DNA of 64,000 nucleotides from Pelagibius sp. CAU 1746. GTDB lineage: Bacteria; Pseudomonadota; Alphaproteobacteria; Kiloniellales; Kiloniellaceae. Position 1 is the first letter of the stretch. Each line of letters starts with the position of its first letter. A program made the translations under genes and the position numbers. The notes below the pieces were generated by a model, which made no database searches, had not been told where the DNA came from, and worked only from the letters and a program-made list of their open reading frames with translations. This document shows positions 1 through 64,000 of this stretch, piece by piece. The DNA lies in contig NZ_JBDOQT010000001.1 in the NCBI RefSeq assembly GCF_039839785.1, positions 2,914,001 to 2,978,000 of the forward strand, in the 5' to 3' direction.

Positions 1-1
1 G

Positions 2-181
2 ATGCAGGTGCTCTGCGACTTGGCTGCCTGCGCGGCCCCGGACCATCTGGACGTCGTCCTGGAAGAAGCCCAGCGCGCCGAAGCCTTCGGCCTGTCGGCC
101 CTGACCCTGGAGCGGGACAAGAAGGCCTTCTGCGAAAAGGTTCAAGAGCTGCGCGATCACATCGCCGGGCGGCGGCGATAA
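2..181 (+). CDS. C-terminal part of an unidentified protein, or a 59-residue protein
   Basis: An open frame runs from the window edge to a TAA at 179-181. An ATG lies at position 2, but the frame may continue upstream of the window, so the true start cannot be decided. The 59 visible residues are soluble and alpha-helical in character, with a charged Lys/Arg-rich C-terminus. I do not recognise the family. The next gene (EncFtn-like) starts 145 bases downstream on the same strand. Confidence 0.4.
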   Translation: MQVLCDLAACAAPDHLDVVLEEAQRAEAFGLSALTLERDKKAFCEKVQELRDHIAGRRR

Positions 182-326
182 GCCCTGCCATCATGGCCGA
201 TTGGCGTTTCTGTGCGTTGCAGTCCCCGGGCGTCCCCGGCACACTATGCCATGGTCAATGTCCGGCGGGCCCGCTTTGCCGTAACGCCGGTGATGGGTAG
301 CAAACAGGAGAGAGGGTACGACATCC

Positions 327-620
327 ATGGCAGCTTCCAGCGACAGCCTGCATGCGCCGCGTGAGCGGTTGAGCAAGGAAACCATCCATCTGCATCAAGC
401 CATCGTTTCCTTGATGGAGGAACTGGAGGCGGTCGATTGGTACCGTCAGCGCGCGGACGATTGCGACGACGCGGAGCTGAAGGAGATTCTCCTGCACAAC
501 ATGCGCGAAGAGATGGAACATGCCGCGATGGTGCTGGAATGGATCCGCCGTAACAGCCCGGACTTCGACAAGCACCTGAAGGAGTTCCTCTTCAAGGAAG
601 GGGACATCTCCCACCACTGA
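327..620 (+). CDS. Encapsulated-ferritin-like (EncFtn) protein without targeting tail
   Basis: A 97-residue protein matching the EncFtn family, the two-helix ferritin-like proteins that oxidise and mineralise iron, usually inside encapsulin shells. From memory of the Rhodospirillum rubrum protein, the key residues fall at the same positions: E31, E32, E34, W38, E61, E62 and H65, where E32, E62 and H65 form the di-iron ferroxidase centre across a dimer interface. The protein stops shortly after the second helix region (FLFKEG) and has no extra C-terminal segment, so the encapsulin-targeting peptide of the R. rubrum type is absent. No encapsulin gene is visible nearby. A purine-rich AGGAGAGAGGG lies upstream of the ATG. 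Family assignment is strong; iron storage outside a shell is inference. Confidence 0.85.
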   Translation: MAASSDSLHAPRERLSKETIHLHQAIVSLMEELEAVDWYRQRADDCDDAELKEILLHNMREEMEHAAMVLEWIRRNSPDFDKHLKEFLFKEGDISHH

Positions 621-641
621 GGACCCTGCGGCCCGGGCGTT

Positions 642-782
642 TCAATCGCGCTGCTCCTCGCGCTCCCAGAAGGGGCCGGAGTTGCGCGAGTCCGGGTGTG
701 CCGACTGATAGGCCGGCGGCCGGCAGCCGGCCAGGAAAGCGGTCAGGACGATCAGGGTAATCACCAGGGACGGTCGGGGCAT
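642..782 (-). CDS. Small predicted lipoprotein
   Basis: A 46-residue protein: hydrophobic signal sequence, then the lipobox LAGC at residues 17-20 and a short polar tail rich in Arg, Ser and Glu. It would be lipidated at Cys20 and anchored in a membrane. The start is supported by a GGGAG ribosome-binding site about 8 bases before the ATG. It is convergent with the EncFtn-like gene, with 21 bases between the stops. Small lipoproteins of this kind are common and poorly conserved, so no function is assigned. Confidence 0.6.
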   Translation of the reverse strand: MPRPSLVITLIVLTAFLAGCRPPAYQSAHPDSRNSGPFWEREEQRD

Positions 783-932
783 CGGAGTCCGCTCCCTTTC
801 TGAGACCGGGCACCCCTGCAAGATCGCATGGGACGCTCATGGTTCATGAAATGGATCGGTGGACGCCGTCGGCAAGGCCCCGGCGGCGGTGGTCGTGCCG
901 GTGCGGGGCCCGGAAATCACGCGAGAGTGCGG

Positions 933-1208
933 CTAGCGGGCGTTTCGCGCGGTGGCGGGACGGGAGCGGGGGCGCAGTACCTTGGCCGAAGAACTCGGAC
1001 CCGCCTGCCAATTGAGATCGACGCCCTGTTCCTTCAGATAGGATTCCGCGGCGGCGCGGGCCTCCGCATGGGAATCGGCAAAGCCCTGGGCATAGAAACG
1101 TCCGTCCTTTTCGTAGGAGACGGTCCAGCGAAAGCCCTCGGAGCCTTTCTGGTTGCGCGGCCCCGGATTGCCGCGCCAAGGTTCGATCAAGATATCGTGC
1201 TTTTTCAT
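933..1208 (-). CDS. Hypothetical small protein, 91 residues
   Basis: The protein opens MKKHDILIEPW, has a compact middle with aromatic residues (FRWTVSYEKDGRFYAQGFADS) followed by an Ala/Glu-rich helix, and ends in a basic Arg/Pro/Ser tail. The middle looks like a small alpha/beta fold. No signal peptide or membrane segment is present. I do not recognise the family. Codon usage is typical of its neighbours, which argues that it is real. The ribosome-binding site is weak. Confidence 0.55.
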   Translation of the reverse strand: MKKHDILIEPWRGNPGPRNQKGSEGFRWTVSYEKDGRFYAQGFADSHAEARAAAESYLKEQGVDLNWQAGPSSSAKVLRPRSRPATARNAR

Positions 1209-1309
1209 AGTGACTACGTTGATTTCTTACCAGTCAGAGTCAAAGGCGTTGGCCGCGGTGATCATAAGCCAAGCGGGGTGCTCTTGTGGACTCCGTTTTG
1301 CGGGCCAGC

Positions 1310-1558
1310 CTAGTGGCGCAGCACCATCAGGGCGCCTTCGATCAGCTTGACCAGATCGGTGTGGCCGTCGGTCGCCGCCATGTCGCGGGCCAGCTCCAGC
1401 TTGGCGATACCTTCGTCCGGCGTGGTGGCGGGGCGCGAGATGATCGTCGCGTCCAGTTGACTCACCGTATCCTCCATGGTGCCGCGGTCGAGATGATGGT
1501 GGTCGCGGAGCAGGCGGGCGCGAAAGATGGCGAGTTCATTCAACGTATGCATGCTCAT
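1310..1558 (-). CDS. Hypothetical small helical protein, 82 residues
   Basis: The most likely start is the ATG at 1558 (MSMHTLNELAIFRARLL), preceded by GAGCGGGG. An upstream in-frame ATG at 1612 would add 18 residues but has no clear ribosome-binding site. The protein is predicted mostly helical, soluble and without signal peptide; it has a His-rich stretch (DHHHLDRG) around residue 20. I do not recognise the family. It lies 100 bases beyond the end of modC, on the same strand. Confidence 0.55.
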   Translation of the reverse strand: MSMHTLNELAIFRARLLRDHHHLDRGTMEDTVSQLDATIISRPATTPDEGIAKLELARDMAATDGHTDLVKLIEGALMVLRH

Positions 1559-1657
1559 GATTAAACCCCGCTCACTGACATCCAAAGTGTGACAATTCGC
1601 GGTCACCTGCACACCGCCGCGGGCATCATACAGCAGGCACCTGCGACTGTCGCGCCC

Positions 1658-2785
1658 TCAGTCTTCCTCGCTCAGGAAGCGGTCGGCGGCGTCGCGCCGG
1701 CCCAGGCTCTGGCGGTCGATGGCGACGCTCTTGATCAGCGCATAGACCTGGAGGCCGGGCTTGAGCCCCAGCGCCGTGCGCGACCGGGCGGTGATGCGCG
1801 CCCAGATGGGCGCGCCGCCGGCGTCGAGCTGCAGGTCGATCTGGGGACTCTTTTCCTCACCAATTGCCTCAATAGTGCAAGGTATAATATTGAGAATACT
1901 TATATTTTCTGGAGGGCTGAGGGCAATCGAGACGTCGCGGGCGCGAACCCGGACACGCAGCTTCTGGCCCAGCGGCAGGTTCAGGTGCGGCACGCGCAGG
2001 CGCCCGCCGGCGAAGCGCAGCTCGGTGAGACCGAACATCCGGTCCTGGCCGGCGACCGTGGTGCTCAGCACCGCGCCGGCCTCGTAGCGCCCGGTCAAGG
2101 GGCGCAGGTCCAGCCGGTTGGTCAACTCCTCCAGCGGTCCCACCGCCTCGATGCGGCCGTTCGACATCAGCACCAGCGTGTCGGCCAGGCGCACGATCTC
2201 CTGCATCGAATGGCTGACGTAGACGATCGGCAGGTCCAGTTCGTTCTTCAACTGCTCGATGAAGGGCAGGATCTCTTCCTTACGCGGCTGGTCGAGCGCG
2301 GCCAGCGGCTCGTCCATCAGCAGCAGGCGCGGGTTGGCCAGCAGGGCGCGGCCCAGGGCCACCCGCTGCTTCTCGCCGCCGGAGAGGGCCCGCGGACGGC
2401 GCTCCAGCAGGTGCTCGATGCCCAGCAGTCCGACCACGCGGTCGAGGCCGATGGGACGCTCCCCGGACGGCGCGCGGTTGTAGCCGTAGAGCAGGTTGTG
2501 GCGCACCGAGAGGTGGGGAAACAGGCGGCCTTCCTGGAAGACATAGCCCAAGCGGCGCTTTTCCGGCGGCAGATCGATGCCCTTTTGGGAATCGAAGAGG
2601 GTCCGGCCCCGCAGCACGATGCGGCCGCGCTCGGGGCGCAGCAGCCCCGCCAGCGTGTTGATCAGAGTGGTCTTGCCGGCACCCGAGCGACCGAAAAGCG
2701 CCGTGATCCCGTTGGTCTCGCACTGAAAACTGGCCTCCAGGGACAGGGAGCCCAGGCGCCGTGCGATGTCCACTTCCAGCATCAT
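1658..2785 (-). CDS. modC: Molybdate ABC transporter, ATP-binding protein ModC
   Basis: ATPase of the molybdate importer ModABC. The 375 residues contain a Walker A GRSGAGKTT at 32-40, the ABC signature LSGGEKQRV, a Walker B LLLMDEP followed by the D-loop, and the switch histidine in YVSHSMQE. The last ~140 residues form the MOP/TOBE oxyanion-binding region typical of ModC. The start is the first of two adjacent ATG codons 11 bases after modB; the frame stays open further upstream but that part overlaps modB and is not coding. A short AT-rich patch (about 1861-1915) interrupts the otherwise GC-rich sequence inside the TOBE region without breaking the frame. Last gene of metC-hisI-modABC. Confidence 0.95.
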   Translation of the reverse strand: MMLEVDIARRLGSLSLEASFQCETNGITALFGRSGAGKTTLINTLAGLLRPERGRIVLRGRTLFDSQKGIDLPPEKRRLGYVFQEGRLFPHLSVRHNLLYGYNRAPSGERPIGLDRVVGLLGIEHLLERRPRALSGGEKQRVALGRALLANPRLLLMDEPLAALDQPRKEEILPFIEQLKNELDLPIVYVSHSMQEIVRLADTLVLMSNGRIEAVGPLEELTNRLDLRPLTGRYEAGAVLSTTVAGQDRMFGLTELRFAGGRLRVPHLNLPLGQKLRVRVRARDVSIALSPPENISILNIIPCTIEAIGEEKSPQIDLQLDAGGAPIWARITARSRTALGLKPGLQVYALIKSVAIDRQSLGRRDAADRFLSEED

Positions 2786-2796
2786 GGGCCGCCTCC

Positions 2797-3489
2797 TCAG
2801 TCGCTCATCCGGGCCCGCAGGCGCCGGGCGATGGCCTCGGAAGCCGCCAGGGCGGCCAGGGACAGCAGCACCGAAAGCAGGGCGAGGCGCAGGGCGCCGG
2901 CCTCGCCGCCGGGCGTCTGGATCAGGCTGTAGAGCGCCAGCGGCAGGGTCCGGGTCTCGCCGGGAATATTGGAGACGAAGGTGATGGTGGCGCCGAATTC
3001 GCCCAGGCTGCGGGCGAAGGCCAGGACCGCGCCGGCCAGGATGCCGGGCATGATCAGCGGCAGGGTGACGGTGGCGAAGACGTTGGTCCGCGACGCGCCC
3101 AGGGTACGCGCCGCGGTCTCCAGGCTCTGATCCACTGATTCGATGGACAGACGCATGGCGCGCACCATCAGCGGGAAGGCCATGACGGCGGCGGCCAGGG
3201 CGGCGCCTTCCCAGGTGAACGGCAGACTGATCCCGAAGGTGGCGAACAGCCAGGCGCCCAAGGGACCCTGGCGCCCCAGCAGCACCAGCAGCAGATAGCC
3301 CACGACCACCGGCGGCAGGACGAGCGGCAGATGGATAACGCCGTTCAGCAGCGTCTTGCCGAAGAACTCGTAGCGTGCCAGCAGCCAGGCCGTGGCCAGC
3401 CCGAAGGGCAGGCTGACGAAGACGCTCCACAGGGCGACCCGCAGGCTGAGGCCCAGCGCTTCGATTTCCAGCGGGGTCAGATCGAACAT
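2797..3489 (-). CDS. modB: Molybdate ABC transporter permease ModB
   Basis: Inner-membrane channel of the molybdate importer. The 230 residues are highly hydrophobic with about five transmembrane helices. The cytoplasmic coupling loop of binding-protein-dependent permeases is visible as ARTLGASRTNVFATVTLP in the middle of the protein, followed by GEFGATITF, which is characteristic of ModB. Length is normal for the family. It lies between modA (36 bases) and modC (11 bases). Confidence 0.95.
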   Translation of the reverse strand: MFDLTPLEIEALGLSLRVALWSVFVSLPFGLATAWLLARYEFFGKTLLNGVIHLPLVLPPVVVGYLLLVLLGRQGPLGAWLFATFGISLPFTWEGAALAAAVMAFPLMVRAMRLSIESVDQSLETAARTLGASRTNVFATVTLPLIMPGILAGAVLAFARSLGEFGATITFVSNIPGETRTLPLALYSLIQTPGGEAGALRLALLSVLLSLAALAASEAIARRLRARMSD

Positions 3490-3525
3490 CGCGTCCCTTG
3501 CAGGTCTCGGTGAACGGACATTCCT

Positions 3526-4320
3526 CTAACTGCCGAGGGCGGGCCGCGTAAAGCCGTGTTTGCCGAAAATCGCCGTGGCCTCTGCGCTTCGCAGGAATTC
3601 GTAGACCCGGCGCACCTCCGGACGGTCGCGCCCGGCGACGATCGCCAGGGGATAGATAATTCTGGGACTCGCCGCAGACGGAAAGCTGTCGACGACGCGC
3701 ACCCGCGGCGAAATCGCTGCGTCGGTTTCATAGACGATGCCGGCTGCGGCTTCGCCGCGGTCGACCAGTGCCAGGGCGGCGCGCACGTTGCTGGCCTGGG
3801 CGAGCTTGCCGGCGACCTGGTCCCAAAGGCCGAGGCTTTCGAGGGCCTGGCGGGCATAGACGCCGGCCGGTACGTGATTGGGATCGCCGATCGCCAGGCG
3901 GCCCGTGCCCAGCAGCCGGGCGAGGTCCAGTTCCGGCGCCAGGCGCAGGCGCAGGGGCGAACCCACGGGGGCGACCAGGACCAGGCGATTGGACAGCAGC
4001 GGGACGCGGCTGCCGTCCAGCAGCAGCCGTCGGGCCTCCAGGTGGTCCATCCATTCCACGTTGGCCGAGAGGAAGAGGTCGGCCGGGGCACCCTGGGAAA
4101 TCTGGCGTGCCAAGGTCGAGGACGCGGCGACCACCGGGCGAATCGAGCCTCCGGTCCGTGCGGCATAGGCCTCGGCAATCTCGTTCACGGCGTCGGTGGC
4201 GCTGGCCGCCGCGAAGAGCGTGACGGGTTCGCCGGCTTCTCCTCTCGCGGCCGGCAAGGCCACGAAGAGGGTCAGCAGGAGGCCACAGAGGCGGAGAAGG
4301 CGCGCCAGCCGGGCGGTCAT
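3526..4320 (-). CDS. modA: Molybdate-binding periplasmic protein ModA
   Basis: Periplasmic receptor that delivers molybdate to ModBC. The 264-residue protein begins with a signal peptide (two Arg, hydrophobic core, probable cleavage near residue 27), then the ModA hallmark LFAAASATDAV, whose serines ligate the oxyanion, the segment APADLFLSAN, and a C-terminal IVYETDA. Length fits the family. It starts only 4 bases after the hisI stop, so it is almost certainly co-transcribed with, and perhaps translationally coupled to, that histidine gene. Confidence 0.93.
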   Translation of the reverse strand: MTARLARLLRLCGLLLTLFVALPAARGEAGEPVTLFAAASATDAVNEIAEAYAARTGGSIRPVVAASSTLARQISQGAPADLFLSANVEWMDHLEARRLLLDGSRVPLLSNRLVLVAPVGSPLRLRLAPELDLARLLGTGRLAIGDPNHVPAGVYARQALESLGLWDQVAGKLAQASNVRAALALVDRGEAAAGIVYETDAAISPRVRVVDSFPSAASPRIIYPLAIVAGRDRPEVRRVYEFLRSAEATAIFGKHGFTRPALGS

Positions 4321-4324
4321 GAGA

Positions 4325-4723
4325 TCAGGCTCCGTAGAGCTCGTCGGGGTCCGCGGTCACCGGCAGCACCTCGGTCAGGCTGCCGTCGGCGGCGACGGCG
4401 CGGTAGAAGCAGGATCGCCGTCCGGTGTGGCAGGCCACGCCCTTCTGGTCGACGCGCAGCAGCAGGGTGTCGCCGTCGCAGTCGACGCGCAGCTCGACCA
4501 GCTTCTGGGTCTGGCCGGAGGTCTCGCCCTTGCGCCACAGCTTGCCGCGCGAGCGCGACCAGTAACACACCTGGCCACTGGCCAAGGTCTCCGCCAGGGC
4601 CTCGCGGTTCATCCAGGCCACCATCAGGACCTCGCCGCTGTCGTGCTGCTGGGCGACGGCGCAGACGAGGCCCTTGTCATCGAAGGAGACGGCCTCGTCC
4701 AGCTCTGGGGTAAGTTCACTCAT
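4325..4723 (-). CDS. hisI: Phosphoribosyl-AMP cyclohydrolase
   Basis: Third enzyme of histidine biosynthesis: opens the adenine ring of phosphoribosyl-AMP. The 132-residue monofunctional form (no HisE domain) shows the family motif [18 protein letters not shown] at 53-70, the Mg-binding Asp81, Asp83, Asp85, and the zinc ligands Cys82, Cys98 and Cys105. It sits alone, without other his genes, between metC (51 bases) and modA (4 bases). Confidence 0.95.
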
Positions 4724-4774
4724 CGTCGGTTTTCCTGAAGGGGATTTTGGGTTCCCTGGGTTGCGGGCACTCTC

Positions 4775-6016
4775 TTAGCCTGCGCAGGCGGCTTTTCCAC
4801 CATGAATTCCGCCGCCGCCGGCTTTAGGGTCGATCGCGGCCAGGCGTGCGAAACCGGCTTCCAGGTCGGCGATCAGGTCGTCGGCGTGCTCCAATCCGGC
4901 GTGGATGCGCAAGGTCGGCCCCACCGGCTCCCAGCGCGTCGCCGTGCGCATGCTGGCTGGATCGGTGAGCAGGATCAGGCTCTCGTAGCCGCCCCAACTG
5001 GCGCCGATGCCATAGAGCTCCAGGCCGTCGATGAAGGCCAGCACCGCCTCGCGGGAGCAGGGCTGCAGCGTGAAGCCGAAGAGGCCGGAGGCGCCGGTGA
5101 AATCGCGTTTCCACAGGGCATGGCCCGGGTCGCCGGGCAGGGCCGGGTAGAGCAGGCGGTCGACCTCCGGGCGCTGGCCCAGCCAGTCCGTGAGGGCCAG
5201 GGCGTTGGCCTGGTGGCGTTCCAGCCGCACTGCCAGCGTGCGCAGGCCGCGCAGCCCCAGGTAGACGTCGTCCGGAGCCGCCGCGCAGCCGAGATACTGG
5301 CTGGTGCGGCGCAGGCGCTCGTAGTGCTGCTCGCCGCTGACCACCACGCCCAGCATGGCATCGGAATGGCCGACCATGTATTTGGTGGCGGCGTGCAGCA
5401 CGATGTCGACGCCGTGCCCGAAGGGCTGGAAATAGAGCGGAGTGGCCCAGGTGTTGTCGATTACGGTGACCGCGCCCGCGGCCTTGGCCGCCGCGACGAT
5501 GGCCGGAACGTCCTGCACCTCGAAGGTGAGGGAGCCCGGCGATTCCATGTAGATCAGTGCCGTGTCGTCGCGCACCAGTTCGGAGATGCCGGCGCCCAGT
5601 GTCGGATCGTAGAAGGTCGTCTCTACGCCCAGGTTCCGCAGCAGGTCGTGGCAGATCTTGCGGGTCGGGAAGTAGACGCTGTCGGGTATGAGGAAGTGCT
5701 TTCCGGTCTGCGCGAAGGTCATCAGGGTCACGGCTACGGCTTGGAGGCCCGAAGAGACGGCGATGCCGCCGTAGCCGCCCTCCAAGGCGGCGACGGTCTC
5801 CTCGAAGGCGAAGGTGGTCGGGGTGCCCGTCCGACCATAGGAACTTGTTCCCTTCTTCAATCCGCGGCGGCCCGCTTCCTGAAAGGCTTCCATGCTGTCG
5901 TGCAGCAGGGTGGAGGCGCGGTAGACCGGGGTGTTGACGGTGCCGAAATGGGATGCCGGATCGCGGCCCAGATGGGAGAGCAGCGTTTCCGGATGACGTG
6001 CGGCGGTTTTCTTCAT
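4775..6016 (-). CDS. metC: Cystathionine beta-lyase (Cys/Met metabolism PLP enzyme)
   Basis: PLP-dependent enzyme of the Cys/Met metabolism family that cleaves cystathionine to homocysteine, pyruvate and ammonia in methionine synthesis. The 413 residues contain the phosphate-contacting SYGRTGTPT (59-67), SSGLQA near residue 88, VIDNTWATP at 185-193, and the PLP lysine K212 in AATKYMVGHSD. The ASWGGYESL motif and length fit MetC rather than MetB or MetZ, though substrate specificity cannot be proved from sequence. First gene of the minus-strand run metC-hisI-modABC and divergent from aapJ. Confidence 0.9.
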   Translation of the reverse strand: MKKTAARHPETLLSHLGRDPASHFGTVNTPVYRASTLLHDSMEAFQEAGRRGLKKGTSSYGRTGTPTTFAFEETVAALEGGYGGIAVSSGLQAVAVTLMTFAQTGKHFLIPDSVYFPTRKICHDLLRNLGVETTFYDPTLGAGISELVRDDTALIYMESPGSLTFEVQDVPAIVAAAKAAGAVTVIDNTWATPLYFQPFGHGVDIVLHAATKYMVGHSDAMLGVVVSGEQHYERLRRTSQYLGCAAAPDDVYLGLRGLRTLAVRLERHQANALALTDWLGQRPEVDRLLYPALPGDPGHALWKRDFTGASGLFGFTLQPCSREAVLAFIDGLELYGIGASWGGYESLILLTDPASMRTATRWEPVGPTLRIHAGLEHADDLIADLEAGFARLAAIDPKAGGGGIHGGKAACAG

Positions 6017-6391
6017 ACGAACTGGAATCCACTGGTTTCCGCCGGGGTCGGGGCGGCCGGCCCCGGCTGCGCGATGGGCTTCGAAGGTTTACCTATCGCC
6101 CCGCGTTAGCCAAGCCGTTTCGCAACCGGTGATCTGCAGCGATGCAGCCTGGTCTCCTGGTCCGGCTTTTCCGCCGCGGCTCCGACGAAGGCGCAGGCGG
6201 ACCGGTATTTTTTCCACACAGCCCGTTTAGCAAGCTGTTGCCTTTCCTCAAAGACTGAGACATGGTTCGCGGGTGTGGCGTGAATAACCCCGCCGGAAGC
6301 TGGCTGTCTAACGACTATATGCAGGTTGTGAGAGCGGGGCTCGCGGTCCACCTTAAGACAATAAACTGTGAACAGCAGGGAAGGTTACTCC
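6017..6391. other. Intergenic region between divergent metC and aapJ
   Basis: These 375 bases must carry the promoters of metC (minus) and the aap operon (plus). I see no convincing gene: a minus-strand open frame at 6106-6351 has unconvincing composition and no ribosome-binding site. The segment near aapJ (about 6290-6370) is less GC-rich than its surroundings, as expected for a promoter, and AGGGAAGG lies just before the aapJ start. No SAM riboswitch that I can recognise precedes metC. Confidence 0.4.
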
Positions 6392-7411
6392 ATGTCTAAA
6401 TTGAAGGTTCTGCTTGCGGCGAGCGCCCTCACCGTAGTTGGCGCTGCCGGGGCTAATGCCGCGACGCTGGATGACGTCAAAGCCAAGGGCTTCCTCCAAT
6501 GCGGCGTGTCGACCGGCGTGCCGGGCTTCTCCTTCACCGACGATTCCGGCAACTGGCAGGGTTTCGACCCGGCGGTGTGTCAGGGCGTCGCCGCGGCGAT
6601 CTTCGGCGATACCAGCAAGGTCAAGTATACACCGACCACCGGTAAGACCCGCTTCACCGCGCTGGCGTCCGGCGAGATCGACATGCTGGCCCGCAACACC
6701 ACCTGGACGCTGAGCCGTGATGCCGACCTCGGCCTCACCTTCATCGGCGTCAACTACTACGACGGCCAGGGCTTCATGGTTCCCAAGGCTCTCGGCGTCA
6801 ACAGCGCCAAGGAATTGGATGGCGCTTCGGTCTGCATTCAGACCGGCACCACCACGGAACTGAACCTGGCGGACTACTTCCGGCTCAACAACATGAGCTA
6901 TGAGCCGGTGCCGATCGAGACCAACGAAGAGGCACGCACCAACTACTTGGCCGGCCGCTGCGATGTCTACACGACGGACGCCTCGGGCCTTGCCGCTTCG
7001 CGCGCCGCCTTCGATAACGTGGCCGATCACATCATCCTGCCGGAGATCATCTCCAAGGAGCCGCTGGGCCCGCTCGTCCGCGAGGGTGACGAGCCTTGGG
7101 GCGACGTCGTCCGCTGGACCCTGAATGCGATGATCACCGCCGAGGAATATGGCGTGAGCTCCGCGAATGTCGACGACATGGTCGCCAACAGCGACAACCC
7201 GGAGATCCGGCGCCTGCTCGGGGTCGAAGGCAACATGGGTGAGATGCTGGGCCTCGACGCCAAGTGGGGCTACAACATCATCAAGATGGTCGGCAACTAC
7301 GGCGAAGTGTTCGAGAAGTACATCGGCTCGAACACGCCGATCGGCCTGGAGCGTGGCATCAACGCCCAGTACAAGGACGGTGGCCTGATTTACTCGCCGC
7401 CGGTTCGGTAG
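6392..7411 (+). CDS. aapJ: General L-amino acid-binding periplasmic protein AapJ
   Basis: Solute receptor of the Aap broad-specificity amino acid importer. The 339-residue mature-length protein has a clear signal peptide (MSKLKVLLAAS..., cleavage after ANA at about residue 23). Family landmarks follow: GFLQCGVSTGVPGFS, GFDPAVCQGVAAAIFGD, TALASGEIDMLARNTTWT and GTTTELNLADYF. The ATG at 6392 is preferred over one at 6368 because AGGGAAGG lies directly upstream and the signal peptide begins there. First gene of aapJQMP, separated from aapQ by a hairpin, so more binding protein than permease is probably made. Confidence 0.96.
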   Translation: MSKLKVLLAASALTVVGAAGANAATLDDVKAKGFLQCGVSTGVPGFSFTDDSGNWQGFDPAVCQGVAAAIFGDTSKVKYTPTTGKTRFTALASGEIDMLARNTTWTLSRDADLGLTFIGVNYYDGQGFMVPKALGVNSAKELDGASVCIQTGTTTELNLADYFRLNNMSYEPVPIETNEEARTNYLAGRCDVYTTDASGLAASRAAFDNVADHIILPEIISKEPLGPLVREGDEPWGDVVRWTLNAMITAEEYGVSSANVDDMVANSDNPEIRRLLGVEGNMGEMLGLDAKWGYNIIKMVGNYGEVFEKYIGSNTPIGLERGINAQYKDGGLIYSPPVR

Positions 7412-7446
7412 CCGCTCGACGGTTGATCGAAGCATGACATGAGCCA

Positions 7447-7487
7447 GGGAACGCCGGCGCAAGCCGTCGGCGTTCCCCTAGGCTTTT
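7447..7487 (+). terminator. Hairpin between aapJ and aapQ, partial terminator or mRNA stabiliser
   Basis: Perfect 10-base-pair arms GGGAACGCCG (7447-7456) and CGGCGTTCCC (7468-7477) with an 11-base loop, followed by CTAGGCTTTT. It lies in the 125-base gap after the binding-protein gene. Such hairpins often allow read-through while protecting the upstream message from 3' decay. Confidence 0.7.
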
Positions 7488-7536
7488 GCATCGCTTGATG
7501 AAAATCTTCCTGGAATCGTCGTAGCTGGGAGCACCC

Positions 7537-8727
7537 ATGGCCGCAATCGAACAGGATTCTGAAAGCTTTTCGTTGGGCCAACTGTGGTCGGACAAACGCT
7601 ACCGTGCGGTGGTCATGCAGATCTTGGTGATCGCCGGCGTCTTCCTCTTCCTCTCCTTCATCATCACCAACGCGGTTCAGAACCTGGAAGCCCTTGGCAA
7701 GACCTTTGGCTTTGAGTTTCTTGAAGCTCCCGCCAGCTACGATATCAACCAGTCGCTGATCCCCTACAACTCGCGCGACACGCATCTGCGCGCCTCGGTC
7801 GTTGGGTTGTTGAACACCGCCCTGGTGGCTTTCTGCGGCTGCGTGCTCGCAACCATTTTGGGCTTCATCCTCGGCGTGTTGCGGCTGTCCCACAACTGGC
7901 TGATCAACCGCCTCGTCTACTGCTACATCGAGTTCGTGCGCAATGTTCCGGTGCTGCTGCAAATCTTGCTGTGGCATGGCGTCATCGTCACTTCGCTGGA
8001 TGTGCCGCGCAATGCCTACAACCCGATGGCCGACGTGTTCCTGACCAATCGCGGCTTCTATGTGCCGCGCCCGGTTTTCGAGCCCGGTTTCGCATTCGTG
8101 GCAATCGTTTTCGTGGCGGCCATCGCCGGCATGATCATATTCAGCCGCTGGGCCAAGAAACACCAAGAAGCGACCGGTCAGATCTACCCGGTCTTTTCTA
8201 TCGGCGTTGCGGCGATCATCGGGCTTCCCGTGATCGCCTTTTTCGTGGCCGGCATGCCGATGTCTTTGGATGCGCCCGCGCTGAAGGGCTTCAATTTCCA
8301 GGGCGGCATGGTGCTGAAACCGGAGTTCACGGCCTTGTGGCTCGCCCTGTCGCTCTATACCGCGGCTTTCATCGCCGAGATCGTGCGCTCCGGCATTCAG
8401 GCGGTAAGCCATGGCCAGACCGAGGCCTCCTACGCGCTTGGCATCAAGCCGACCTGGACCATGCGGCTGATCATTATCCCGCAGGCCTTGCGTGTGATCG
8501 TGCCGCCACTGACCAGCCAGTATCTGAATCTGACGAAGAACTCTTCGCTGGCGATCGCCATCGGCTACATGGACGTGACCGCGACCCTTGGCGGCATCAC
8601 GCTGAACCAGACGGGCAAGGAGATGGAGTGCATGATCCTGCTACTGATGGTCTATCTGACCATCTCGCTGCTGATCTCCGCCTTCATGAACTGGTACAAC
8701 CGGCGCATCGCGCTGGTGGAACGCTGA
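7537..8727 (+). CDS. aapQ: General L-amino acid ABC transporter permease AapQ
   Basis: First membrane subunit of the Aap importer (HisM/PAAT permease family). The 396 residues are hydrophobic with the long N-terminal part typical of AapQ, IEFVRNVPVLLQILLWH around residue 130, and the C-terminal coupling loop EASYALGIKPTWTMRLIIIPQALRV... ending NLTKNSSLAIAIGYMD. Starts 125 bases after aapJ and ends 16 bases before aapM. Confidence 0.95.
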   Translation: MAAIEQDSESFSLGQLWSDKRYRAVVMQILVIAGVFLFLSFIITNAVQNLEALGKTFGFEFLEAPASYDINQSLIPYNSRDTHLRASVVGLLNTALVAFCGCVLATILGFILGVLRLSHNWLINRLVYCYIEFVRNVPVLLQILLWHGVIVTSLDVPRNAYNPMADVFLTNRGFYVPRPVFEPGFAFVAIVFVAAIAGMIIFSRWAKKHQEATGQIYPVFSIGVAAIIGLPVIAFFVAGMPMSLDAPALKGFNFQGGMVLKPEFTALWLALSLYTAAFIAEIVRSGIQAVSHGQTEASYALGIKPTWTMRLIIIPQALRVIVPPLTSQYLNLTKNSSLAIAIGYMDVTATLGGITLNQTGKEMECMILLLMVYLTISLLISAFMNWYNRRIALVER

Positions 8728-8743
8728 GGGGAGGTGCGACGAT

Positions 8744-10060
8744 ATGGTTGATACCGCGACTCAACCCCGCAGCTACGAACCCGGCAACCACCCGGACCTG
8801 CCGCCGCCGCTGCTGACCAGCGGCCCGATCGCCTGGGTGAGGGAGAACCTGCTGGGCTCGCCGCTCAACATCATCCTGACGGTGGTCTCGCTCTACCTGC
8901 TTTACCTCATCGTGCCGGGGCTCTTGAACTGGGCCATCTTCGACTCGGTGATCAACGCCGATTCGCGTGAGGGGTGCAGGGAGATTGCCGACGGCGCCTG
9001 CTGGGCCTTGCCGGCCATCCGTTTCGATCAATTCCTCTATGGCTTCTACCCGGACCACCTGCACTGGCGCATCAACCTGACGGCCGTGCTGTTCATTTTG
9101 GCGCTGCTGCCGGTGCTTTGGGATAAGGCCCCCTATCGGAAGTACTGGTTCATCTACACGGCTATTTTCCCGCTGATCGCTTTCATCCTTCTGATCGGGC
9201 CGGCGGCGTTCAATATGGACAACCCTGGGATCTTTGTTCCGTCGTTCCAGGCGTATGGAGATGCCGTCTCGAACCTGAATCCCATCGCGTTGGTGTGGAC
9301 TCTTCTTGGGGATATTTTCGGGCTGATCTTCTGGATTCTGTCATGGATCGTGTATCCGTTCTTCAAGCCAATCGGATGGGTGTTGGTTGAGCAGGTCGGG
9401 ATGGAGAACGTCGAGACAACGAAGCTTGGTGGCTTTGCCCTTAACACCATTATTGGCGTTACCGGCATCGTCGCCTCGCTCCCGCTCGGCATCTTGCTCG
9501 CCCTCGGGCGGCGTTCGCATATGCCCATCGTGCGCACCCTCTGCGTCATGTTCATCGAGTTCATCCGCGGCGTGCCACTAATCACGCTACTCTTCGTCGC
9601 TTCGACGATGCTGAACTACTTCCTGCCGCCGGGCACGACCTTCGATCTGATCCTTCGGGTGCTCATCATGGTCACGCTGTTTTCCTCGGCCTATATCGCC
9701 GAGGTGGTGCGTGGCGGTCTGCAGGCCATTCCCAAGGGGCAGACGGAAGCCGCCGACGCGATGGGCTTGCGTTACTGGCAGTCGATGCGGCTGATCGTGC
9801 TGCCGCAGGCGCTTAAGATTTCCATCCCCGGTATCGTCAATACCTTCGTCGGCCTGTTCAAGGACACGACCTTGGTGGTGATCATCGGCTTGACCGACGT
9901 TCTGGGCGTCGGGCGCGCGTCGCTGTCCGACGCCAAGTGGCAGGGCTTGCCGGAAGAGGTCTATGTCTTCACGGCGATCCTCTTCTTCGTCTGCTGCTTC
10001 AGCATGGCGCGTTATTCGACGTACCTGGAAAAGAAACTGCATACCGGCCATAAGCGCTAA
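8744..10060 (+). CDS. aapM: General L-amino acid ABC transporter permease AapM
   Basis: Second membrane subunit of the Aap importer. The C-terminal half is typical: [31 protein letters not shown], and the coupling loop [23 protein letters not shown] followed by [16 protein letters not shown]. At 438 residues it is about 50 longer than the usual AapM as I know it. The extra length lies in a hydrophobic region around residues 160-225, encoded by about 9200-9460, where third codon positions are visibly less GC-rich than in the flanks. The frame is intact. GAGGGGAGGT precedes the start. Confidence 0.94.
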
Positions 10061-10116
10061 GGCCGGCGCCGGATCAACAAGCGCCCGGCGCGGGCCGAAC
10101 AAGGAGGCTAAACTGG

Positions 10117-10893
<777 letters not shown>

Positions 10894-10906
10894 CCACCGT
10901 CGCGCG

Positions 10907-10949
10907 AAGGGCGCCGCGGAGCCGCAACTGCGGGTCCCGGCGCCCTTTT
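10907..10949 (+). terminator. Rho-independent terminator of the aap operon
   Basis: Arms AAGGGCGCCG (10907-10916) and CGGCGCCCTT (10938-10947), perfectly complementary, with a loop containing a smaller CCGCA/TGCGG hairpin, followed by TTTTCC. It begins 14 bases after the aapP stop. Confidence 0.85.
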
Positions 10950-11033
10950 CCTTTCTCAGCGCAGTGCGAGTCTCAACGGTCCGTTCGCGGGCGATTGGTA
11001 ATATGGCTTTGGCAAACACCTTGGGGCAGCAGG

Positions 11034-12113
11034 ATGAGTGAGATTCGAGGGGCACGTCGCGACGGCGGGTCGCCCGGCGCGGCGTCACGCGGCAAGGTCG
11101 CCTTCCTTCAACTCGAGCCGACGACGCGCTGCAATTTCATCTGTGGCTTCTGCAGCGGGAGGCAGATGGATCAGACGGATTTCGCGGTCGAGGATTTCGA
11201 CCGCCTGCTCGAGGCCTTTCCGGAGGTGGAGCACATCGAATTGCAGGGCGAGGGCGAGCCGCTGCTCCACAAGGGGTTCTTTGCGATGGCGCGGCGGGCA
11301 CGAACGCGCGGCATCCGCTTGTCGATGATCACCAACGGCAGCCTGTTGTCGGAGGAGCGGGTCGCGGCCATTCTCGATCTCGGCATGGAGGCGATCAACG
11401 TTTCCGTCGAGTCACCGGATGAGGACGAGTTCCGGGACATCCGCGGCGGCAGCTTCGCCAAGGTCAAGGCCGGCATCGCACGCCTGTTGGAAGCCAGGAG
11501 GGCGCGCGGTCTGGACCGGCCGCTGGTCGGTTTCGCCATTACTGTCCTCAAGCACACCGTCGAGCGCCTGCCGGAGATTGCCGCGCTCTACGAGGAACTC
11601 GGTATGGATGGCGGCGCGACGGTGCAGCCGCTGAGCCGCATGGACGCCTTCAGCAAGGTCTATGACGAAGAGGTCGCGGCGCAGTTCCTGGACGAGGCGG
11701 ACACGCAACGTCTCTTGCGCCTGCGCAACAGCGATCCCAAGGTGCGTGCGATGACCAGGCAGGCCGCGCAGAGCGGCCACTTCTATCCCGAGATGCACAG
11801 GCGTTTCCCGATACTGCACGGTTGCCCCTGGGTGAGGGGCGGTCTCTATGTCGACCGCCACGGCGCTCTGCTGAGCTGCTGCATGGTGAAGGATGCCGCG
11901 GCTCATGGACTGGGGAAACTGGGCATCACCCCCGTGGAGGCCGTGCTGAACAGGCGCCGGGAAATCGACGCGGCGCTTAGCGCCGGGCGGCCGCCGGAAC
12001 AGTGCCGGGGCTGCGCCTACTACAGGCCGCCGGAACAACGGGAGGTGCTGCTGCAGCGAATGCGGGCGCGGAATTTGCAGCGCCGGCGAGCGGAGGCGGC
12101 TAAGCCGGAATGA
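11034..12113 (+). CDS. Radical SAM protein with C-terminal SPASM-like cysteine region
   Basis: A 359-residue enzyme of the radical SAM superfamily. The SAM-binding 4Fe-4S cluster motif is C33-NFI-C37-GF-C40; GEGEPLL and ITNGSLL fit the beta-strands of the SAM barrel. The C-terminal part has further cysteines at 264, 282, 283, 324 and 327 in an arrangement like a SPASM/twitch auxiliary cluster domain. The chosen start (ATG 11034) follows GGGGCAGCAGG. The substrate is unknown: no small RiPP-like precursor gene lies next to it. Its 3' end overlaps the convergent GNAT gene by 14 bases. Confidence 0.85.
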   Translation: MSEIRGARRDGGSPGAASRGKVAFLQLEPTTRCNFICGFCSGRQMDQTDFAVEDFDRLLEAFPEVEHIELQGEGEPLLHKGFFAMARRARTRGIRLSMITNGSLLSEERVAAILDLGMEAINVSVESPDEDEFRDIRGGSFAKVKAGIARLLEARRARGLDRPLVGFAITVLKHTVERLPEIAALYEELGMDGGATVQPLSRMDAFSKVYDEEVAAQFLDEADTQRLLRLRNSDPKVRAMTRQAAQSGHFYPEMHRRFPILHGCPWVRGGLYVDRHGALLSCCMVKDAAAHGLGKLGITPVEAVLNRRREIDAALSAGRPPEQCRGCAYYRPPEQREVLLQRMRARNLQRRRAEAAKPE

Positions 12114-13119
12114 TGCCGCTGATCTGCGGGTCGATGATTTCCTGCTCCTCCTGGCGGTAGGGCACGAAGCCCATGCGCTGGTAGAGGGGCAGGGCGCGCG
12201 GATGGTCCATGGTGTTGGTATTGACCGTCAGACGCTCCGGCTCGTAGCTCCAGGCCTGCTCGATGGCTGAATGGAGCAGATAGCGCCCCAGGCCGCGTCC
12301 CACGCAGTGTGGCATGAGCCCGAAGTAGGCGAGGTCGATGGTCGGTTCCTCGCGGCGGTCGAGTTCGAAGTAACCGGCGGGGGCGCCGTCGACATACAGC
12401 ACGAAGACTTCGACCCTGTCGTCGGCAAGGATGCCGCCCAGGTCTTCGTCGCTCATCTGGCGGCGATACCACCAACGCCAGTCGCCGCCGACGGAGTTGT
12501 AGAGATAGCGGTAGAAGCCCACGGTTGGCTGCTCGGCCAGCATCAGGGCATATTTCGTTTTTATCGGCGGATGCGCCGGGGCCAGGGACGGGCGCTCGGT
12601 CATCTCCAGGTAGGTTATGGTGAAGCGGACCCTGGGGTCGCGCCCGGCGGCCAGCTCCACCTCCGGCGGCAGAGCAACGCCCTCCGGTGGCGCTTTCGGC
12701 AGGTCCAGCCAGCGCGCCAAGATCGCATGGGGCGTGTAGGCATAGCCGACGGCCGAATAGAAGCCGATCACCGGCCGGTTGCTGTCCCGCACGATCAGTT
12801 GGATCTTCAGGATGCCCCGTTCGGCAAGCCAGTCCTCCGCGCGGCGCACCAGGCGGCGCCCCAGGCCGGCACCCTGGTGGGCCGGGTCGACCGCCACATA
12901 GTACAGCCAGCCGCGGTGGCCGTCATGGCCGCAGCAGATCGTGCCGACAACCTGACCTTCGCCTTCGGCAACAAGGATCTCGGCGTTGCTGCTGGACCGC
13001 CAGCGGGCGATATCGAGATCGGGGTCGTTGTACCAGCAGGTGAGGCCGCAGCGCTCCCACAGCGCGGTGCAGCCGGCGAAATCTTCGTCGCCGTAGGACC
13101 TGATTTCCGGCAAGGTCAA
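12100..13119 (-). CDS. Tandem GNAT-domain acetyltransferase
   Basis: About 339 residues with two GNAT folds. The first (about residues 4-150) shows the acetyl-CoA loop HQGAGLGRRLVRRAED; the second (about 180-330) shows VGRGLGRYLLHSAIEQAW and the C-terminal LYQRMGFVPYR. The preferred start is a TTG whose last two bases begin the TGA of sseA (TTGA overlap), because an ATG at 13176 would place 19 arginine-rich residues inside sseA. The acceptor is unknown; tandem GNATs act on small amines, aminoglycosides or proteins. Likely translationally coupled to sseA. Confidence 0.8.
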   Translation of the reverse strand: MTLPEIRSYGDEDFAGCTALWERCGLTCWYNDPDLDIARWRSSSNAEILVAEGEGQVVGTICCGHDGHRGWLYYVAVDPAHQGAGLGRRLVRRAEDWLAERGILKIQLIVRDSNRPVIGFYSAVGYAYTPHAILARWLDLPKAPPEGVALPPEVELAAGRDPRVRFTITYLEMTERPSLAPAHPPIKTKYALMLAEQPTVGFYRYLYNSVGGDWRWWYRRQMSDEDLGGILADDRVEVFVLYVDGAPAGYFELDRREEPTIDLAYFGLMPHCVGRGLGRYLLHSAIEQAWSYEPERLTVNTNTMDHPRALPLYQRMGFVPYRQEEQEIIDPQISGIIPA

Positions 13120-13991
13120 GACTGCTCGGCCGTGGCTGGGCCGGTTTCGACCGGCGTGTCGCCTTCCAGGCCCCATTCGGACCAGGAGCCGTCATAAACG
13201 GCCACGTCGCGGTGGCCGAGGCGATGCAGCGCCAGGCTCAGCACCGCGGCGGTGACGCCGGAACCGCAGGTGGCGATCACCGGGCGGTTAAGGTCGACCC
13301 CCGCCTCGGCGAAGCGTTCCTTCAAGGTGTCGTCGTCCAGCAGGGTCTGCCGGGTCTGCTCGACGACCTCGACGAAAGGCAGGTTGCGGCTGCCGGGGAT
13401 ATGGCCGGACCGCAGACCCTGGCGGGGCTCCGGATCGCTGCCCTGAAAGCGGCCCCGGCCGCGGGCGTCCAGCACTTGCTCTCCGCCGCTCTCCAGATTG
13501 GCCAGAAGCTGGCTGCGGTCGCGCAGCAGGAAGCTGTTGATCCGCGGGGTAAAGTGACGTTCTTCAGGATGCGCCTCGCCGTCTTCCACCGGGCGGCCTT
13601 CGTTCATCCATTTCGGCAGGCCGCCGTCCAGCACCGCCACCTCCCGGTGGCCGAAATAGCGGAAGGTCCACCAGACCCGCGGGGCGCTCCAGATGCCGCG
13701 CTGGTCGTAGATCACCAGGCGCAGCCCGTCACCGAGGCCGAGCTTGCGGACCTTGGAGGAGAAGATGTGCGGCGGCGGCACCATGTGTGGCAGATCGCTC
13801 GCCGGGTCCTTGATGTCGTCGATGTCGAAGAAGACGGCGCCGGGGATGTGCTGCGCCTCGAACTCGCGGCGGGGATCCAGGCCTTCGCCCGGCAGGTAGT
13901 AGCTGGCGTCCACGACTCGCAGGTCGGGCGCCCCCAGGTTCTCGGCCAGCCACTCGGTGGAGACCAGCGCGTCCTTCGCAAAATCGACCAT
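13116..13991 (-). CDS. sseA: 3-mercaptopyruvate sulfurtransferase (rhodanese family)
   Basis: Transfers sulfur from 3-mercaptopyruvate to thiol acceptors or cyanide. The 291 residues carry two rhodanese domains: an inactive N-terminal one (VVDASYYLPGEG, HIPGAVFFDIDDI, VLDGGLPKW) and a catalytic one with Cys242 in CGSGVTA, the loop typical of mercaptopyruvate rather than thiosulfate sulfurtransferases. The ATG at 13991 follows GGGAGGAAG; the open frame extends further into alaX but not as coding sequence. Neighbours are cysteine and sulfur-related genes. Confidence 0.93.
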   Translation of the reverse strand: MVDFAKDALVSTEWLAENLGAPDLRVVDASYYLPGEGLDPRREFEAQHIPGAVFFDIDDIKDPASDLPHMVPPPHIFSSKVRKLGLGDGLRLVIYDQRGIWSAPRVWWTFRYFGHREVAVLDGGLPKWMNEGRPVEDGEAHPEERHFTPRINSFLLRDRSQLLANLESGGEQVLDARGRGRFQGSDPEPRQGLRSGHIPGSRNLPFVEVVEQTRQTLLDDDTLKERFAEAGVDLNRPVIATCGSGVTAAVLSLALHRLGHRDVAVYDGSWSEWGLEGDTPVETGPATAEQS

Positions 13992-14043
13992 CGTTGCTTT
14001 CACTTCCTCCCGAAGGCCCGCCGCTGCGGGCTGCTGCGGGTTC

Positions 14044-14751
14044 TTATTCGTCGAACAGAATGTTGATGCGCCGGTTCTGGCGGCCCTTGTTCTCGATCTT
14101 GCCGACGCGCACGCGGCCGATCTCGCCGGTGTGGGCCACATGGGTGCCTCCACAGGGTTGCAGATCGACCCCGGCGATGTCGAGCAGGCGCACGCGCCCG
14201 CCGCCCATGGGCGGCTTCACCGACATGGTGCGCACCAGATCGGGCTGTGCCGCCAACTCCTCTTCGCTGATCCAGCGCGGCGCCACAGGATGGTCCTCCG
14301 CGACCAGGCGGTTGAGCTCCGCCGTGAGGTGCTCCTTGTCGAGCTGGGTATCGGGCAGGTTGAAATCGAGCCGGCCTTTCTCGGCGCCGATCTGTCCGCC
14401 GGTCACGTCCCCGGTGACGACGGCGCACAGTAGGTGCAGGCAGGTGTGCATGCGCATGTGCTTGTGGCGGCGGTCCCAGTCGATTTCCGCCGTGACCTTG
14501 CTGCCGGGGGCGGGCGCGGCGGCGCCGTCCTCCAGGACGTGGACCACGTCTTCGTGGGTCTCGCCCTTGACCGCATCGATGACGCGCAGTTGGCTGCCGT
14601 CTTCCAGGATCAGGGTTCCGCAGTCACCCGGCTGGCCGCCGCCGGTGGGGTAGAAGACCGTGCGGTCCAGGCGTACGCCCTCCGGCCCGCTCGCCGTGAC
14701 CGTGGCATCGCAGGACTTGAGGTAGGGGTCATCCCTGAACAGCAGTTCCAT
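14044..14751 (-). CDS. Alanyl-tRNA editing protein AlaX-type
   Basis: Free-standing homolog of the alanyl-tRNA synthetase editing domain, which hydrolyses Ser- or Gly-tRNA(Ala). In 235 residues it shows the zinc ligands H102 and H106 in HTCLH, and C200 with H204 in CGGTH, plus FYPTGGGQPGD near residue 33 as in the AlaRS editing region. There is no synthetase domain. It is placed between cysteine synthase (48 bases) and sseA (52 bases). Confidence 0.93.
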   Translation of the reverse strand: MELLFRDDPYLKSCDATVTASGPEGVRLDRTVFYPTGGGQPGDCGTLILEDGSQLRVIDAVKGETHEDVVHVLEDGAAAPAPGSKVTAEIDWDRRHKHMRMHTCLHLLCAVVTGDVTGGQIGAEKGRLDFNLPDTQLDKEHLTAELNRLVAEDHPVAPRWISEEELAAQPDLVRTMSVKPPMGGGRVRLLDIAGVDLQPCGGTHVAHTGEIGRVRVGKIENKGRQNRRINILFDE

Positions 14752-14799
14752 GTTTCGCCTCTCTCCGCTTCTCTAATCGGGCCCTCGATTTCGGGGGTA

Positions 14800-15810
14800 T
14801 CAGCCCCGCCAGCCGAGCCAAGCCGGCACCGGCAGTCCTTTTTCGCGCAAGAACGCCGGATTGAACAGCTTGCTTTGATAGCGCATGCCGCCATCGCAGA
14901 GAATGGTGACGATTGTATGTCCCGGCCCCAACTTCTTGGCCATACGCACCGCCCCGGCCACGTTGATGCCGGTGGAGGCGCCGAGGCAGAGACCTTCTCG
15001 CTCCAGCAAGTCGAAGACGTAAGGGATCGCTTCGCTGTCCGGGATTTGGAAGGGCTCGTTGACCTCGATACCCTCCAGATTGGCGGTGATGCGGCCCTGG
15101 CCGATACCCTCGCTGATGGAGGAGCCCTCAGCCTTCAGCTCGCCGTGAGCGTAGTAGTTGTAAAGGGCCGCGCCCATGGGGTCGGCCAGGCCGATGACAA
15201 CGTCCTTGTTGCGCTCCTTCAGGGCCTGGCTGACGCCGGCCAATGTCCCGCCGGTGCCCACGGCGCTGACGAAGGCGTCGATCTTGCCGTCGGTCTGCGC
15301 CCAGATCTCCGGGCCGGTGGTCTCGTAGTGGCCGCGCCGGTTGGCGACATTGTCGAACTGCCGGGCCCAGATGGCGCCCTGGGGATGGCTCTCGTTCAGT
15401 TCCTTGGCCAGGCGCTCCGAGACATGGACGTAGTTATCCGGGTCGCGGTAGGGCACGGCGGGCACTTCCTTCAGCTCGGCCCCGGAAATCCGCAGGATGT
15501 CCTTCTTTTCCTGGCTCTGGGTATCGGGGATGACGATGACGCAGCGGTAGCCGCGCGCCCGGGCCACCAGGGCCAGGCCGATGCCCGTGTTGCCGGCGGT
15601 GCCCTCGACGATGATGCCGCCCGGCCGCAGCGTCCCGCGCTCCTCGGCGTCCTTGATGATCGCCCAGGCGGCCCGGTCCTTCACCGAGCCGCCGGGATTC
15701 TGGAATTCCGCCTTGCCCAGGATTTCGCAGCCGGTCTCTTCGGAGAGTTTGCGCAGGCGGATAAGGGGGGTGTTGCCGATCGCGCCGACAAAACCGTCAC
15801 AGACGTCCAT
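14800..15810 (-). CDS. Cysteine synthase A-type, PLP-dependent
   Basis: Fold-type II PLP enzyme making cysteine from O-acetylserine and sulfide. In 336 residues: the PLP lysine K44 in NPGGSVKDRAA, the substrate loop TAGNTG at 71-76 (TAGNTG instead of the TSGNTG of classic CysK; both types are known), and the glycine-rich phosphate loop AVGTGGTLAG. The ATG at 15810 is preferred over one at 15885 because AAGGAAG lies upstream and the family N-terminus begins here. Same strand as alaX, sseA and the GNAT gene, consistent with one operon. Confidence 0.88.
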   Translation of the reverse strand: MDVCDGFVGAIGNTPLIRLRKLSEETGCEILGKAEFQNPGGSVKDRAAWAIIKDAEERGTLRPGGIIVEGTAGNTGIGLALVARARGYRCVIVIPDTQSQEKKDILRISGAELKEVPAVPYRDPDNYVHVSERLAKELNESHPQGAIWARQFDNVANRRGHYETTGPEIWAQTDGKIDAFVSAVGTGGTLAGVSQALKERNKDVVIGLADPMGAALYNYYAHGELKAEGSSISEGIGQGRITANLEGIEVNEPFQIPDSEAIPYVFDLLEREGLCLGASTGINVAGAVRMAKKLGPGHTIVTILCDGGMRYQSKLFNPAFLREKGLPVPAWLGWRG

Positions 15811-15931
15811 TTCTTCTTCTTCCTTGCTGAGACGCCACCGCCGGAGAGGGGGCGCCTGGCCGGCGAGAGTAGCTGCCCCGGCCAAGGGGGTTCAAGGGAT
15901 GCTCCAGCATTTTGACACATTTTGCTGTAGA

Positions 15932-16543
15932 TCACTTCCAAATACGCATAACATCTGTGTAATTCAAGGCCAACCATTGCAGAGCGGCGACCGTGATGAG
16001 ATTTGTGATCTGCCCCGAGGCCAGGCGGGCGAGGGCCTCGCTGCGCGCCAAGGGCAGCACCCGGATGTCTTCATGTTCATGATCCAGGCCGTGAATGCCG
16101 CCGACGCCGCGGCTGTCGATGCGTCCGCAGTAGATAACGACGGTCTCGGAACAGCCGCCCGGCGTCGTCAGGAAGCGTCCGATGGGCAGCAGCTCGCCCA
16201 CCGTGCAGCCGGCCTCCTCCTGAGTTTCACGGCGCACGACCGTATCCGGGTCCTCTCCGGGCTCGATGACGCCGGCGACGATTTCGATCAGCCAGGGCTC
16301 CATGCCGGCGGCATAGGCGCCCGGACGGAACTGTTCGATCAGCACCACCTGGTCGCGCGCCGGGTCGTACAGCAGGACCGCGGCGGCGTGGCCGCGCTCG
16401 AAGATTTCGCGGGACATCTCTCCGGTCCAACCGCCGTCGAAGGTATGGTGGCGCAAGCGATAGCGGTCGACTTGGAAATACCCCTTGAAGGCTGTGGTTT
16501 TTTCCAGGATTTCGACACGGCGGTCCTTGGTGGCGTCGCTCAT
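15932..16543 (-). CDS. Nudix hydrolase, ADP-ribose pyrophosphatase type
   Basis: The 203-residue protein contains a complete Nudix box between G91 and G112 (G-x5-E97-x7-R105-E106-x2-E109-E110-x-G112). The flanks AVLLYD, VVLIEQFRPGAY and WLIEIVAG match the ADP-ribose pyrophosphatase (NudF-like) group, which hydrolyses ADP-ribose to AMP and ribose-5-phosphate. ATG 16543 is chosen; a GTG two codons upstream is possible. The cysteine synthase gene begins 121 bases downstream. Confidence 0.88.
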   Translation of the reverse strand: MSDATKDRRVEILEKTTAFKGYFQVDRYRLRHHTFDGGWTGEMSREIFERGHAAAVLLYDPARDQVVLIEQFRPGAYAAGMEPWLIEIVAGVIEPGEDPDTVVRRETQEEAGCTVGELLPIGRFLTTPGGCSETVVIYCGRIDSRGVGGIHGLDHEHEDIRVLPLARSEALARLASGQITNLITVAALQWLALNYTDVMRIWK

Positions 16544-16704
16544 CAACACGGGTCCTGTTATCGGGTTATCGCAGGCCCCCGGTACGGAGGCGGCGCAACC
16601 TTAGCCGAGGCGCGCCGGCGGACCCAACGGCATTCCCACCGCTTGCCTGGGCGGGGCCGCCGTGTTGCGATCGCCGGACGACGCGGAAATGGGAAGGGTG
16701 TGAG

Positions 16705-17937
16705 ATGTCGATCAGAAGCGAGAAGGTGACTTTCTCGGGCGCCGGTGGCGATATCCTGGCTGCGCGTCTGGACCTGCCGCCCGGGAGACCGCGGGCCTAC
16801 GCGCTTTTTGCGCACTGCTTCACCTGCAACAAGGACATCTTCGCTGCCAGCCGTATCGCCGGTGCTCTGGCGATGCAGGGCATCGCCGTGCTGCGCTTCG
16901 ATTTCACCGGCTTGGGCGCCAGCGAAGGCGATTTCGCCAACACCAACTTCTCCTCCAACATCGCGGATCTTCTGTGTGCCGCCGATTACCTGCGCCGGAC
17001 CCACGCGGCGCCGAAGCTATTGATCGGCCACAGCTTGGGCGGGGCGGCGGTTCTGATGGCGGCCGCGCAGATCCCGGAAGCCACGGCAGCGGCGACCATC
17101 GGGGCGCCGGCAGACCCGGCGCACGTCGCCGCCCACTTCACCGAGGCACGCCCGGAGATCGAGGCTGCGGGCGAGGCGGAGGTCCTGCTGGTCGGGCGGC
17201 CCTTCCGCATCAAGAAGCAGTTCCTGGAGGATATCGAGAATCATAAGCTGGAAAGGGCCGTCGCCGACCTGCGCAAGGCGCTGATGGTGTTCCACGCACC
17301 ACGCGACGCGACCGTCGGCATCGACAACGCCAGCCGCATCTTTCTTGCCGCCAAGCATCCCAAGAGCTTCGTCTCCCTGGACGACGCCGATCACTTGCTG
17401 AGCCGCAAGGCCGATGCGGTCTATGTGGCCGATGTGCTGGCTGCCTGGGCCGGGCGCTACATCTGCCGGGAGGAAGCGCCGACGGAATTGAATGCCGCTA
17501 CAGGAACGGTGGTGGTCGAGGAAACCGGGGAAGGCAAGTTCACCCAGCGCATCGCGGCGGGTCCACACCGGTTGCGCGCCGACGAGCCGGTGAGCTATGG
17601 CGGGCTGGACAGCGGGCCATCGCCCTATGACCTGTTGCTGGCGGGACTTGGCGCCTGCACCTCGATGACGTTGAGGCTCTATGCTGAGCGCAAAGGCCTG
17701 GCGCTGGAAAAGACCCGCGTGATCCTGTCGCACGACAAGATCCACGCCGAAGACTGCGAGACCTGCGAAACCCGAAGCGGCAAGATCGACCGGATTCAGA
17801 GGACCATTCGGATCAACGGCGATCTAGACGACGCGGAGCGCCAAAGGCTGATGGAAATTGCCGACAAATGTCCCGTCCACCGCACTCTCGAAAGCGAAAT
17901 CCTCATCGAGACGAAAGCCGACGGGCGTTTCGACTGA
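16705..17937 (+). CDS. Alpha/beta hydrolase-OsmC fusion protein
   Basis: A 410-residue two-domain protein. Residues 1-255 are a serine hydrolase of the alpha/beta fold with the nucleophile elbow GHSLGG (Ser110), FDFTGLGASEG before it and a terminal DADHLLS histidine. Residues about 265-405 are an OsmC/Ohr-family domain with Cys318 in GACTSM and Cys389 in KCPVHRTLE, the pair that reduces organic hydroperoxides. Fusions of this architecture are known in proteobacteria; their joint substrate is not established. GAAGGGTGTGAG precedes the ATG. Confidence 0.93.
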   Translation: MSIRSEKVTFSGAGGDILAARLDLPPGRPRAYALFAHCFTCNKDIFAASRIAGALAMQGIAVLRFDFTGLGASEGDFANTNFSSNIADLLCAADYLRRTHAAPKLLIGHSLGGAAVLMAAAQIPEATAAATIGAPADPAHVAAHFTEARPEIEAAGEAEVLLVGRPFRIKKQFLEDIENHKLERAVADLRKALMVFHAPRDATVGIDNASRIFLAAKHPKSFVSLDDADHLLSRKADAVYVADVLAAWAGRYICREEAPTELNAATGTVVVEETGEGKFTQRIAAGPHRLRADEPVSYGGLDSGPSPYDLLLAGLGACTSMTLRLYAERKGLALEKTRVILSHDKIHAEDCETCETRSGKIDRIQRTIRINGDLDDAERQRLMEIADKCPVHRTLESEILIETKADGRFD

Positions 17938-18399
17938 CCTGCCCGCCGCGCGTCGCTTCTGTTGTATTGGCTGTCGCACCGCTGCTACTCGTGGGTTTCC
18001 GCCAGGACTAGAGTTTGTTAGGCTTGTCGTTGAAAAGAAACAAAATAAGCCGAGGCTTGGCGACGGTCTGTCGCCAGGCGGCAGGGCAGAGGGGCGTTTG
18101 AAAGTGCAGAGGGAGCGAGAAGGTTGCGGGCGATCGCTGGCCGGCAGAGGTGTCTGTTGCCGTGATTTATGGCCTGCCGGCACGATCATCCATGACTGAC
18201 CAATTCGTGACGAGGCCGAGCGATTCTCAAGAACCGCGGAGTTCCAGCCGGCGGTTATGCATGTTTCGGCGCAGCATGCAGAAAGCTGTGGTCGGGATTC
18301 GAGCGAGACGAAGACGCTGAGAATCATGAGAAATGGCCGATCGGCCTGCTGAGGCGCCGGCCGGGCGGCCAAAGGAAATCTCACAGGGAGACCGAGAAA
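17938..18399. other. 462-base non-coding region upstream of the peptide/opine ABC operon
   Basis: No gene convinces here. An overlapping frame at 17858-18199 starts inside the OsmC gene and has unrelated composition. Two dyads are visible: TGGCGAC (18058-18064) with GTCGCCA (18070-18076), and a perfect 12-base palindrome GGCCGATCGGCC at 18335-18346, about 55 bases before the binding-protein start. The latter position would suit an operator, but no regulator gene is adjacent. Promoters for the ABC operon should lie here. Confidence 0.35.
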
Positions 18400-20115
18400 A
18401 TGACGAAGAAGAACGAGTTGGAAAGCATCAACGGGAAGCCGTTGCACCCCGGCGTGAAGAATCTTTGCGACCAGTATGAGAGCAATAGGATAGACAGACG
18501 GGAGTTCGTGCGTCTGGCGGCGTTTCTGGGAGTGTCCGCGGCTTCGGCCTACGCCTTCGCCGGCGACCCGACCGGCGGCGGCCTGGTTCAGGAAGCGGCG
18601 GCTGAAACCCCGAAGAAGGGCGGCACCCTGCGCGTCGCCATGCAGGTGCAGGAGATGGTCGATCCCGCGACCTTCGACTGGACCCAGAAGTCCAACCAGG
18701 CTCGCCATATCATCGAGTACCTGACCATCACCGGCCCGGACAACATCACGCGGCCCTATCTGGCGGAAAGCTGGGAAGCCTCCGACGACTTGAAGACCTG
18801 GACCTTCAAGCTGCGTCAGGGCGTGAAATGGAGCAACGGCGACGATTTCAACGCCGACGACGTGGTGTTCAACTTCACCCGCTGGCTCGATCCGGCGACC
18901 GGTTCCTCCAATCTCGGCCTCTTCTCCGCCATGACGGAAGAGTACGACACCGGAGAAAAGAACGATGACGGCAGTGCCAAGATGGGCAAACGCATGAGTG
19001 AGGGGGCCGTCGAGAAGGTCGACGACCACACCGTGCGCCTGCATCTGAACTCGGCCGTCCTGTCGATGCCGGAGAACCTCTACAACTATCCGACCGCCAT
19101 CGTGCACCGGAACTTCACCAAGGACGGCGGCGACTTCTCCAAGAACCCCGTCGGTACCGGTGCCTTCGAGCTGGTGAAGTTCGCCGTCGGCGAAGAGTGC
19201 GTGCTGCGCCGGCGCAGCGAGGCCTATTGGGGCGGCGATGTCTACCTCGACGAGATTCGCTACATCGACACGGGCGAGGATGACTCGGCGGCGATCGCCG
19301 CCTTGGCATCGGGCCAGGTCGATGCGATCTACCGCCTTGGCATCCCGACCCTGGAGATTGCCGAGCGCATTCCCGGCGTTGTGGTCTCTCAGGCTGTGAC
19401 CGCCCAGACCGGCGTCATCCGCATGAACGTCAACAATGCGCCCTTCGACAACAGGAAGGTTCGCCAGGCGATGGTGCTTGCGTCCGATAATGCCCAGAAC
19501 CTGAAGCTCGCACACCGCGGCATGGGCTCGGTTGGCGAGAACCATCACGTTGGGGAAATTCATCCGGAGTACGCCAAGCTGCCGCCGCTGAAACGCGACG
19601 TGGCGAAAGCCAAGGCATTGCTGGCCGAGGCCGGCTTCCCCAACGGTATCCAAGTAACCTGCAATGTCGGCAACACCGACGGCACCTGGGAGCAGGATTC
19701 CGTGCAGGTTCTGAAGGAGAACGCCGCAGAGGCCGGCATCGACATCACCATCAACGTCATGCCTTCGGCTCAGTACTGGGAAGTCTGGAACAAGGCGCCG
19801 TTCAGCCTGACCTCCTGGACCCACCGCCCGCTTGGGACCATGGTGTTGAGCTTGGCCTACCGCAGTGGCGTGCCCTGGAATGAATCCGGCTACAGCAATC
19901 CGGAGTTCGATGCGGCCCTGGACAAGGCGGAGTCCATCCTCGATGTCGCCAAGCGGCGCGATCAGATGGCGGTGGTGGAGAAAATCCTCCAGGACGATGC
20001 CGTTATGGTGCAGCCTTTCTTCCGCTCCGTTTTCACGGCGGCGAAGGACAACGTCAAAGCCTATCAGACTCACCCGACCCGCTATCACCAGTTTAATAGC
20101 GTTTGGTTGGGTTGA
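18400..20115 (+). CDS. ABC transporter substrate-binding protein, family 5, Tat-type signal
   Basis: Periplasmic receptor of the peptide/nickel/opine family (571 residues). The N-terminus is unusual: about 30 hydrophilic residues, then [13 protein letters not shown] with the twin arginines at 33-34 and a hydrophobic stretch, which indicates export folded by the Tat pathway. The mature part begins near [10 protein letters not shown] and has the family landmarks [23 protein letters not shown] and, near the end, a helix-rich region ending [20 protein letters not shown]. The ligand cannot be predicted. CACAGGGAGA precedes the start. Followed by a terminator hairpin, then the permease genes. Confidence 0.9.
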
Positions 20116-20120
20116 ACGAG

Positions 20121-20154
20121 AAGGGCCGCGGTCGTGAAGTGCCGCGGCCCTTTT
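20121..20154 (+). terminator. Hairpin terminator after the binding-protein gene
   Basis: Perfect 11-base arms AAGGGCCGCGG (20121-20131) and CCGCGGCCCTT (20142-20152) with a 10-base loop and TTTTCCTTTT after. It lies 5 bases after the stop and before the permease genes. Partial read-through would give excess binding protein over the membrane complex. Confidence 0.85.
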
Positions 20155-20273
20155 CCTTTTGCTGCGGCGGGCCCCTGTCGCCGGACTTGCGAGGCGGCCT
20201 GGGCGAGGGGTAGCCGGGAACACTCCGGCGAAACCTCCTAAGCAGATAGTTGGGACCGGAAGGCTAGATCGCG

Positions 20274-21206
20274 ATGCTGGTTTTTATCGTTCGGCGCTTC
20301 GGCACCATGGCTTTGACCATGCTGGTCGTATCGATTCTGGTATTCCTGCTGCTCGAGATCAATGTCGAGAGCGTTGCCACGAAAGTTCTCGGACCCTACA
20401 CCTCGCAGGAACAGCGTGAGATCTGGTTGGAGCGCAACGGCTATACCGACCCTGCGGTCTGGCGTTACCTGCGCTGGCTGGCCAACTTCGTCGTAGGCGA
20501 CTTCGGTGACTCCGTGCGCTTCAAGGTGCCGGTCAGCGACGTCATGTGGCCGCGGCTCGCGAACACCGCCATCCTGGGCGGTATCGCGCTGTTCATCGCT
20601 TCGATGATCGGCCTCACCCTGGGTGTCGTCGCGGGTATGCGCGAAGGCGGCGGCCGCGACCGCGGCGTTTCGGTGTTGGCGGTGCTCACCACCTCGGTCC
20701 CCGAATTCGCCAGCGCCGTTTTTCTGTCCGGGCTTTTCGTCTTCACCTGGCCTCTGTTGCCGGGCACCAGCGGCATGGCCGACGGGTTCGATCCGGTGCA
20801 GCTCGTTCTTCCGGTGATGGTCCTGGTGATCTACGACTGGGGCTACGTGGCGCGCATGACCCGGGCGTCGATGGCCGAAGTGATGATGACGCACTACATC
20901 CGCACGGCCGTCCTCAAGGGCCTGCCCTATGGTCAGGTGATCCGAAAGCACGCGCTGCGCAACGCGCTGATCGCGCCTTTCACCGTCATCATGTTGCAGA
21001 TCAACTGGCTACTCTCCGGCGTGATCGTCGTCGAGGTCGCCTTCGCCTACAAAGGCTTCGGCAGCCTACTCTACGAGGCTTCGCTGAACAGCGACATCTA
21101 TCTCATCGAAGCCTGCGCCATGGTGGCCGTCTTCGTCGCCGTGATGACACAGACCTTGGCGGATATCGGTTATACCTATCTCAACCCGCGAATTCGATTC
21201 AGCTAG
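20274..21206 (+). CDS. ABC transporter permease, DppB type
   Basis: First membrane subunit of the peptide/opine-type importer: 310 residues, hydrophobic, with the DppB-type start MLVFIVRRFGTMALTML and the coupling loop MAEVMMTHYIRTAVLKGLPYGQVIRKHALRNAL in the second half, ending in TLADIGYTYLNPRIRFS. It starts 158 bases after the binding protein gene and ends 11 bases before the second permease. Confidence 0.93.
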   Translation: MLVFIVRRFGTMALTMLVVSILVFLLLEINVESVATKVLGPYTSQEQREIWLERNGYTDPAVWRYLRWLANFVVGDFGDSVRFKVPVSDVMWPRLANTAILGGIALFIASMIGLTLGVVAGMREGGGRDRGVSVLAVLTTSVPEFASAVFLSGLFVFTWPLLPGTSGMADGFDPVQLVLPVMVLVIYDWGYVARMTRASMAEVMMTHYIRTAVLKGLPYGQVIRKHALRNALIAPFTVIMLQINWLLSGVIVVEVAFAYKGFGSLLYEASLNSDIYLIEACAMVAVFVAVMTQTLADIGYTYLNPRIRFS

Positions 21207-21217
21207 GAGGGGGCGCC

Positions 21218-22105
21218 ATGACCGAGCAAGCTGTTTCCGTGCCGCGCCGCGACTCTCGGCTGCTGCGTTTCGTCCTGGGGCTGGCTCTGATCCGTGAAAG
21301 CTGGGTCGGAATGATCGGCTTGGGCATCATCGTCTTCTGGGCGCTGGTGGCGATCTTCGCCGACGTGCTCGCACCCTTTCCGCCGAACCAACCGGGGCTG
21401 CCGCTGGCGCCGCCGGGATCTGTCTCTATGGACGGCGCCGGCATCTATTGGCTGGGCACGGATCATCTTGGCCGCGATTTGCTTTCGCGGATCATCCATG
21501 GCTCGCGGCAGGTTCTGCTCTACGCGCCTCTCGCGACCTTTTGCGCCTATCTGGTGGGTATCCCCATGGGATTGGCCGCGGGCTATCGCCGGGGAGTGAC
21601 GGACGACGTGCTGTCCTTTATCGCGAACGTCATCCTCTCGTTCCCGGTCTTGGTCCTCTATATCATCATCATCGCCACCATCGGCGCGTCGGGGTCGAAT
21701 ATCGTGATCGCGGTGACTTTCGCATCGGCGCCCGGGGTCATGCGCATCGTGCGCGGCTTGGTGCTGGACCTGCGCAATCGTGAATACGTTTTCGCCGCCG
21801 AGACGCGTGGTGAATCGGTCTGGCGGATCATGCTGGTGGAGATCCTTCCCAACGCCCGCGGCCCCCTCATCGTCGATGCCTGCCTGCGGCTGGGCTACGT
21901 GGTGATCACCATCGGAACTCTCGGATTTCTCGGCCTCGGCCTGCCGCCGCCCGACCCCGATTGGGGCGGCATGGTCTCCGAACTCCGGCAGTACGCCATC
22001 GTCGATCCCATGCTCGCGGTCTTCCCCTGCATCGCGATTTCTTCGCTGGTGCTGGGGTTCAATCTGCTGGCCGACGGCCTGCGTGAAGTCTCGCTGCGCG
22101 ACTAG
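21218..22105 (+). CDS. ABC transporter permease, DppC type
   Basis: Second membrane subunit, 295 residues. Landmarks of the DppC family: GTDHLGRDLLSRIIHGSR near residue 85, SFPVLVLYIIIIA, and the coupling loop REYVFAAETRGESVWRIMLVEILPNA. The ATG at 21218 follows AGGAGGGGG; the frame is open far upstream but that part is out of frame with the first permease and not coding. Eleven bases before the fused ATPase gene. Confidence 0.93.
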   Translation: MTEQAVSVPRRDSRLLRFVLGLALIRESWVGMIGLGIIVFWALVAIFADVLAPFPPNQPGLPLAPPGSVSMDGAGIYWLGTDHLGRDLLSRIIHGSRQVLLYAPLATFCAYLVGIPMGLAAGYRRGVTDDVLSFIANVILSFPVLVLYIIIIATIGASGSNIVIAVTFASAPGVMRIVRGLVLDLRNREYVFAAETRGESVWRIMLVEILPNARGPLIVDACLRLGYVVITIGTLGFLGLGLPPPDPDWGGMVSELRQYAIVDPMLAVFPCIAISSLVLGFNLLADGLREVSLRD

Positions 22106-22116
22106 GGGAGAGGGAG

Positions 22117-24228
22117 ATGCCGAGCCAAAGCCACAGCTTCGACGGTCCGGTCCTGGAATGCCGCGACCTGTGCATTTCCTACTTCACCAGGGCCGGCGAG
22201 ATTCCCGCGGTGATCGACTTCAATATGACCTTGGAGCAAGGGGGCAGCATCGGCCTGGTCGGCGAGTCCGGCTGCGGCAAGTCGACCGTGGCCATGGCCA
22301 TCATGCGCTATCTCGGCGGGAACGGGGCCATCGTCGGTGGGCAGGTCTTCTACAAGGGTCGCGACATGGCGACCTTCAGCGACGAGGAACTGCGTCAATT
22401 GCGCGGCAACGAGATCGCCATGGTCTATCAGGAACCCATGGCCTCGCTGAACCCCTCCATGACCTTGGGCAGGCAGCTCATGGAGGTACCGCTGTGTCAC
22501 GAGAATATCAGCGAGCAGGAAGCCTACAAGCGGTGCCGGCAGATGCTGGCCGATGTGAACCTTCCGGACCCGGACCGCATCATGTCGGTTTACCCGCACC
22601 AGATCTCCGGCGGGCAGCAGCAGCGCGTGGTCATCGCCATGGCGCTGCTGTCCAATCCCTCGCTGCTGCTGTTGGACGAACCGACGACGGCGCTGGACGT
22701 GACGGTCGAGGCCGGCATCATCGAACTGATCGGTCAGATCGCCCGGAAGTTCAACACCTCGATGGTTTACATCTCGCACAACCTGGGTCTCATCCTGGAG
22801 ACCTGTGACCGGGTGAACGTCATGTACTCGGGTGTGGTGGTCGAGAGCGGCACGGTGGGCGAGGTCTTCGACCATATGCGCCATCCCTATACCAAGGGAC
22901 TCTTCGGCTGCATCCCCTTGCCGGGCGCGGACAAGACGGCGCGCCCCCTGGTGCCGATCCGCGGTCAACTGCCGTTGCCCCACCAGCGCCCACCGGGCTG
23001 CTACTTCGGGCCGCGCTGCGACTTTTTCCAAGGTGGCCTCTGCGATCGCGAGAACCTGGCCATGACCCAGGTGCCGGACGAACCCGGACACGATGTGCGC
23101 TGCCGCCGTTGGCAGGTCATCGATTGGGACAGCTATCATCCCGAGGGTGTCGGGGCCGGCGAGATGGAGGCCGGCGATGTTGTGCTCTCCATCGACAACA
23201 TGAAGAAGTACTACGAGCTGACCGACAACTCGATAGCCGCCATGATCTCCGGCAAGCGGGTGCGTTACGTGAAGGCCAATGAGAGCATCACTTTCGATGC
23301 CCGGTCTTGCGAGACCGTGGCTGTCGTCGGCGAGTCCGGCTGCGGCAAGTCGACCTTCGCCAAGGTGCTGATGGGCCTGGAGACGGCAACCGACGGCAAG
23401 GTGGTGTTCAACGGCAAGGACATTTCGCAGGAGGAGGTGCAGAACCGCTCGCCCGAGCAGGTCGGCTCCATGCAAATGATCTTTCAGAACCCTTTCGACA
23501 CTCTCAATCCCAGCCACAGCGTCGGAGCGCAGTTGGCCCGGGTGATCCGCAAGTTCGGCGTTGAATCGGATCGGGACAAGGTCGAGCAGCGCGTCATGCA
23601 GTTGCTGGACCTCGTGAAGCTGCCGCGTGAGTTCGCAAGGCGCCGGCCGCGCCAGCTTTCCGGCGGGCAGAAGCAGCGCGTCGGCATCGCGCGGGCCTTC
23701 GCCGGCAACCCGACCACCGTGGTGGCCGACGAGCCTGTCTCGGCCCTGGACGTCTCGGTGCAGGCAGCCGTTACCGGGCTCCTGATGGATATTCAAAAGA
23801 CCTACCGCACGACCCTGATCTTCATCAGCCACGACCTCAGCCTCGTGCGCTACCTGGCCGACCGTGTGGTGGTGATGTATCTGGGCCACATCGTCGAGCA
23901 GGGGACCACCGACGAAGTCTTTGCACCGCCCTATCATCCCTATACCGAAGCTCTGCTCTCGGCGGTGCCGATCGCCGACACCTCGGTGGAGAAGACACGG
24001 ATCATTCTGGAAGGCAATTTGCCCTCGGTGACCAACCCGCCGGCGGGCTGCGTCTTCAACACTCGCTGTCCGCACAAAATCGGCCCGGTCTGCGAAACCG
24101 AGGTTCCCCCCGTAGTCGAGCCCACGCCTGGACACCGGATCGCCTGTCACCTTTCGATGGAGACGCTGCGGGAGATGAAACCGGTGATCGTGATGGCCAA
24201 GGATGCCGCGCCCCCGGCGGCGGAGTAG
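22117..24228 (+). CDS. Fused double ABC ATPase (DppD-DppF type)
   Basis: Both ATPase subunits of the importer in one 703-residue chain. The first half has Walker [10 protein letters not shown] at 49-57, signature ISGGQQQRV and Walker [13 protein letters not shown]. The second has Walker [10 protein letters not shown] at 405-413, signature [14 protein letters not shown] and [11 protein letters not shown]. Each half ends in the oligopeptide-transporter C-terminal region with cysteines ([30 protein letters not shown]), so both are full modules. Bacterial homologs are mostly separate DppD and DppF; fusions also occur (as in E. coli YejF and GsiA). GGGGAGAGGGAG precedes the ATG. Confidence 0.93.
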
Positions 24229-24370
24229 GGCGCCCGGCGCTGAGGGGAGGGGCACCGGGGTATCCGGCCTACCGCCTTTGTGTCACGCCGTATCGGCGTT
24301 GCGGCGCTTGCCGGAACGCGCGCCGGGTCGTACCTTCGGCGTCATGAATGCGGCGGAAAGATTAACCATA

Positions 24371-25447
24371 ATGCGCGGCCCGGCGGCCGTGGCCTGCCTG
24401 ACCCTGTCGGCTCTGCTTCTGGCGGCCTGCACCATAGAGGTCGGCCCGCCACCGGAATCAGACCCGCCGCTGGTGCCCCAGAAGGCCAAAGCGCCACCGC
24501 CGCCGCCCCAGCCCAGCGAGCCGCAGCCTTGGTCACGGGATCTGAACCTGAACGCAGGTCCGACACTGGTTGACGAAGGCGAGTTGGCCGAAGGCCTGGT
24601 CGCCGGCGATAGCGACGTGGTCTATAGCAGCGAGCGTCTCACCTTCGAATCCGCGTTCAACGACGAGGGACCGAAGAGCGAGGCCGAACGTGCCCGGGAG
24701 CGGGCGCGGAAGCGGGCGGAGGCGGCGGGAAGGCCGGTGCCGCCCGAGGTAACCGCAGCGCCGGTGGAACAGGTCAGCGCCCGGGAACTGCCGCCGCCAG
24801 GTCAAGCCGTGGCACCCGCGACGACCGAGCCCCCGACGCCGGTGAAGCGGGATTGGCGGGAATCGCGCCTGCCGCCGCCGCCGAAATTCCCGCCCGTGCC
24901 AAAGGACGCGCCCGTGCCTCAATCCGCGGACGGGAGCGGTGAGGCGGCCGATCCGACTGCGATTTCGACGGCAGCCCCGGCAGCGGCCGGTTCCCCGCCC
25001 GCGCAAGATCGGCCGGAGCCCCCGCTGGAACCTATGGAGGCGGCGGCGCAGGTGCCGGAAGCCGGTAATCCCGCGGAGACGGGGCAGGCGGCGTCATTGC
25101 AAATGGCCGCTTCGGGACCCTCGGATGAGGCGGCGGCGCGGCCGGAGACGGCTGAAGCCGCGGCGGCCTTCGCCGCGGTTGCCTGGAACGCACCGGCGGG
25201 CAGCATTCTGGTCCAGGTTTCCGCGGTTCAGAAAGAGGAGAACGTCGTCGGTGAGTGGCGGCGCCTGCAGGCGGCATACCCGCAGGTTCTGGAGCCCCTG
25301 AGGCTGGTGGTTGAAGAGGCCAAGCTGGGCGAGCGCGGCGTCTTCTATCGTGTCCAGGCCGGCGCCTTTGGCACGGAGGAAGGCGCGACGGCGGCCTGCG
25401 ACAATCTCATCGATGCCGGGCAGGCCTGCTTCGTGGTGGTGCGCTAG
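24371..25447 (+). CDS. SPOR-domain lipoprotein
   Basis: A lipoprotein (signal MRGPAAVACLTLSALLLAAC, lipobox LLAAC) with a long disordered Pro/Ala/Glu-rich middle of about 220 residues, and a C-terminal SPOR-like domain of about 85 residues (ILVQVSAVQKEENV ... YRVQAGAFGTEEGA). SPOR domains bind denuded peptidoglycan glycan at division sites. The ATG at 24371 is preferred for its GGAAAG ribosome-binding site; an in-frame ATG at 24344 would add nine residues and still give a workable signal. The middle repeats Pro-rich motifs but no ordered fold. Confidence 0.85.
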   Translation: MRGPAAVACLTLSALLLAACTIEVGPPPESDPPLVPQKAKAPPPPPQPSEPQPWSRDLNLNAGPTLVDEGELAEGLVAGDSDVVYSSERLTFESAFNDEGPKSEAERARERARKRAEAAGRPVPPEVTAAPVEQVSARELPPPGQAVAPATTEPPTPVKRDWRESRLPPPPKFPPVPKDAPVPQSADGSGEAADPTAISTAAPAAAGSPPAQDRPEPPLEPMEAAAQVPEAGNPAETGQAASLQMAASGPSDEAAARPETAEAAAAFAAVAWNAPAGSILVQVSAVQKEENVVGEWRRLQAAYPQVLEPLRLVVEEAKLGERGVFYRVQAGAFGTEEGATAACDNLIDAGQACFVVVR

Positions 25448-25465
25448 GCGCGGGGTGGTTTCCCC

Positions 25466-25723
25466 TCAATGCGTGACGCGGATCTCACTATCGGTGACCG
25501 CTGCGAAAGGCACCCTTAGGGCGACAAGCTTCCATTCCGGCCCGCGGCCCTCCGCCCAATGGCGGAACTGCTGCTTGGCACGGTGGACGACTTCTTCTTC
25601 GGTCTGCTCGTGCGCCGAGATGACCTGCTGATAGATCTCCAGGTGAATCTGGTGCTCTTCGTCATCCAACTGGAGTTTCACGTCGTACTTCGGCACGGAA
25701 GGACGCTCCGGTATTGCTTGCAT
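25466..25723 (-). CDS. Hypothetical small protein, 85 residues
   Basis: A soluble 85-residue protein: short Pro-rich start, a beta-like segment (YDVKLQLDDEEHQIHLEIY), a helix with many Gln and Glu (SAHEQTEEEVVHRAKQQFRHW), then EWKLVALRVPFAAV. The pattern suggests a small alpha/beta domain. It is convergent with the SPOR lipoprotein (18 bases between stops) and divergent from the histidine kinase. I do not recognise the family. Confidence 0.6.
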   Translation of the reverse strand: MQAIPERPSVPKYDVKLQLDDEEHQIHLEIYQQVISAHEQTEEEVVHRAKQQFRHWAEGRGPEWKLVALRVPFAAVTDSEIRVTH

Positions 25724-25919
25724 TTGACCTCGGCTAGGCTAAGTCAGGACCTCTTTCCCTTTCGTTAACCGCTGCGCGCCCGTCTTGAGATTGAGTATGG
25801 TTAGCAGGACCTTAAGGCGACAAGATGCCGGTATACCAGCAACTTGGAGGCGGAATCCCCGGTGTATTAGGGGGATTTGCCGCTATAATCTTGCCAGACT
25901 GCGAGAGTAGGACGGCTCT

Positions 25920-28900
25920 ATGGATGGTCTGAAACGGCAGGGACCGGAGGATGCACGGTCGCCTGAGGGTGGTGTTGATCTGGGCGGCCTGACCGGCAGC
26001 GCCTTTGAACACCTTCCTGTCCCCGTGGCTCTGGGCCTGTGGCGCGGCGGCGCGGCTGAGCCGGAACTCCTCTATGGCAACGGCGCCTTTGAGCGCTTGT
26101 TTGCCGGCCGGTTTCCGTCCGTCCTTCCAAGCTACCTGGGCGACCTGGCGGCGGCGCGATCCGATCTGGAGCAGCGCCGCGTGAGCGGCCGGTTCGGCGC
26201 CGGCGAGGCTTTTACCGAAACCCTGACCCTGGCCGTGCCGGGGGTGGGGGCCGTCGCTGCAGCCTGTCAATGGACCCCCTTGCCGCTGCCGGCGGACGAA
26301 GGCGGGTACTGGAGTGCCACCCTGACGGTTCGGGCGCAGACAGATCACGAGAGCGAAACGCCACGTGACAGCTCCGACCGCCTGGCTGCGATCTTCGAAT
26401 ATTCCCCCGTCGATATCTGCCTGAAGGATGCCCAGGGCCGCTACGTTCAGGTCAGCAAGCGGTTCGAAGAGGTTTACGGGGTCACCAACGCAGAGATCAA
26501 AGGCAAGTTGCCCATCGATGTCGGGGTCGATCCGGGTTGGGCGGAGAAGGTTACCGAAGCCGATAACATCGTGCTGTCGACGGGCAAGCCCTTGGCCTAT
26601 GAGGAGACCATTCCCCTGCGCCAAGGCGTCGTCGAAGGTTTCACCGTCAAGTTTCCTCTCATCGGCGCCGGTGGCGAGCTGCAGGGCATCGGCACCATCT
26701 GCACGGACATAACCGAGCGCAAGGAGGCTGAGCGGGCCTTGGCGCGCAGCGAGCGGGAGGCGGCGCACTCCAAGGCGCTGCTGTCAGAAGCGATCAAGAG
26801 CATGACGGACGGCTTCGTCTGGTTTGACAGCGAAGGCCGCCTGGTGCTCTGCAATCAAAAGTACCGTGATCTGTATCCGAAGTTGGCCGGTGCGCTCAAA
26901 GCCGGCGCCGCTTATGCCGATCTGATGAAACTGGCTTTCGAGCGCGACCAGTTTGCGGTCTTGGCGGGCTTCGATGAACTGAACGGCATCGGCGATGCCG
27001 CGGTCGCCCATGTCTTCGGTAAGCATCCAACCTTCCGTACCAAGACCAGCGAAGGGCGATGGATCGAGGCGCGCAACCATCCACTGGAGACCGGCGGCTT
27101 CATCGGTATTCGTTTCGACGTGACCGAACAGGTCGCGGCGGAGGATGCCTTGAAGGAGAGCGAGCAGCGCTTCAAGGACTTTGCTCAATCGGGCCCCGGC
27201 GGTTTCTGGGAGATGGACGAAAGCCTGCGCCTGTGTTCCTTCCTGGACGTCCAGACCGAGGCCGGGCGCTCACGCCCCATGGCGAGCGAAGCGACGGGCC
27301 GGACCCTCTGGGAGCTTTTCGCCGCCGATGCCGAGGACGAAGGGTATTGGCGCCGGCTGCGCGAGAGGCTCGAGAGGCGGCGGTCGATCAAGGACCTGCG
27401 CACGGTTTTCGTCAGCAAGGAGGGGGAACGTTTCTACTGGCGCATCAACGGGAAGCCTTTCTACGACCGTACGGGCCGCTTCAGGGGCTACCGCGGCGTG
27501 GCGGAGGACGAGAGCGCCGAGGTGCGGGCGCGGCAGCGGGCCGAGGCGGCGGAGGAACGCCTGATCGACGCCATCGAGTCGATCTCCGGCGGCTTTGCTC
27601 TTTTCGATGCCGACGACCGTTTGGTGCTCTGCAATCAAACCTATCGCAACCGTGCCATCGGCGACGGAAGACATATCTACCCTGGTGCCACGTTCGAAGA
27701 GATCGCCCGCGTGAACGTCGACCAGGGGTGCGTTACCGGCTTGGCCGGCGAGGCGGAGAAGGAGGCGTGGATGCAGCGGCGCCTGCGCGCCCACCACGCC
27801 GCGGAAGGCGATTTCGAGATCGCTTGGCACGACGGGCGCGTCTACCAGATGACGGAGCGCCGCACCCACGACGGCGGCGTGGCCAGCGTCTCTACCGATA
27901 TCACCGAGCTCAAGCGGGCGCGGGAAATCGCCGAGCAGGCAAACCAGGCCAAGACGCGGTTCCTCGCGGCGGCCAGCCACGACCTGCGGCAACCGCTGCA
28001 TGCCATCGAGCTTTTCGTCGCGGCGCTGGCGGCTACTGCCGACGATGACGAAACCCACGGTATCATCAGTGACCTGCGAGAAGCGTCCAACGCGGCGGGA
28101 CGTCTGCTCAATGCCATGCAAGATGTCTCGGAGCTGGAAAGCGGCAAGCTGGAATGCCGTTTCATGCAGTTTCCTGTGCAGCAGCTCCTGGATCGTATGG
28201 TCCGGGTCTATGGACCGCAGGCGCGCGAACGCGGCCTGGAACTGAAGATGGTGCCGTCCAGCCAGGTCGTCTATAGCGATCCCAACCTGTTGGAACGAAT
28301 TCTCGGGAACCTGCTCTCCAACGCGGTGCGATATACCCCGGCGGGCCGGGTGCTGCTCGGCTGCCGGCGCAGAAACGACAAGCTGCGTATCGAGGTTTGG
28401 GATACGGGACTGGGAATCCCGGAGGGAGAGCGGCAGAGAATTTTCGAGGAGTTCCACCAGCTCGACAACCCGGCACGCGAACGCCGGCGGGGGATCGGAC
28501 TTGGTCTCTCCATCGTCAGGCGTCTGGCCAGCACCCTGGGGCATGAAATCTTCCTGCATTCGGTGCGTGGCCAGGGAAGTGTGTTTGCGGTACAGCTGGA
28601 CCTGACTGGGAAGTCGGTCGCTTTGTCTCACAGGAGCGGCAAGCGGGACCGCGCGGGGGTAAAGTCGAACGCCACGGTGCTGGTTATCGACGATGACCGC
28701 CAAGTGCGAAAAGGCATGGTCCGTGCGCTCGAGTCCTGGGGATGCCGGGTGGCGGCGGCGGGCGACTACGACGCCGCGGCCGACATCGTGGCCGCCGCAC
28801 CCGACGCCTTCGACCTGATTATCGCCGACTACCGCCTGCCCAACGCCTGCAACGGCGTGCGCGCAGCCGGCCGGTTGCGGGTCCTCTGCAAGCGGATGGT

Positions 28901-29063
28901 GCCGGTCCTGATCGTCACCGCGGATCAGGGCGAGGAGGAGATGCGGGAGATCACCGAAGAGGGCTTCCCGACGCTTCAGAAGCCCGTCGATCCGGAAGCC
29001 TTGGCACTTGCCGTGCGTAACCTCCTCGAAGACTTCGCAGTGTCGGAGGCGCAGGTGTCCTGA
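25920..29063 (+). CDS. Four-PAS hybrid sensor histidine kinase/response regulator
   Basis: A 1047-residue signalling protein. After about 150 N-terminal residues come four PAS-type sensor segments starting near residues 157, 295, 419 and 560; the second and fourth share LVLCNQ and look like duplicated PAS-7 domains. Then a HisKA domain with phosphoacceptor His687 in ASHDLRQPLHAIELF, a HATPase domain (NLLSNAVRYTPAG, DTGLGIPEGE, GIGLGLSIV) and a receiver domain with Asp970 in IIADYRLP. The H-box with RQPLHA is typical of the NahK/ErcS-prime group. No membrane segments: a cytoplasmic sensor. No regulator gene is adjacent; the target is unknown. Confidence 0.92.
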   Translation: MDGLKRQGPEDARSPEGGVDLGGLTGSAFEHLPVPVALGLWRGGAAEPELLYGNGAFERLFAGRFPSVLPSYLGDLAAARSDLEQRRVSGRFGAGEAFTETLTLAVPGVGAVAAACQWTPLPLPADEGGYWSATLTVRAQTDHESETPRDSSDRLAAIFEYSPVDICLKDAQGRYVQVSKRFEEVYGVTNAEIKGKLPIDVGVDPGWAEKVTEADNIVLSTGKPLAYEETIPLRQGVVEGFTVKFPLIGAGGELQGIGTICTDITERKEAERALARSEREAAHSKALLSEAIKSMTDGFVWFDSEGRLVLCNQKYRDLYPKLAGALKAGAAYADLMKLAFERDQFAVLAGFDELNGIGDAAVAHVFGKHPTFRTKTSEGRWIEARNHPLETGGFIGIRFDVTEQVAAEDALKESEQRFKDFAQSGPGGFWEMDESLRLCSFLDVQTEAGRSRPMASEATGRTLWELFAADAEDEGYWRRLRERLERRRSIKDLRTVFVSKEGERFYWRINGKPFYDRTGRFRGYRGVAEDESAEVRARQRAEAAEERLIDAIESISGGFALFDADDRLVLCNQTYRNRAIGDGRHIYPGATFEEIARVNVDQGCVTGLAGEAEKEAWMQRRLRAHHAAEGDFEIAWHDGRVYQMTERRTHDGGVASVSTDITELKRAREIAEQANQAKTRFLAAASHDLRQPLHAIELFVAALAATADDDETHGIISDLREASNAAGRLLNAMQDVSELESGKLECRFMQFPVQQLLDRMVRVYGPQARERGLELKMVPSSQVVYSDPNLLERILGNLLSNAVRYTPAGRVLLGCRRRNDKLRIEVWDTGLGIPEGERQRIFEEFHQLDNPARERRRGIGLGLSIVRRLASTLGHEIFLHSVRGQGSVFAVQLDLTGKSVALSHRSGKRDRAGVKSNATVLVIDDDRQVRKGMVRALESWGCRVAAAGDYDAAADIVAAAPDAFDLIIADYRLPNACNGVRAAGRLRVLCKRMVPVLIVTADQGEEEMREITEEGFPTLQKPVDPEALALAVRNLLEDFAVSEAQVS

Positions 29064-29091
29064 ACGTCGGGCGACAGGTTTTGAGGCATCG

Positions 29092-30540
29092 ATGACTGGC
29101 TGGTTTGCGGACAACCTATCGCTGGGCCTTGGCGGACTGGCGGTATTCATACACCTGTCCGGTATCGCCTCTGCACTGCACGCCGCCATGCGCACTCGCA
29201 CGGCGCAGGGGGCGGTGGCTTGGTCGATCCTGCTGGTCACCTTCCCTTATGTCGCGCTGCCGCTCTACTGGGTTTTCGGGCGTGGTAAGTTCCACGGCTA
29301 CGTCGCTGCCCGGCGCTCCGGCGACCTGGAAATTCACCACGTGGCAGCGACCCTGCAGCAGCGCCTGGCGTCGCAGCACAGGGCCGCGTTGCCACAGGGG
29401 GCCGAGTCGTTGCCGGTCTTCGAGAAACTCGCCGGAACGCCGTTCTGCCGAGGCAACGAAGTGGAGATCTTGAAGAACGGCGAGGCCGCCTATGGGACCA
29501 TGTTCTCGGCTATCGACGCGGCGCGCGCCTATGTCCTGCTGCAAGTCTACCTGCTGCGCGACGACGACCTGGGAAGGGATCTCAAGGCGCGCCTGGCCCG
29601 GCGGGCGCAAGACGGCCTGCGGGTCCTGCTGCTCTACGACGAGATCGGCAGCTATGGTTTGCCGCGCAGCTATGTCAGGGAACTCCAGGATGCGGGCGCG
29701 ACAGTTGCCCCTTTCGGGACGACCCAGGGGCCGGTCAACCGTTTTCAACTGAATTTCCGCAATCATCGTAAGATCCTGGTGGTGGACGGCCGCGAAGCTT
29801 TTGTCGGCGGATTGAATTTTGGAGATGAATATCTGGGGCGGAACGTCAGCTACGGGCCTTGGCGGGATACTCATCTGCGGATTTTCGGGCCGGTGGTGCA
29901 GGCGGTCCAGCTTTCCTTCGTCGAGGACTGGTTTTGGGCTACCCGAGAAGTCCCGGAGCTGGCTTGGGAGACCGAGGCTGCGCAGCAGAGCGATGTCGCC
30001 GTGCTGGCCCTGCCGACAGGGCCGGCCGATTTGCAGGATAGCTGCGAGCTGTTCTTCCTGGAGGCGATCCGTAGCGCCAGGAAGCGGATCTGGTTGGCCA
30101 GTCCCTATTTCGCGCCGGACGAACAGATCATGGCTGCCTTGGAGCTGGCGCGCCTGCGCGGGGTTGAGGTTCGTCTTTTGCTGCCCGGGCGGGCCGAACA
30201 CCGGATCGTGCATATGGCGGGTTTTGCTTACTACCCGGCCGCCGAGCGTGTGGGGATCCAGATCTATCGCTATCAGCCCGGATTCCTCCATCAGAAGGTC
30301 CTGCTGGTTGACGATACCCTGGCGTCGGTCGGCACGGCGAACCTCGACAATCGATCCTTCCGCCTGAATTTCGAGCTGTCGATCCTGATCTGGGATCACC
30401 GCTTCGCATTGCAGATCGAGAAGATGCTGTTGGAGGACTTCGCGCAAAGTCGAAAGGTCGCGGCCGGCGAATTGGACGATCAACCCATCTGGTTCCGCAT
30501 CGGAGTCAGCCTGTCCAGGCTGCTGGGGCCAGTGCTGTAG
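29092..30540 (+). CDS. cls: Cardiolipin synthase
   Basis: Phospholipase D-family enzyme that joins two phosphatidylglycerols to cardiolipin in the inner membrane. The 482-residue protein has two N-terminal membrane helices (AVFIHLSGIASAL; AWSILLVTFPYVALPLYWVFG) and both HKD catalytic motifs: H225-RKILVVD and H400-QKVLLVD, each followed by GGLNF or GTANLDNRS. ATG 29092 is 28 bases after the kinase stop. Its stop codon lies in a hairpin shared with convergent tadC. Confidence 0.93.
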   Translation: MTGWFADNLSLGLGGLAVFIHLSGIASALHAAMRTRTAQGAVAWSILLVTFPYVALPLYWVFGRGKFHGYVAARRSGDLEIHHVAATLQQRLASQHRAALPQGAESLPVFEKLAGTPFCRGNEVEILKNGEAAYGTMFSAIDAARAYVLLQVYLLRDDDLGRDLKARLARRAQDGLRVLLLYDEIGSYGLPRSYVRELQDAGATVAPFGTTQGPVNRFQLNFRNHRKILVVDGREAFVGGLNFGDEYLGRNVSYGPWRDTHLRIFGPVVQAVQLSFVEDWFWATREVPELAWETEAAQQSDVAVLALPTGPADLQDSCELFFLEAIRSARKRIWLASPYFAPDEQIMAALELARLRGVEVRLLLPGRAEHRIVHMAGFAYYPAAERVGIQIYRYQPGFLHQKVLLVDDTLASVGTANLDNRSFRLNFELSILIWDHRFALQIEKMLLEDFAQSRKVAAGELDDQPIWFRIGVSLSRLLGPVL

Positions 30541-30560
30541 GCGCTGCGGCGGCGCCTACA
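30536..30560. terminator. Inverted repeat covering the stop codons of convergent cls and tadC
   Basis: Perfect 9-base arms TGTAGGCGC (30536-30544) and GCGCCTACA (30552-30560) with a 7-base loop. The cls TAG (30538-30540) is in the left arm and the tadC stop (30556-30558, TAG on the minus strand) in the right arm. It could serve transcripts from both directions, but neither side has a T-run, so efficient intrinsic termination is not assured. Confidence 0.5.
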
Positions 30561-31530
30561 TATTGCTGAGCGCGTCGATCGTCCGCAAGATGGCCGGACC
30601 GATCAGGACGACGAAGAGCGGAGGCAGGATGAAGACGATCATCGGCACCGTCAGCAGGGCGGGCAGCCGGGCTGCTTTTTCCTCCGCCTTCATGGCGCGC
30701 TCCTCACGGGATTCCGCTGAAAGCACCCGTAGGGATTGAGCCAGAGGCGTGCCGTAGCGTTCGGCCTGAACCAAGGTTCCGACCACGCCGCGCAGCACCG
30801 ACAGGTCGGATCGCTTGGCCATGTTTTGCATGGCCGTGCGGCGGTCGGGCAGAAAACCGAGCTCCAGGCCGGTCAGGCCGAATTCGTCAGAAAGCTCCGG
30901 CGACGTCTTCTCCATTTCCTCCGAAACGCGCATCAGGGTAGCGTCCAGGCTGAGACCCGCTTCCGCACAGATGACCATCAGGTCGAGCGCGTCGGGCAAG
31001 GACTTGCGGATCGCCTCGCGCCGCTTGGAGGCCTGGTTGTAGACCATAATGTCCGGAAGGTAGGCGCCCAGGACCGTGATGCCCAGAGCGGTCGCCGCCT
31101 TGGTTATGGGCTGAAGGTGGTAGGCGTCCAAACCATAGAGCATGAACACCGCGATGCCGCCGCTGACGAAGGGCAGGGCGAATTTGAAGAAGAAGAAGCG
31201 GACGAGGGCATCCTTGCTGCGCCAGCCGGCCTTGGTGAGCTTCTCCGACACCTTGTTGGCCTGGGCGCTGCGCAGAACCTTCAGACGTTCGACCACCTGG
31301 CGCATGAAGGTCATGCTGCCGACGTGGGCTTCGCGGCGGCGCGGCGTCATGACGCCGACGCGCATGTCCTGGCGCTGTCTGGCGATCAGCAGGGCGCGCT
31401 TGGCCGCCGTATCCCTGTGCAGCAGGGCGAACCATACCGCGAGGATGCTGACCAGCACCGACAGCGAAGTCATGACGACCAAGAGGTCCTCGACCGACAT
31501 GCCGCGGGGCAGAAGATCGTCGAAAGTCAT
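30556..31530 (-). CDS. tadC: Tad pilus assembly inner-membrane protein TadC
   Basis: GspF/TadC-type platform protein of the Flp pilus machine. 324 residues with an N-terminal membrane helix, a cytoplasmic domain (LPDALDLMVICAEAGLSLDATL, EFGLTGLELGFLPDRRTAMQNMAKR) and C-terminal helices. Its ATG overlaps the tadB stop by 4 bases. It is the last gene of the pilus operon. The usual downstream tadD, tadE, tadF and tadG are not here; cls follows convergently. Confidence 0.93.
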   Translation of the reverse strand: MTFDDLLPRGMSVEDLLVVMTSLSVLVSILAVWFALLHRDTAAKRALLIARQRQDMRVGVMTPRRREAHVGSMTFMRQVVERLKVLRSAQANKVSEKLTKAGWRSKDALVRFFFFKFALPFVSGGIAVFMLYGLDAYHLQPITKAATALGITVLGAYLPDIMVYNQASKRREAIRKSLPDALDLMVICAEAGLSLDATLMRVSEEMEKTSPELSDEFGLTGLELGFLPDRRTAMQNMAKRSDLSVLRGVVGTLVQAERYGTPLAQSLRVLSAESREERAMKAEEKAARLPALLTVPMIVFILPPLFVVLIGPAILRTIDALSNM

Positions 31531-32537
31531 ATCTCGAACTTCACCATCTTGTACATAACGCCGGCGCCGACGGCGAAGCTGGTCAGGCCGATGCCGACCA
31601 GGAACATGCCGCGGGGGTCGATCCAGAGCTCCGCGATGTAGGTCGGATTGATGAGATAGATGAGGAGCGCCATGATAAAGGGCAGGGACCCGATGATATA
31701 GGCACTGGCCTTGGCTTCGGAAGACAGCGCCTTGATCTTCAGTTTGAGCTGCCGGCGGCGGCGCAGCACGTCAGAGAGGTTGGCCAGGGTCTCTGCCAGA
31801 TTGCCGCCGGTCTCCGATTGGATCGCCAGGGCGATGGTGAAGAAGTTGAACTCCTGAATGTCCAGGCGGCGCGATGTCTCCCAGAGCGCTTCCTCCAGCT
31901 TGGCGCCGAGGCGCACGGAGTCGGTGACATTCTGCAGTTCCGTCCCGACGGGTGCGATAATCTCGGCCCCGGCGGTGCGGATCGATTCGGTGATCGGCAG
32001 GCCGGAGCGCAAACCGCGGACCATGAGGTCGATGGCCTCGGGGAAGTTAGCGATGAACTTGTTCCGGCGGCGCCTCAGCAGGAAGCCGACGACAGCATGG
32101 GGCAGCAGCACGGCGGCCAGCAGGCCGGCCAGCGCGCTCAACAGAAGCGGCGCCGTGTTGGTGAATTTCAAGAGACCGAAGGTGAATAATCCCAACAGGA
32201 TCGACGTCAGCACGTAGTTTCCCAACGTGGTTTTGAGGCCGGCGCTGGCCAGACGCAGGCGAAGTTTCTCAGGTTGCGGAATGAGGTGCTTGATGAGATT
32301 GTCGACGATCGGAATGCCGCTTTCGCCGGTGGCACGGCGGATCGAGATGATCTGCTCCGGCGTCATCTGAGGGGCATTGCTTTCCCTGACGCGATTGATG
32401 CGCCGCCGCGTCTGCTTGGCCGCGCCGCCGCCCCCAAAGACCAGTAGGAACAGCACGAGCGCGCCGAGGGCCGGGAGGCTCATCAGCACCCACTCGATCG
32501 GCACCGAGCCGAGCTGCATGGGAAGGTCTACGTTCAT
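31527..32537 (-). CDS. tadB: Tad pilus assembly inner-membrane protein TadB
   Basis: The partner platform protein of TadC, 336 residues. N-terminal membrane helix, then a basic loop (KQTRRRINRVRES) and the T2SF domain (NFPEAIDLMVRGLRSGLPITESI; EFNFFTIALAIQSETGGNLAE), and a terminal pair of membrane helices. Overlaps cpaF and tadC by 4 bases on either side, so the three are translationally coupled. Confidence 0.93.
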   Translation of the reverse strand: MNVDLPMQLGSVPIEWVLMSLPALGALVLFLLVFGGGGAAKQTRRRINRVRESNAPQMTPEQIISIRRATGESGIPIVDNLIKHLIPQPEKLRLRLASAGLKTTLGNYVLTSILLGLFTFGLLKFTNTAPLLLSALAGLLAAVLLPHAVVGFLLRRRRNKFIANFPEAIDLMVRGLRSGLPITESIRTAGAEIIAPVGTELQNVTDSVRLGAKLEEALWETSRRLDIQEFNFFTIALAIQSETGGNLAETLANLSDVLRRRRQLKLKIKALSSEAKASAYIIGSLPFIMALLIYLINPTYIAELWIDPRGMFLVGIGLTSFAVGAGVMYKMVKFEI

Positions 32538-34177
32538 CCCATGGCCTCGAGCAGCGGCTTATCAAGACTGAAGTAGGCGGCCTTGGGCGTGAAGTGGGGT
32601 CGAAGGCCGGAGGACTTGTAGCTTCCCAGCAGCAGGCCGTCCTTACCTTCGCCCTGGAATTCATAGGTGAAGAGGTTTTGGGTCGTGATGATCTCGCCTT
32701 CCATGCCGACGATCTCTTCCACATGGGTTACGCGGCGCATACCGTCGCGCATGCGCGAGACCTGGACGATCAAATCGACGGCGGAGGCGATCTGCGTGCG
32801 CACCGCCTTGGCCGGCAAGTTGATACCGGCTAGGCCGATCATGTTCTCGAGGCGGGTCATGGCCTCGCGCGGCCGGTTGGCGTGAAGCGTTCCGAGGGAG
32901 CCGTCGTGGCCGGTGTTCATGGCTTGTAGCATGTCAACGGCTTCAGCGCCGCGAACCTCGCCCAGGATAATCCGATCGGGACGCATACGCAGGGAGTTCT
33001 TCACCAGGTCCCGCATAGTGATCTCGCCGCTGCCCTCCAGGTTCGGCGGCCGGGTTTCCAGCCGGACCACGTGGGGCTGCTGGAGCTGAAGCTCGGCGGC
33101 GTCTTCAATGGTGACGATCCGCTCGCCGGGATCGATCAACTGAGACATGGCATTCAGCAGCGTCGTCTTACCCGAACCGGTGCCGCCGGAGATCAGGATG
33201 TTGAGGCGGCTGCGCGCGGCGATCTTCAGGACCGTTGCCATCGCGGCAGAGACGTTATTCTGCCTCTGCATCACGTCCAAGGTGATGCCTTTCTTGGAGA
33301 ACTTACGGATCGAGATGGAAGGTCCGTCGATCGCCAGGGGAGGGATGATGATATTGACGCGGCTGCCGTCAAGCAGGCGGGCATCTACAAGGGGCGTCGT
33401 TTCGTCGACGCGGCGCCCGATCTGCGAGACGATGCGCCGGGCGATATTCAGAACGTGCTCGTCGTTCTGAAAGGTGACGTCTGTCAGCTCCAGCTTGCCA
33501 CGGCGCTCCACATAGACCTGCTTGGGTCCATTGACCATGATGTCGGTAACGGCTTCGTCGGCCAGCAGCGGCTCCAGCGGCCCCAGGCCCAGCATATCGT
33601 CGAGCATGATGTCGACGATGGACTGCTGTTCGGGAGCGTTGAGGTTGAGTTTCTCGTCGAGGACGATCTCCCGGACGATCTCACCGATTTGGCGGGTCAG
33701 GTCCTCCCGCGGCAATTGAGAGGCGGCCGAGACGTCGAGACGCTCCATCACCAGGGGATGGACCTTGTTCTTGGCGGCGGTCACGGTGGGACTATGAGAT
33801 GTCGCCTTGGCTCGGTCGTGACCCTCGGGCGGCGTGGCCGATCCGGGTTGCGCTTCCGGGACCGTGCTGCTGTTCATCAGCTCCTGGCGTTCGTCCGGCT
33901 GCATGGCATTGCACTGCAGAAGCCAGTCGATCAGGCCGGTAACCAGCTTGCGCCGCTGCAGCAGCCCAAGCTTGGTGCCGCTGCGCTCGATCTCATAGGT
34001 AAGCAGGTTGCCGATCCGCAACGCCAGTTCGGGGCGCGGGATCGACGAAAGGTCGTCGTCCCCGATGAGGGAGAGAACCTTGGGCTGGAGCTGCCGGCGA
34101 TAGGCCTCTAGATTCTCGTCCGAGACCCCTTGCTCGCTCGCGGCGGGCGCCTTGTCTTCGTTGATAACCCCCGCCAC
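32534..34177 (-). CDS. cpaF: Tad/Flp pilus assembly ATPase CpaF (TadA)
   Basis: Secretion ATPase of the VirB11/TadA family that powers Flp pilus assembly. 547 residues: a variable N-terminal ~150 residues, the conserved TadA N-domain, Walker [14 protein letters not shown] near residue 331, an Asp box ([10 protein letters not shown]), and the Walker B region ([23 protein letters not shown]). The first ~150 residues are longer than in many CpaF proteins. Five bases after cpaE. Confidence 0.95.
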
Positions 34178-34182
34178 GACCG

Positions 34183-35493
34183 TCAGCCCTTCTTAAAGAG
34201 GCCGAAAAGCCCCGGCTTCTTCTTTTGCGAGGCAGTCTTCTTATCCGGTGCCTTGCCGCGCTTCATCTTGACCTTGCCCTTGGCTTTGCCTTTGGCCTTG
34301 TCCTGCTCGTCGTCTTGCTCAGGCAGATGAAGCTCGCTGACGAGCTTGCGCAGCGCCTTACAGACCTTCGCACGGGAATTGGTCTGGGCGAGAGGCTTGC
34401 CGGTATTGGCTGCGGCGTTGAAGACCTTCGGCTCGTCCGGCAACACCAGGTCGACCTTGTGCTCCAGCGCCTTCTGAAAATCCTTCAGTTGCATCGCCTG
34501 CTTGGGGCCCATGGCACGGTTGGCCACGACCCGCAGCGGCGTGTCCGGCGCCACTTCCTGGATGCCGCGGAGCAGGCGCAGAGAGTCGCGCAATCCGCCG
34601 AGAGAGAGCTCCGTCACCAGGACGATCTCGGTCGCCGCCTCGAAGACCCGACGCCGCACGGAGTAGGATGAGCGGGGGACGTCAACGACAATGTTGTCGT
34701 TGATTCGTCCCAGCGCCTCGAAAAGGGCGTCCACGGCATTGGGATTGTACTGGACCTCGGAGGTAAGGTTCTCCTCGGTCGCCATGATCGAAAGATGGTC
34801 CGTCAGCTTGGCGGTCGCACTGGCGATGAACAGGCCGTCGACGCGCGCCGGGTTCTCCAGCGCCTCACGCAGGCCGCGGGTCGGCTCCAGGTCGAGGGCG
34901 AGGGCGATGGTACCGAATTCCAGATCCAGATCGACCAGGGCCGTCTTGTACTTACGCTCTTCGCTGAGGATCCAGGCGATGTTGAGGGCGACCGTACTGG
35001 CGCCAACCCCGCCGCGCGAGCCGATGACCGCGATACGCGCCTTCTGCTCGGGAACGCTTTCGCTCTGATGATGGCTCTGCTGGGACTCCTCAGTGCGGTT
35101 CAGCGCCGACGCCAGGACCTTCTCCGTCAGCGGCTTCACCAGATAGTCGCTGGCGCCGGAGTCGACGATTTCGCGGTAGACCGCGATGTCATTGACGCTG
35201 CCGATCCCGATAACCTTGGTCCCGTCCGGAACCGCCGCAGTGAGCGACAACATGGCGGTTTGCGGCGAGACGGCTTCGGAGACGTCGACGATCAGCAGGG
35301 CGGGTGAAACGGTCCCCCCCAGGTACTCGATCGCCTGATTCGGGCCGCCGTCGCGAACCAGCGGCTCTGCGAAGTATTCCTTCAGCACCGAGGCAACGAC
35401 CGAGTGCGTCTGATTGTCGCCGACGAAGGCGACACATTCGGCGGCGATCGATTCGGCCGGGTGCTGTTCCAAGATGCGGTCAGCCATGCTCAT
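34183..35493 (-). CDS. cpaE: Pilus assembly protein CpaE (TadZ)
   Basis: Polar localisation factor of the Tad pilus, 436 residues. An N-terminal receiver-like domain (about 15-135), lacking an obvious phosphorylation site, precedes a ParA/MinD-like ATPase with the deviant Walker A GSRGGVGASTVALNIA near residue 155. The C-terminus is Lys-rich (KGKAKGKVKMKRGKAPDKK). Shares one base with cpaD. Confidence 0.93.
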   Translation of the reverse strand: MSMADRILEQHPAESIAAECVAFVGDNQTHSVVASVLKEYFAEPLVRDGGPNQAIEYLGGTVSPALLIVDVSEAVSPQTAMLSLTAAVPDGTKVIGIGSVNDIAVYREIVDSGASDYLVKPLTEKVLASALNRTEESQQSHHQSESVPEQKARIAVIGSRGGVGASTVALNIAWILSEERKYKTALVDLDLEFGTIALALDLEPTRGLREALENPARVDGLFIASATAKLTDHLSIMATEENLTSEVQYNPNAVDALFEALGRINDNIVVDVPRSSYSVRRRVFEAATEIVLVTELSLGGLRDSLRLLRGIQEVAPDTPLRVVANRAMGPKQAMQLKDFQKALEHKVDLVLPDEPKVFNAAANTGKPLAQTNSRAKVCKALRKLVSELHLPEQDDEQDKAKGKAKGKVKMKRGKAPDKKTASQKKKPGLFGLFKKG

Positions 35494-36212
35494 TAAGAAC
35501 CGGTGTCCTCTTCCTGAAGCTCGTCCTCCTTGCCTACGCGGTAGCGCAGGATGGACTCGCTATGCCGTTCGGCGTCTGCCGGCTCCAGCGTGCGGCCGCG
35601 CTCCAAGTCCGCCGGATCCGCGACCATGACGCCGAGGTTATAGGCATTGGCGCAGCCGAACCCTCGGGTGAAGTCCGGCCTGTCCGGTTCCAGGGGTTGC
35701 GGCTGGTTGCAGTCCGGAAGGATGGCCATGACTTTGGTCACCGTCAGGCCCACCTCGTCGTCCGCGAGGGCGCCGACACGGGCTTCCGCCGTATTCGCCA
35801 GGGTGCTTTGGTAGCCAAGGTCGGACAGCGCCAGCCGGACGGCCTCCAGGCGCTGCAGCGTCAAGCGGTCGTAAGTTGCCGGGGCGCTGCCGCTGCCGGC
35901 GACGCTGAGGCTGATCAGGCTGTTCGGATTCGGCGCCGCTTCCTCAAGCAGGCGCACGATGGCGCGCCGCGCCCTGCGATCGAGGACCGCTGCGCTGTCG
36001 TCGAAGGAAACGCGCTGCTCGAAAATGATGGTTTCTGCCTGGTTTTCCGGCGTCGCCGGAACCTGCTGCCACTTGCCGTTGTAGAACACGGAATTGATGG
36101 CGTCGGCGACCTTCTGTGCGCCTGGATCGCGATCCGGGTCGCCAGCGCAGCCAGCAGTGGCGAGCGCCAGACAGAAGAGGGCGGTAAAGCCGGATTTCTT
36201 ATGGCTCAGCAT
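35493..36212 (-). CDS. cpaD: Pilus biogenesis lipoprotein CpaD
   Basis: Outer-membrane-associated lipoprotein of the Tad secretin complex. The 239-residue protein has a lipoprotein signal with Cys22 in ATAGC. The conserved C-terminal part GCANAYNLGVMVADPADLERGR is the CpaD family signature. Ten bases after cpaC and overlapping cpaE by one base. Confidence 0.92.
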   Translation of the reverse strand: MLSHKKSGFTALFCLALATAGCAGDPDRDPGAQKVADAINSVFYNGKWQQVPATPENQAETIIFEQRVSFDDSAAVLDRRARRAIVRLLEEAAPNPNSLISLSVAGSGSAPATYDRLTLQRLEAVRLALSDLGYQSTLANTAEARVGALADDEVGLTVTKVMAILPDCNQPQPLEPDRPDFTRGFGCANAYNLGVMVADPADLERGRTLEPADAERHSESILRYRVGKEDELQEEDTGS

Positions 36213-36222
36213 TGCGGAGTCC

Positions 36223-37593
36223 CTAATCCAGGATGAAACCGGTGTTCTTTTGCGCGCCGCCCAGGCTCGACGCCTGCGCCGGGTCGACCGGCACGGTTCG
36301 GCGCGTCGGGCCTTTGTCGTTCTTCGCGAGCGGGGCGGCGCGATAAGGATCGACCGGCGTGCGCAGCTGCTCGGCGTCGACCGGACGCACGATGTAGGGG
36401 GTGACGATGATCACCAATTCGGTCTCGTTGCGCTGGAAGCGGTCGCTCTGGAACAACGCGCCGAGGATCGGCAGGTCGGACAAGCCAGGGATCTTGTGAT
36501 TCTCCTGACGGGTATTGTCCAGGATGAGCCCGGCGATGGCGAAGCTTTGGCCCGAGGCAAGTTCCACCGTGGTCTCCGCGCGGCGCGTCGTCAGGGAAGG
36601 GATCGACAGGCCGCCGGCGACGACCTGGACCGCCGTGGAAAGCTGACTGACTTCGGGGCGCACCCTCATGGAAACACGGCTCCGGCCCAGCAAGGTCGGC
36701 GTGAAGGCCAGGCTGACGCCGAACTGCTTGAAGACGACGGTGATGGTGTCTTCGTCCTGCGACACCGGGATCGGGAACTCGCCGCCGGCGAGGAAGCTGG
36801 CGGTCTCGCCGGATACGGCTGTCAGGTTCGGTTCGGCCAGAATGGACACCAGGTTGTCGTCGGCCAGGACGTCGAGCAGGCCGTCAATCGAGACGTCACC
36901 GATGTTGCCGCCGCCGAAGATGGCGTTGACGCCGGCCACCGGCGGAAACGATTGCAAGCCGAACTGAAAGGCGCCGTCATAGAGGATGTCCCAGTTGAAG
37001 CCGAACTGATTGATGACCTCGCGGGAGACCTCAGCGATGCGTACGCGCAGGTTCACCTGGTTCGGTGCCGTGACGGCGAGGCGGTTGATCACTTCGCCAC
37101 CCTCGCCGACGAAGCGGGAGGCCAGACGGCGCGCGTTCTCGGACTCGGTAGCGGTCTCGACGGCGCCGGAGAGGATGATCGCGCCGTCGACCGAGGAGGC
37201 GACGACCGTTCCGTTGGGGACCAGGTCCGTCAACGCCGATTGCAGGCGCTTGAGGCTGTGGGTGACGTTGACCTGGATGTTGGCGATGACGTTGTCATTG
37301 CTGTCCAGGGCGAAGAGGGTGGTCGTGCCGACCGCCTTGCCGAAGAGGTAGAGCAGGCGGTCGGATTTGGCGCTGACGTCGGCGATGCCGGGGTTGGCGA
37401 TAAAAACCGAGGCCATGCCGCGGTCGAGCCGCAGCAGCTGGCCCTCGCCGATCTCGATGGCGATAGGGTCGCCATTGGTCGGCACAGCCCGACCCTGCAG
37501 GGCGGCCTGTCCGGGCAGCGGCAGGAGACTCGCCGAAAGCACAATGGCGGCGGCAAGCCAAAGCCTTGAAATCATGCGCATAACGATACCCAT
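36223..37593 (-). CDS. cpaC: Type II/III secretin CpaC (RcpA)
   Basis: Outer-membrane secretin of the Flp pilus, 456 residues. A signal peptide is followed by a BON-like pilus domain (LLRLDRGMASVFIANPGIADV, LYLFGKAVGTTTLFALD) and the secretin core (LAEPNLTAVSGETASFLAGGEFPIPV, VRPEVSQL, GQSFAIAGLILDNTRQ, VIIVTPYIV). The start may instead be an ATG at 37581 or 37575, which give shorter leaders; 37593 lies 2 bases after cpaB. Confidence 0.94.
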   Translation of the reverse strand: MGIVMRMISRLWLAAAIVLSASLLPLPGQAALQGRAVPTNGDPIAIEIGEGQLLRLDRGMASVFIANPGIADVSAKSDRLLYLFGKAVGTTTLFALDSNDNVIANIQVNVTHSLKRLQSALTDLVPNGTVVASSVDGAIILSGAVETATESENARRLASRFVGEGGEVINRLAVTAPNQVNLRVRIAEVSREVINQFGFNWDILYDGAFQFGLQSFPPVAGVNAIFGGGNIGDVSIDGLLDVLADDNLVSILAEPNLTAVSGETASFLAGGEFPIPVSQDEDTITVVFKQFGVSLAFTPTLLGRSRVSMRVRPEVSQLSTAVQVVAGGLSIPSLTTRRAETTVELASGQSFAIAGLILDNTRQENHKIPGLSDLPILGALFQSDRFQRNETELVIIVTPYIVRPVDAEQLRTPVDPYRAAPLAKNDKGPTRRTVPVDPAQASSLGGAQKNTGFILD

Positions 37594-37595
37594 TC

Positions 37596-38489
37596 CTAGA
37601 AGCGTAGCTCCTGGACCTCATTACCACGCGTAATGTTAACAACCTTCTTATTGCCGCCCTGCTTTCCGTCACGCATGCCGACCAGACGGCTGACTTCGCT
37701 ATCCCAGGTGTAGGTGTGGCCCCGCTCCGGGTCCGGCTCGTCCTGAGGATCCTCCTGGGAGGTGGCGAGGCGTTCGAGCTCCTCCTCGTCCTTGGCCAGG
37801 CTGCGCAGACTGATCGACAAGGCGCCGAGCTCCCGCACGACGGTGAGCATTTCCGTCTGCTTTGGCGTCACTTCTACGGTGAAGTTCTTAGCGTAGATCG
37901 GCTCGTTCTTTTCCTCGTCGACCATCTGGTCGATGGCCAGCACCCGGACGTTTTCCAGTACCGTCTCGCTGGCCCTCCGCTCGATGGCCTCGGCGCCCGT
38001 GCGATCGACCACGGTATGTGTCAAAATGATGTCAATCCGGTCGCCAGGGAAAACCAGGCCGCTGACGCCGGACGTGGCGTTCACGCGGATTGCCATGGCC
38101 CGATAGCCGGGCCGCAGAACCGCAGCCAGAAAGCCACGCTCGCCCGGCCGGATGACGCGCTTGGGAGTGACCGGCTCGCCCGGAGTGAACCCCCGGCGGA
38201 CGACGGCGCCATAAAAGTCCTCGATCTTGAATTCCTTGTCCGTGATGTATTCTTCGGGAATATCGTCATCGGGCCAGATCTGCCACCGCAGCTGGTCTTC
38301 CTGAATGAACACGCCGGTCGGCAGGGTGATGCTGGCCACGAGGACCTGGACCCCTTGCGGGGCGGGTGCCTGCTGGGCGACGACGACGGGCTGTGCGCGC
38401 TGGGCGTCGAGCCAGCTGCGGGCCACGAAGGTCGTGACGACGGTGATCAGCAGCGCCGCAACGACGAGGATGATGGTCCTGAGTGACAT
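37596..38489 (-). CDS. cpaB: Flp pilus assembly protein CpaB (RcpC)
   Basis: Periplasmic protein with one N-terminal membrane helix (TIILVVAALLITVVTTFVA) and a SAF domain (GVQVLVASITLPTGVFIQEDQLRW), thought to stabilise the secretin. 297 residues; GRDPV-like terminal RVRAGD is not seen, but GDRIDIILTHT and MLTVVRELGALSISLRS match the family. First of the closely spaced block cpaB to tadC. Confidence 0.92.
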   Translation of the reverse strand: MSLRTIILVVAALLITVVTTFVARSWLDAQRAQPVVVAQQAPAPQGVQVLVASITLPTGVFIQEDQLRWQIWPDDDIPEEYITDKEFKIEDFYGAVVRRGFTPGEPVTPKRVIRPGERGFLAAVLRPGYRAMAIRVNATSGVSGLVFPGDRIDIILTHTVVDRTGAEAIERRASETVLENVRVLAIDQMVDEEKNEPIYAKNFTVEVTPKQTEMLTVVRELGALSISLRSLAKDEEELERLATSQEDPQDEPDPERGHTYTWDSEVSRLVGMRDGKQGGNKKVVNITRGNEVQELRF

Positions 38490-38585
38490 GGTTCAGTCCT
38501 CCGAGGCGCCGGCGGCCGTGGAAGGCCTGGCGCCGAAGCCGGTCGCTCCGGCAACAGTGAGGGTGTGGGCTCGCGGGCGCATGCT

Positions 38586-39095
38586 CTAGACCCGCGCCAA
38601 GAGCTGCAGCGCCACGAAAAGGCCGCCGACGGCGATGGCGACGGCATAGGGCATGGGTTGCTTTCTGAAGGATGTATTCCGCGAGGCGTAGACCAGGTGC
38701 GCCGGCATGGCAGAGCGGTTGACTTTGAAGTTCAGCCACATGCCGGCGGCGAGAAGTCCCCCGGCGACGCTGGTGTAGAACACCATCGGCATCATCAAAG
38801 CGGGGCCGGTCCAAAGGGTGACGGCCACGAAGAGCTTTATGTCACCGCCACCGCAGAGCCGCAAAGTGAATAGCAAGAACCCCGCCACGAAAGCCACAGC
38901 CGCATAGATGAGAGCACCGACCCAGTCGATGTCGCCACCGGAAGCGATTACGTAAGACGGATACAAGGCCGCCATCGCCAGGCTGTAGCGGTTCGGCACA
39001 GTAAAGTTCCGCCAATCGCTCGCCGCGGCGGCGATGAGCAGGCCGGAAAACGCCAGAATCGTGAAACGCGCGGTGGCGTCGGAGAAGTCCATCAC
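38586..39095 (-). CDS. cpaA: Prepilin peptidase CpaA (TadV)
   Basis: Membrane aspartyl protease that cleaves the Flp leader. 169 residues with about five or six membrane helices. The active-site regions are visible: the first Asp in AAASDWRNFTVPNRY and the second in CGGGDIKLFVAV (the GxGD motif). Short form without a methylase domain, as usual for Tad systems. A hairpin lies between flp and this gene. Confidence 0.93.
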   Translation of the reverse strand: MMDFSDATARFTILAFSGLLIAAAASDWRNFTVPNRYSLAMAALYPSYVIASGGDIDWVGALIYAAVAFVAGFLLFTLRLCGGGDIKLFVAVTLWTGPALMMPMVFYTSVAGGLLAAGMWLNFKVNRSAMPAHLVYASRNTSFRKQPMPYAVAIAVGGLFVALQLLARV

Positions 39096-39161
39096 CCAAC
39101 CTTTCGGGTAAACTCCGCTGCGGCCCGCGCGATATCACAGGAATCGCACAGGCTGCCCGAA

Positions 39162-39195
39162 AGAAGATAGGCCCGGGGCATTGCCCCGGGCCTAT
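39162..39195 (-). terminator. Hairpin between flp and cpaA
   Basis: Near-continuous perfect 14-base arms ATAGGCCCGGGGCA (39167-39180) and TGCCCCGGGCCTAT (39182-39195). Read on the minus strand it is followed by CTTCTTTC. It lies just after flp, so most transcripts would end here and the rest would read on into the assembly genes, giving excess pilin. Confidence 0.8.
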
Positions 39196-39245
39196 CACCT
39201 CAAGCCGAGTACGGCGGGCCCGGGTGGGCCGCCGATCTGCCCCTA

Positions 39246-39455
39246 TTACGGGGTGGGGCTAGTCGGCGCAGCGGTGGCGTTGTTGGCGGCATCGCTCAGC
39301 TCGTTGGACACGACGCCGAAGATGCTCTGCAGGGACCCACCAAGGGACTGCAGGGCCGCGATAGCCGCCACCGACACCAGGGCGGCGATCAGGCCATACT
39401 CGATGGCCGTAGCACCAGACTCGTCAGAAAGAAAAGACTTGATCGTTTCGAACAT
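39246..39455 (-). CDS. flp: Flp-type pilin
   Basis: Major subunit of the Flp (type IVc) pilus. 69 residues: a short leader ending in Gly14, with the Flp cleavage pattern SG-ATAIEY (Glu19 and Tyr20) recognised by CpaA, then one hydrophobic helix (GLIAALVSVAAIAAL). The C-terminal tail from about residue 50 is polar and rich in Asn, Ser, Thr and Pro, with an N-A-T sequon at 59-61. AGGAGG lies upstream. The gene is first in its operon and preceded by a very AT-rich region. Confidence 0.95.
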   Translation of the reverse strand: MFETIKSFLSDESGATAIEYGLIAALVSVAAIAALQSLGGSLQSIFGVVSNELSDAANNATAAPTSPTP

Positions 39456-39680
39456 GATTGCGACCTCCTAATGCACGCATATCCACGTGTGATAATCCGC
39501 TCATCGCATTAACAAATAGTAAAATGCGAAAGCTTTGTTTTGTTCAGATCTAGAAATAAAGACATCATTGCAATGCGTTATTCTAATAATACTTTGTTAA
39601 TTTGGATGTATAATTAGATAAAATTTGGTTTACTTTACCGTATGCTTTGAGAATCAAAAGCTTGTCTCGGTCGGAAGAAC
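39456..39680 (-). promoter_or_regulatory. AT-rich region upstream of flp
   Basis: 225 bases between the GT2 gene stop and flp are very AT-rich against a GC-rich background (runs such as TTAATTTGG, AATTAGATAAAATTTGG). The ribosome-binding site AGGAGG is at the flp end. I cannot point to one -35/-10 pair with confidence; several AT-rich hexamers are possible. Such islands are typical of promoters bound by nucleoid-associated silencers. No gene is present. Confidence 0.5.
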
Positions 39681-40739
39681 TTATCCTGCGCAAGAAACGG
39701 GCGTAGAAGAGGCGCTTTCTCTAGGCTCCGACTGCCGCTTTGGCGCGGCCAGGCGCGGGGGAGCGGGAAGATGCAGGTAATGCAAGCGCTTCAATTCACG
39801 CCGGCCGAGCGCGACGGAATCGAGAATGAAGCCACAGGCCAGACTGAGAAAGGCGAGGATCATCAAGCCGCAGACCAAGACGGCCGTTGGAAGCCGCGGC
39901 ACCAGTCCGGTTTCGATGTAGGTGGCCAGCAGGGGGACGGCGAGAAGGATGGAGAAGAATGCCAGGATCGCGCCGGCTCCGGCAAAGAACGGCAAGGGGC
40001 GCTCTTCTTTTGTCAGGCGAAGGATGGTCATCAGGATGCGAAAACCGTCCTTGAAGGTGCTGAGCTTGCTTTCCGATCCTTCGGGGCGCTCCTTGTAGGC
40101 GGTTTGCACCTCGCAGACCGGCATGCGCAGTTCCAAAGCATGAACGGTGAGTTCAGTCTCGATCTCGAAGCCTTGGGCGAGGGCGGGGAAGGACTTCACG
40201 AAGCGGCGCGAGAACACGCGATAGCCGGAGAGAATGTCGTCGAAGCGTTTGCCGAACAGCGTGCTGACCATCGTGGTAAACAAGCGGTTACCGAAACGGT
40301 GTCCGCGGCGATAGGCCTCGTCGCTGGTATTGCGGCGCGCGGCGTTGACCATGTCGAGCTGTTCGCGGCATAGCGTTTCGATCAGCTTAGGCGCAGCAGC
40401 GGCGTCGTAGGTGTCGTCACCGTCGGCCAGAACGTAGATGTCGGCATCTACATCGGCGAACATGCGCCGTACGACGTTACCTTTGCCGCGCAGGGTTTCC
40501 CGCACGACCCGGGCGCCGGCCTGGGCTGCGACTTCGCCGGTCCGGTCGGAAGAGGCATTGTCGTAGACGTAGATATCGGCTTCCGGCAGCGCCTCGCGGA
40601 AGCTCCGGACGACTTGCCCGATGGCCGCTTCCTCGTTGTAGCAGGGCAGCAGTACGGCGACGCGTACTGCGTCCCGCGGCCAAGCCTCGGCAAGGGCATT
40701 TAGCTGCTCATGGACCGGATTTGGTGACATCTCGCGCAT
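39681..40739 (-). CDS. Membrane-anchored GT2 glycosyltransferase (DPM/ArnC-like)
   Basis: 352 residues: a GT-A domain at about 26-240 (VAVLLPCYNEEAAIGQVV, DNASSDRTGEVA, RGKGNVVRR and DADIYVLADGDDTYD with the metal-binding acidic motif), then two C-terminal membrane helices (about 255-320). This is the polyprenyl-phosphate sugar synthase layout, which loads a sugar from a nucleotide donor onto a lipid carrier for GT-C enzymes. The sugar is not predictable. It lies between the GT-C gene and flp. Confidence 0.85.
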   Translation of the reverse strand: MREMSPNPVHEQLNALAEAWPRDAVRVAVLLPCYNEEAAIGQVVRSFREALPEADIYVYDNASSDRTGEVAAQAGARVVRETLRGKGNVVRRMFADVDADIYVLADGDDTYDAAAAPKLIETLCREQLDMVNAARRNTSDEAYRRGHRFGNRLFTTMVSTLFGKRFDDILSGYRVFSRRFVKSFPALAQGFEIETELTVHALELRMPVCEVQTAYKERPEGSESKLSTFKDGFRILMTILRLTKEERPLPFFAGAGAILAFFSILLAVPLLATYIETGLVPRLPTAVLVCGLMILAFLSLACGFILDSVALGRRELKRLHYLHLPAPPRLAAPKRQSEPRESASSTPVSCAG

Positions 40740-40844
40740 ACCTGCTGGTTCCCAGGCTGTCGCCTTGGTTTCTGCAGGCTACTGTCGCAGGCCCGGTTCA
40801 AGATTTCCCTAACGGGCGGCCGGCTTGGCCGCGGCGCCCTTGAC

Positions 40845-42695
40845 TCAGCGCAGCACCCGGTAGAGGCGGGCATGATTCTGTAGTGTGCCCGGCAGTTCCA
40901 CGGCTGCCAGCCAGTCAGGAGGCTCGCGGCGATCCAGGCGTTGATACAGGTTGTCCTCGCCCTCAGCCGGGGCATAGAACAGCCGTTCCGCCTTCGATCC
41001 GCAGATTAGAACCAGGTCCACGCCGCGGTCCTCGAAGAGGCTGCGGGCCGCAGCAAGGTCCCCGCCGGCCAGCAAGCGGTGGCCATCGAGAATACCCTCG
41101 CCGTTCCGATGATAGGGCGTGCCGATGACCCGGTGGTCCGTGCGGTAGAGAAGCTCGGGCCCGATATCCATGAACGCCAGGACGGTCTGTGGGGCCGCGG
41201 CCCAGCGCGGTTCGGTTTTCAGGTAGTCGGCGATTTCCCGGACACTGCAGCCCTTGTCGGATTTTTCATCGGCGTCATCGGCGGTTGCAGGTGCCGCCAT
41301 GATCGTGACGCCGATCAGGAAGGGGGCGATCAGCAGCGCGGAGATGACGCCTCCGCGCAGCAGGCCGCGGGCCAGGTCATTGGTGACACGGGCGCTCGCG
41401 ACCAGAAAGCGGTCGAGGACAATTGCGAAGGCCATGAGGAAACCGAGTTCCGCATAACCGGCGAACCGCATGTGCTGCAGGGAAACCAGCACGAAAGCCA
41501 GGCAGCAAAGGGCGACGAACAGATAGATGAAGAACCGCGGGGTACCTCGTTCTCTCAAGAGCACCCATAGGAACGGCACAGCGACGAGAATGATGCCGCC
41601 GAGATAGAGAATGAGCTTACCGAGGCTCTTGCGGTCATCCGGCATCAACGGAAGCATTTCCCCGACGCGGTCCAGCCAGATCGGGACGATACGGGGGTCG
41701 ACTTCGGCCATCGGGCCGGCGAAGAACAGCGGATAGAAGAAGATCAGCAGGAGCGCGATAAGTCCGCCGCCTGCGCCGCCGATGGCGGCTCTGTTGACGA
41801 GTCCCGCCATCGTGCCTCGGCGCTTCTCGATCATTTCCACCACCGACCAGAACAGCAGGACGCCGGCGCCGAGAACATACTGCGCGCTCGAGACCTGATC
41901 GTAACTCGGGTCGAAGAGGTGTCCCAAGGGGCGCTCGGCGAAGAGAGCGATCAGGAGAACGCCGCTCATGCCGAGGGCGAACGAGCGGTTCTGCTGTGCC
42001 CTCCCGCGCTCTCCGAAGAGCCAGGGCACCCCCAGGGCGACGAGGCAAACGGCGGCGGTCAGCAGAAACTCGACCGAGATCCAAATCCCGAAACCCGCCG
42101 CGGCTCCGGCAAGCATGGCCCTGCGCCGGTCGCGCGGGTCGCTTAGCGCGCGCAGCATCAAGCCGGCGACAACCACGAACATGAGCAGCATCAGGCTGTG
42201 GTGATCGGCGCGCCCGAGGGTGGAATAGGCCACCGCACCGGGTTGCAGAAGCAGCGCGATGGCGGGGAGGAACCAGGTTTCGGGCCGGATCACCGGACGC
42301 AGCGCCCAGATCAGCAGAAAAGCCGTTGCCAGTTGAAGCAGGGGCGAAATCGTCAAGCCGGCGAAGTAAAGCGCTCTATCGCTTTCCATGACCAGCTGGA
42401 AGGGCAGGGCGAGAGTCAGGATGAGCACATCGAAAGGCCGCGTCCAATGCAGCCTGTCGCCATGGGGAGCGTTGGCGCGGTCGACGGTGCCGTCGAACCA
42501 TGCGCCGCTGTCGTACAGCTCCGTCACGCGGACCATGCGCATATAGGAGTCCGGTCCGGACAACTGGGAGTCGGCCAGGGAAACATCTCGGAGCAGGGCG
42601 AGGCCGCCTTGAGTCAGCGCCCAGAAGGCGACGAGGGCCATAAGGGCCAGCAGGGTGTTGCCTCTGGCCAGGACAGGCGGTGAATGCTTCGGCAT
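40845..42695 (-). CDS. GT-C membrane glycosyltransferase with STT3/AglB-like motifs
   Basis: A 616-residue polytopic protein of about eleven to thirteen membrane helices. Several features resemble oligosaccharyltransferases of the STT3/AglB/PglB family: an acidic first loop GPDSYMRMVRVTEL (Asp49, Arg53), then P-H-G-D at 77-80 and HWTRPFD (83-89), a GRADHH motif at 161-166, a Glu331 in MAEVDPR, and RFAGYAEL at 410. The C-terminal soluble part lacks a classical WWDYG; FMDIG at 508-512 lies in its place. Either a protein-glycosylating or a lipid-linked-sugar-using GT-C. Placed beside the GT2 gene and flp. No experimental link exists. Confidence 0.7.
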   Translation of the reverse strand: MPKHSPPVLARGNTLLALMALVAFWALTQGGLALLRDVSLADSQLSGPDSYMRMVRVTELYDSGAWFDGTVDRANAPHGDRLHWTRPFDVLILTLALPFQLVMESDRALYFAGLTISPLLQLATAFLLIWALRPVIRPETWFLPAIALLLQPGAVAYSTLGRADHHSLMLLMFVVVAGLMLRALSDPRDRRRAMLAGAAAGFGIWISVEFLLTAAVCLVALGVPWLFGERGRAQQNRSFALGMSGVLLIALFAERPLGHLFDPSYDQVSSAQYVLGAGVLLFWSVVEMIEKRRGTMAGLVNRAAIGGAGGGLIALLLIFFYPLFFAGPMAEVDPRIVPIWLDRVGEMLPLMPDDRKSLGKLILYLGGIILVAVPFLWVLLRERGTPRFFIYLFVALCCLAFVLVSLQHMRFAGYAELGFLMAFAIVLDRFLVASARVTNDLARGLLRGGVISALLIAPFLIGVTIMAAPATADDADEKSDKGCSVREIADYLKTEPRWAAAPQTVLAFMDIGPELLYRTDHRVIGTPYHRNGEGILDGHRLLAGGDLAAARSLFEDRGVDLVLICGSKAERLFYAPAEGEDNLYQRLDRREPPDWLAAVELPGTLQNHARLYRVLR

Positions 42696-42922
42696 TGGAT
42701 GCCTCTCGAGAAGAACAGGCCAAAGCGCGGGATCGCGCGGCCATGCTGCTAGGTGCGCGCTAAATAATGATTAACAAAGAACAATTTTGACGTTTCAGGC
42801 GCTCTTAATTATTCGTGCTTACGATCGGCGGCAACAAGGCACGGCCATTTCCGTCATCGCTCGAAGCGCAACGAAGGCGGGAAGACCGTTGAACGAGCAG
42901 CGCGAGAGAAGGCGGACGGCAT

Positions 42923-44170
42923 ATGGTGGAAGCCCTGGGAAGTCCGGCCGCTGCCCGGAACGACAAGCTGCTCTGCGCCTTTCTGCTGCTGGTCTCCCTC
43001 GCTTACAGCGGCTTTGCCGCCTTCGATTACTTCTCCTACTTCGAAGAGGGGCTTTTCGACTTCACCCTGCGGCCTGTCGGCCGGGACTTCGTGAACTACT
43101 GGACGGCCGGTTCCGCGGTATTGGACGGCCTGGTTCCCCAGGTCTTCGACGTATCCTTCTACCATGCCTATCAGGAGCGTCTTTTTGACCATGAGGTCAC
43201 CGACTACAACTGGTCCTACCCGCCGCATATGCTGCTGCTGGTCTGGCCCTTGGGGGCTCTGTCGTATCTTTGGGCCCTCGCGGCGTGGTCGCTGGTTCTC
43301 TTGCTTCTTTACCTCTGGGCCGCGGCAAGCGGCCGCCAGCAGGCCGCTCTCGTGGCGGTGGCGCTGCTCGCCGCGCCGGCGACCTTCGAATGCTTGACCT
43401 CCGGTCAGAACGGATTTCTCACCGGCGCACTGCTGATCGGCGGACTGCGGTTGCTCGGGCCGCGGCCGGTCCTCGCCGGCATTCTGTTCGGCATCCTCAC
43501 GATCAAGCCGCAACTCGGCTTGTTGTTGCCTTTCGCACTTTTGGCCGCCCGCCAGTGGACAGCCATCGCCGCGGCCGGACTCACCACGCTGGTGCTGGTG
43601 GGGATCAGCATCGCGGTCTTCGGCTGGGGGGCCTGGGAGGCGTACTTCGAATTGGTTGTCCCGACTCAGTCCGAGATCCTGACGGAGCGCACGGCGCCCT
43701 ATCTGAAGATGATGCCGTCGGCCTATATCGGGATGCGGCTGATCGACGCCGAGCCCCTGCTGCGGAATGCGGCGCAGATCCTGATGTCGGGAGTTGCCTT
43801 GGCCGGCGTGGTCTGGGTGTTCCGGCGTTCCACGGACGCCGACCTGAAGTTCGCCGTTATCGCCGTCGGTGCGTTCCTGGCTTCGCCCTACGCCTTCGAC
43901 TACGACATGACGGCGGTGATGCTCGCAGTGGTGCTCGTGACGCTGCGGGGCTTGCGTGATGGCTTCCTGCCGGGAGAGCGGATTGCGCTCGCCGCCACCT
44001 GGAGCCTGCCTTCGACCGTGTTCTGGCTCAATGCCGTCCACCTGCCGGTCGGCGCGCTGATCTTGCTGTCTTGCTTCGTTTGTTTGCTGGCCCGGAATGC
44101 CCGGGCGGTGAAGGGGGAGAGCCGGCGCGGCTTCGTCTGGGCGAAGTCAAGCCAGAGGTTGGCCTCCTGA
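42923..44170 (+). CDS. GT87/DUF2029-like membrane glycosyltransferase
   Basis: A 415-residue polytopic membrane protein divergent from the GT-C gene. It has about ten helices, the loop GRDFVNYWTAGSAVLDG, YPPHMLLLVWPLG, and GILTIKPQLGLLLP: features of the polyprenol-phosphate-mannose-dependent GT87 family. Function is otherwise unknown. Its stop is 7 bases before the sufA stop on the other strand. Confidence 0.8.
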   Translation: MVEALGSPAAARNDKLLCAFLLLVSLAYSGFAAFDYFSYFEEGLFDFTLRPVGRDFVNYWTAGSAVLDGLVPQVFDVSFYHAYQERLFDHEVTDYNWSYPPHMLLLVWPLGALSYLWALAAWSLVLLLLYLWAAASGRQQAALVAVALLAAPATFECLTSGQNGFLTGALLIGGLRLLGPRPVLAGILFGILTIKPQLGLLLPFALLAARQWTAIAAAGLTTLVLVGISIAVFGWGAWEAYFELVVPTQSEILTERTAPYLKMMPSAYIGMRLIDAEPLLRNAAQILMSGVALAGVVWVFRRSTDADLKFAVIAVGAFLASPYAFDYDMTAVMLAVVLVTLRGLRDGFLPGERIALAATWSLPSTVFWLNAVHLPVGALILLSCFVCLLARNARAVKGESRRGFVWAKSSQRLAS

Positions 44171-44177
44171 TTCCTCT

Positions 44178-44516
44178 TCAGACGTGGAAGGATTCGCCGC
44201 AGCCGCAGCGGCCCTTCTCGTTGGGATTGGTGAAGACGAAGCCGCAGTGGAACTTGTCCTCGACGTAGTCCATTTCACTGCCCAGCAGGAACATGACGGC
44301 GGTGGGATCGATGAAGATCTTCACGCCCTTGTCCTCGACAACGTCCTCCAGCTTGCGCTGCTCCTTGGCGTACTCGACCACGTAGCTCATACCCGAGCAG
44401 CCCTTGGTGCTGACGCCGACGCGCAGGCCGAGCACCGGCTCGTCGCTCTTGGCGATGAGCGCCTTCACGCGATCCGCGGCCGCGTCGGTCAGAGTGATCA
44501 GGTTCGCGATAGCCAT
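44178..44516 (-). CDS. sufA: A-type iron-sulfur carrier SufA
   Basis: Fe-S carrier of the ErpA/IscA/SufA family, 112 residues. The three conserved cysteines are C40 (KGCSGMSY), C104 and C106 (CGCGESF). ATG 44516 is preferred to a start eight codons earlier because the family N-terminus is MAIANLITLTDAAA. Last gene of the suf operon, 79 bases after sufT; such a gap leaves room for a separate promoter. Confidence 0.93.
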   Translation of the reverse strand: MAIANLITLTDAAADRVKALIAKSDEPVLGLRVGVSTKGCSGMSYVVEYAKEQRKLEDVVEDKGVKIFIDPTAVMFLLGSEMDYVEDKFHCGFVFTNPNEKGRCGCGESFHV

Positions 44517-44595
44517 TGGTCTTACCCGTTTCCTACCCAAGAAATATAAGGAGTCCCTTCCGGCGGTGAAAGGGGGTCACACAATGTTGATTTTC

Positions 44596-44997
44596 CTAGA
44601 ACATTCCCAAGGCCAGCTTGGCGTCCTCGGACATGCGCTCCGGTGTCCAGGGCGGGTCCCAGGTCAGCGTCACCTGCACCTCGCCGACGCCCTCGGTGGC
44701 GGCCACCGCCTCGGCGACCTGCTGGGGCATTTCGCCGGCGACCGGGCAGGCCGGGGCGGTCAGGGTCATCTCGATGGCCACCGAGCCGTCCTGGTGGATG
44801 TCCAGGGTGTAGATCAGGCCCAGGTCGTAGATGTTCACCGGGATCTCAGGGTCGTGGACCTGCCGGATGGCGTCCTCGACCTGCTCCTTGCCGGCCACGG
44901 GTAGGCCGGGCTGCAGCGGCGCGCCGGCGCGGGCGGTGAGCCCCTCGGGCGCGGCGCCGAGGCCGAAGGTGTCCATGCCTAGGGGATGATCGCTCAT
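44596..44997 (-). CDS. sufT: Fe-S assembly protein SufT (MIP18/DUF59)
   Basis: 133 residues of the MIP18 (DUF59) family, helps mature Fe-S proteins. Motifs: DPEIPVNIYDLGLIYTL, TLTAPACPVAGEMP with its cysteine, and the C-terminal WDPPWTPERMSEDAKLALGMF typical of the SUF-associated form. An N-terminal ~35 residues are variable. 16 bases after sufU. Confidence 0.93.
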   Translation of the reverse strand: MSDHPLGMDTFGLGAAPEGLTARAGAPLQPGLPVAGKEQVEDAIRQVHDPEIPVNIYDLGLIYTLDIHQDGSVAIEMTLTAPACPVAGEMPQQVAEAVAATEGVGEVQVTLTWDPPWTPERMSEDAKLALGMF

Positions 44998-45013
44998 CGT
45001 TTCGCTTCCTGTT

Positions 45014-45484
45014 CTATTCCGTCGTCACCTGGTTTTCGCCATCCAGGGCCGCCGTCATGGCGTGCCAGGCGAGGGTGGCGCATTTGACCCGCACCGGAAA
45101 CGCGCGCACGCCGGAGAGCACCTGCAGGCGTTCCAGGGCTTCGCGGTCCTCGGCGGCGGCCTGCTCCAGGGTGAAGCCGTCCTCGGTGCAGAGGCGGTGA
45201 AAGTCGCCGAAGAGGCGGCGCGCCTCGGCCTCCGTCTTGCCGCGCAGCACCTCGGTCATCATCGAGGCCGAGGCCATGGAGATGGCACAGCCCTTGCCCT
45301 CGAAGGCCACGTCGGCGATGCGGCCGTTCTCGTCCTCCACCAGGTAGATGGTCACCTGGTCGCCGCACAGCGGGTTATAGCCGCGCGCCTGGCGGTTCGC
45401 GTCCTCGGGGTGGCGCAGGTTGCGCGGGTGCTTGCCGTGATCGAGGATCACTTCCTGGTAGAGGTCGCGCAGCAGGTCGTCCAT
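45014..45484 (-). CDS. sufU: SufU-type sulfur-transfer/scaffold protein
   Basis: 156-residue partner of SufS, of the SufU type of Gram-positive bacteria and some Alphaproteobacteria, which accepts sulfur from the desulfurase. Conserved zinc/sulfur ligands C40 (with D42) in NPLCGDQ, C66 in GKGCAIS and C135 in RVKCATLAW are present. The usual GxGC insertion separating SufU from IscU is seen between residues 82 and 130. It overlaps sufS by one base, and no sufE is present. Confidence 0.93.
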   Translation of the reverse strand: MDDLLRDLYQEVILDHGKHPRNLRHPEDANRQARGYNPLCGDQVTIYLVEDENGRIADVAFEGKGCAISMASASMMTEVLRGKTEAEARRLFGDFHRLCTEDGFTLEQAAAEDREALERLQVLSGVRAFPVRVKCATLAWHAMTAALDGENQVTTE

Positions 45485-46752
45485 TACCCGAAGAGCTCCT
45501 TCACCTTCTCCAGCGCCCGCACCAGCACGTCGATGTCGCCGGTGGTGTTGTAGAGGCCCATGGAGGCGCGCGCCGTGGCGGGGATGCAGAAGCGGTCCAT
45601 CAGCGGCTGGGCGCAGTGGTGGCCGACGCGGATGGCGACGCCTTCGCGGTCGACGATGGTGCCGATGTCGTGCGGGTGAATGCCGTCCAGCGTGAACGAT
45701 ACGATGGTCGCCTTTTCCTTGGCGGTGCCGTAGATGGTCAGTCCCTCGACCGCGCTCAGGCGCTCGGTGGCGTAGGCGAGGAGGCCGGCCTCGTGGGCCG
45801 AGATGGCCTCCATGCCGATGCCGTTCACGTAGTCGATGGCCGCGCCCAGGCCGATGGCCTCGACGATGGGCGGGGTGCCGGCCTCGAAGCGGTGAGGTGG
45901 ATCGGCGTAGGTGGTCTCGGCGAAGCTGACCGAGCGGATCATGTCGCCGCCGCCCAGGAAGGGCGGCATTTCCTTCAGCAGGTCGGCTTTGCCGTAGAGC
46001 ACGCCGATGGCCGTGGGGCCGTAGAGCTTGTGGCCGGTGAAGGCGTAGAAGTCCGCGTCCAAGTCGCGCACGTCGACCTTGCTGTGCACCACCGCCTGGG
46101 CGCCGTCCACCAGCACCAGCGCACCGGCCTTGTGGGCCAGGCGGATGATCTCCTTCATCGGGGTCACGGTGCCCAGCACGTTGGAAGTGTGGGTGATCGC
46201 AACCAGCCTGGTTTTCGGTCCAAGCATACTTTCGTAGGCGTCGAGGCGGAAGGAGCCGTCGTCGGCAATCGGAACTACTTTCAAGTTAATTCCGACCCGG
46301 TCGCGCAGCAACTGCCAGGGCACGATGTTGGCGTGGTGCTCCATCTCCGTGATCACCACCTCGTCGCCGGCCGAAAGCCGGTTGCCGAAGCTGTGGGCCA
46401 CCAGGTTGATGGCCTCGGTGACGTTACGGGTGAAGACGATTTCCTGGTCGGAAGCGGCATTGAGCAGGTGCGCCACCTTCGTACGTACGCCTTCGTAGCG
46501 GTCGGTCAGGTGCTGGCTGAAGTAGTAGGCGCCACGGTGTACGTTTGCGTAGCAGGTACGGTAGATCTCGTCCATGGCCTCCAGAACAGCGGCAGGTTTT
46601 TGAGCTGAAGCGCCACTGTCCAGGTATGTCAACGGCTTGCCGTGTACGCTCTGGCTGAGGACGGGGAAATCGGCACGCACGCGCTCCACGTCGAAGGCCA
46701 GGACGGAGTTGTCGCCGGCGGTGGGCGTACGCAGGGTTTCGGCGGTGGCCAT
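45484..46752 (-). CDS. sufS: Cysteine desulfurase SufS
   Basis: PLP enzyme that removes sulfur from cysteine for Fe-S assembly. 422 residues: PLP lysine K242 in FTGHKLYGPT, the aminotransferase-V fold motif HTSNVLGTV, and the catalytic Cys380 in RVGHHCAQP, the type II desulfurase form. Starts 2 bases after sufD and overlaps sufU by one base. Confidence 0.95.
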   Translation of the reverse strand: MATAETLRTPTAGDNSVLAFDVERVRADFPVLSQSVHGKPLTYLDSGASAQKPAAVLEAMDEIYRTCYANVHRGAYYFSQHLTDRYEGVRTKVAHLLNAASDQEIVFTRNVTEAINLVAHSFGNRLSAGDEVVITEMEHHANIVPWQLLRDRVGINLKVVPIADDGSFRLDAYESMLGPKTRLVAITHTSNVLGTVTPMKEIIRLAHKAGALVLVDGAQAVVHSKVDVRDLDADFYAFTGHKLYGPTAIGVLYGKADLLKEMPPFLGGGDMIRSVSFAETTYADPPHRFEAGTPPIVEAIGLGAAIDYVNGIGMEAISAHEAGLLAYATERLSAVEGLTIYGTAKEKATIVSFTLDGIHPHDIGTIVDREGVAIRVGHHCAQPLMDRFCIPATARASMGLYNTTGDIDVLVRALEKVKELFG

Positions 46753-46754
46753 GA

Positions 46755-48074
46755 CTAGAGATCTCCCCGGCGGCCGGCCAGCCAGTGGCCGATGGACGAC
46801 ATCAACGCCGGGCAGAGGCCTTGGGCGGCGATGTTATGGACGCTTTCGGCCAGGAAGGCCTCGATCAGCATGGCCCGCGCTGCCTTTTCCGGGATGCCTC
46901 GGGCGCGCAGGTAGAACAGGGCGTTGTGGTCCAGATCGCCGGCCGTGGCGCCGTGGCTGCAGGCCACGTCGTCGGCGTAGATCTCCAGCTCCGGCTTGGC
47001 GTCGATCTCCGCCTTGTCGGACAGCAGCAGCACCTTGGAGAGCTGGTGGCCGTTGGTGTGCTGGGCGTCGCGGTGCACGGTGATCTTGCCCTGGAAAACG
47101 GCGCGGGCGCTGTCGTCGATGACGCCCTTGAAGATCTCGCTGCAGGCGGTGTTGGGCACCAGGTGGTCGATCCTGGTGGTGTTGTCCACGTGCTGCTCGC
47201 CGCGCACCAGGTAGGCGCCGTTCAGATGGCAGTTGGCCTCCTCGCCGGCCAGGCGCACGGCGACCTCGTTGCGCGACAGGCGCGCGCCGGTGGTCATGCC
47301 GAAGGCGTCGTAGAGCGCGCCGGCGGCGACCTCTGCATGGACCGTGGCGGTGTGGAAGGCGTTCAGGGCATCGGCCTGCAGCTTGTAGTGATGCAGGGCC
47401 GCGCCTTCGGCCAGGGTCACCTCGGTGCCGCTGTTGGTGTAGTAGGGCTGCCGGCCCACATGAGTGTAGTGCTCGATCAGCGTTGCCTGGCTGCCCGCTT
47501 CCAGGACTACCAGGTTGCGCGGGTGGTAGGCCAACGGGCCTTCGCCGGCGCCGCCCAGGTGCACAATCTCGATGGGGTCGTGCAGCACCGTCCCCTTGGC
47601 GAGGCGCAGCACGAAGCCGTTCATCATCATGGCAGTGTTGAGCGCAACCAGCGCCTGGCTGTCATCCTGTGCCCGGGCGCCGAGGTGCGCTTCCAGCCAA
47701 GCCGGATCACGCCCCAGAATCTTCCGCAGGGTGGTCAGCTCCGCGCCCGCGGGTAGCGGGCCGACGGTCGAGAGGTCGCCGCGGTGGTGGCCGTCGACGA
47801 AGACCAGGCGGTGGTGCTCGGAGGCCGAAGGCAGCAAGCTGGGCGCGCGGTCGATGGAGATGCAGGCGCGCGGCGCGCCGTCGGCCCCAAAGCCCGCCTT
47901 CTCGATGGGGCGCAGGCTGGTGTACTTCCAGCTCTCCTGGCGCGGCGTCGGCAACCCCGCCTCGCTGAAGCGCGCAAAGGCGTCTGCGCGCAGGCGGCTC
48001 AGCCAGGGCAGGTCCTGGCCGGGCAGGGCGTCGCGCAGGGCGCCGTAATGTTCGGTGAAGGTCTCGGTGCTCAT
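46755..48074 (-). CDS. sufD: Fe-S cluster assembly protein SufD
   Basis: Scaffold partner of SufB in the SufBC2D complex, 439 residues. The beta-helix core with many small residues and the conserved C-terminal region (DNTTRIDHLVPNTACSEIFKGV, DDVACSHGATAGDLD, YLRARGIPEKAARAMLIEAF) is typical. It lies 8 bases after sufC and 2 before sufS. Confidence 0.94.
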   Translation of the reverse strand: MSTETFTEHYGALRDALPGQDLPWLSRLRADAFARFSEAGLPTPRQESWKYTSLRPIEKAGFGADGAPRACISIDRAPSLLPSASEHHRLVFVDGHHRGDLSTVGPLPAGAELTTLRKILGRDPAWLEAHLGARAQDDSQALVALNTAMMMNGFVLRLAKGTVLHDPIEIVHLGGAGEGPLAYHPRNLVVLEAGSQATLIEHYTHVGRQPYYTNSGTEVTLAEGAALHHYKLQADALNAFHTATVHAEVAAGALYDAFGMTTGARLSRNEVAVRLAGEEANCHLNGAYLVRGEQHVDNTTRIDHLVPNTACSEIFKGVIDDSARAVFQGKITVHRDAQHTNGHQLSKVLLLSDKAEIDAKPELEIYADDVACSHGATAGDLDHNALFYLRARGIPEKAARAMLIEAFLAESVHNIAAQGLCPALMSSIGHWLAGRRGDL

Positions 48075-48082
48075 CGCAGTCT

Positions 48083-48835
<753 letters not shown>

Positions 48836-48840
48836 GAAAT

Positions 48841-49236
48841 CTACGCGTCCTCTGTCTTCCTGCCCTCAGCCGCTTCGCGGTCCGCGGGCGTGAACTCTCT
48901 GATCACTTCGATCTTGCCAACGATGTTGGCGTTGAACTCGTCCAGGCGCTCGGCCGGGATCCAGTATTCTTCGTGCTCCGCGCCGCCGACCACCTTGCGG
49001 TCGAATTGGTCGAGGAAGGCCTTGCGGACTTCGAAGCGCGTCACGAAGCCGAGCCCGTCGCCGGTCTTGGTGTTCCAGTCCCGCGCAATCTGACTGGCGT
49101 AGGCCTCGTTGGTCACGGGGTAGAAGATCGGCTGTTCCGGCAGGCGTGGCGGAAAGCCGGCGAAGTCTGCTTCGCGGACCAAGGCCAGCTCGTTCGACCC
49201 GGTCGGCCTGTAGAGCGTGATGGTTTCCTCTGTCAT
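48841..49236 (-). CDS. Uncharacterised protein between sufB and sufC
   Basis: A 131-residue soluble protein without signal or membrane segment. It starts MTEETITLYRPTGSNELALV and contains FPPRLPEQPIFYPVTNEAYA, IARDWNTKT, VTRFEV and EYWIPAERLDEFNANIVGKIEVI. Similar proteins are annotated elsewhere as ADP-ribosylation/crystallin J1-like, with no known function; that name rests on recall and should be checked. The high conservation of such motifs suggests a real domain. It lies 12 bases after sufB and 5 before sufC, thus within the operon. Confidence 0.8.
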   Translation of the reverse strand: MTEETITLYRPTGSNELALVREADFAGFPPRLPEQPIFYPVTNEAYASQIARDWNTKTGDGLGFVTRFEVRKAFLDQFDRKVVGGAEHEEYWIPAERLDEFNANIVGKIEVIREFTPADREAAEGRKTEDA

Positions 49237-49248
49237 GGCTCTACCCGG

Positions 49249-50700
<1,452 letters not shown>

Positions 50701-50747
50701 CTACTCACTCTCCTGCAAAGGCAAATGCTTGTGCCGCATTCTTCCGA

Positions 50748-51221
50748 TTACTGCTTGCCCGCCGGGCTTGGCGCCCCGGTGTCGTCGCCGACGCCCGGCG
50801 CGATGCCGAAGGCCGGCGGGAAGACCATCATGTCGGCCAGCGTGACCGAGGTCAGCGCCTGGCGGATCGCGCCGTTGACCTTGTTCCAGTTGCCGCGCAT
50901 GGGGCAGAAGGACTCCGCATCGCAGGATTCCTCGGCCCCGTCGACGCAGGCGGTGAGCGCGATCGGGCCCTCCATGGCTTGGATGATCTGGGCCACGGTG
51001 ATCTCCTCCGGCCCGGCACTCAGGGTGTAGCCGCCACTGGCGCCGCGCTGGGAGATGACCAGCTTGGCGCGGCCCAGCAGATTCAGCAGCTTCGACACCG
51101 TCGGCAGCGGCACCCCGGTATCTTCGGAGATTTGCTGCGCCGAACGGGTCTCCTCGCCGCGCAGGGCCATTTGGGACATCACGACCACGGCGTAGTCGGT
51201 CAGCCGGTTCAAGCGGAACAT
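50748..51221 (-). CDS. Rrf2/IscR-type regulator of the suf operon
   Basis: 157-residue Rrf2 winged-helix repressor. The N-terminal helix-turn-helix starts MFRLNRLTDYAVVVMSQMAL; LLGRAKLVISQRGASGGY is the wing. Cys92, Cys100 and Cys106 are placed like the cluster ligands of IscR. The closest functional group is the SUF-linked Rrf2 regulator. It is first in the suf operon, and a palindrome lies 16 bases upstream, so autoregulation by cluster demand is likely. Confidence 0.93.
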   Translation of the reverse strand: MFRLNRLTDYAVVVMSQMALRGEETRSAQQISEDTGVPLPTVSKLLNLLGRAKLVISQRGASGGYTLSAGPEEITVAQIIQAMEGPIALTACVDGAEESCDAESFCPMRGNWNKVNGAIRQALTSVTLADMMVFPPAFGIAPGVGDDTGAPSPAGKQ

Positions 51222-51503
51222 GCCATCGCCTCAATTCATACCAATATGGTATGGATTTATGTATATGATTTCCGCGGCGAATCAAGAGATTTCCTTACCC
51301 AAAAAGGGAGAAATTCCTTTGCGATTCCCAATATCCCGGCGCCGCTTGGCTTCCGCCGCGCGTGGCCGCTATGCCGCGGCGGCGGGCGCGCAACCAGGCC
51401 CCGGGGACTTGCCTTCGAGCCGCCGTCTCCCATAGGTTGATCCGCCCGGACGAGAGCCACGGGCTCCGCAAAGCAGGATGGACAAACGAACCCGGAGAGT
51501 GAC
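51222..51503. other. Divergent intergenic region suf regulator/cytochrome c
   Basis: 282 bases with the palindrome near the suf side and no gene that I can support. The suf-side segment is AT-rich (CATATACATAAAT on the minus strand), fitting a promoter at the palindrome. The rest is GC-rich and unremarkable. CGGAGAGTG precedes the cytochrome start. Confidence 0.4.
51237..51253. promoter_or_regulatory. Palindromic operator candidate of the suf regulator
   Basis: Perfect dyad CATACCA (51237-51243), ATA, TGGTATG (51247-51253), 16 bases before the Rrf2-type regulator start and in the promoter zone of the suf operon. Its length and symmetry fit a winged-helix dimer site. The divergent cytochrome c gene starts 250 bases away. 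Confidence 0.6.
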
Positions 51504-51899
51504 ATGCGCGTCAGGAGTGCCCTTTCGATCCTTCCCATCATCCTTGCCGCTGCGCTTGCCGGCCCGGCTTTCGCCGATGGCGACCCGGCAAAGGGTGAGA
51601 AGGTGTTCAGGAAGTGCAAAGCCTGCCACGCCGTCGAAGAGGGCAAGAACAAGGTCGGTCCCTCGCTCTTCAACGTCGTCGGACGCACGGCGGGCACGGT
51701 CGAGGGTTTCCGGTACTCCAAGGCGATGGAGGCTTTCGGGGCCGACGGCCAGACCTGGGACGAAGACAATCTCAGTGCGTTTCTGGAAAAGCCCAAGGAT
51801 CTCGTCGACAAGACCAAGATGGCCTTCGCAGGCTTGAAGAAGGAAGAGGAGCGGGCCGACGTGATCGCCTACCTGAAGCGGTTCGGCAAATCCGAATAG
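51504..51899 (+). CDS. Class I cytochrome c, c2/c550-like
   Basis: 131-residue periplasmic electron carrier. Signal peptide (IILAAALAGPAFA, cleavage near residue 24), heme motif C38-KA-C41-H42, distal Met106 in TKMAFAG, and the fold landmarks VGPSLFNVVGRTAG and VIAYLKRF. Looks like a small soluble c2/c550 carrier. Followed by a terminator. Confidence 0.93.
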   Translation: MRVRSALSILPIILAAALAGPAFADGDPAKGEKVFRKCKACHAVEEGKNKVGPSLFNVVGRTAGTVEGFRYSKAMEAFGADGQTWDEDNLSAFLEKPKDLVDKTKMAFAGLKKEEERADVIAYLKRFGKSE

Positions 51900-51929
51900 G
51901 CCGCAGCTTCGGCCAGATATCAGCCGCCG

Positions 51930-51960
51930 GAAGCCGGGCTCGCGCCCGGCTTCTTGCGTT
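51930..51960 (+). terminator. Terminator after cytochrome c
   Basis: Perfect 10-base arms GAAGCCGGGC (51930-51939) and GCCCGGCTTC (51944-51953) with a 4-base loop, followed by TTGCGTTT. Begins 30 bases after the stop. Confidence 0.8.
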
Positions 51961-52045
51961 TCGGCGAGGCCGGGAGCCGCCGGACCTCTTGGGCTCAACC
52001 TCGATTTGTGCCTATAGTCATGGAGACAAGTATTGGGGGGAGTCC

Positions 52046-54325
52046 TTGCGCAGATTCAGGCCTGTTCTCCTGTTTTGTTTCATCGTGGCTTTCCTGTCTC
52101 CGCAGGCGTCCTCGGGGCAAGATGCCGGCGGCGGCACCGGCGGAGCCGCCGCCTTGGAGCAACTGCGTGCTTCCGGCCAGCCGCTTTCAGAAGCGGCGGT
52201 GCGCGACCTCGTCGCCCGGCTGGACGACGCCGAGGTGCGGCAGCTTCTTCTCGAGAGACTGGATGCCAGTGCGCAACAGGCCGAAGACGCCGCGGAACCC
52301 GACATGGCCGCCATGGTGCTGGGATGGCGCGATCTCGCGGAGGCGTTTCGCGGCAACTTCGAGGCCATGCTCAGGGCCGTTCCGGAGATCCCGGGAGGTG
52401 TTGCCGCGGCTTTCCGCTACCTGAACGATCGCGGGTCCGGCGTCGCGCTCTACTGGCTGGCCCTGGGTTTTGCCTTGATGATGCTGGCTGGCGGCGGCGT
52501 GGAGTTGCTGGCTCGCCGCATTCTGCGCCGTATCTGGGAACAGGCCATCAGGCCCGGGCCGGATGCCGGCATGGCCTTGCTTGGCTGTCTGCTGATGCGT
52601 CTGGTCCTGGAAGCGGTCTTTCTCCTTGCCTTCGTGGCCGGCGCGCTGCTGCTGTTCTTTGCGCTCTGGCAGGGCAACGAGGTGACCCGCAACGTGGTGA
52701 TGACCTACCTGACCGCAGTGGTCGCGGTGCGCTTCTTCACGATCTTCTCCCATGTGATGCTGTCGCCCGGCTATCCGGCGCTGCGCCTCGCGCGGATGCC
52801 GGACGATGGGGCCCGCTACCTGCACCGCCAAAACATCGTGATGGCATTCATCGCCGCTTTCGGGTTTCTGACCGCCAGCCTGCTGGGCCAGTTGAGCCTG
52901 CCTGAGAACGCACAGCGCGCACTTGCCTTTGGTGTCGGCTTCGCGCTCTTCGCCACCCTGGTCTACACGATCCTGCATGGCCGGCGATGGATCGCCGGCG
53001 ATCTCGCCTGGGACCGGAATGCCAACGGACGTCTGCGGGGGCTGTTCGCCGATAGCTGGCCGGGTATCGCGGCGGGCTATGTCGTGCTGCTCTATCTCGC
53101 GATTGTCGTGGTCGCCTTCACCGGTCACCCGGTTTCCTATCTCTCCGTGTTCGGCAGCCTGCTCACCGTGCTCTTCGTGCCTCACATCGATGCGGTTCTG
53201 CTGCGCGGCGCCCTGCGGCTGGAGGCACAGAAGTCCGCGGCCGAGAATGCCGGGGGACAGCTGCGCATCGTGGGGCTGCGGGCTGCCCGTCTCGCCCTCT
53301 ACCTCTTCGCGGCGCTCTTCCTGCTGCGCATCTGGGGCCTCGACTTCCTGAGCCTTGCCGAGGCCAGCGTCGGCTCGCGCATTGCCGGGGCCCTGGTCGA
53401 CATCGGCCTGACCGCCCTGGTGGCTTACGTGCTGTGGGAAATGGCGCGCATCGCCATTGACCGCCGGCTGGCGACCGAAGGCGCCGGGCAGGAAGGTGAA
53501 GGCGCGCCGGAGCCTGGAGAGCAGGGCGGGCAGGGCGTATCGCGTGTCCGCACCCTGCTGCCGCTGATGCGCGTCACCATCCAGATCACCATCGTCGTCA
53601 TGGCGGTGATGCTGGTGCTCTCCTCCCTGGGTGTGGACATCGGCCCGCTGCTGGCCGGCGCCGGCGTGGTCGGACTGGCCGTGGGCTTCGGAGCGCAGAC
53701 CCTGGTCCGCGACATCGTCTCGGGTGTGTTCTTCCTGGTCGACGACGCTTTCCGGCTGGGCGAGTACATCGACGTCGGCAGCGTCAAGGGCACGGTCGAA
53801 AAGATTTCGCTGCGCTCCCTGCGTCTGCGCCACCATCGCGGCGCGCTTCACACCATACCTTTCGGAGAGATCCAGCACCTGACCAACTACAGCCGCGACT
53901 GGGCGATCATGAAGCTGGAGTTCCGCGTGCCCTTCGACACCGACCTGGAAAAGGTGCGCAAGATCTTCAAGCGCATCGGCCAGGATCTGTTGAAGGACGA
54001 AGAAATGGGTCCCGATTTCCTGCAGCCCTTCAAATCGCAGGGCGTACTGCAGACCGATGACAGCGCCTTCGTCCTGCGCGGCAAGTTCATGGCCAAGCCG
54101 GGCAAGCAGTTTCTCATCCGCCGGGCGGTGTTCCAGGCGGTGCAGAAGGCCTTCGCGGAGGAAGGCATCCGCTTCGCCGACCGCCGCGTCACGGTGAATG
54201 TGCCCGGTGCCGAGCACATGGAGCCGGAGGAGCGTACGGCGGCGGAGAAGGCAGCGGCCTCGGCGGTTGCCGCAGCCGAAGCAGAAGCAGAGGAGCGCGC
54301 TGGCGCACAAGGGGCGAAAGCTTGA
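52046..54325 (+). CDS. Large MscS-family mechanosensitive channel
   Basis: About 759 residues: signal sequence, periplasmic stretch with Glu/Ala-rich helices, about ten membrane helices, then the MscS core (GPLLAGAGVVGLAVGFGAQTLV, the pore helix; DIVSGVFFLVDDAFRLGEYIDV) and a soluble cytoplasmic region with a charged C-terminus. Size and layout resemble E. coli YbiO. There is no in-frame ATG near the N-terminus; TTG at 52046 follows GGGGGGAG and begins LRRFRPVLLFCFIVAF, which is the best start though its spacing is short. Confidence 0.88.
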   Translation: MRRFRPVLLFCFIVAFLSPQASSGQDAGGGTGGAAALEQLRASGQPLSEAAVRDLVARLDDAEVRQLLLERLDASAQQAEDAAEPDMAAMVLGWRDLAEAFRGNFEAMLRAVPEIPGGVAAAFRYLNDRGSGVALYWLALGFALMMLAGGGVELLARRILRRIWEQAIRPGPDAGMALLGCLLMRLVLEAVFLLAFVAGALLLFFALWQGNEVTRNVVMTYLTAVVAVRFFTIFSHVMLSPGYPALRLARMPDDGARYLHRQNIVMAFIAAFGFLTASLLGQLSLPENAQRALAFGVGFALFATLVYTILHGRRWIAGDLAWDRNANGRLRGLFADSWPGIAAGYVVLLYLAIVVVAFTGHPVSYLSVFGSLLTVLFVPHIDAVLLRGALRLEAQKSAAENAGGQLRIVGLRAARLALYLFAALFLLRIWGLDFLSLAEASVGSRIAGALVDIGLTALVAYVLWEMARIAIDRRLATEGAGQEGEGAPEPGEQGGQGVSRVRTLLPLMRVTIQITIVVMAVMLVLSSLGVDIGPLLAGAGVVGLAVGFGAQTLVRDIVSGVFFLVDDAFRLGEYIDVGSVKGTVEKISLRSLRLRHHRGALHTIPFGEIQHLTNYSRDWAIMKLEFRVPFDTDLEKVRKIFKRIGQDLLKDEEMGPDFLQPFKSQGVLQTDDSAFVLRGKFMAKPGKQFLIRRAVFQAVQKAFAEEGIRFADRRVTVNVPGAEHMEPEERTAAEKAAASAVAAAEAEAEERAGAQGAKA

Positions 54326-54560
54326 TCACCAACGCCTTGGACCGCTGGAGAGATACGGCCATCGTGCCGGCCTGCCTGAGAAGCCTCAGATATCGCCCTG
54401 CGGCCGCAAATCCAACACCCCTGTTTTCACAAGAAAGTGAGTGAGCGTGATTCAACACGGCTGTAGCTGCCCCCTAGGCTGAGAGCATGGCGACTTAGTG
54501 CGGAAGACCGCGTCTACGCCGACGGCACCTTCAGGCGCGGAGTCCGTTTGGGAGGGCGCG

Positions 54561-55532
54561 ATGAAATCAAAGAAGAAGATGCTTCTGTCTAGCAGCATGA
54601 TCCCCTTGCTTATGCTGGGCGGTGCTACCCTAGGCGGCGCGGCGATGACCGCCGTGTTCACGGCCCCGCCTGCAGAAGCGGCCTGCAATCCCTGCAACCC
54701 CTGTGCCGCCGCCAACCCCTGCAACCCCTGCGCGGCAGCCAGTCCGTGCAATCCTTGTGCAGCAGCCAACCCTTGCAATCCCTGCGCGGCAGGGGGGGGT
54801 GCCAGCGCCGCGGCTTGCACAGTGCCGCGGCTGCAGACCGCAGCGGCGGCCAACCCCTGCGCGGTCGCCAAGCCGCGTAATCCCTGCAATCCTTGTGCTG
54901 CGGCGGCAAATCCCTGCAATCCTTGTGCAGCGGCAAACCCCTGTAATCCCTGTGCTGCGGCAAATCCTTGCAACCCCGGTGCAGCGGCAAACCCCTGCAA
55001 TCCTTGCAACCCTTGCGGTGCGGCGACAGCCGTGGAGTTGACGGATGAAGAGGCGGTGAAGGTCTACGATTGCCTCTTCCCGACGATGAAGGCTGCTTAC
55101 GCCAAGTCGGACAAGGGCGATGCCTCGGGCTATTCGAATTGGCGGCGCTACAGCACGCAATCCTACGTCTCGGCCACCCACGGCAGCCGCTACGTACAGA
55201 ATTACGCCAATGCTTCCGCAAAGGCCTACGGTGCCTATGAGGAGGCCGGGGCGTTCCCGCCGGGCGCAAAGCTGGCAAAGGACAGCTTCATGGTGAATGC
55301 GAAGGGCGAGGTTTCTGTCGGGCCGCTCTTCATGATGGAAAAGATGCCGGCTGGCTTTAATTCAGACAGCGGCGACTGGCGCTACACCATGGTGATGCCC
55401 AATGGCGCGATTGCTGGAACCACGAACGGGCAAGGCTCCGCGAACGTGGAGTTCTGTATAGGCTGCCACATTGCTGTGGCTCCGGAGCAGGACAGCGTAA
55501 TGCTCCTGCCAGAGGAATACCGCGTCAAATAG
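54561..55532 (+). CDS. Cys-Asn-Pro-Cys repeat protein fused to a cytochrome P460-like domain
   Basis: 323 residues in three parts. (1) A signal peptide ending AEA about residue 40. (2) Residues 42-152: arrays of NPCNPCAAA with 21 cysteines, only one repeat with Gly140 replacing a Cys (NPG), broken by a segment without CNPC (about residues 76-97). (3) Residues about 155-323: a domain with [39 protein letters not shown] and one c-type heme site C299-IG-C302-H303. The last part resembles cytochrome P460. The ATG at 54561 follows GGGAGG. The repeats would be exported, so many thiols or disulfides, or metal binding, are possible. Function unknown. Confidence 0.85.
54684..55016 (+). repeat. Tandem repeat encoding Cys-Asn-Pro-Cys arrays
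   Basis: Direct repeats of 27-30 bases of the type GCAAACCCCTGCAATCCCTG, each encoding about nine residues (AANPCNPCA). Units differ mainly in synonymous positions, such as CCC/CCT and TGC/TGT, so the protein sequence is conserved more than the DNA. A run of seven Gs occurs near 54791-54797, in the break between the two arrays. Confidence 0.85.
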
Positions 55533-55536
55533 CACC

Positions 55537-56055
55537 ATGCGCCGGTACCGCCGCGGTTCGTGGCGGACCTCCGCCAACCGGATTTTCTTGTCGATCGGCC
55601 TGCTGGCTGTTTCGGGACCGCAGCCGGCGTGGCCGCAAACCTCTGAATTTCCCGATGGGCTCGCCGCCTTTGACGCTGGCGACTACAGAAACGCCTATGA
55701 GATCTGGCTGCCTCTTGCGGAGGCGGGAGACGCTTCCGCGCAGGTAGCCCTTGCCGGGCTGCTTGAAACAGGCGGCCCTGGCGTAGTGCGGGACCTGCCC
55801 GCCGCGATTGAATGGTACCGGCTCGCGGCCCGCGGCGGCGACCCCGTCGCCCAGATGAACCTCGGTGAGTTCCTTGCGCAGGGACAAGTGGTTCCCCGCG
55901 ATGACGTGCGCGCCCTGGCCTGGTTCAGCCTGGCGGCGGAACAGGGGCAGGGCTGGGCGGCAAGACGACGCAACGAACTCCATGACAGTCTCACCGCCGG
56001 GCAGCGGGAGCAGGCAGCCCGTCTCGCCTTGCGCCTGCGCGCAGCTACGCAGTGA
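55537..56055 (+). CDS. Exported Sel1-repeat protein
   Basis: 172 residues: an N-terminal signal-like segment (IFLSIGLLAVSGPQPAWP), then Sel1-like tetratricopeptide repeats, clearest in YEIWLPLAEAGDASAQVALA, AIEWYRLAARGGDPVAQMNLGEFL and ALAWFSLAAEQGQGWA. Such helical repeats bind other proteins. The gene starts 4 bases after the stop of the Cys-repeat protein, so the two are probably co-translated. Confidence 0.85.
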   Translation: MRRYRRGSWRTSANRIFLSIGLLAVSGPQPAWPQTSEFPDGLAAFDAGDYRNAYEIWLPLAEAGDASAQVALAGLLETGGPGVVRDLPAAIEWYRLAARGGDPVAQMNLGEFLAQGQVVPRDDVRALAWFSLAAEQGQGWAARRRNELHDSLTAGQREQAARLALRLRAATQ

Positions 56056-56222
56056 CCACAGCCCGCCGTCCGCGGTGTCATGCTGCGGAGGGCTCTGCGC
56101 CTTTGGGGTGCCGAGGCAGGGGAAATGAAGAGGCTCGACAGAATCGTTTCGGTCTTCTAACACTCCGGGCATTCTACTAACTCCGTCGTTACCCCCAAAA
56201 AGACCAAGGAAAAGGCAGGGAC

Positions 56223-56867
56223 ATGCAGGCAGACGTCACCCCAGAGGTCACCGTGGTCGACCACCCTCTGGTGCAGCACAAGCTCACCATCATGCGAGAG
56301 AAGGACACGGCCCTGCCGGAGTTCCGGCGTCTTTTGAGGGAAATCAGCCTGCTGTTGGCCTACGAGGTGACCCGGCACCTGGAGCTGAAGCAGATCGAGA
56401 TCGAGACGCCGGTGGCCAAGACCGCAGCTCCCCTTCTGGCCCGCCCGGAACCCTGTCTCATCACCATTTTGCGTGCCGGCAACGGCCTCCTGGACGGCAT
56501 GCTGGACCTTATTCCTTCGGCCTCTGTAGGGCACGTCGGCCTGTACCGCGACCCCAAGACCCTGGAAGCGGTGGAATACTACTACAAGGTGCCCAAGGAC
56601 ATGGGCCAGCGCCTGACCATCGTGGTCGACCCCATGCTGGCCACCGGCCACACCGCTGTCGCCGCCCTCGACATGCTGAAGAAGGACGGCGCTGCGGACA
56701 TCAGCTTTGTCTGCCTGGTGGCCGCGCCGGAGGGGATCGAGGAACTGCGCAAGGCCCATCCCGACGTGCCGGTCTTCACCGCCGCGGTGGACGAGAAGCT
56801 GAACGACAAGGGCTACATCGTGCCCGGTCTGGGGGACGCCGGCGACCGCATCTTCGGCACCAAGTAA
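56223..56867 (+). CDS. upp: Uracil phosphoribosyltransferase
   Basis: Pyrimidine salvage enzyme making UMP from uracil and PRPP. 214 residues with the PRPP loop [19 protein letters not shown], the [15 protein letters not shown] motif at the C-terminus, and [19 protein letters not shown] at the start. AAGGCAGGG lies upstream. Convergent with the MFS gene, six bases apart. Confidence 0.96.
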
Positions 56868-56873
56868 AGCCGC

Positions 56874-58049
56874 TCAGGCCGTTTCCGGAGCCGCCCTGCC
56901 GAGCCGGCCGGCCGCAAGAGCGCAGCCCGAGGCGGCGAGGGCAACCGCGGCCATCCCGAAAAAGGCGAAGCCCGGGCCGGTCTCGTAAAGGCGGCCCGCC
57001 AACAGCATGGCCCCGCCCATGGCCAAGCCCCCGGAAAGCGCCGAGTAGAAGCTCTGCATGGAGGCGGAGAGCGCCGCGGGCGTTGCCCGGGTGATGTAGT
57101 GCATGGCCGCCAAGTGGGTCACGGCGAAGGTGGCCGCGTGCAGCGTCTGCACCGCCGCCAGCAGGGCGAGGTCGATGGTGACGGCCGTAACCGCCCAGCG
57201 CAGGCTGCCGAGAAGGCCGGCAGCGAGGAGCAGCGTTACCGGCGAGAATCGCTGCGTCAGGCGGCGACTGACAGCGAAGAACAGGATCTCGACCACCACT
57301 CCCTCGGTCCACAGCAGGGCGATGGTGGTCTCGCCGATGCCGCTGGCGCGCCAGTGCAGGCTGGAGAAACCGTAGTAGGCGGCATGGCTGGCCTGGATCA
57401 GGGCGGCTGCCAGAAGGAAGACCAGCAGGCCCGGGCGGCGCAGCAAGCCGAGCAGGCGGCGCAGGGAGCGGTCCTCGGCAGGCTCCGCGGCCGTGCGGTT
57501 GTGCTGGCGTCCGGGCAGCGCTACGGCGGCGGCGAAGGTCAGTACCAGGGCCGCCAGGATCAGCCACAGCACCCAGTCCGCGGAAAAGGCGCCCAGCAAG
57601 CGCCCGGCGGCGAGGCTGCCGGCTATAAAGGCGAGACTGCCCCACAGGCGGATCCGTCCGTAGTCCAGGGAATGGCGGGAGACGGCGGCCAGGGTCTGGC
57701 TCTCGCCCAGCGGCACCAGCAGGGGGAAGCTGGCGGCGACGACGACCTGGACCGCCAGGATCCAGACAAAGCCCGCGGCCGGGACGAAGGCGGCGAAGGC
57801 CAGCAGGCTGATCCCGGACAGCAGAACGATGGTTCCCTTACCCCAGCCGGCCCGGTCGGAAAGGTGCGCCAACGCCGGGCTGGCGGCCACCTTCACCCAG
57901 GCCGCCAAGGCCAGGAGCGTGCCGATCTGAGCCGCGCTGAAGCCGCGCGACTCCAGCCACAGCGGCCAGAATGGAAGATAGCAACCGACGGCGAGGAAGA
58001 CGGCGCCGTAGTAGAAGGCGAAACGAAGGGAAAGGGCCTGGGGAGACAT
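56874..58049 (-). CDS. MFS transporter (MFS_1_like)
   Basis: About 391 residues and roughly twelve membrane helices. The start MSPQALSLRFAFYYGAVFLAVGCYLPFWPLWL and LSDRAGWGKGTIVLL resemble the 3-phenylpropionic acid transporter group (HcaT-like). A further in-frame TTG at 58079 would add ten residues; the ATG at 58049 is preferred. Substrate unknown. Confidence 0.85.
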   Translation of the reverse strand: MSPQALSLRFAFYYGAVFLAVGCYLPFWPLWLESRGFSAAQIGTLLALAAWVKVAASPALAHLSDRAGWGKGTIVLLSGISLLAFAAFVPAAGFVWILAVQVVVAASFPLLVPLGESQTLAAVSRHSLDYGRIRLWGSLAFIAGSLAAGRLLGAFSADWVLWLILAALVLTFAAAVALPGRQHNRTAAEPAEDRSLRRLLGLLRRPGLLVFLLAAALIQASHAAYYGFSSLHWRASGIGETTIALLWTEGVVVEILFFAVSRRLTQRFSPVTLLLAAGLLGSLRWAVTAVTIDLALLAAVQTLHAATFAVTHLAAMHYITRATPAALSASMQSFYSALSGGLAMGGAMLLAGRLYETGPGFAFFGMAAVALAASGCALAAGRLGRAAPETA

Positions 58050-58284
58050 GAGCCTGGGAGGAGGTTCCGGCGACCGCAACGGGGAAAAGGACGGTCAGCA
58101 GCTATCGACTCGAAGCGCTCCGCGCAAGCTGAAAGCACAGGCCGCAGGATAGCGCCGGAGGGTCCGACGTCATCACGATCGTTTGATGAGCGGTGAGCAT
58201 GTGGCGCTCTATATCTCAGGAGAATCAAGACCGTAGAGCCAGTCATCACGTAAGGGGGGCGATCATTGAGGAAGGAGATTTCTC

Positions 58285-58989
58285 ATGGCGGTCCCGAAGT
58301 GGGTCCAAAACACCAGCCGGTTGGCTGTCGTCCTGGCGATTCTCGCCGGCGCCCAAACGGCTTCCTCGCAACCCGTGACAGAACCGGGCTTCAGCGGCAG
58401 CGAGGCCTCGGCCGCGGCGGAGCCGCGGGGGTATCGCTTCAGCGGGCCGCCGGAACGGCCCCGCCGGCACTTCCGCGTCAGCAATCCCGCGATTCTGTCC
58501 GCCGCTGAGGCCGAGTCCATCTACGACGGTCTGAAGGCGGAGATGGCCCGGCGCTACGCCGCGAGCGGTGACGCCGCCGCCGCGTCCTATCAAGGCTGGG
58601 CCAGGTTCAACACGGCTCCCTACGGGTCGTCGACCCACGGGCGGCGCTATGTGAACAACTACGCCAACGACATCGCCCGCGGCTATGGGAAGGCGGGGAC
58701 GGCTGGCCGTCTCCCGGTGGGCTCGATCGTCGCGAAGGACAGTTTCATCGTGACCGAGAAGGGAGAGGTTCAGCCAGGACCGCTCTACGTCATGGAGAAG
58801 ATGCCAGCGGGCTTCAGCTACGTCACCGGCGACTGGCGCTATAGCGTGATCACCGGTGCCGGCGAGTTGGCCGGGCGAACCGAGGGGCCGGGAGCCGCTC
58901 GGGTCGAGTTCTGCATAGCCTGCCACCTGGCCCGGGAAAAAGAGGACCACCTGTTCTACGTCCCGGAATCCTTCCGCAGCTCGCCGTGA
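58285..58989 (+). CDS. Cytochrome P460-like protein, paralog of the 54.5-kb domain
   Basis: 234 residues: signal peptide (LAVVLAILAGAQTASS), a linker of about 60 residues, then the same domain as in the Cys-repeat protein: [43 protein letters not shown], and the heme site C210-IA-C213-H214 near the C-terminus. There are no CNPC repeats. GGAAGGAG is close before the ATG. It is divergent from the MFS gene. Confidence 0.85.
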   Translation: MAVPKWVQNTSRLAVVLAILAGAQTASSQPVTEPGFSGSEASAAAEPRGYRFSGPPERPRRHFRVSNPAILSAAEAESIYDGLKAEMARRYAASGDAAAASYQGWARFNTAPYGSSTHGRRYVNNYANDIARGYGKAGTAGRLPVGSIVAKDSFIVTEKGEVQPGPLYVMEKMPAGFSYVTGDWRYSVITGAGELAGRTEGPGAARVEFCIACHLAREKEDHLFYVPESFRSSP

Positions 58990-59063
58990 CCTGTTGCTGG
59001 GCATAGGAGGCAGGGGGGACTGACGGCGTTGCGCGCGCCGCCGGGGCTGCGCCAAAATAGGCC

Positions 59064-59483
59064 ATGCAGTTTGGATTGATTCCCTACCGGCCCGGCATCG
59101 GGGGTTACCTGGCCGAGTTCCACCCCGGCCCGCCCGAAGGCTGCGACTGGGCAGAGGATTCGCTGTATATGGACGGCGACGTCTTCGAGGCCCTGGTTCT
59201 CCTGATCGGGGCCTTTTCGGTGAAGCAGCGCATCACGGTGGTCCAGGGCGATGCCTTGGGGCGGCTGCGCGAGGACTTGCAGGACGCCGCGCGGCAGGTC
59301 TCCCACGCCGACAGCCCGAAGGCGATTTGGCCCTACAGCGGCGGCTACGGTTATACCCAGTTCAACTCGGTGCGGGACTGGCCGGCGGAACGCCAGGCCT
59401 TCACGGCAATGCTGCGCGATCTCGGTGCCTGGGTGTCCGACAGGATCGCCGACGGCAAGCCGGTTACGATCCGTAGCGTGTGA
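59064..59483 (+). CDS. Hypothetical protein, 139 residues
   Basis: A soluble protein starting MQFGLIPYRPGIGGYLAEF. Aromatic residues are frequent (WAEDSLYMDGD, WPYSGGYGYTQF). There is no signal or membrane segment and no catalytic motif that I recognise. Same strand as the P460 paralog (74 bases after its stop) and convergent with the RAM-domain gene, four bases between the stops. Confidence 0.65.
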   Translation: MQFGLIPYRPGIGGYLAEFHPGPPEGCDWAEDSLYMDGDVFEALVLLIGAFSVKQRITVVQGDALGRLREDLQDAARQVSHADSPKAIWPYSGGYGYTQFNSVRDWPAERQAFTAMLRDLGAWVSDRIADGKPVTIRSV

Positions 59484-59487
59484 GGGA

Positions 59488-59730
59488 TCAGGAGAATGCC
59501 TTGAAGGCGATGAGGGTGAAGGTGTCCTTGATGCCGGTTAGAGTCTGGATCTTCTCGTTGACGAAATGGCCGATATCCGCGCCGTCTTCCAGATAGCACT
59601 TCACCAGCAGATCGTACTGTCCCGAGGTGGAATGCACCTCCGAGACCTGCTCGACGTCCTGGACCAACTCGTCGGCCACCGAATAGGCCTTGCCGAGGTC
59701 GCACTTGATCATGATGAAGATGGTTTGCAT
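59488..59730 (-). CDS. Orphan Lrp/AsnC ligand-binding (RAM) domain protein
   Basis: 80 residues, just the alpha/beta ligand-binding domain of Lrp/AsnC regulators with no helix-turn-helix: MQTIFIMIKCDLGKAYSVADEL, VSEVHSTSGQYDLLVK and INDTFTLI-like end (GIKDTFTLIAFKAF). Free-standing RAM domains occur widely in Alphaproteobacteria. Probably a small-molecule or amino acid binding oligomer; ligand not predictable. Confidence 0.88.
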   Translation of the reverse strand: MQTIFIMIKCDLGKAYSVADELVQDVEQVSEVHSTSGQYDLLVKCYLEDGADIGHFVNEKIQTLTGIKDTFTLIAFKAFS

Positions 59731-59826
59731 GGCACCCTATACCCTTTCGCCCGCCTACGACGGGCCTGGTCCCGCTAAGGAACATTGCCCGCCGCATCAT
59801 AGCCGCTTCGGCGCGGCTGCCCAACC

Positions 59827-60369
59827 ATGAGACGAGGGGGCGAGGGTTATACCGTTCGCCTGGCCCGGCCAGAGGACGCAGGGTCCCTGGGCGCTGTTGA
59901 GCAGGCTGCGGCGGCGCGCTTTGCGGCCATCGGCATGGCGCGCATCGCCGAGGGGCGGCCGACCGACGAGTCAGAGTATCTTGAGGCTATCGGCGACAGT
60001 CGCCTGTGGGTGGTCGAGGCAAGCGGCGGTGTTCTGGCCGGATTGGCCATCGGCAACATCCTGGACGGTCAAGGATTCCTGGCGGAAGTTTCGGTCCTGC
60101 CCGACCATGCCGGCCATCGCTTGGCCGCTCTGATGATCGCTGCGCTGGAAGCCTGGGCTCTGGCCCGGGGCTGCCGCAGCGTCAGTCTCACGACCTTCCG
60201 CGATGTGCCCTGGAACCGGCCCTACTATGAAAGTTTGGGATTTGTCCCGCTGGACGAAGCCGATGCCGGACCGGAGCTGCGTGCCGTGCGCGCGAAGGAA
60301 AAGGCGCGTGGCGTCGACAGCAACGGTCCGCGCCTCTGCATGGTTCGACGGATCGGAGAAGGCGGCTAG
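59827..60369 (+). CDS. GNAT-family N-acetyltransferase
   Basis: 180 residues with one GNAT fold: YTVRLARPEDAGSLGAVEQ at the start, the central strand region FLAEVSVLPDHAGHRLAALMI that binds acetyl-CoA, and YYESLGFVPLDE at the end. Acceptor not predictable. The last four bases overlap the convergent rhlE stop. Confidence 0.88.
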   Translation: MRRGGEGYTVRLARPEDAGSLGAVEQAAAARFAAIGMARIAEGRPTDESEYLEAIGDSRLWVVEASGGVLAGLAIGNILDGQGFLAEVSVLPDHAGHRLAALMIAALEAWALARGCRSVSLTTFRDVPWNRPYYESLGFVPLDEADAGPELRAVRAKEKARGVDSNGPRLCMVRRIGEGG

Positions 60370-61937
60370 GCGACCTTCGCGGGACGAAGCATGAAGGCCG
60401 GCACATGATCGCCGAAGGCGGTCTCGCCGGGCTGCGGTTCGTCGTCATCGTCGTCGTCGAGTTTGCGAGAGCGGCGGCCGCGTTTCCCGGCCTTGTCACC
60501 GCCGCGCGCTTCTGCGGGCTTCCGCCCTTCCTCGCGCTGCCGGCCGAAGGGGACGACTTCCTTCATCTCGGTTTCTTCCCGGACGTCCGCGGCCTGCGTC
60601 TCTTCGGTTTCTTCTTCTTCGGAAGCCGGCGGTTCCTGCGTGATCGTTGAGTCGGCTACGGCTTCCTCACCGTCGTCCCTGCGCTTGGCGGAGCGCCGGC
60701 CACCGCGCCCGCGCTGGCTGGTATCCGAACTCTTGCCGCCACGGCGCCGGCCGCCGCGGCCCCTGCCGCGGTCGGCGCTCTCGGCGTCTTCCGCGCTCCA
60801 GCTATCGGCGTCCTCCAGGGCGACCTCGGGGATCTTCACGCCGATAATGCGCACGACGTTGTCTAGGTACTTGCCTTCTTCCGGCAGGGCCAGGGTGAAG
60901 GCCTTGCCGCTGCGTCCGGCGCGGCCGGTGCGGCCGATGCGGTGGACGTAGTCCTCCGGGTTGGAGGGAACGTCGAAGTTGAAGACGTGGGAGACGGCCG
61001 GAATGTCCAGGCCACGCGCGGCCACATCGGAGCAGACCAGGATCTGGACATTGCTGTCCTTGAAGCCCTGCAGCGTTTCCATGCGCACCGGCTGCGCCAT
61101 GTCGCCGTGCAAGGCGGCAACCGAGAAGCCGTGGCGCTCCAGCGAGCGGTAAACGATATCGACGTCGCGCTTGCGGTTGCAGAACACCAGCGCCGACTTC
61201 ACCGCTTCCCCTTCACTTCTGATGATGCTGCGCAGGGCGGCGCGCTTTTCCTTCGCGGCGCCGCGCAGCTTGATGAGGCCCTGGGTCACCGTCTCGGCGG
61301 CCGAGGCCGGCGGGTCGACGGAAATCTCCTTCGGGTTCATCAGAAACTTGTCGGCCAGGCGCCGGATCTCCGGCGGCATGGTGGCCGAGAAGAAGAGGGT
61401 TTGGCGGATCTTGGGCAACAGGCCGACGATGCGCTCGACGTCGGGCATGAAGCCCATATCCAGCATGCGGTCGGCCTCGTCGATCACCAGGATCTTCACG
61501 TCGGCCAGCAGGATCTTGCCGCGCTCGAAGAGGTCGATCAGGCGGCCCGGCGTGGCGATCAACACGTCGACGCCGCGGTCCAGCTTCTGCTCCTGTTCCA
61601 CGAAGGAGGAACCGCCGATCAGCAGCGCCATCGACAGCTTGCCGTGCTTGCCGTAGAGCTCGAAGTTCTCGGAGACCTGGGCGGCCAGCTCACGCGTCGG
61701 CGCGATGATCAGCGAGCGCGGCATGCGGGCACGGGCCCGGCCGCTCGACAGGATGTCGATCATCGGCAGGGTAAAGCCGGCGGTCTTGCCGGTGCCGGTC
61801 TGGGCGCAGCCGAGGACATCGCGTCCCATCAGCACCACAGGGATGGCCTTCTCCTGAATGGGGGTCGGCGTGGTGTAACCCACGTCCTGAACGGCCCTCA
61901 GGACCTCTGGACTCAGTCCAAGATCTTCGAACGTCAT
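60366..61937 (-). CDS. rhlE: DEAD-box RNA helicase, RhlE type
   Basis: 523 residues. Helicase motifs: Q-motif at FEDLGLSPEVLRAV, motif I AQTGTGKTAG, PTRELAAQV, DEAD (VIDEADRMLD), SAT (FFSATMPPEIRRLA), and motif VI HRIGRTGRAGR. The last 140 residues are a low-complexity Arg/Gly/Glu/Asp tail with RGRGGRRRGGK, as in RhlE/DeaD proteins. An AT-rich divergent region lies upstream. Confidence 0.93.
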   Translation of the reverse strand: MTFEDLGLSPEVLRAVQDVGYTTPTPIQEKAIPVVLMGRDVLGCAQTGTGKTAGFTLPMIDILSSGRARARMPRSLIIAPTRELAAQVSENFELYGKHGKLSMALLIGGSSFVEQEQKLDRGVDVLIATPGRLIDLFERGKILLADVKILVIDEADRMLDMGFMPDVERIVGLLPKIRQTLFFSATMPPEIRRLADKFLMNPKEISVDPPASAAETVTQGLIKLRGAAKEKRAALRSIIRSEGEAVKSALVFCNRKRDVDIVYRSLERHGFSVAALHGDMAQPVRMETLQGFKDSNVQILVCSDVAARGLDIPAVSHVFNFDVPSNPEDYVHRIGRTGRAGRSGKAFTLALPEEGKYLDNVVRIIGVKIPEVALEDADSWSAEDAESADRGRGRGGRRRGGKSSDTSQRGRGGRRSAKRRDDGEEAVADSTITQEPPASEEEETEETQAADVREETEMKEVVPFGRQREEGRKPAEARGGDKAGKRGRRSRKLDDDDDDEPQPGETAFGDHVPAFMLRPAKVA

Positions 61938-62120
61938 GCAATCCGTTTTTCGGTTTGGGGTAGCTTCGTCGATTGAGCTTCTGGCAATCGAACTTTGGCC
62001 GGATCATAGGTTTTAGGTTTGTAATGTCAATCATAACTGGCCGTTAACTGCCGAAATTCTTTGGCGAATCACGCCGGCGGCGTTGGCCTTAAAATATTCT
62101 TCCTATATCCTGCAACTTAT
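61938..62120. promoter_or_regulatory. Divergent intergenic region rhlE/isochorismatase
   Basis: 183 bases, clearly less GC-rich than the genes either side (for instance GGTTTTAGGTTTGTAATGTC and CCTTAAAATATTCTTCC). Promoters for both genes are expected. No single -35/-10 pair is convincing, and no gene is present. Confidence 0.4.
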
Positions 62121-62666
62121 ATGGTTAATATTTCAGAGGCTAAAGTGGTGCATTCCGGGCAGACTTTCAAGGGGGCGGGACTACTTCTGGTCGATATCCA
62201 GGAACGCCTTGCGCCTGCGATTGTCGAGACGCCCGATGTCGTGGCCCGCGCCGGCACATTGATCCGCGCGGCCCGAGTATCCGGCTGGCCGATACTTGCG
62301 ACTGAGCAGTATTCGCGCGGGCTGGGGCCGACGCTTCCGAAACTGCGCGATCTGCTGCGGCCGGAGGAGGTTGTCGAGAAGATCCATTTCGCTGCGGCGC
62401 GCGAGCCGGCCTTCTGCAGCGCGCTGCAGGCGCAGGAGCTCACCCATTGCTTCGTCGCCGGCATGGAGGCGCATGTCTGCGTTCTTCAGACCGTACTGTC
62501 GCTTCTCGGCAAGGGGGTCGGCGTCACCGTGATCGGCGATGCCGTGGCTTCGCGGGTGGATATCAACCGCCGCCTTGCCCTGGCGCGCATGGTCCGCGCC
62601 GGCGCCGTGGTGCAGAGCGCAGGGGCCGTCTGTGCGGCTTGGGCGGCGGGGAGCCCGGTCCGATAA
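62121..62666 (+). CDS. Isochorismatase-family cysteine hydrolase
   Basis: 181 residues from the ATG at 62121. The catalytic triad of the family is present: D25 in LLLVDIQERL, K87 in VEKIHF and Cys120 in GMEAHVCVLQT. It resembles YcaC-like hydrolases. Substrate unknown. The 20 residues before VHSGQ are not typical, and a GTG start nearer to the domain is possible. Confidence 0.85.
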   Translation: MVNISEAKVVHSGQTFKGAGLLLVDIQERLAPAIVETPDVVARAGTLIRAARVSGWPILATEQYSRGLGPTLPKLRDLLRPEEVVEKIHFAAAREPAFCSALQAQELTHCFVAGMEAHVCVLQTVLSLLGKGVGVTVIGDAVASRVDINRRLALARMVRAGAVVQSAGAVCAAWAAGSPVR

Positions 62667-62748
62667 CGCGGCGTTGCCGCCGTCGCGTCCATCGCTCAGA
62701 ATGACCGTCCCGCCGACTTCGCATGACCCACCGTAAGATTCTTTCCGT

Positions 62749-63456
62749 ATGACCGATAAAGTTCCCCTAGCCCTGCTGCCCGGCCTGCTGTGCGATGCGG
62801 CCCTTTGGCAGCCGCAGGTGGCTGCGCTCTCCGACATTGCCGATTGCCGCGTCGCGGACCTGACGACCCAGGACACCATAGAGGCCATGGCCGAGAGCGT
62901 ACTGGCGGCCATGCCGGAGCGTTTCGCCTTGGCCGGACTCTCGATGGGCGGCTACGTGGCCTTGGAAGTCGTGGCCCGGGCGCCCGAAAGGGTCACGCGC
63001 CTTGCCCTTCTCGATACCCGGGCGCAGGCGGACGCACCGGAGGAGAGCAAGCGGCGGCGCGGCCTTATCGAACTGGCGGAGAAGGGACAGTTCAAAGGCG
63101 TCACGCCGCGTCTGCTGCCGCTGTTCATCCACGAGGAACGGCTGGGCGATCCGGCCTTGACCGGCACCGTCACCCGCATGGCCCAGCATGTCGGCAAGGA
63201 GGCCTTTATCCGCCAGCAGCGCGCGATCATGGGGCGCCGCGACCAAACCGCGGCGCTCGTAAAGATCCATGTGCCGACCCTGGTGCTTTGCGGGCGCGAG
63301 GACGCACTGACGCCTTTGGCCGACCACAAGGCCATGGCTGCCGGGATCGCCGGCGCGCGTTTGGCGGTGATCGAGGACTGCGGCCACCTGGCCACCCTGG
63401 AACGCCCCGAGGCGGTGAACGGCGAACTGCGGCGCTGGTTGACGGCGGAAGACTAG
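62749..63456 (+). CDS. Alpha/beta hydrolase
   Basis: 235 residues: oxyanion segment LLPGLLCDAALW, nucleophile elbow GLSMGG with Ser65, acidic GREDALTP, and histidine in EDCGHLATLERPE. A BioH/MenH-like small hydrolase; substrate not predictable. 82 bases after the isochorismatase gene, on the same strand. Its stop overlaps the convergent MFS stop by four bases. Confidence 0.88.
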   Translation: MTDKVPLALLPGLLCDAALWQPQVAALSDIADCRVADLTTQDTIEAMAESVLAAMPERFALAGLSMGGYVALEVVARAPERVTRLALLDTRAQADAPEESKRRRGLIELAEKGQFKGVTPRLLPLFIHEERLGDPALTGTVTRMAQHVGKEAFIRQQRAIMGRRDQTAALVKIHVPTLVLCGREDALTPLADHKAMAAGIAGARLAVIEDCGHLATLERPEAVNGELRRWLTAED

Positions 63457-64000
63457 GGCCGCGGGCCGGCGGCTCCGTCCGTTTCTTCGGGACCGGTTTC
63501 CTCGGGGCCGGTTTCCTCTGCCGACGCTTCCTCCGCATCCTCGGCCAGGGTATCGACCGTGGAGACGGTCTGCGCCAGGGTGAGGGACTCCGTGAAGGCG
63601 ACGTGCTCTTCCTCCGGCGCCGGCGCGCGCTGGCGCATTCGGTAGACGGTGAAGGCCGCCAGGCAGAGCTGCACCCCCGCGGTCATGCCGAAGAGCGCGT
63701 CGGGGCCGAAGGCGCGCGTCAGGCTGGAGGCGACGAGCGGGCCGACGACGGCGCCCAGAGCGAAAATCAGCAACAGGCCGCTGGCGGCCTCGACATAGCC
63801 GTCGGGCTCCACATAGTCGTTCATGTGGGCGACGCTGAGGCCGTAGATCGGAAAGGCGAAGAGCCCGAAGAGGAAGATCAGGGCAAAGGCGCCTTGGCCC
63901 CAGGGTGGCGACCAGAAGACGAAGAGCAGACCGGCCAGGGCGGAGCCGCAAGCGGCAGCGATGATGACGCGGCGGCGGTCCGTCTTGTCGGAAAGCCGCC
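63453..64000 (-). CDS. MFS transporter, 3' part, cut by the window edge
   Basis: The frame is open to the edge of the window on the minus strand, so the N-terminal half lies outside. Visible are the loop LSDKTDRRRVI that fits the central MFS motif, about five membrane helices, including LFGLFAFPIYGLSVAHMNDYV, and a hydrophilic acidic tail of Glu-Glu-Thr repeats (ETGPEETGPEETDG). An internal ATG at 63824 is not the start. The substrate is unknown. Confidence 0.85.
   Translation of the reverse strand, partial: RLSDKTDRRRVIIAAACGSALAGLLFVFWSPPWGQGAFALIFLFGLFAFPIYGLSVAHMNDYVEPDGYVEAASGLLLIFALGAVVGPLVASSLTRAFGPDALFGMTAGVQLCLAAFTVYRMRQRAPAPEEEHVAFTESLTLAQTVSTVDTLAEDAEEASAEETGPEETGPEETDGAAGPRP

Follow-up and report, generated by a model that had tools for sequence, protein, structure and literature searches.

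A cysteine array fused to a cytochrome P460 domain

The window, a stretch of 64,000 nucleotides from Pelagibius sp. CAU 1746, carries a gene that combines a predicted signal peptide, a cysteine-rich repeat array and a C-terminal heme domain of the cytochrome P460 family. We refer to its product as the array-P460 protein. Its features, together with two further genes of the window, are listed below.

54561–55532, + strand: array-P460 gene, encoding signal peptide, Cys array and P460 domain, 323 residues (translation, profile search)
54561–54680, + strand: signal peptide, residues 1–40, with AEA ahead of the first Cys (by eye; relatives alike)
54684–55016, + strand: Cys array, residues 42–152, 21 Cys (Tandem Repeats Finder, residue count)
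54816–54833, + strand: CTVPRL element, residues 86–91, separating the half-arrays (also seen in relatives)
55017–55532, + strand: cytochrome P460 domain (PF16694), residues 153–323 (profile search)
55071–55073, + strand: C171, a solitary Cys within the heme domain's first helix-like stretch, as is usual in array-bearing P460s
55278–55280, + strand: K240, which aligns with the lysine that forms the heme cross-link in cytochrome P460
55338–55340, + strand: E260 of the MEKM motif, a possible distal carboxylate, mapping uncertain
55455–55469, + strand: CIGCH heme-binding motif, residues 299–303
51504–51899, + strand: small class I cytochrome c, of a kind that recurs near array-P460 genes in relatives
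58285–58989, + strand: array-less P460 paralogue (PF16694), 234 residues

A preliminary description of this DNA had placed 21 cysteines in residues 42–152, ahead of a heme domain with one CxxCH, and both features were found. The 111-residue array contains, besides the 21 Cys, 34 Ala, 22 Pro and 19 Asn, organised as 18 NPC units, one SPC unit and one decayed NPG unit with 10 overlapping CxxC motifs; the cysteines outside it are C171 and those of the single CIGCH. Tandem Repeats Finder reported 27-bp arrays with scores of 116 and 153, or 159 if read as a 54-bp repeat, the highest among its six rows for the window. A density of five CxxC per 60 residues was reached by 1 of the 678 stop-to-stop frames of at least 50 residues in the window and exceeded by none. 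Export of the protein had also been proposed, and is predicted from a signal peptide recognised by eye in this sequence and in its relatives.

Because the 18 NPC units are written in seven DNA spellings (AAT 10, AAC 8; CCC 11, CCT 7; TGC 12, TGT 6), it is the protein sequence that is kept. The earlier claim of selection at the protein level is borne out by these synonymous spellings and by the conservation of frame and architecture in relatives. Residues 42–152 matched no Pfam family at E values up to 1, and the full-length protein matched no NCBIfam family. A gene for a Sel1-repeat protein (PF08238; 55537–56055) begins four bases past the array-P460 stop codon on the same strand and may be co-transcribed with it.

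The heme domain has a lysine at the cross-link position of cytochrome P460

A profile search confirmed the proposed assignment to cytochrome P460: PF16694 matched at 34.6 bits against a cut-off of 27 (E = 2.8e-8), and at 36.7 bits with the domain alone. Two further PF16694 proteins of the same genome (L001 and L002, on contig G000:C1) match far better than the array-P460 protein, with E values of 4e-27 and 3e-23.

Across 36 aligned domains a lysine, the heme Cys pair with its His and an HGxR motif are invariant. In alignments that are weak (E 0.0017 to 1.5), the K240 column corresponds to Lys70 of Nitrosomonas europaea P460 (2je2), Met79 of 7s5o and Phe61 of 7ead. The cross-link position is Lys in cytochrome P460 and Met or Phe in c′-beta, according to table 2 of PMC11928373. 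By its lysine at this position the window's domain classes, at the level of sequence, as a cytochrome P460 as opposed to a c′-beta. E260 is harder to place: in equally tentative alignments it coincides with Gly82 in 7ead, in 7s5o it lies six residues ahead of Ala109, and in 2je2 it faces an insertion. The position is Glu in 55 of 66 proteins by script, with two more by eye; it is Q, K, R or A in eight, and one protein is truncated.

These residues bear on a possible role in reactive-nitrogen handling, in which the P460 domain would oxidise hydroxylamine or bind NO while the array takes NO as S-nitrosothiols or gives thiol reductant. Such chemistry would suit the lysine, found at the cross-link position in 36/36 domains and aligned with that of N. 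europaea P460 rather than with the Met or Phe of c′-beta. However, the distal carboxylate for hydroxylamine oxidation, Glu96/Asp102, maps inconsistently among the templates, nitrification and NO genes do not appear among the recurrent neighbours, and the array also occurs on SoxA/TsdA-type cytochromes. We consider this role unlikely.

A Cys at the position of C171 was found in 61 of the 66 array-bearing P460s by script, and in 64 after three script misses were read by eye, versus 0 of the 23 array-less P460s compared. The exceptions are L212, L221 and L222, of one family, which have an array without this Cys, and L147 and L148, of genus g6, which have the Cys without an array.

The array varies in length and spelling and occurs in several contexts

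With the window protein as query, 78 loci were fetched from named genomes, including Kiloniellaceae, Pelagibius, Sneathiella and Ferruginivarius. An array-P460 gene was present in 65 of them, including loci of Pelagibius litoralis (L051) and Ferruginivarius sediminum (L094, L109), and an array frame without a P460 match in 29 (two of these being fusions to other domains); 23 loci had both. The 65 array-P460 proteins contain 9–49 xPC units per array (median 25) and 9–65 Cys (median 33), with an odd Cys count in 33 of them. Counting the window protein as well, 56 of 66 have an array split into halves by the element C-x-[VI]-P-R-[LIVM], the strict form of CxVPRL. In three proteins of one family (L212:4308-5210, L221:3215-4162 and L222:3023-4066) part of the array sits inside the P460 domain, following the strand that bears the cross-link lysine, and the rest stands in front of the domain.

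The preliminary description had made its reading depend on conservation of repeat number and Cys positions among relatives. In the 65 proteins surveyed, Cys density, the CxVPRL split, export and the heme domain are kept, but repeat number and exact Cys positions vary freely.

Stand-alone arrays of about 80–260 residues, predicted to be exported, are common; the window's genome has one (L146, G000:C1:358666-358944). The array is also fused to SoxA/TsdA-type cytochrome c (PF21342) in L110, L240 and L244 and to YceI (PF04264) in L111. Its spelling ranges over CNPC, CGPC (L063 is CGPC-rich), CGAC (L205, L206) and NPCAANPC (L208), and the gammaproteobacterial loci L240–L243 have NPC arrays with Met, His and Lys. 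A lipoprotein-like frame of 98 residues with GCCAAEGCC repeats (L256:5682-5975), a very different spelling, adjoins a DUF6969 gene. Thioredoxin-like CxPC chemistry was considered as a general rule and rejected, as the CGAC arrays of L205 and L206 have no Pro.

Export, thiol density and small residues are constant across the spellings. Judged from sequence, the array is a mobile module, and since repeat number and spelling vary while the architecture stays, selection seems to act on thiol density rather than on a fold. A plasmid search gave no match. The range of 9 to 49 units is what would be expected of a neutral or structural low-complexity linker that grows by slippage and does nothing specific. 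Against such a linker stand the seven synonymous spellings of the 18 units, the Cys density kept through replacement of CNPC by CGAC, the existence of stand-alone arrays and the co-occurrence of DUF6969 in 38/40 array genomes over 20 families; we regard it as very improbable.

Recurrent partner genes

Beyond what the preliminary description had covered, and as the larger finding, this mobile module recurs with a set of partner genes: DUF6969, an exported protein resembling formylglycine-generating enzyme (FGE-like), YeeE and cytochrome c. Near the 65 array-P460 genes we found DUF6969 (PF22308) in 33 cases, the FGE-like protein (PF03781) in 25, cytochrome c in 24, a YeeE-type transporter (PF04143) in 13 and a weakly cupredoxin-like protein, scoring below Pfam's cut-off, in eight. 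All of these are lower bounds, since many loci end at contig ends. The FGE-like and array-P460 genes are on opposite strands in 21/24 loci, usually no more than a few hundred bp apart, and in 13/24 the FGE-like gene shares a strand with DUF6969, which is within 300 bp of it. In the window's genome, pieces of the gene set are at three places, and the FGE-like and DUF6969 genes adjoin on another contig (L145, G000:C2, about 516.1-517.9 kb). The FGE-like protein encoded there contains GGSWDDRGCGVC. An AlphaFold model of DUF6969 had a pLDDT of 87.8; a comparison of its sequence with solved structures gave no useful match.

Arrays also lie in other neighbourhoods, the first of which is recurrent. 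Stand-alone arrays in L150, L151, L152 and L156 are accompanied by a VTT protein, a pyridine nucleotide-disulfide oxidoreductase and a histidine kinase; that of the window's genome (L146) has the VTT protein and the histidine kinase. In the gammaproteobacterial loci L242 (2113-4977) and L243 (64-3592) the arsenosugar-type genes arsS and arsM, in this order, lead directly into a Met/His-rich NPC array and then an array-cytochrome c gene; L243 has another cytochrome-like gene after these. ArsS (L240) and ArsM (L242) exceed the NCBIfam cut-offs, and the copies in L242 and L243 are 70–77% identical to these. Pentaheme cytochromes adjoin the arrays of L240 and L241. In a genome negative for NPCNPC, an exported Cys-rich frame with CSPC and CGAAKC (L251:5458-5874) ends 12 bases before DUF6969.

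Part of this context fits a thiol or sulfane-sulfur reservoir, in which the array cysteines would alternate among thiol, disulfide and persulfide states, acting for the heme domain as a store of electrons or sulfur. YeeE, a sulfur-transport family, is near 13/65 array-P460 genes; L110, L240 and L244 carry the SoxA/TsdA-type fusion; and the oxidoreductase and VTT protein flank the four stand-alone arrays named above. All of these neighbours nevertheless occur in a minority of loci, and a reservoir leaves the extra Met and His of the gammaproteobacterial arrays unaccounted for. It is the strongest rival to the explanation proposed below, if still a rather doubtful one.

The FGE-like partner is a relative of FGE

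The FGE-like protein of L056 matched PF03781 at 147 bits, against a cut-off of 23.3. Its motif is GGSWxDxGCG[VI]C, in which both cysteines are invariant in 25/25 aligned sequences and also in the copy of the window's genome. In PDB chains of known FGEs the corresponding motif is GGS[YF][LM]CHxSYC, and this catalytic Cys pair is not kept in the FGE-like proteins. Because the FGE-sulfatase profile is present but the catalytic pair is absent, the partner is, on its sequence features, a relative of FGE and not an FGE. Of ten further copies, eight showed GGS, with no GGS match in L206 and L209. A structure model of the FGE-like protein had a pLDDT of 79.8, with residues 259–262 beside CGVC below 50. 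The gammaproteobacterial FGE-like gene of L240 is without CGVC and was left out of the FGE-like family counts.

Two candidate recognition sites for this protein were rejected. For CxVPRL as a CxPxR-like substrate element, similar elements are kept in FGE-negative genomes, namely CVVPRL (L215, L218), CDVPRL (L217) and CEIPRI (L216), and the L212, L221 and L222 proteins have none. Recognition of CNP in each repeat is at odds with CGAC arrays that lie beside FGE-like genes and have no Pro (L205, L206).

Co-occurrence of array, FGE-like protein and DUF6969

We counted genomes and used Fisher tests without kinship correction. Among 98 relatives, 37 had the array, 36 the FGE-like protein and 53 DUF6969. 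Array and FGE-like protein occurred together in 33, the array only in four, the FGE-like protein only in three and neither in 58. In the window's family, nine genomes of one genus have none of the three, and the other 14 all have array and FGE-like protein, 13 of them with DUF6969.

Within 385 genomes of the window's class, the array, by the strict pattern NPCNPC, was found in 40, the FGE-like protein in 32 and DUF6969 in 90. Kinship ignored, DUF6969 was present in 38/40 array genomes versus 52/345 without the strict array. DUF6969 is present in all 20 array-containing families, and the FGE-like protein in 13 of them. Conversely, a Cys array accompanies the FGE-like protein in 31/32 genomes of the class, 24 by the strict pattern and seven more by inspection beside the FGE-like gene: eight FGE-like genomes were NPCNPC-negative, and another Cys array lay beside the gene in seven of these, the exception being G490. 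For G490 and for G023, G030 and G037 (genus g6), an FGE-like gene was present and no array was found. An FGE-like match was absent from 16/40 array genomes, with at most six candidates scored per genome. DUF6969 occurred in 45 genomes negative for both array and FGE-like protein; among 20 of these loci that were fetched, four held a Cys array (L246, L247, L251, L256) and 16 had none within the stretch. A sample of 398 genomes across the phylum gave seven matches, three in the class and four in one gammaproteobacterial family.

The association with the FGE-like protein raises the question of whether the array is an enzyme substrate whose cysteines this protein oxidises or cross-links, so that a modified, metallophore-like protein would arise with no MNIO enzyme involved. 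The 31/32 genomes are in keeping with this, as is the placement of the gene, which in 21/24 shared loci is on the opposite strand and is usually no more than a few hundred bp away. It is nonetheless improbable: no FGE-like match was obtained in 16/40 array genomes (at most six candidates scored in each), four genomes have the FGE-like gene with no array found, the catalytic pair GGS..C....C is replaced by GGSW..xGCG[VI]C, and genomes that are FGE-negative still have CxVPR-type elements (L215, L217, L218).

A putative metal(loid) trap coupled to heme

We tentatively favour, at somewhat less than an even chance, an explanation in which the array-P460 protein is exported and its thiolates trap soft metal(loid)s, most likely Cu(I), with the trap coupled to the heme domain. 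The flexible, thiol-packed N-terminal half would bind soft, thiol-loving metal or metalloid ions in the periplasm, while the C-terminal c-type heme domain would swap electrons with small cytochromes c. Whichever way the coupling runs, this exchange would tie the array's metal loading or thiol oxidation to the respiratory chain. The protein is one member of a gene set with stand-alone arrays, DUF6969 and the FGE-like protein. Sequence shows the architecture, the P460 membership, the partners and their co-occurrence; metal binding, the identity of the metal, electron transfer, the direction of the coupling and the partners' role are inferred. Of the two parts, the heme coupling is the weaker proposal, ranking below metal binding.

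Soft metal(loid) binding, with Cu(I) as the most likely ligand-bound ion, is suggested because thiol density outlasts spelling changes, and because of the odd Cys counts, the Met/His-rich variants, the arsenic genes and the FGE-family partner. Copper-binding segments use Met and His along with Cys. An odd count in 33/65 arrays also means that full disulfide pairing is not favoured. The ArsS and ArsM genes before the gammaproteobacterial arrays point to arsenic, which is thiophilic too, and are counted for the trap. Enzymes of the FGE family are cuproenzymes, and PMC12452194 reads fusions of bufferin, cytochrome c and FGE as copper-related. Electron exchange is suggested because P460 and the SoxA/TsdA-type cytochrome, heme c domains that are unrelated to each other, both occur fused to the array, and because cytochrome c genes are near 24/65 array-P460 genes. 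Also counted in favour of the explanation are the extra Cys at the C171 position of array-bearing P460s and the array pair of L244 near a bufferin maturase gene.

Several observations count against the trap. The recurrent neighbour families included no recognisable copper transporter or chaperone, the YeeE neighbour points to sulfur, and array number and Cys spacing vary freely. The bufferin neighbour was seen at L244 and in 0 of 114 other loci, and the C171 pattern has exceptions (L212, L221, L222; L147, L148). Genomes with the FGE-like gene and no array found (G490 and three of genus g6) and the 52/345 genomes with DUF6969 but without the strict array also count against it. A broader proposal is an MNIO-independent system in which DUF6969 and the dithiol FGE-fold protein help to build exported arrays into a metal- or sulfur-loaded polymer, serving as a redox cofactor of the heme enzyme with C171 as relay. 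We regard this as conceivable but speculative.

How the periplasm deals with copper and other thiophilic elements is still being mapped, and P460 cytochromes matter for N2O emission. Here a P460-type heme domain is tied to up to 65 Cys, and DUF6969 is a near-constant companion, which gives the DUF6969 family a first testable context and points to arrays as a further means of metal or sulfur handling, next to metallothioneins and bufferins. A literature search mostly outside subscription journals found no description of the NPCNPC array, DUF6969 or their gene set, and no paper on P460 with metallothionein or on Pelagibius with P460.

Comparison with known systems

The array resembles metallothioneins in its small residues and very dense Cys. 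Metallothioneins are cytosolic and not known to be fused to heme, unlike the array-P460 protein. Within the FGE family (PF03781), the partner is alike in its profile match and differs in having CG[VI]C, with the spacing of the active-site Cys pair lost. The heme domain shares with the cytochrome P460/c′-beta superfamily (PF16694) a profile match above the cut-off, CxxCH and Lys at the cross-link position, but its PDB relatives match weakly (best E 0.0017), and the N-terminal Cys array and C171 do not feature in the excerpted account of the 2025 review (PMC11928373).

Bufferins and Buf_EGKCG/oxazolins are similar to the array in being exported, copper-related and rich in repeated Cys, with fusions to cytochrome c and FGE reported in PMC12452194. 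They are, however, MNIO-modified, whereas the array has no Pfam match and its loci lack MNIO: the gene was found in 0/114 array loci, and none at all in 18/37 array genomes, so the array was rejected as a bufferin. At one further locus (L244) a bufferin maturase gene (BufB) and a pair of stand-alone arrays are about 5 kb apart.
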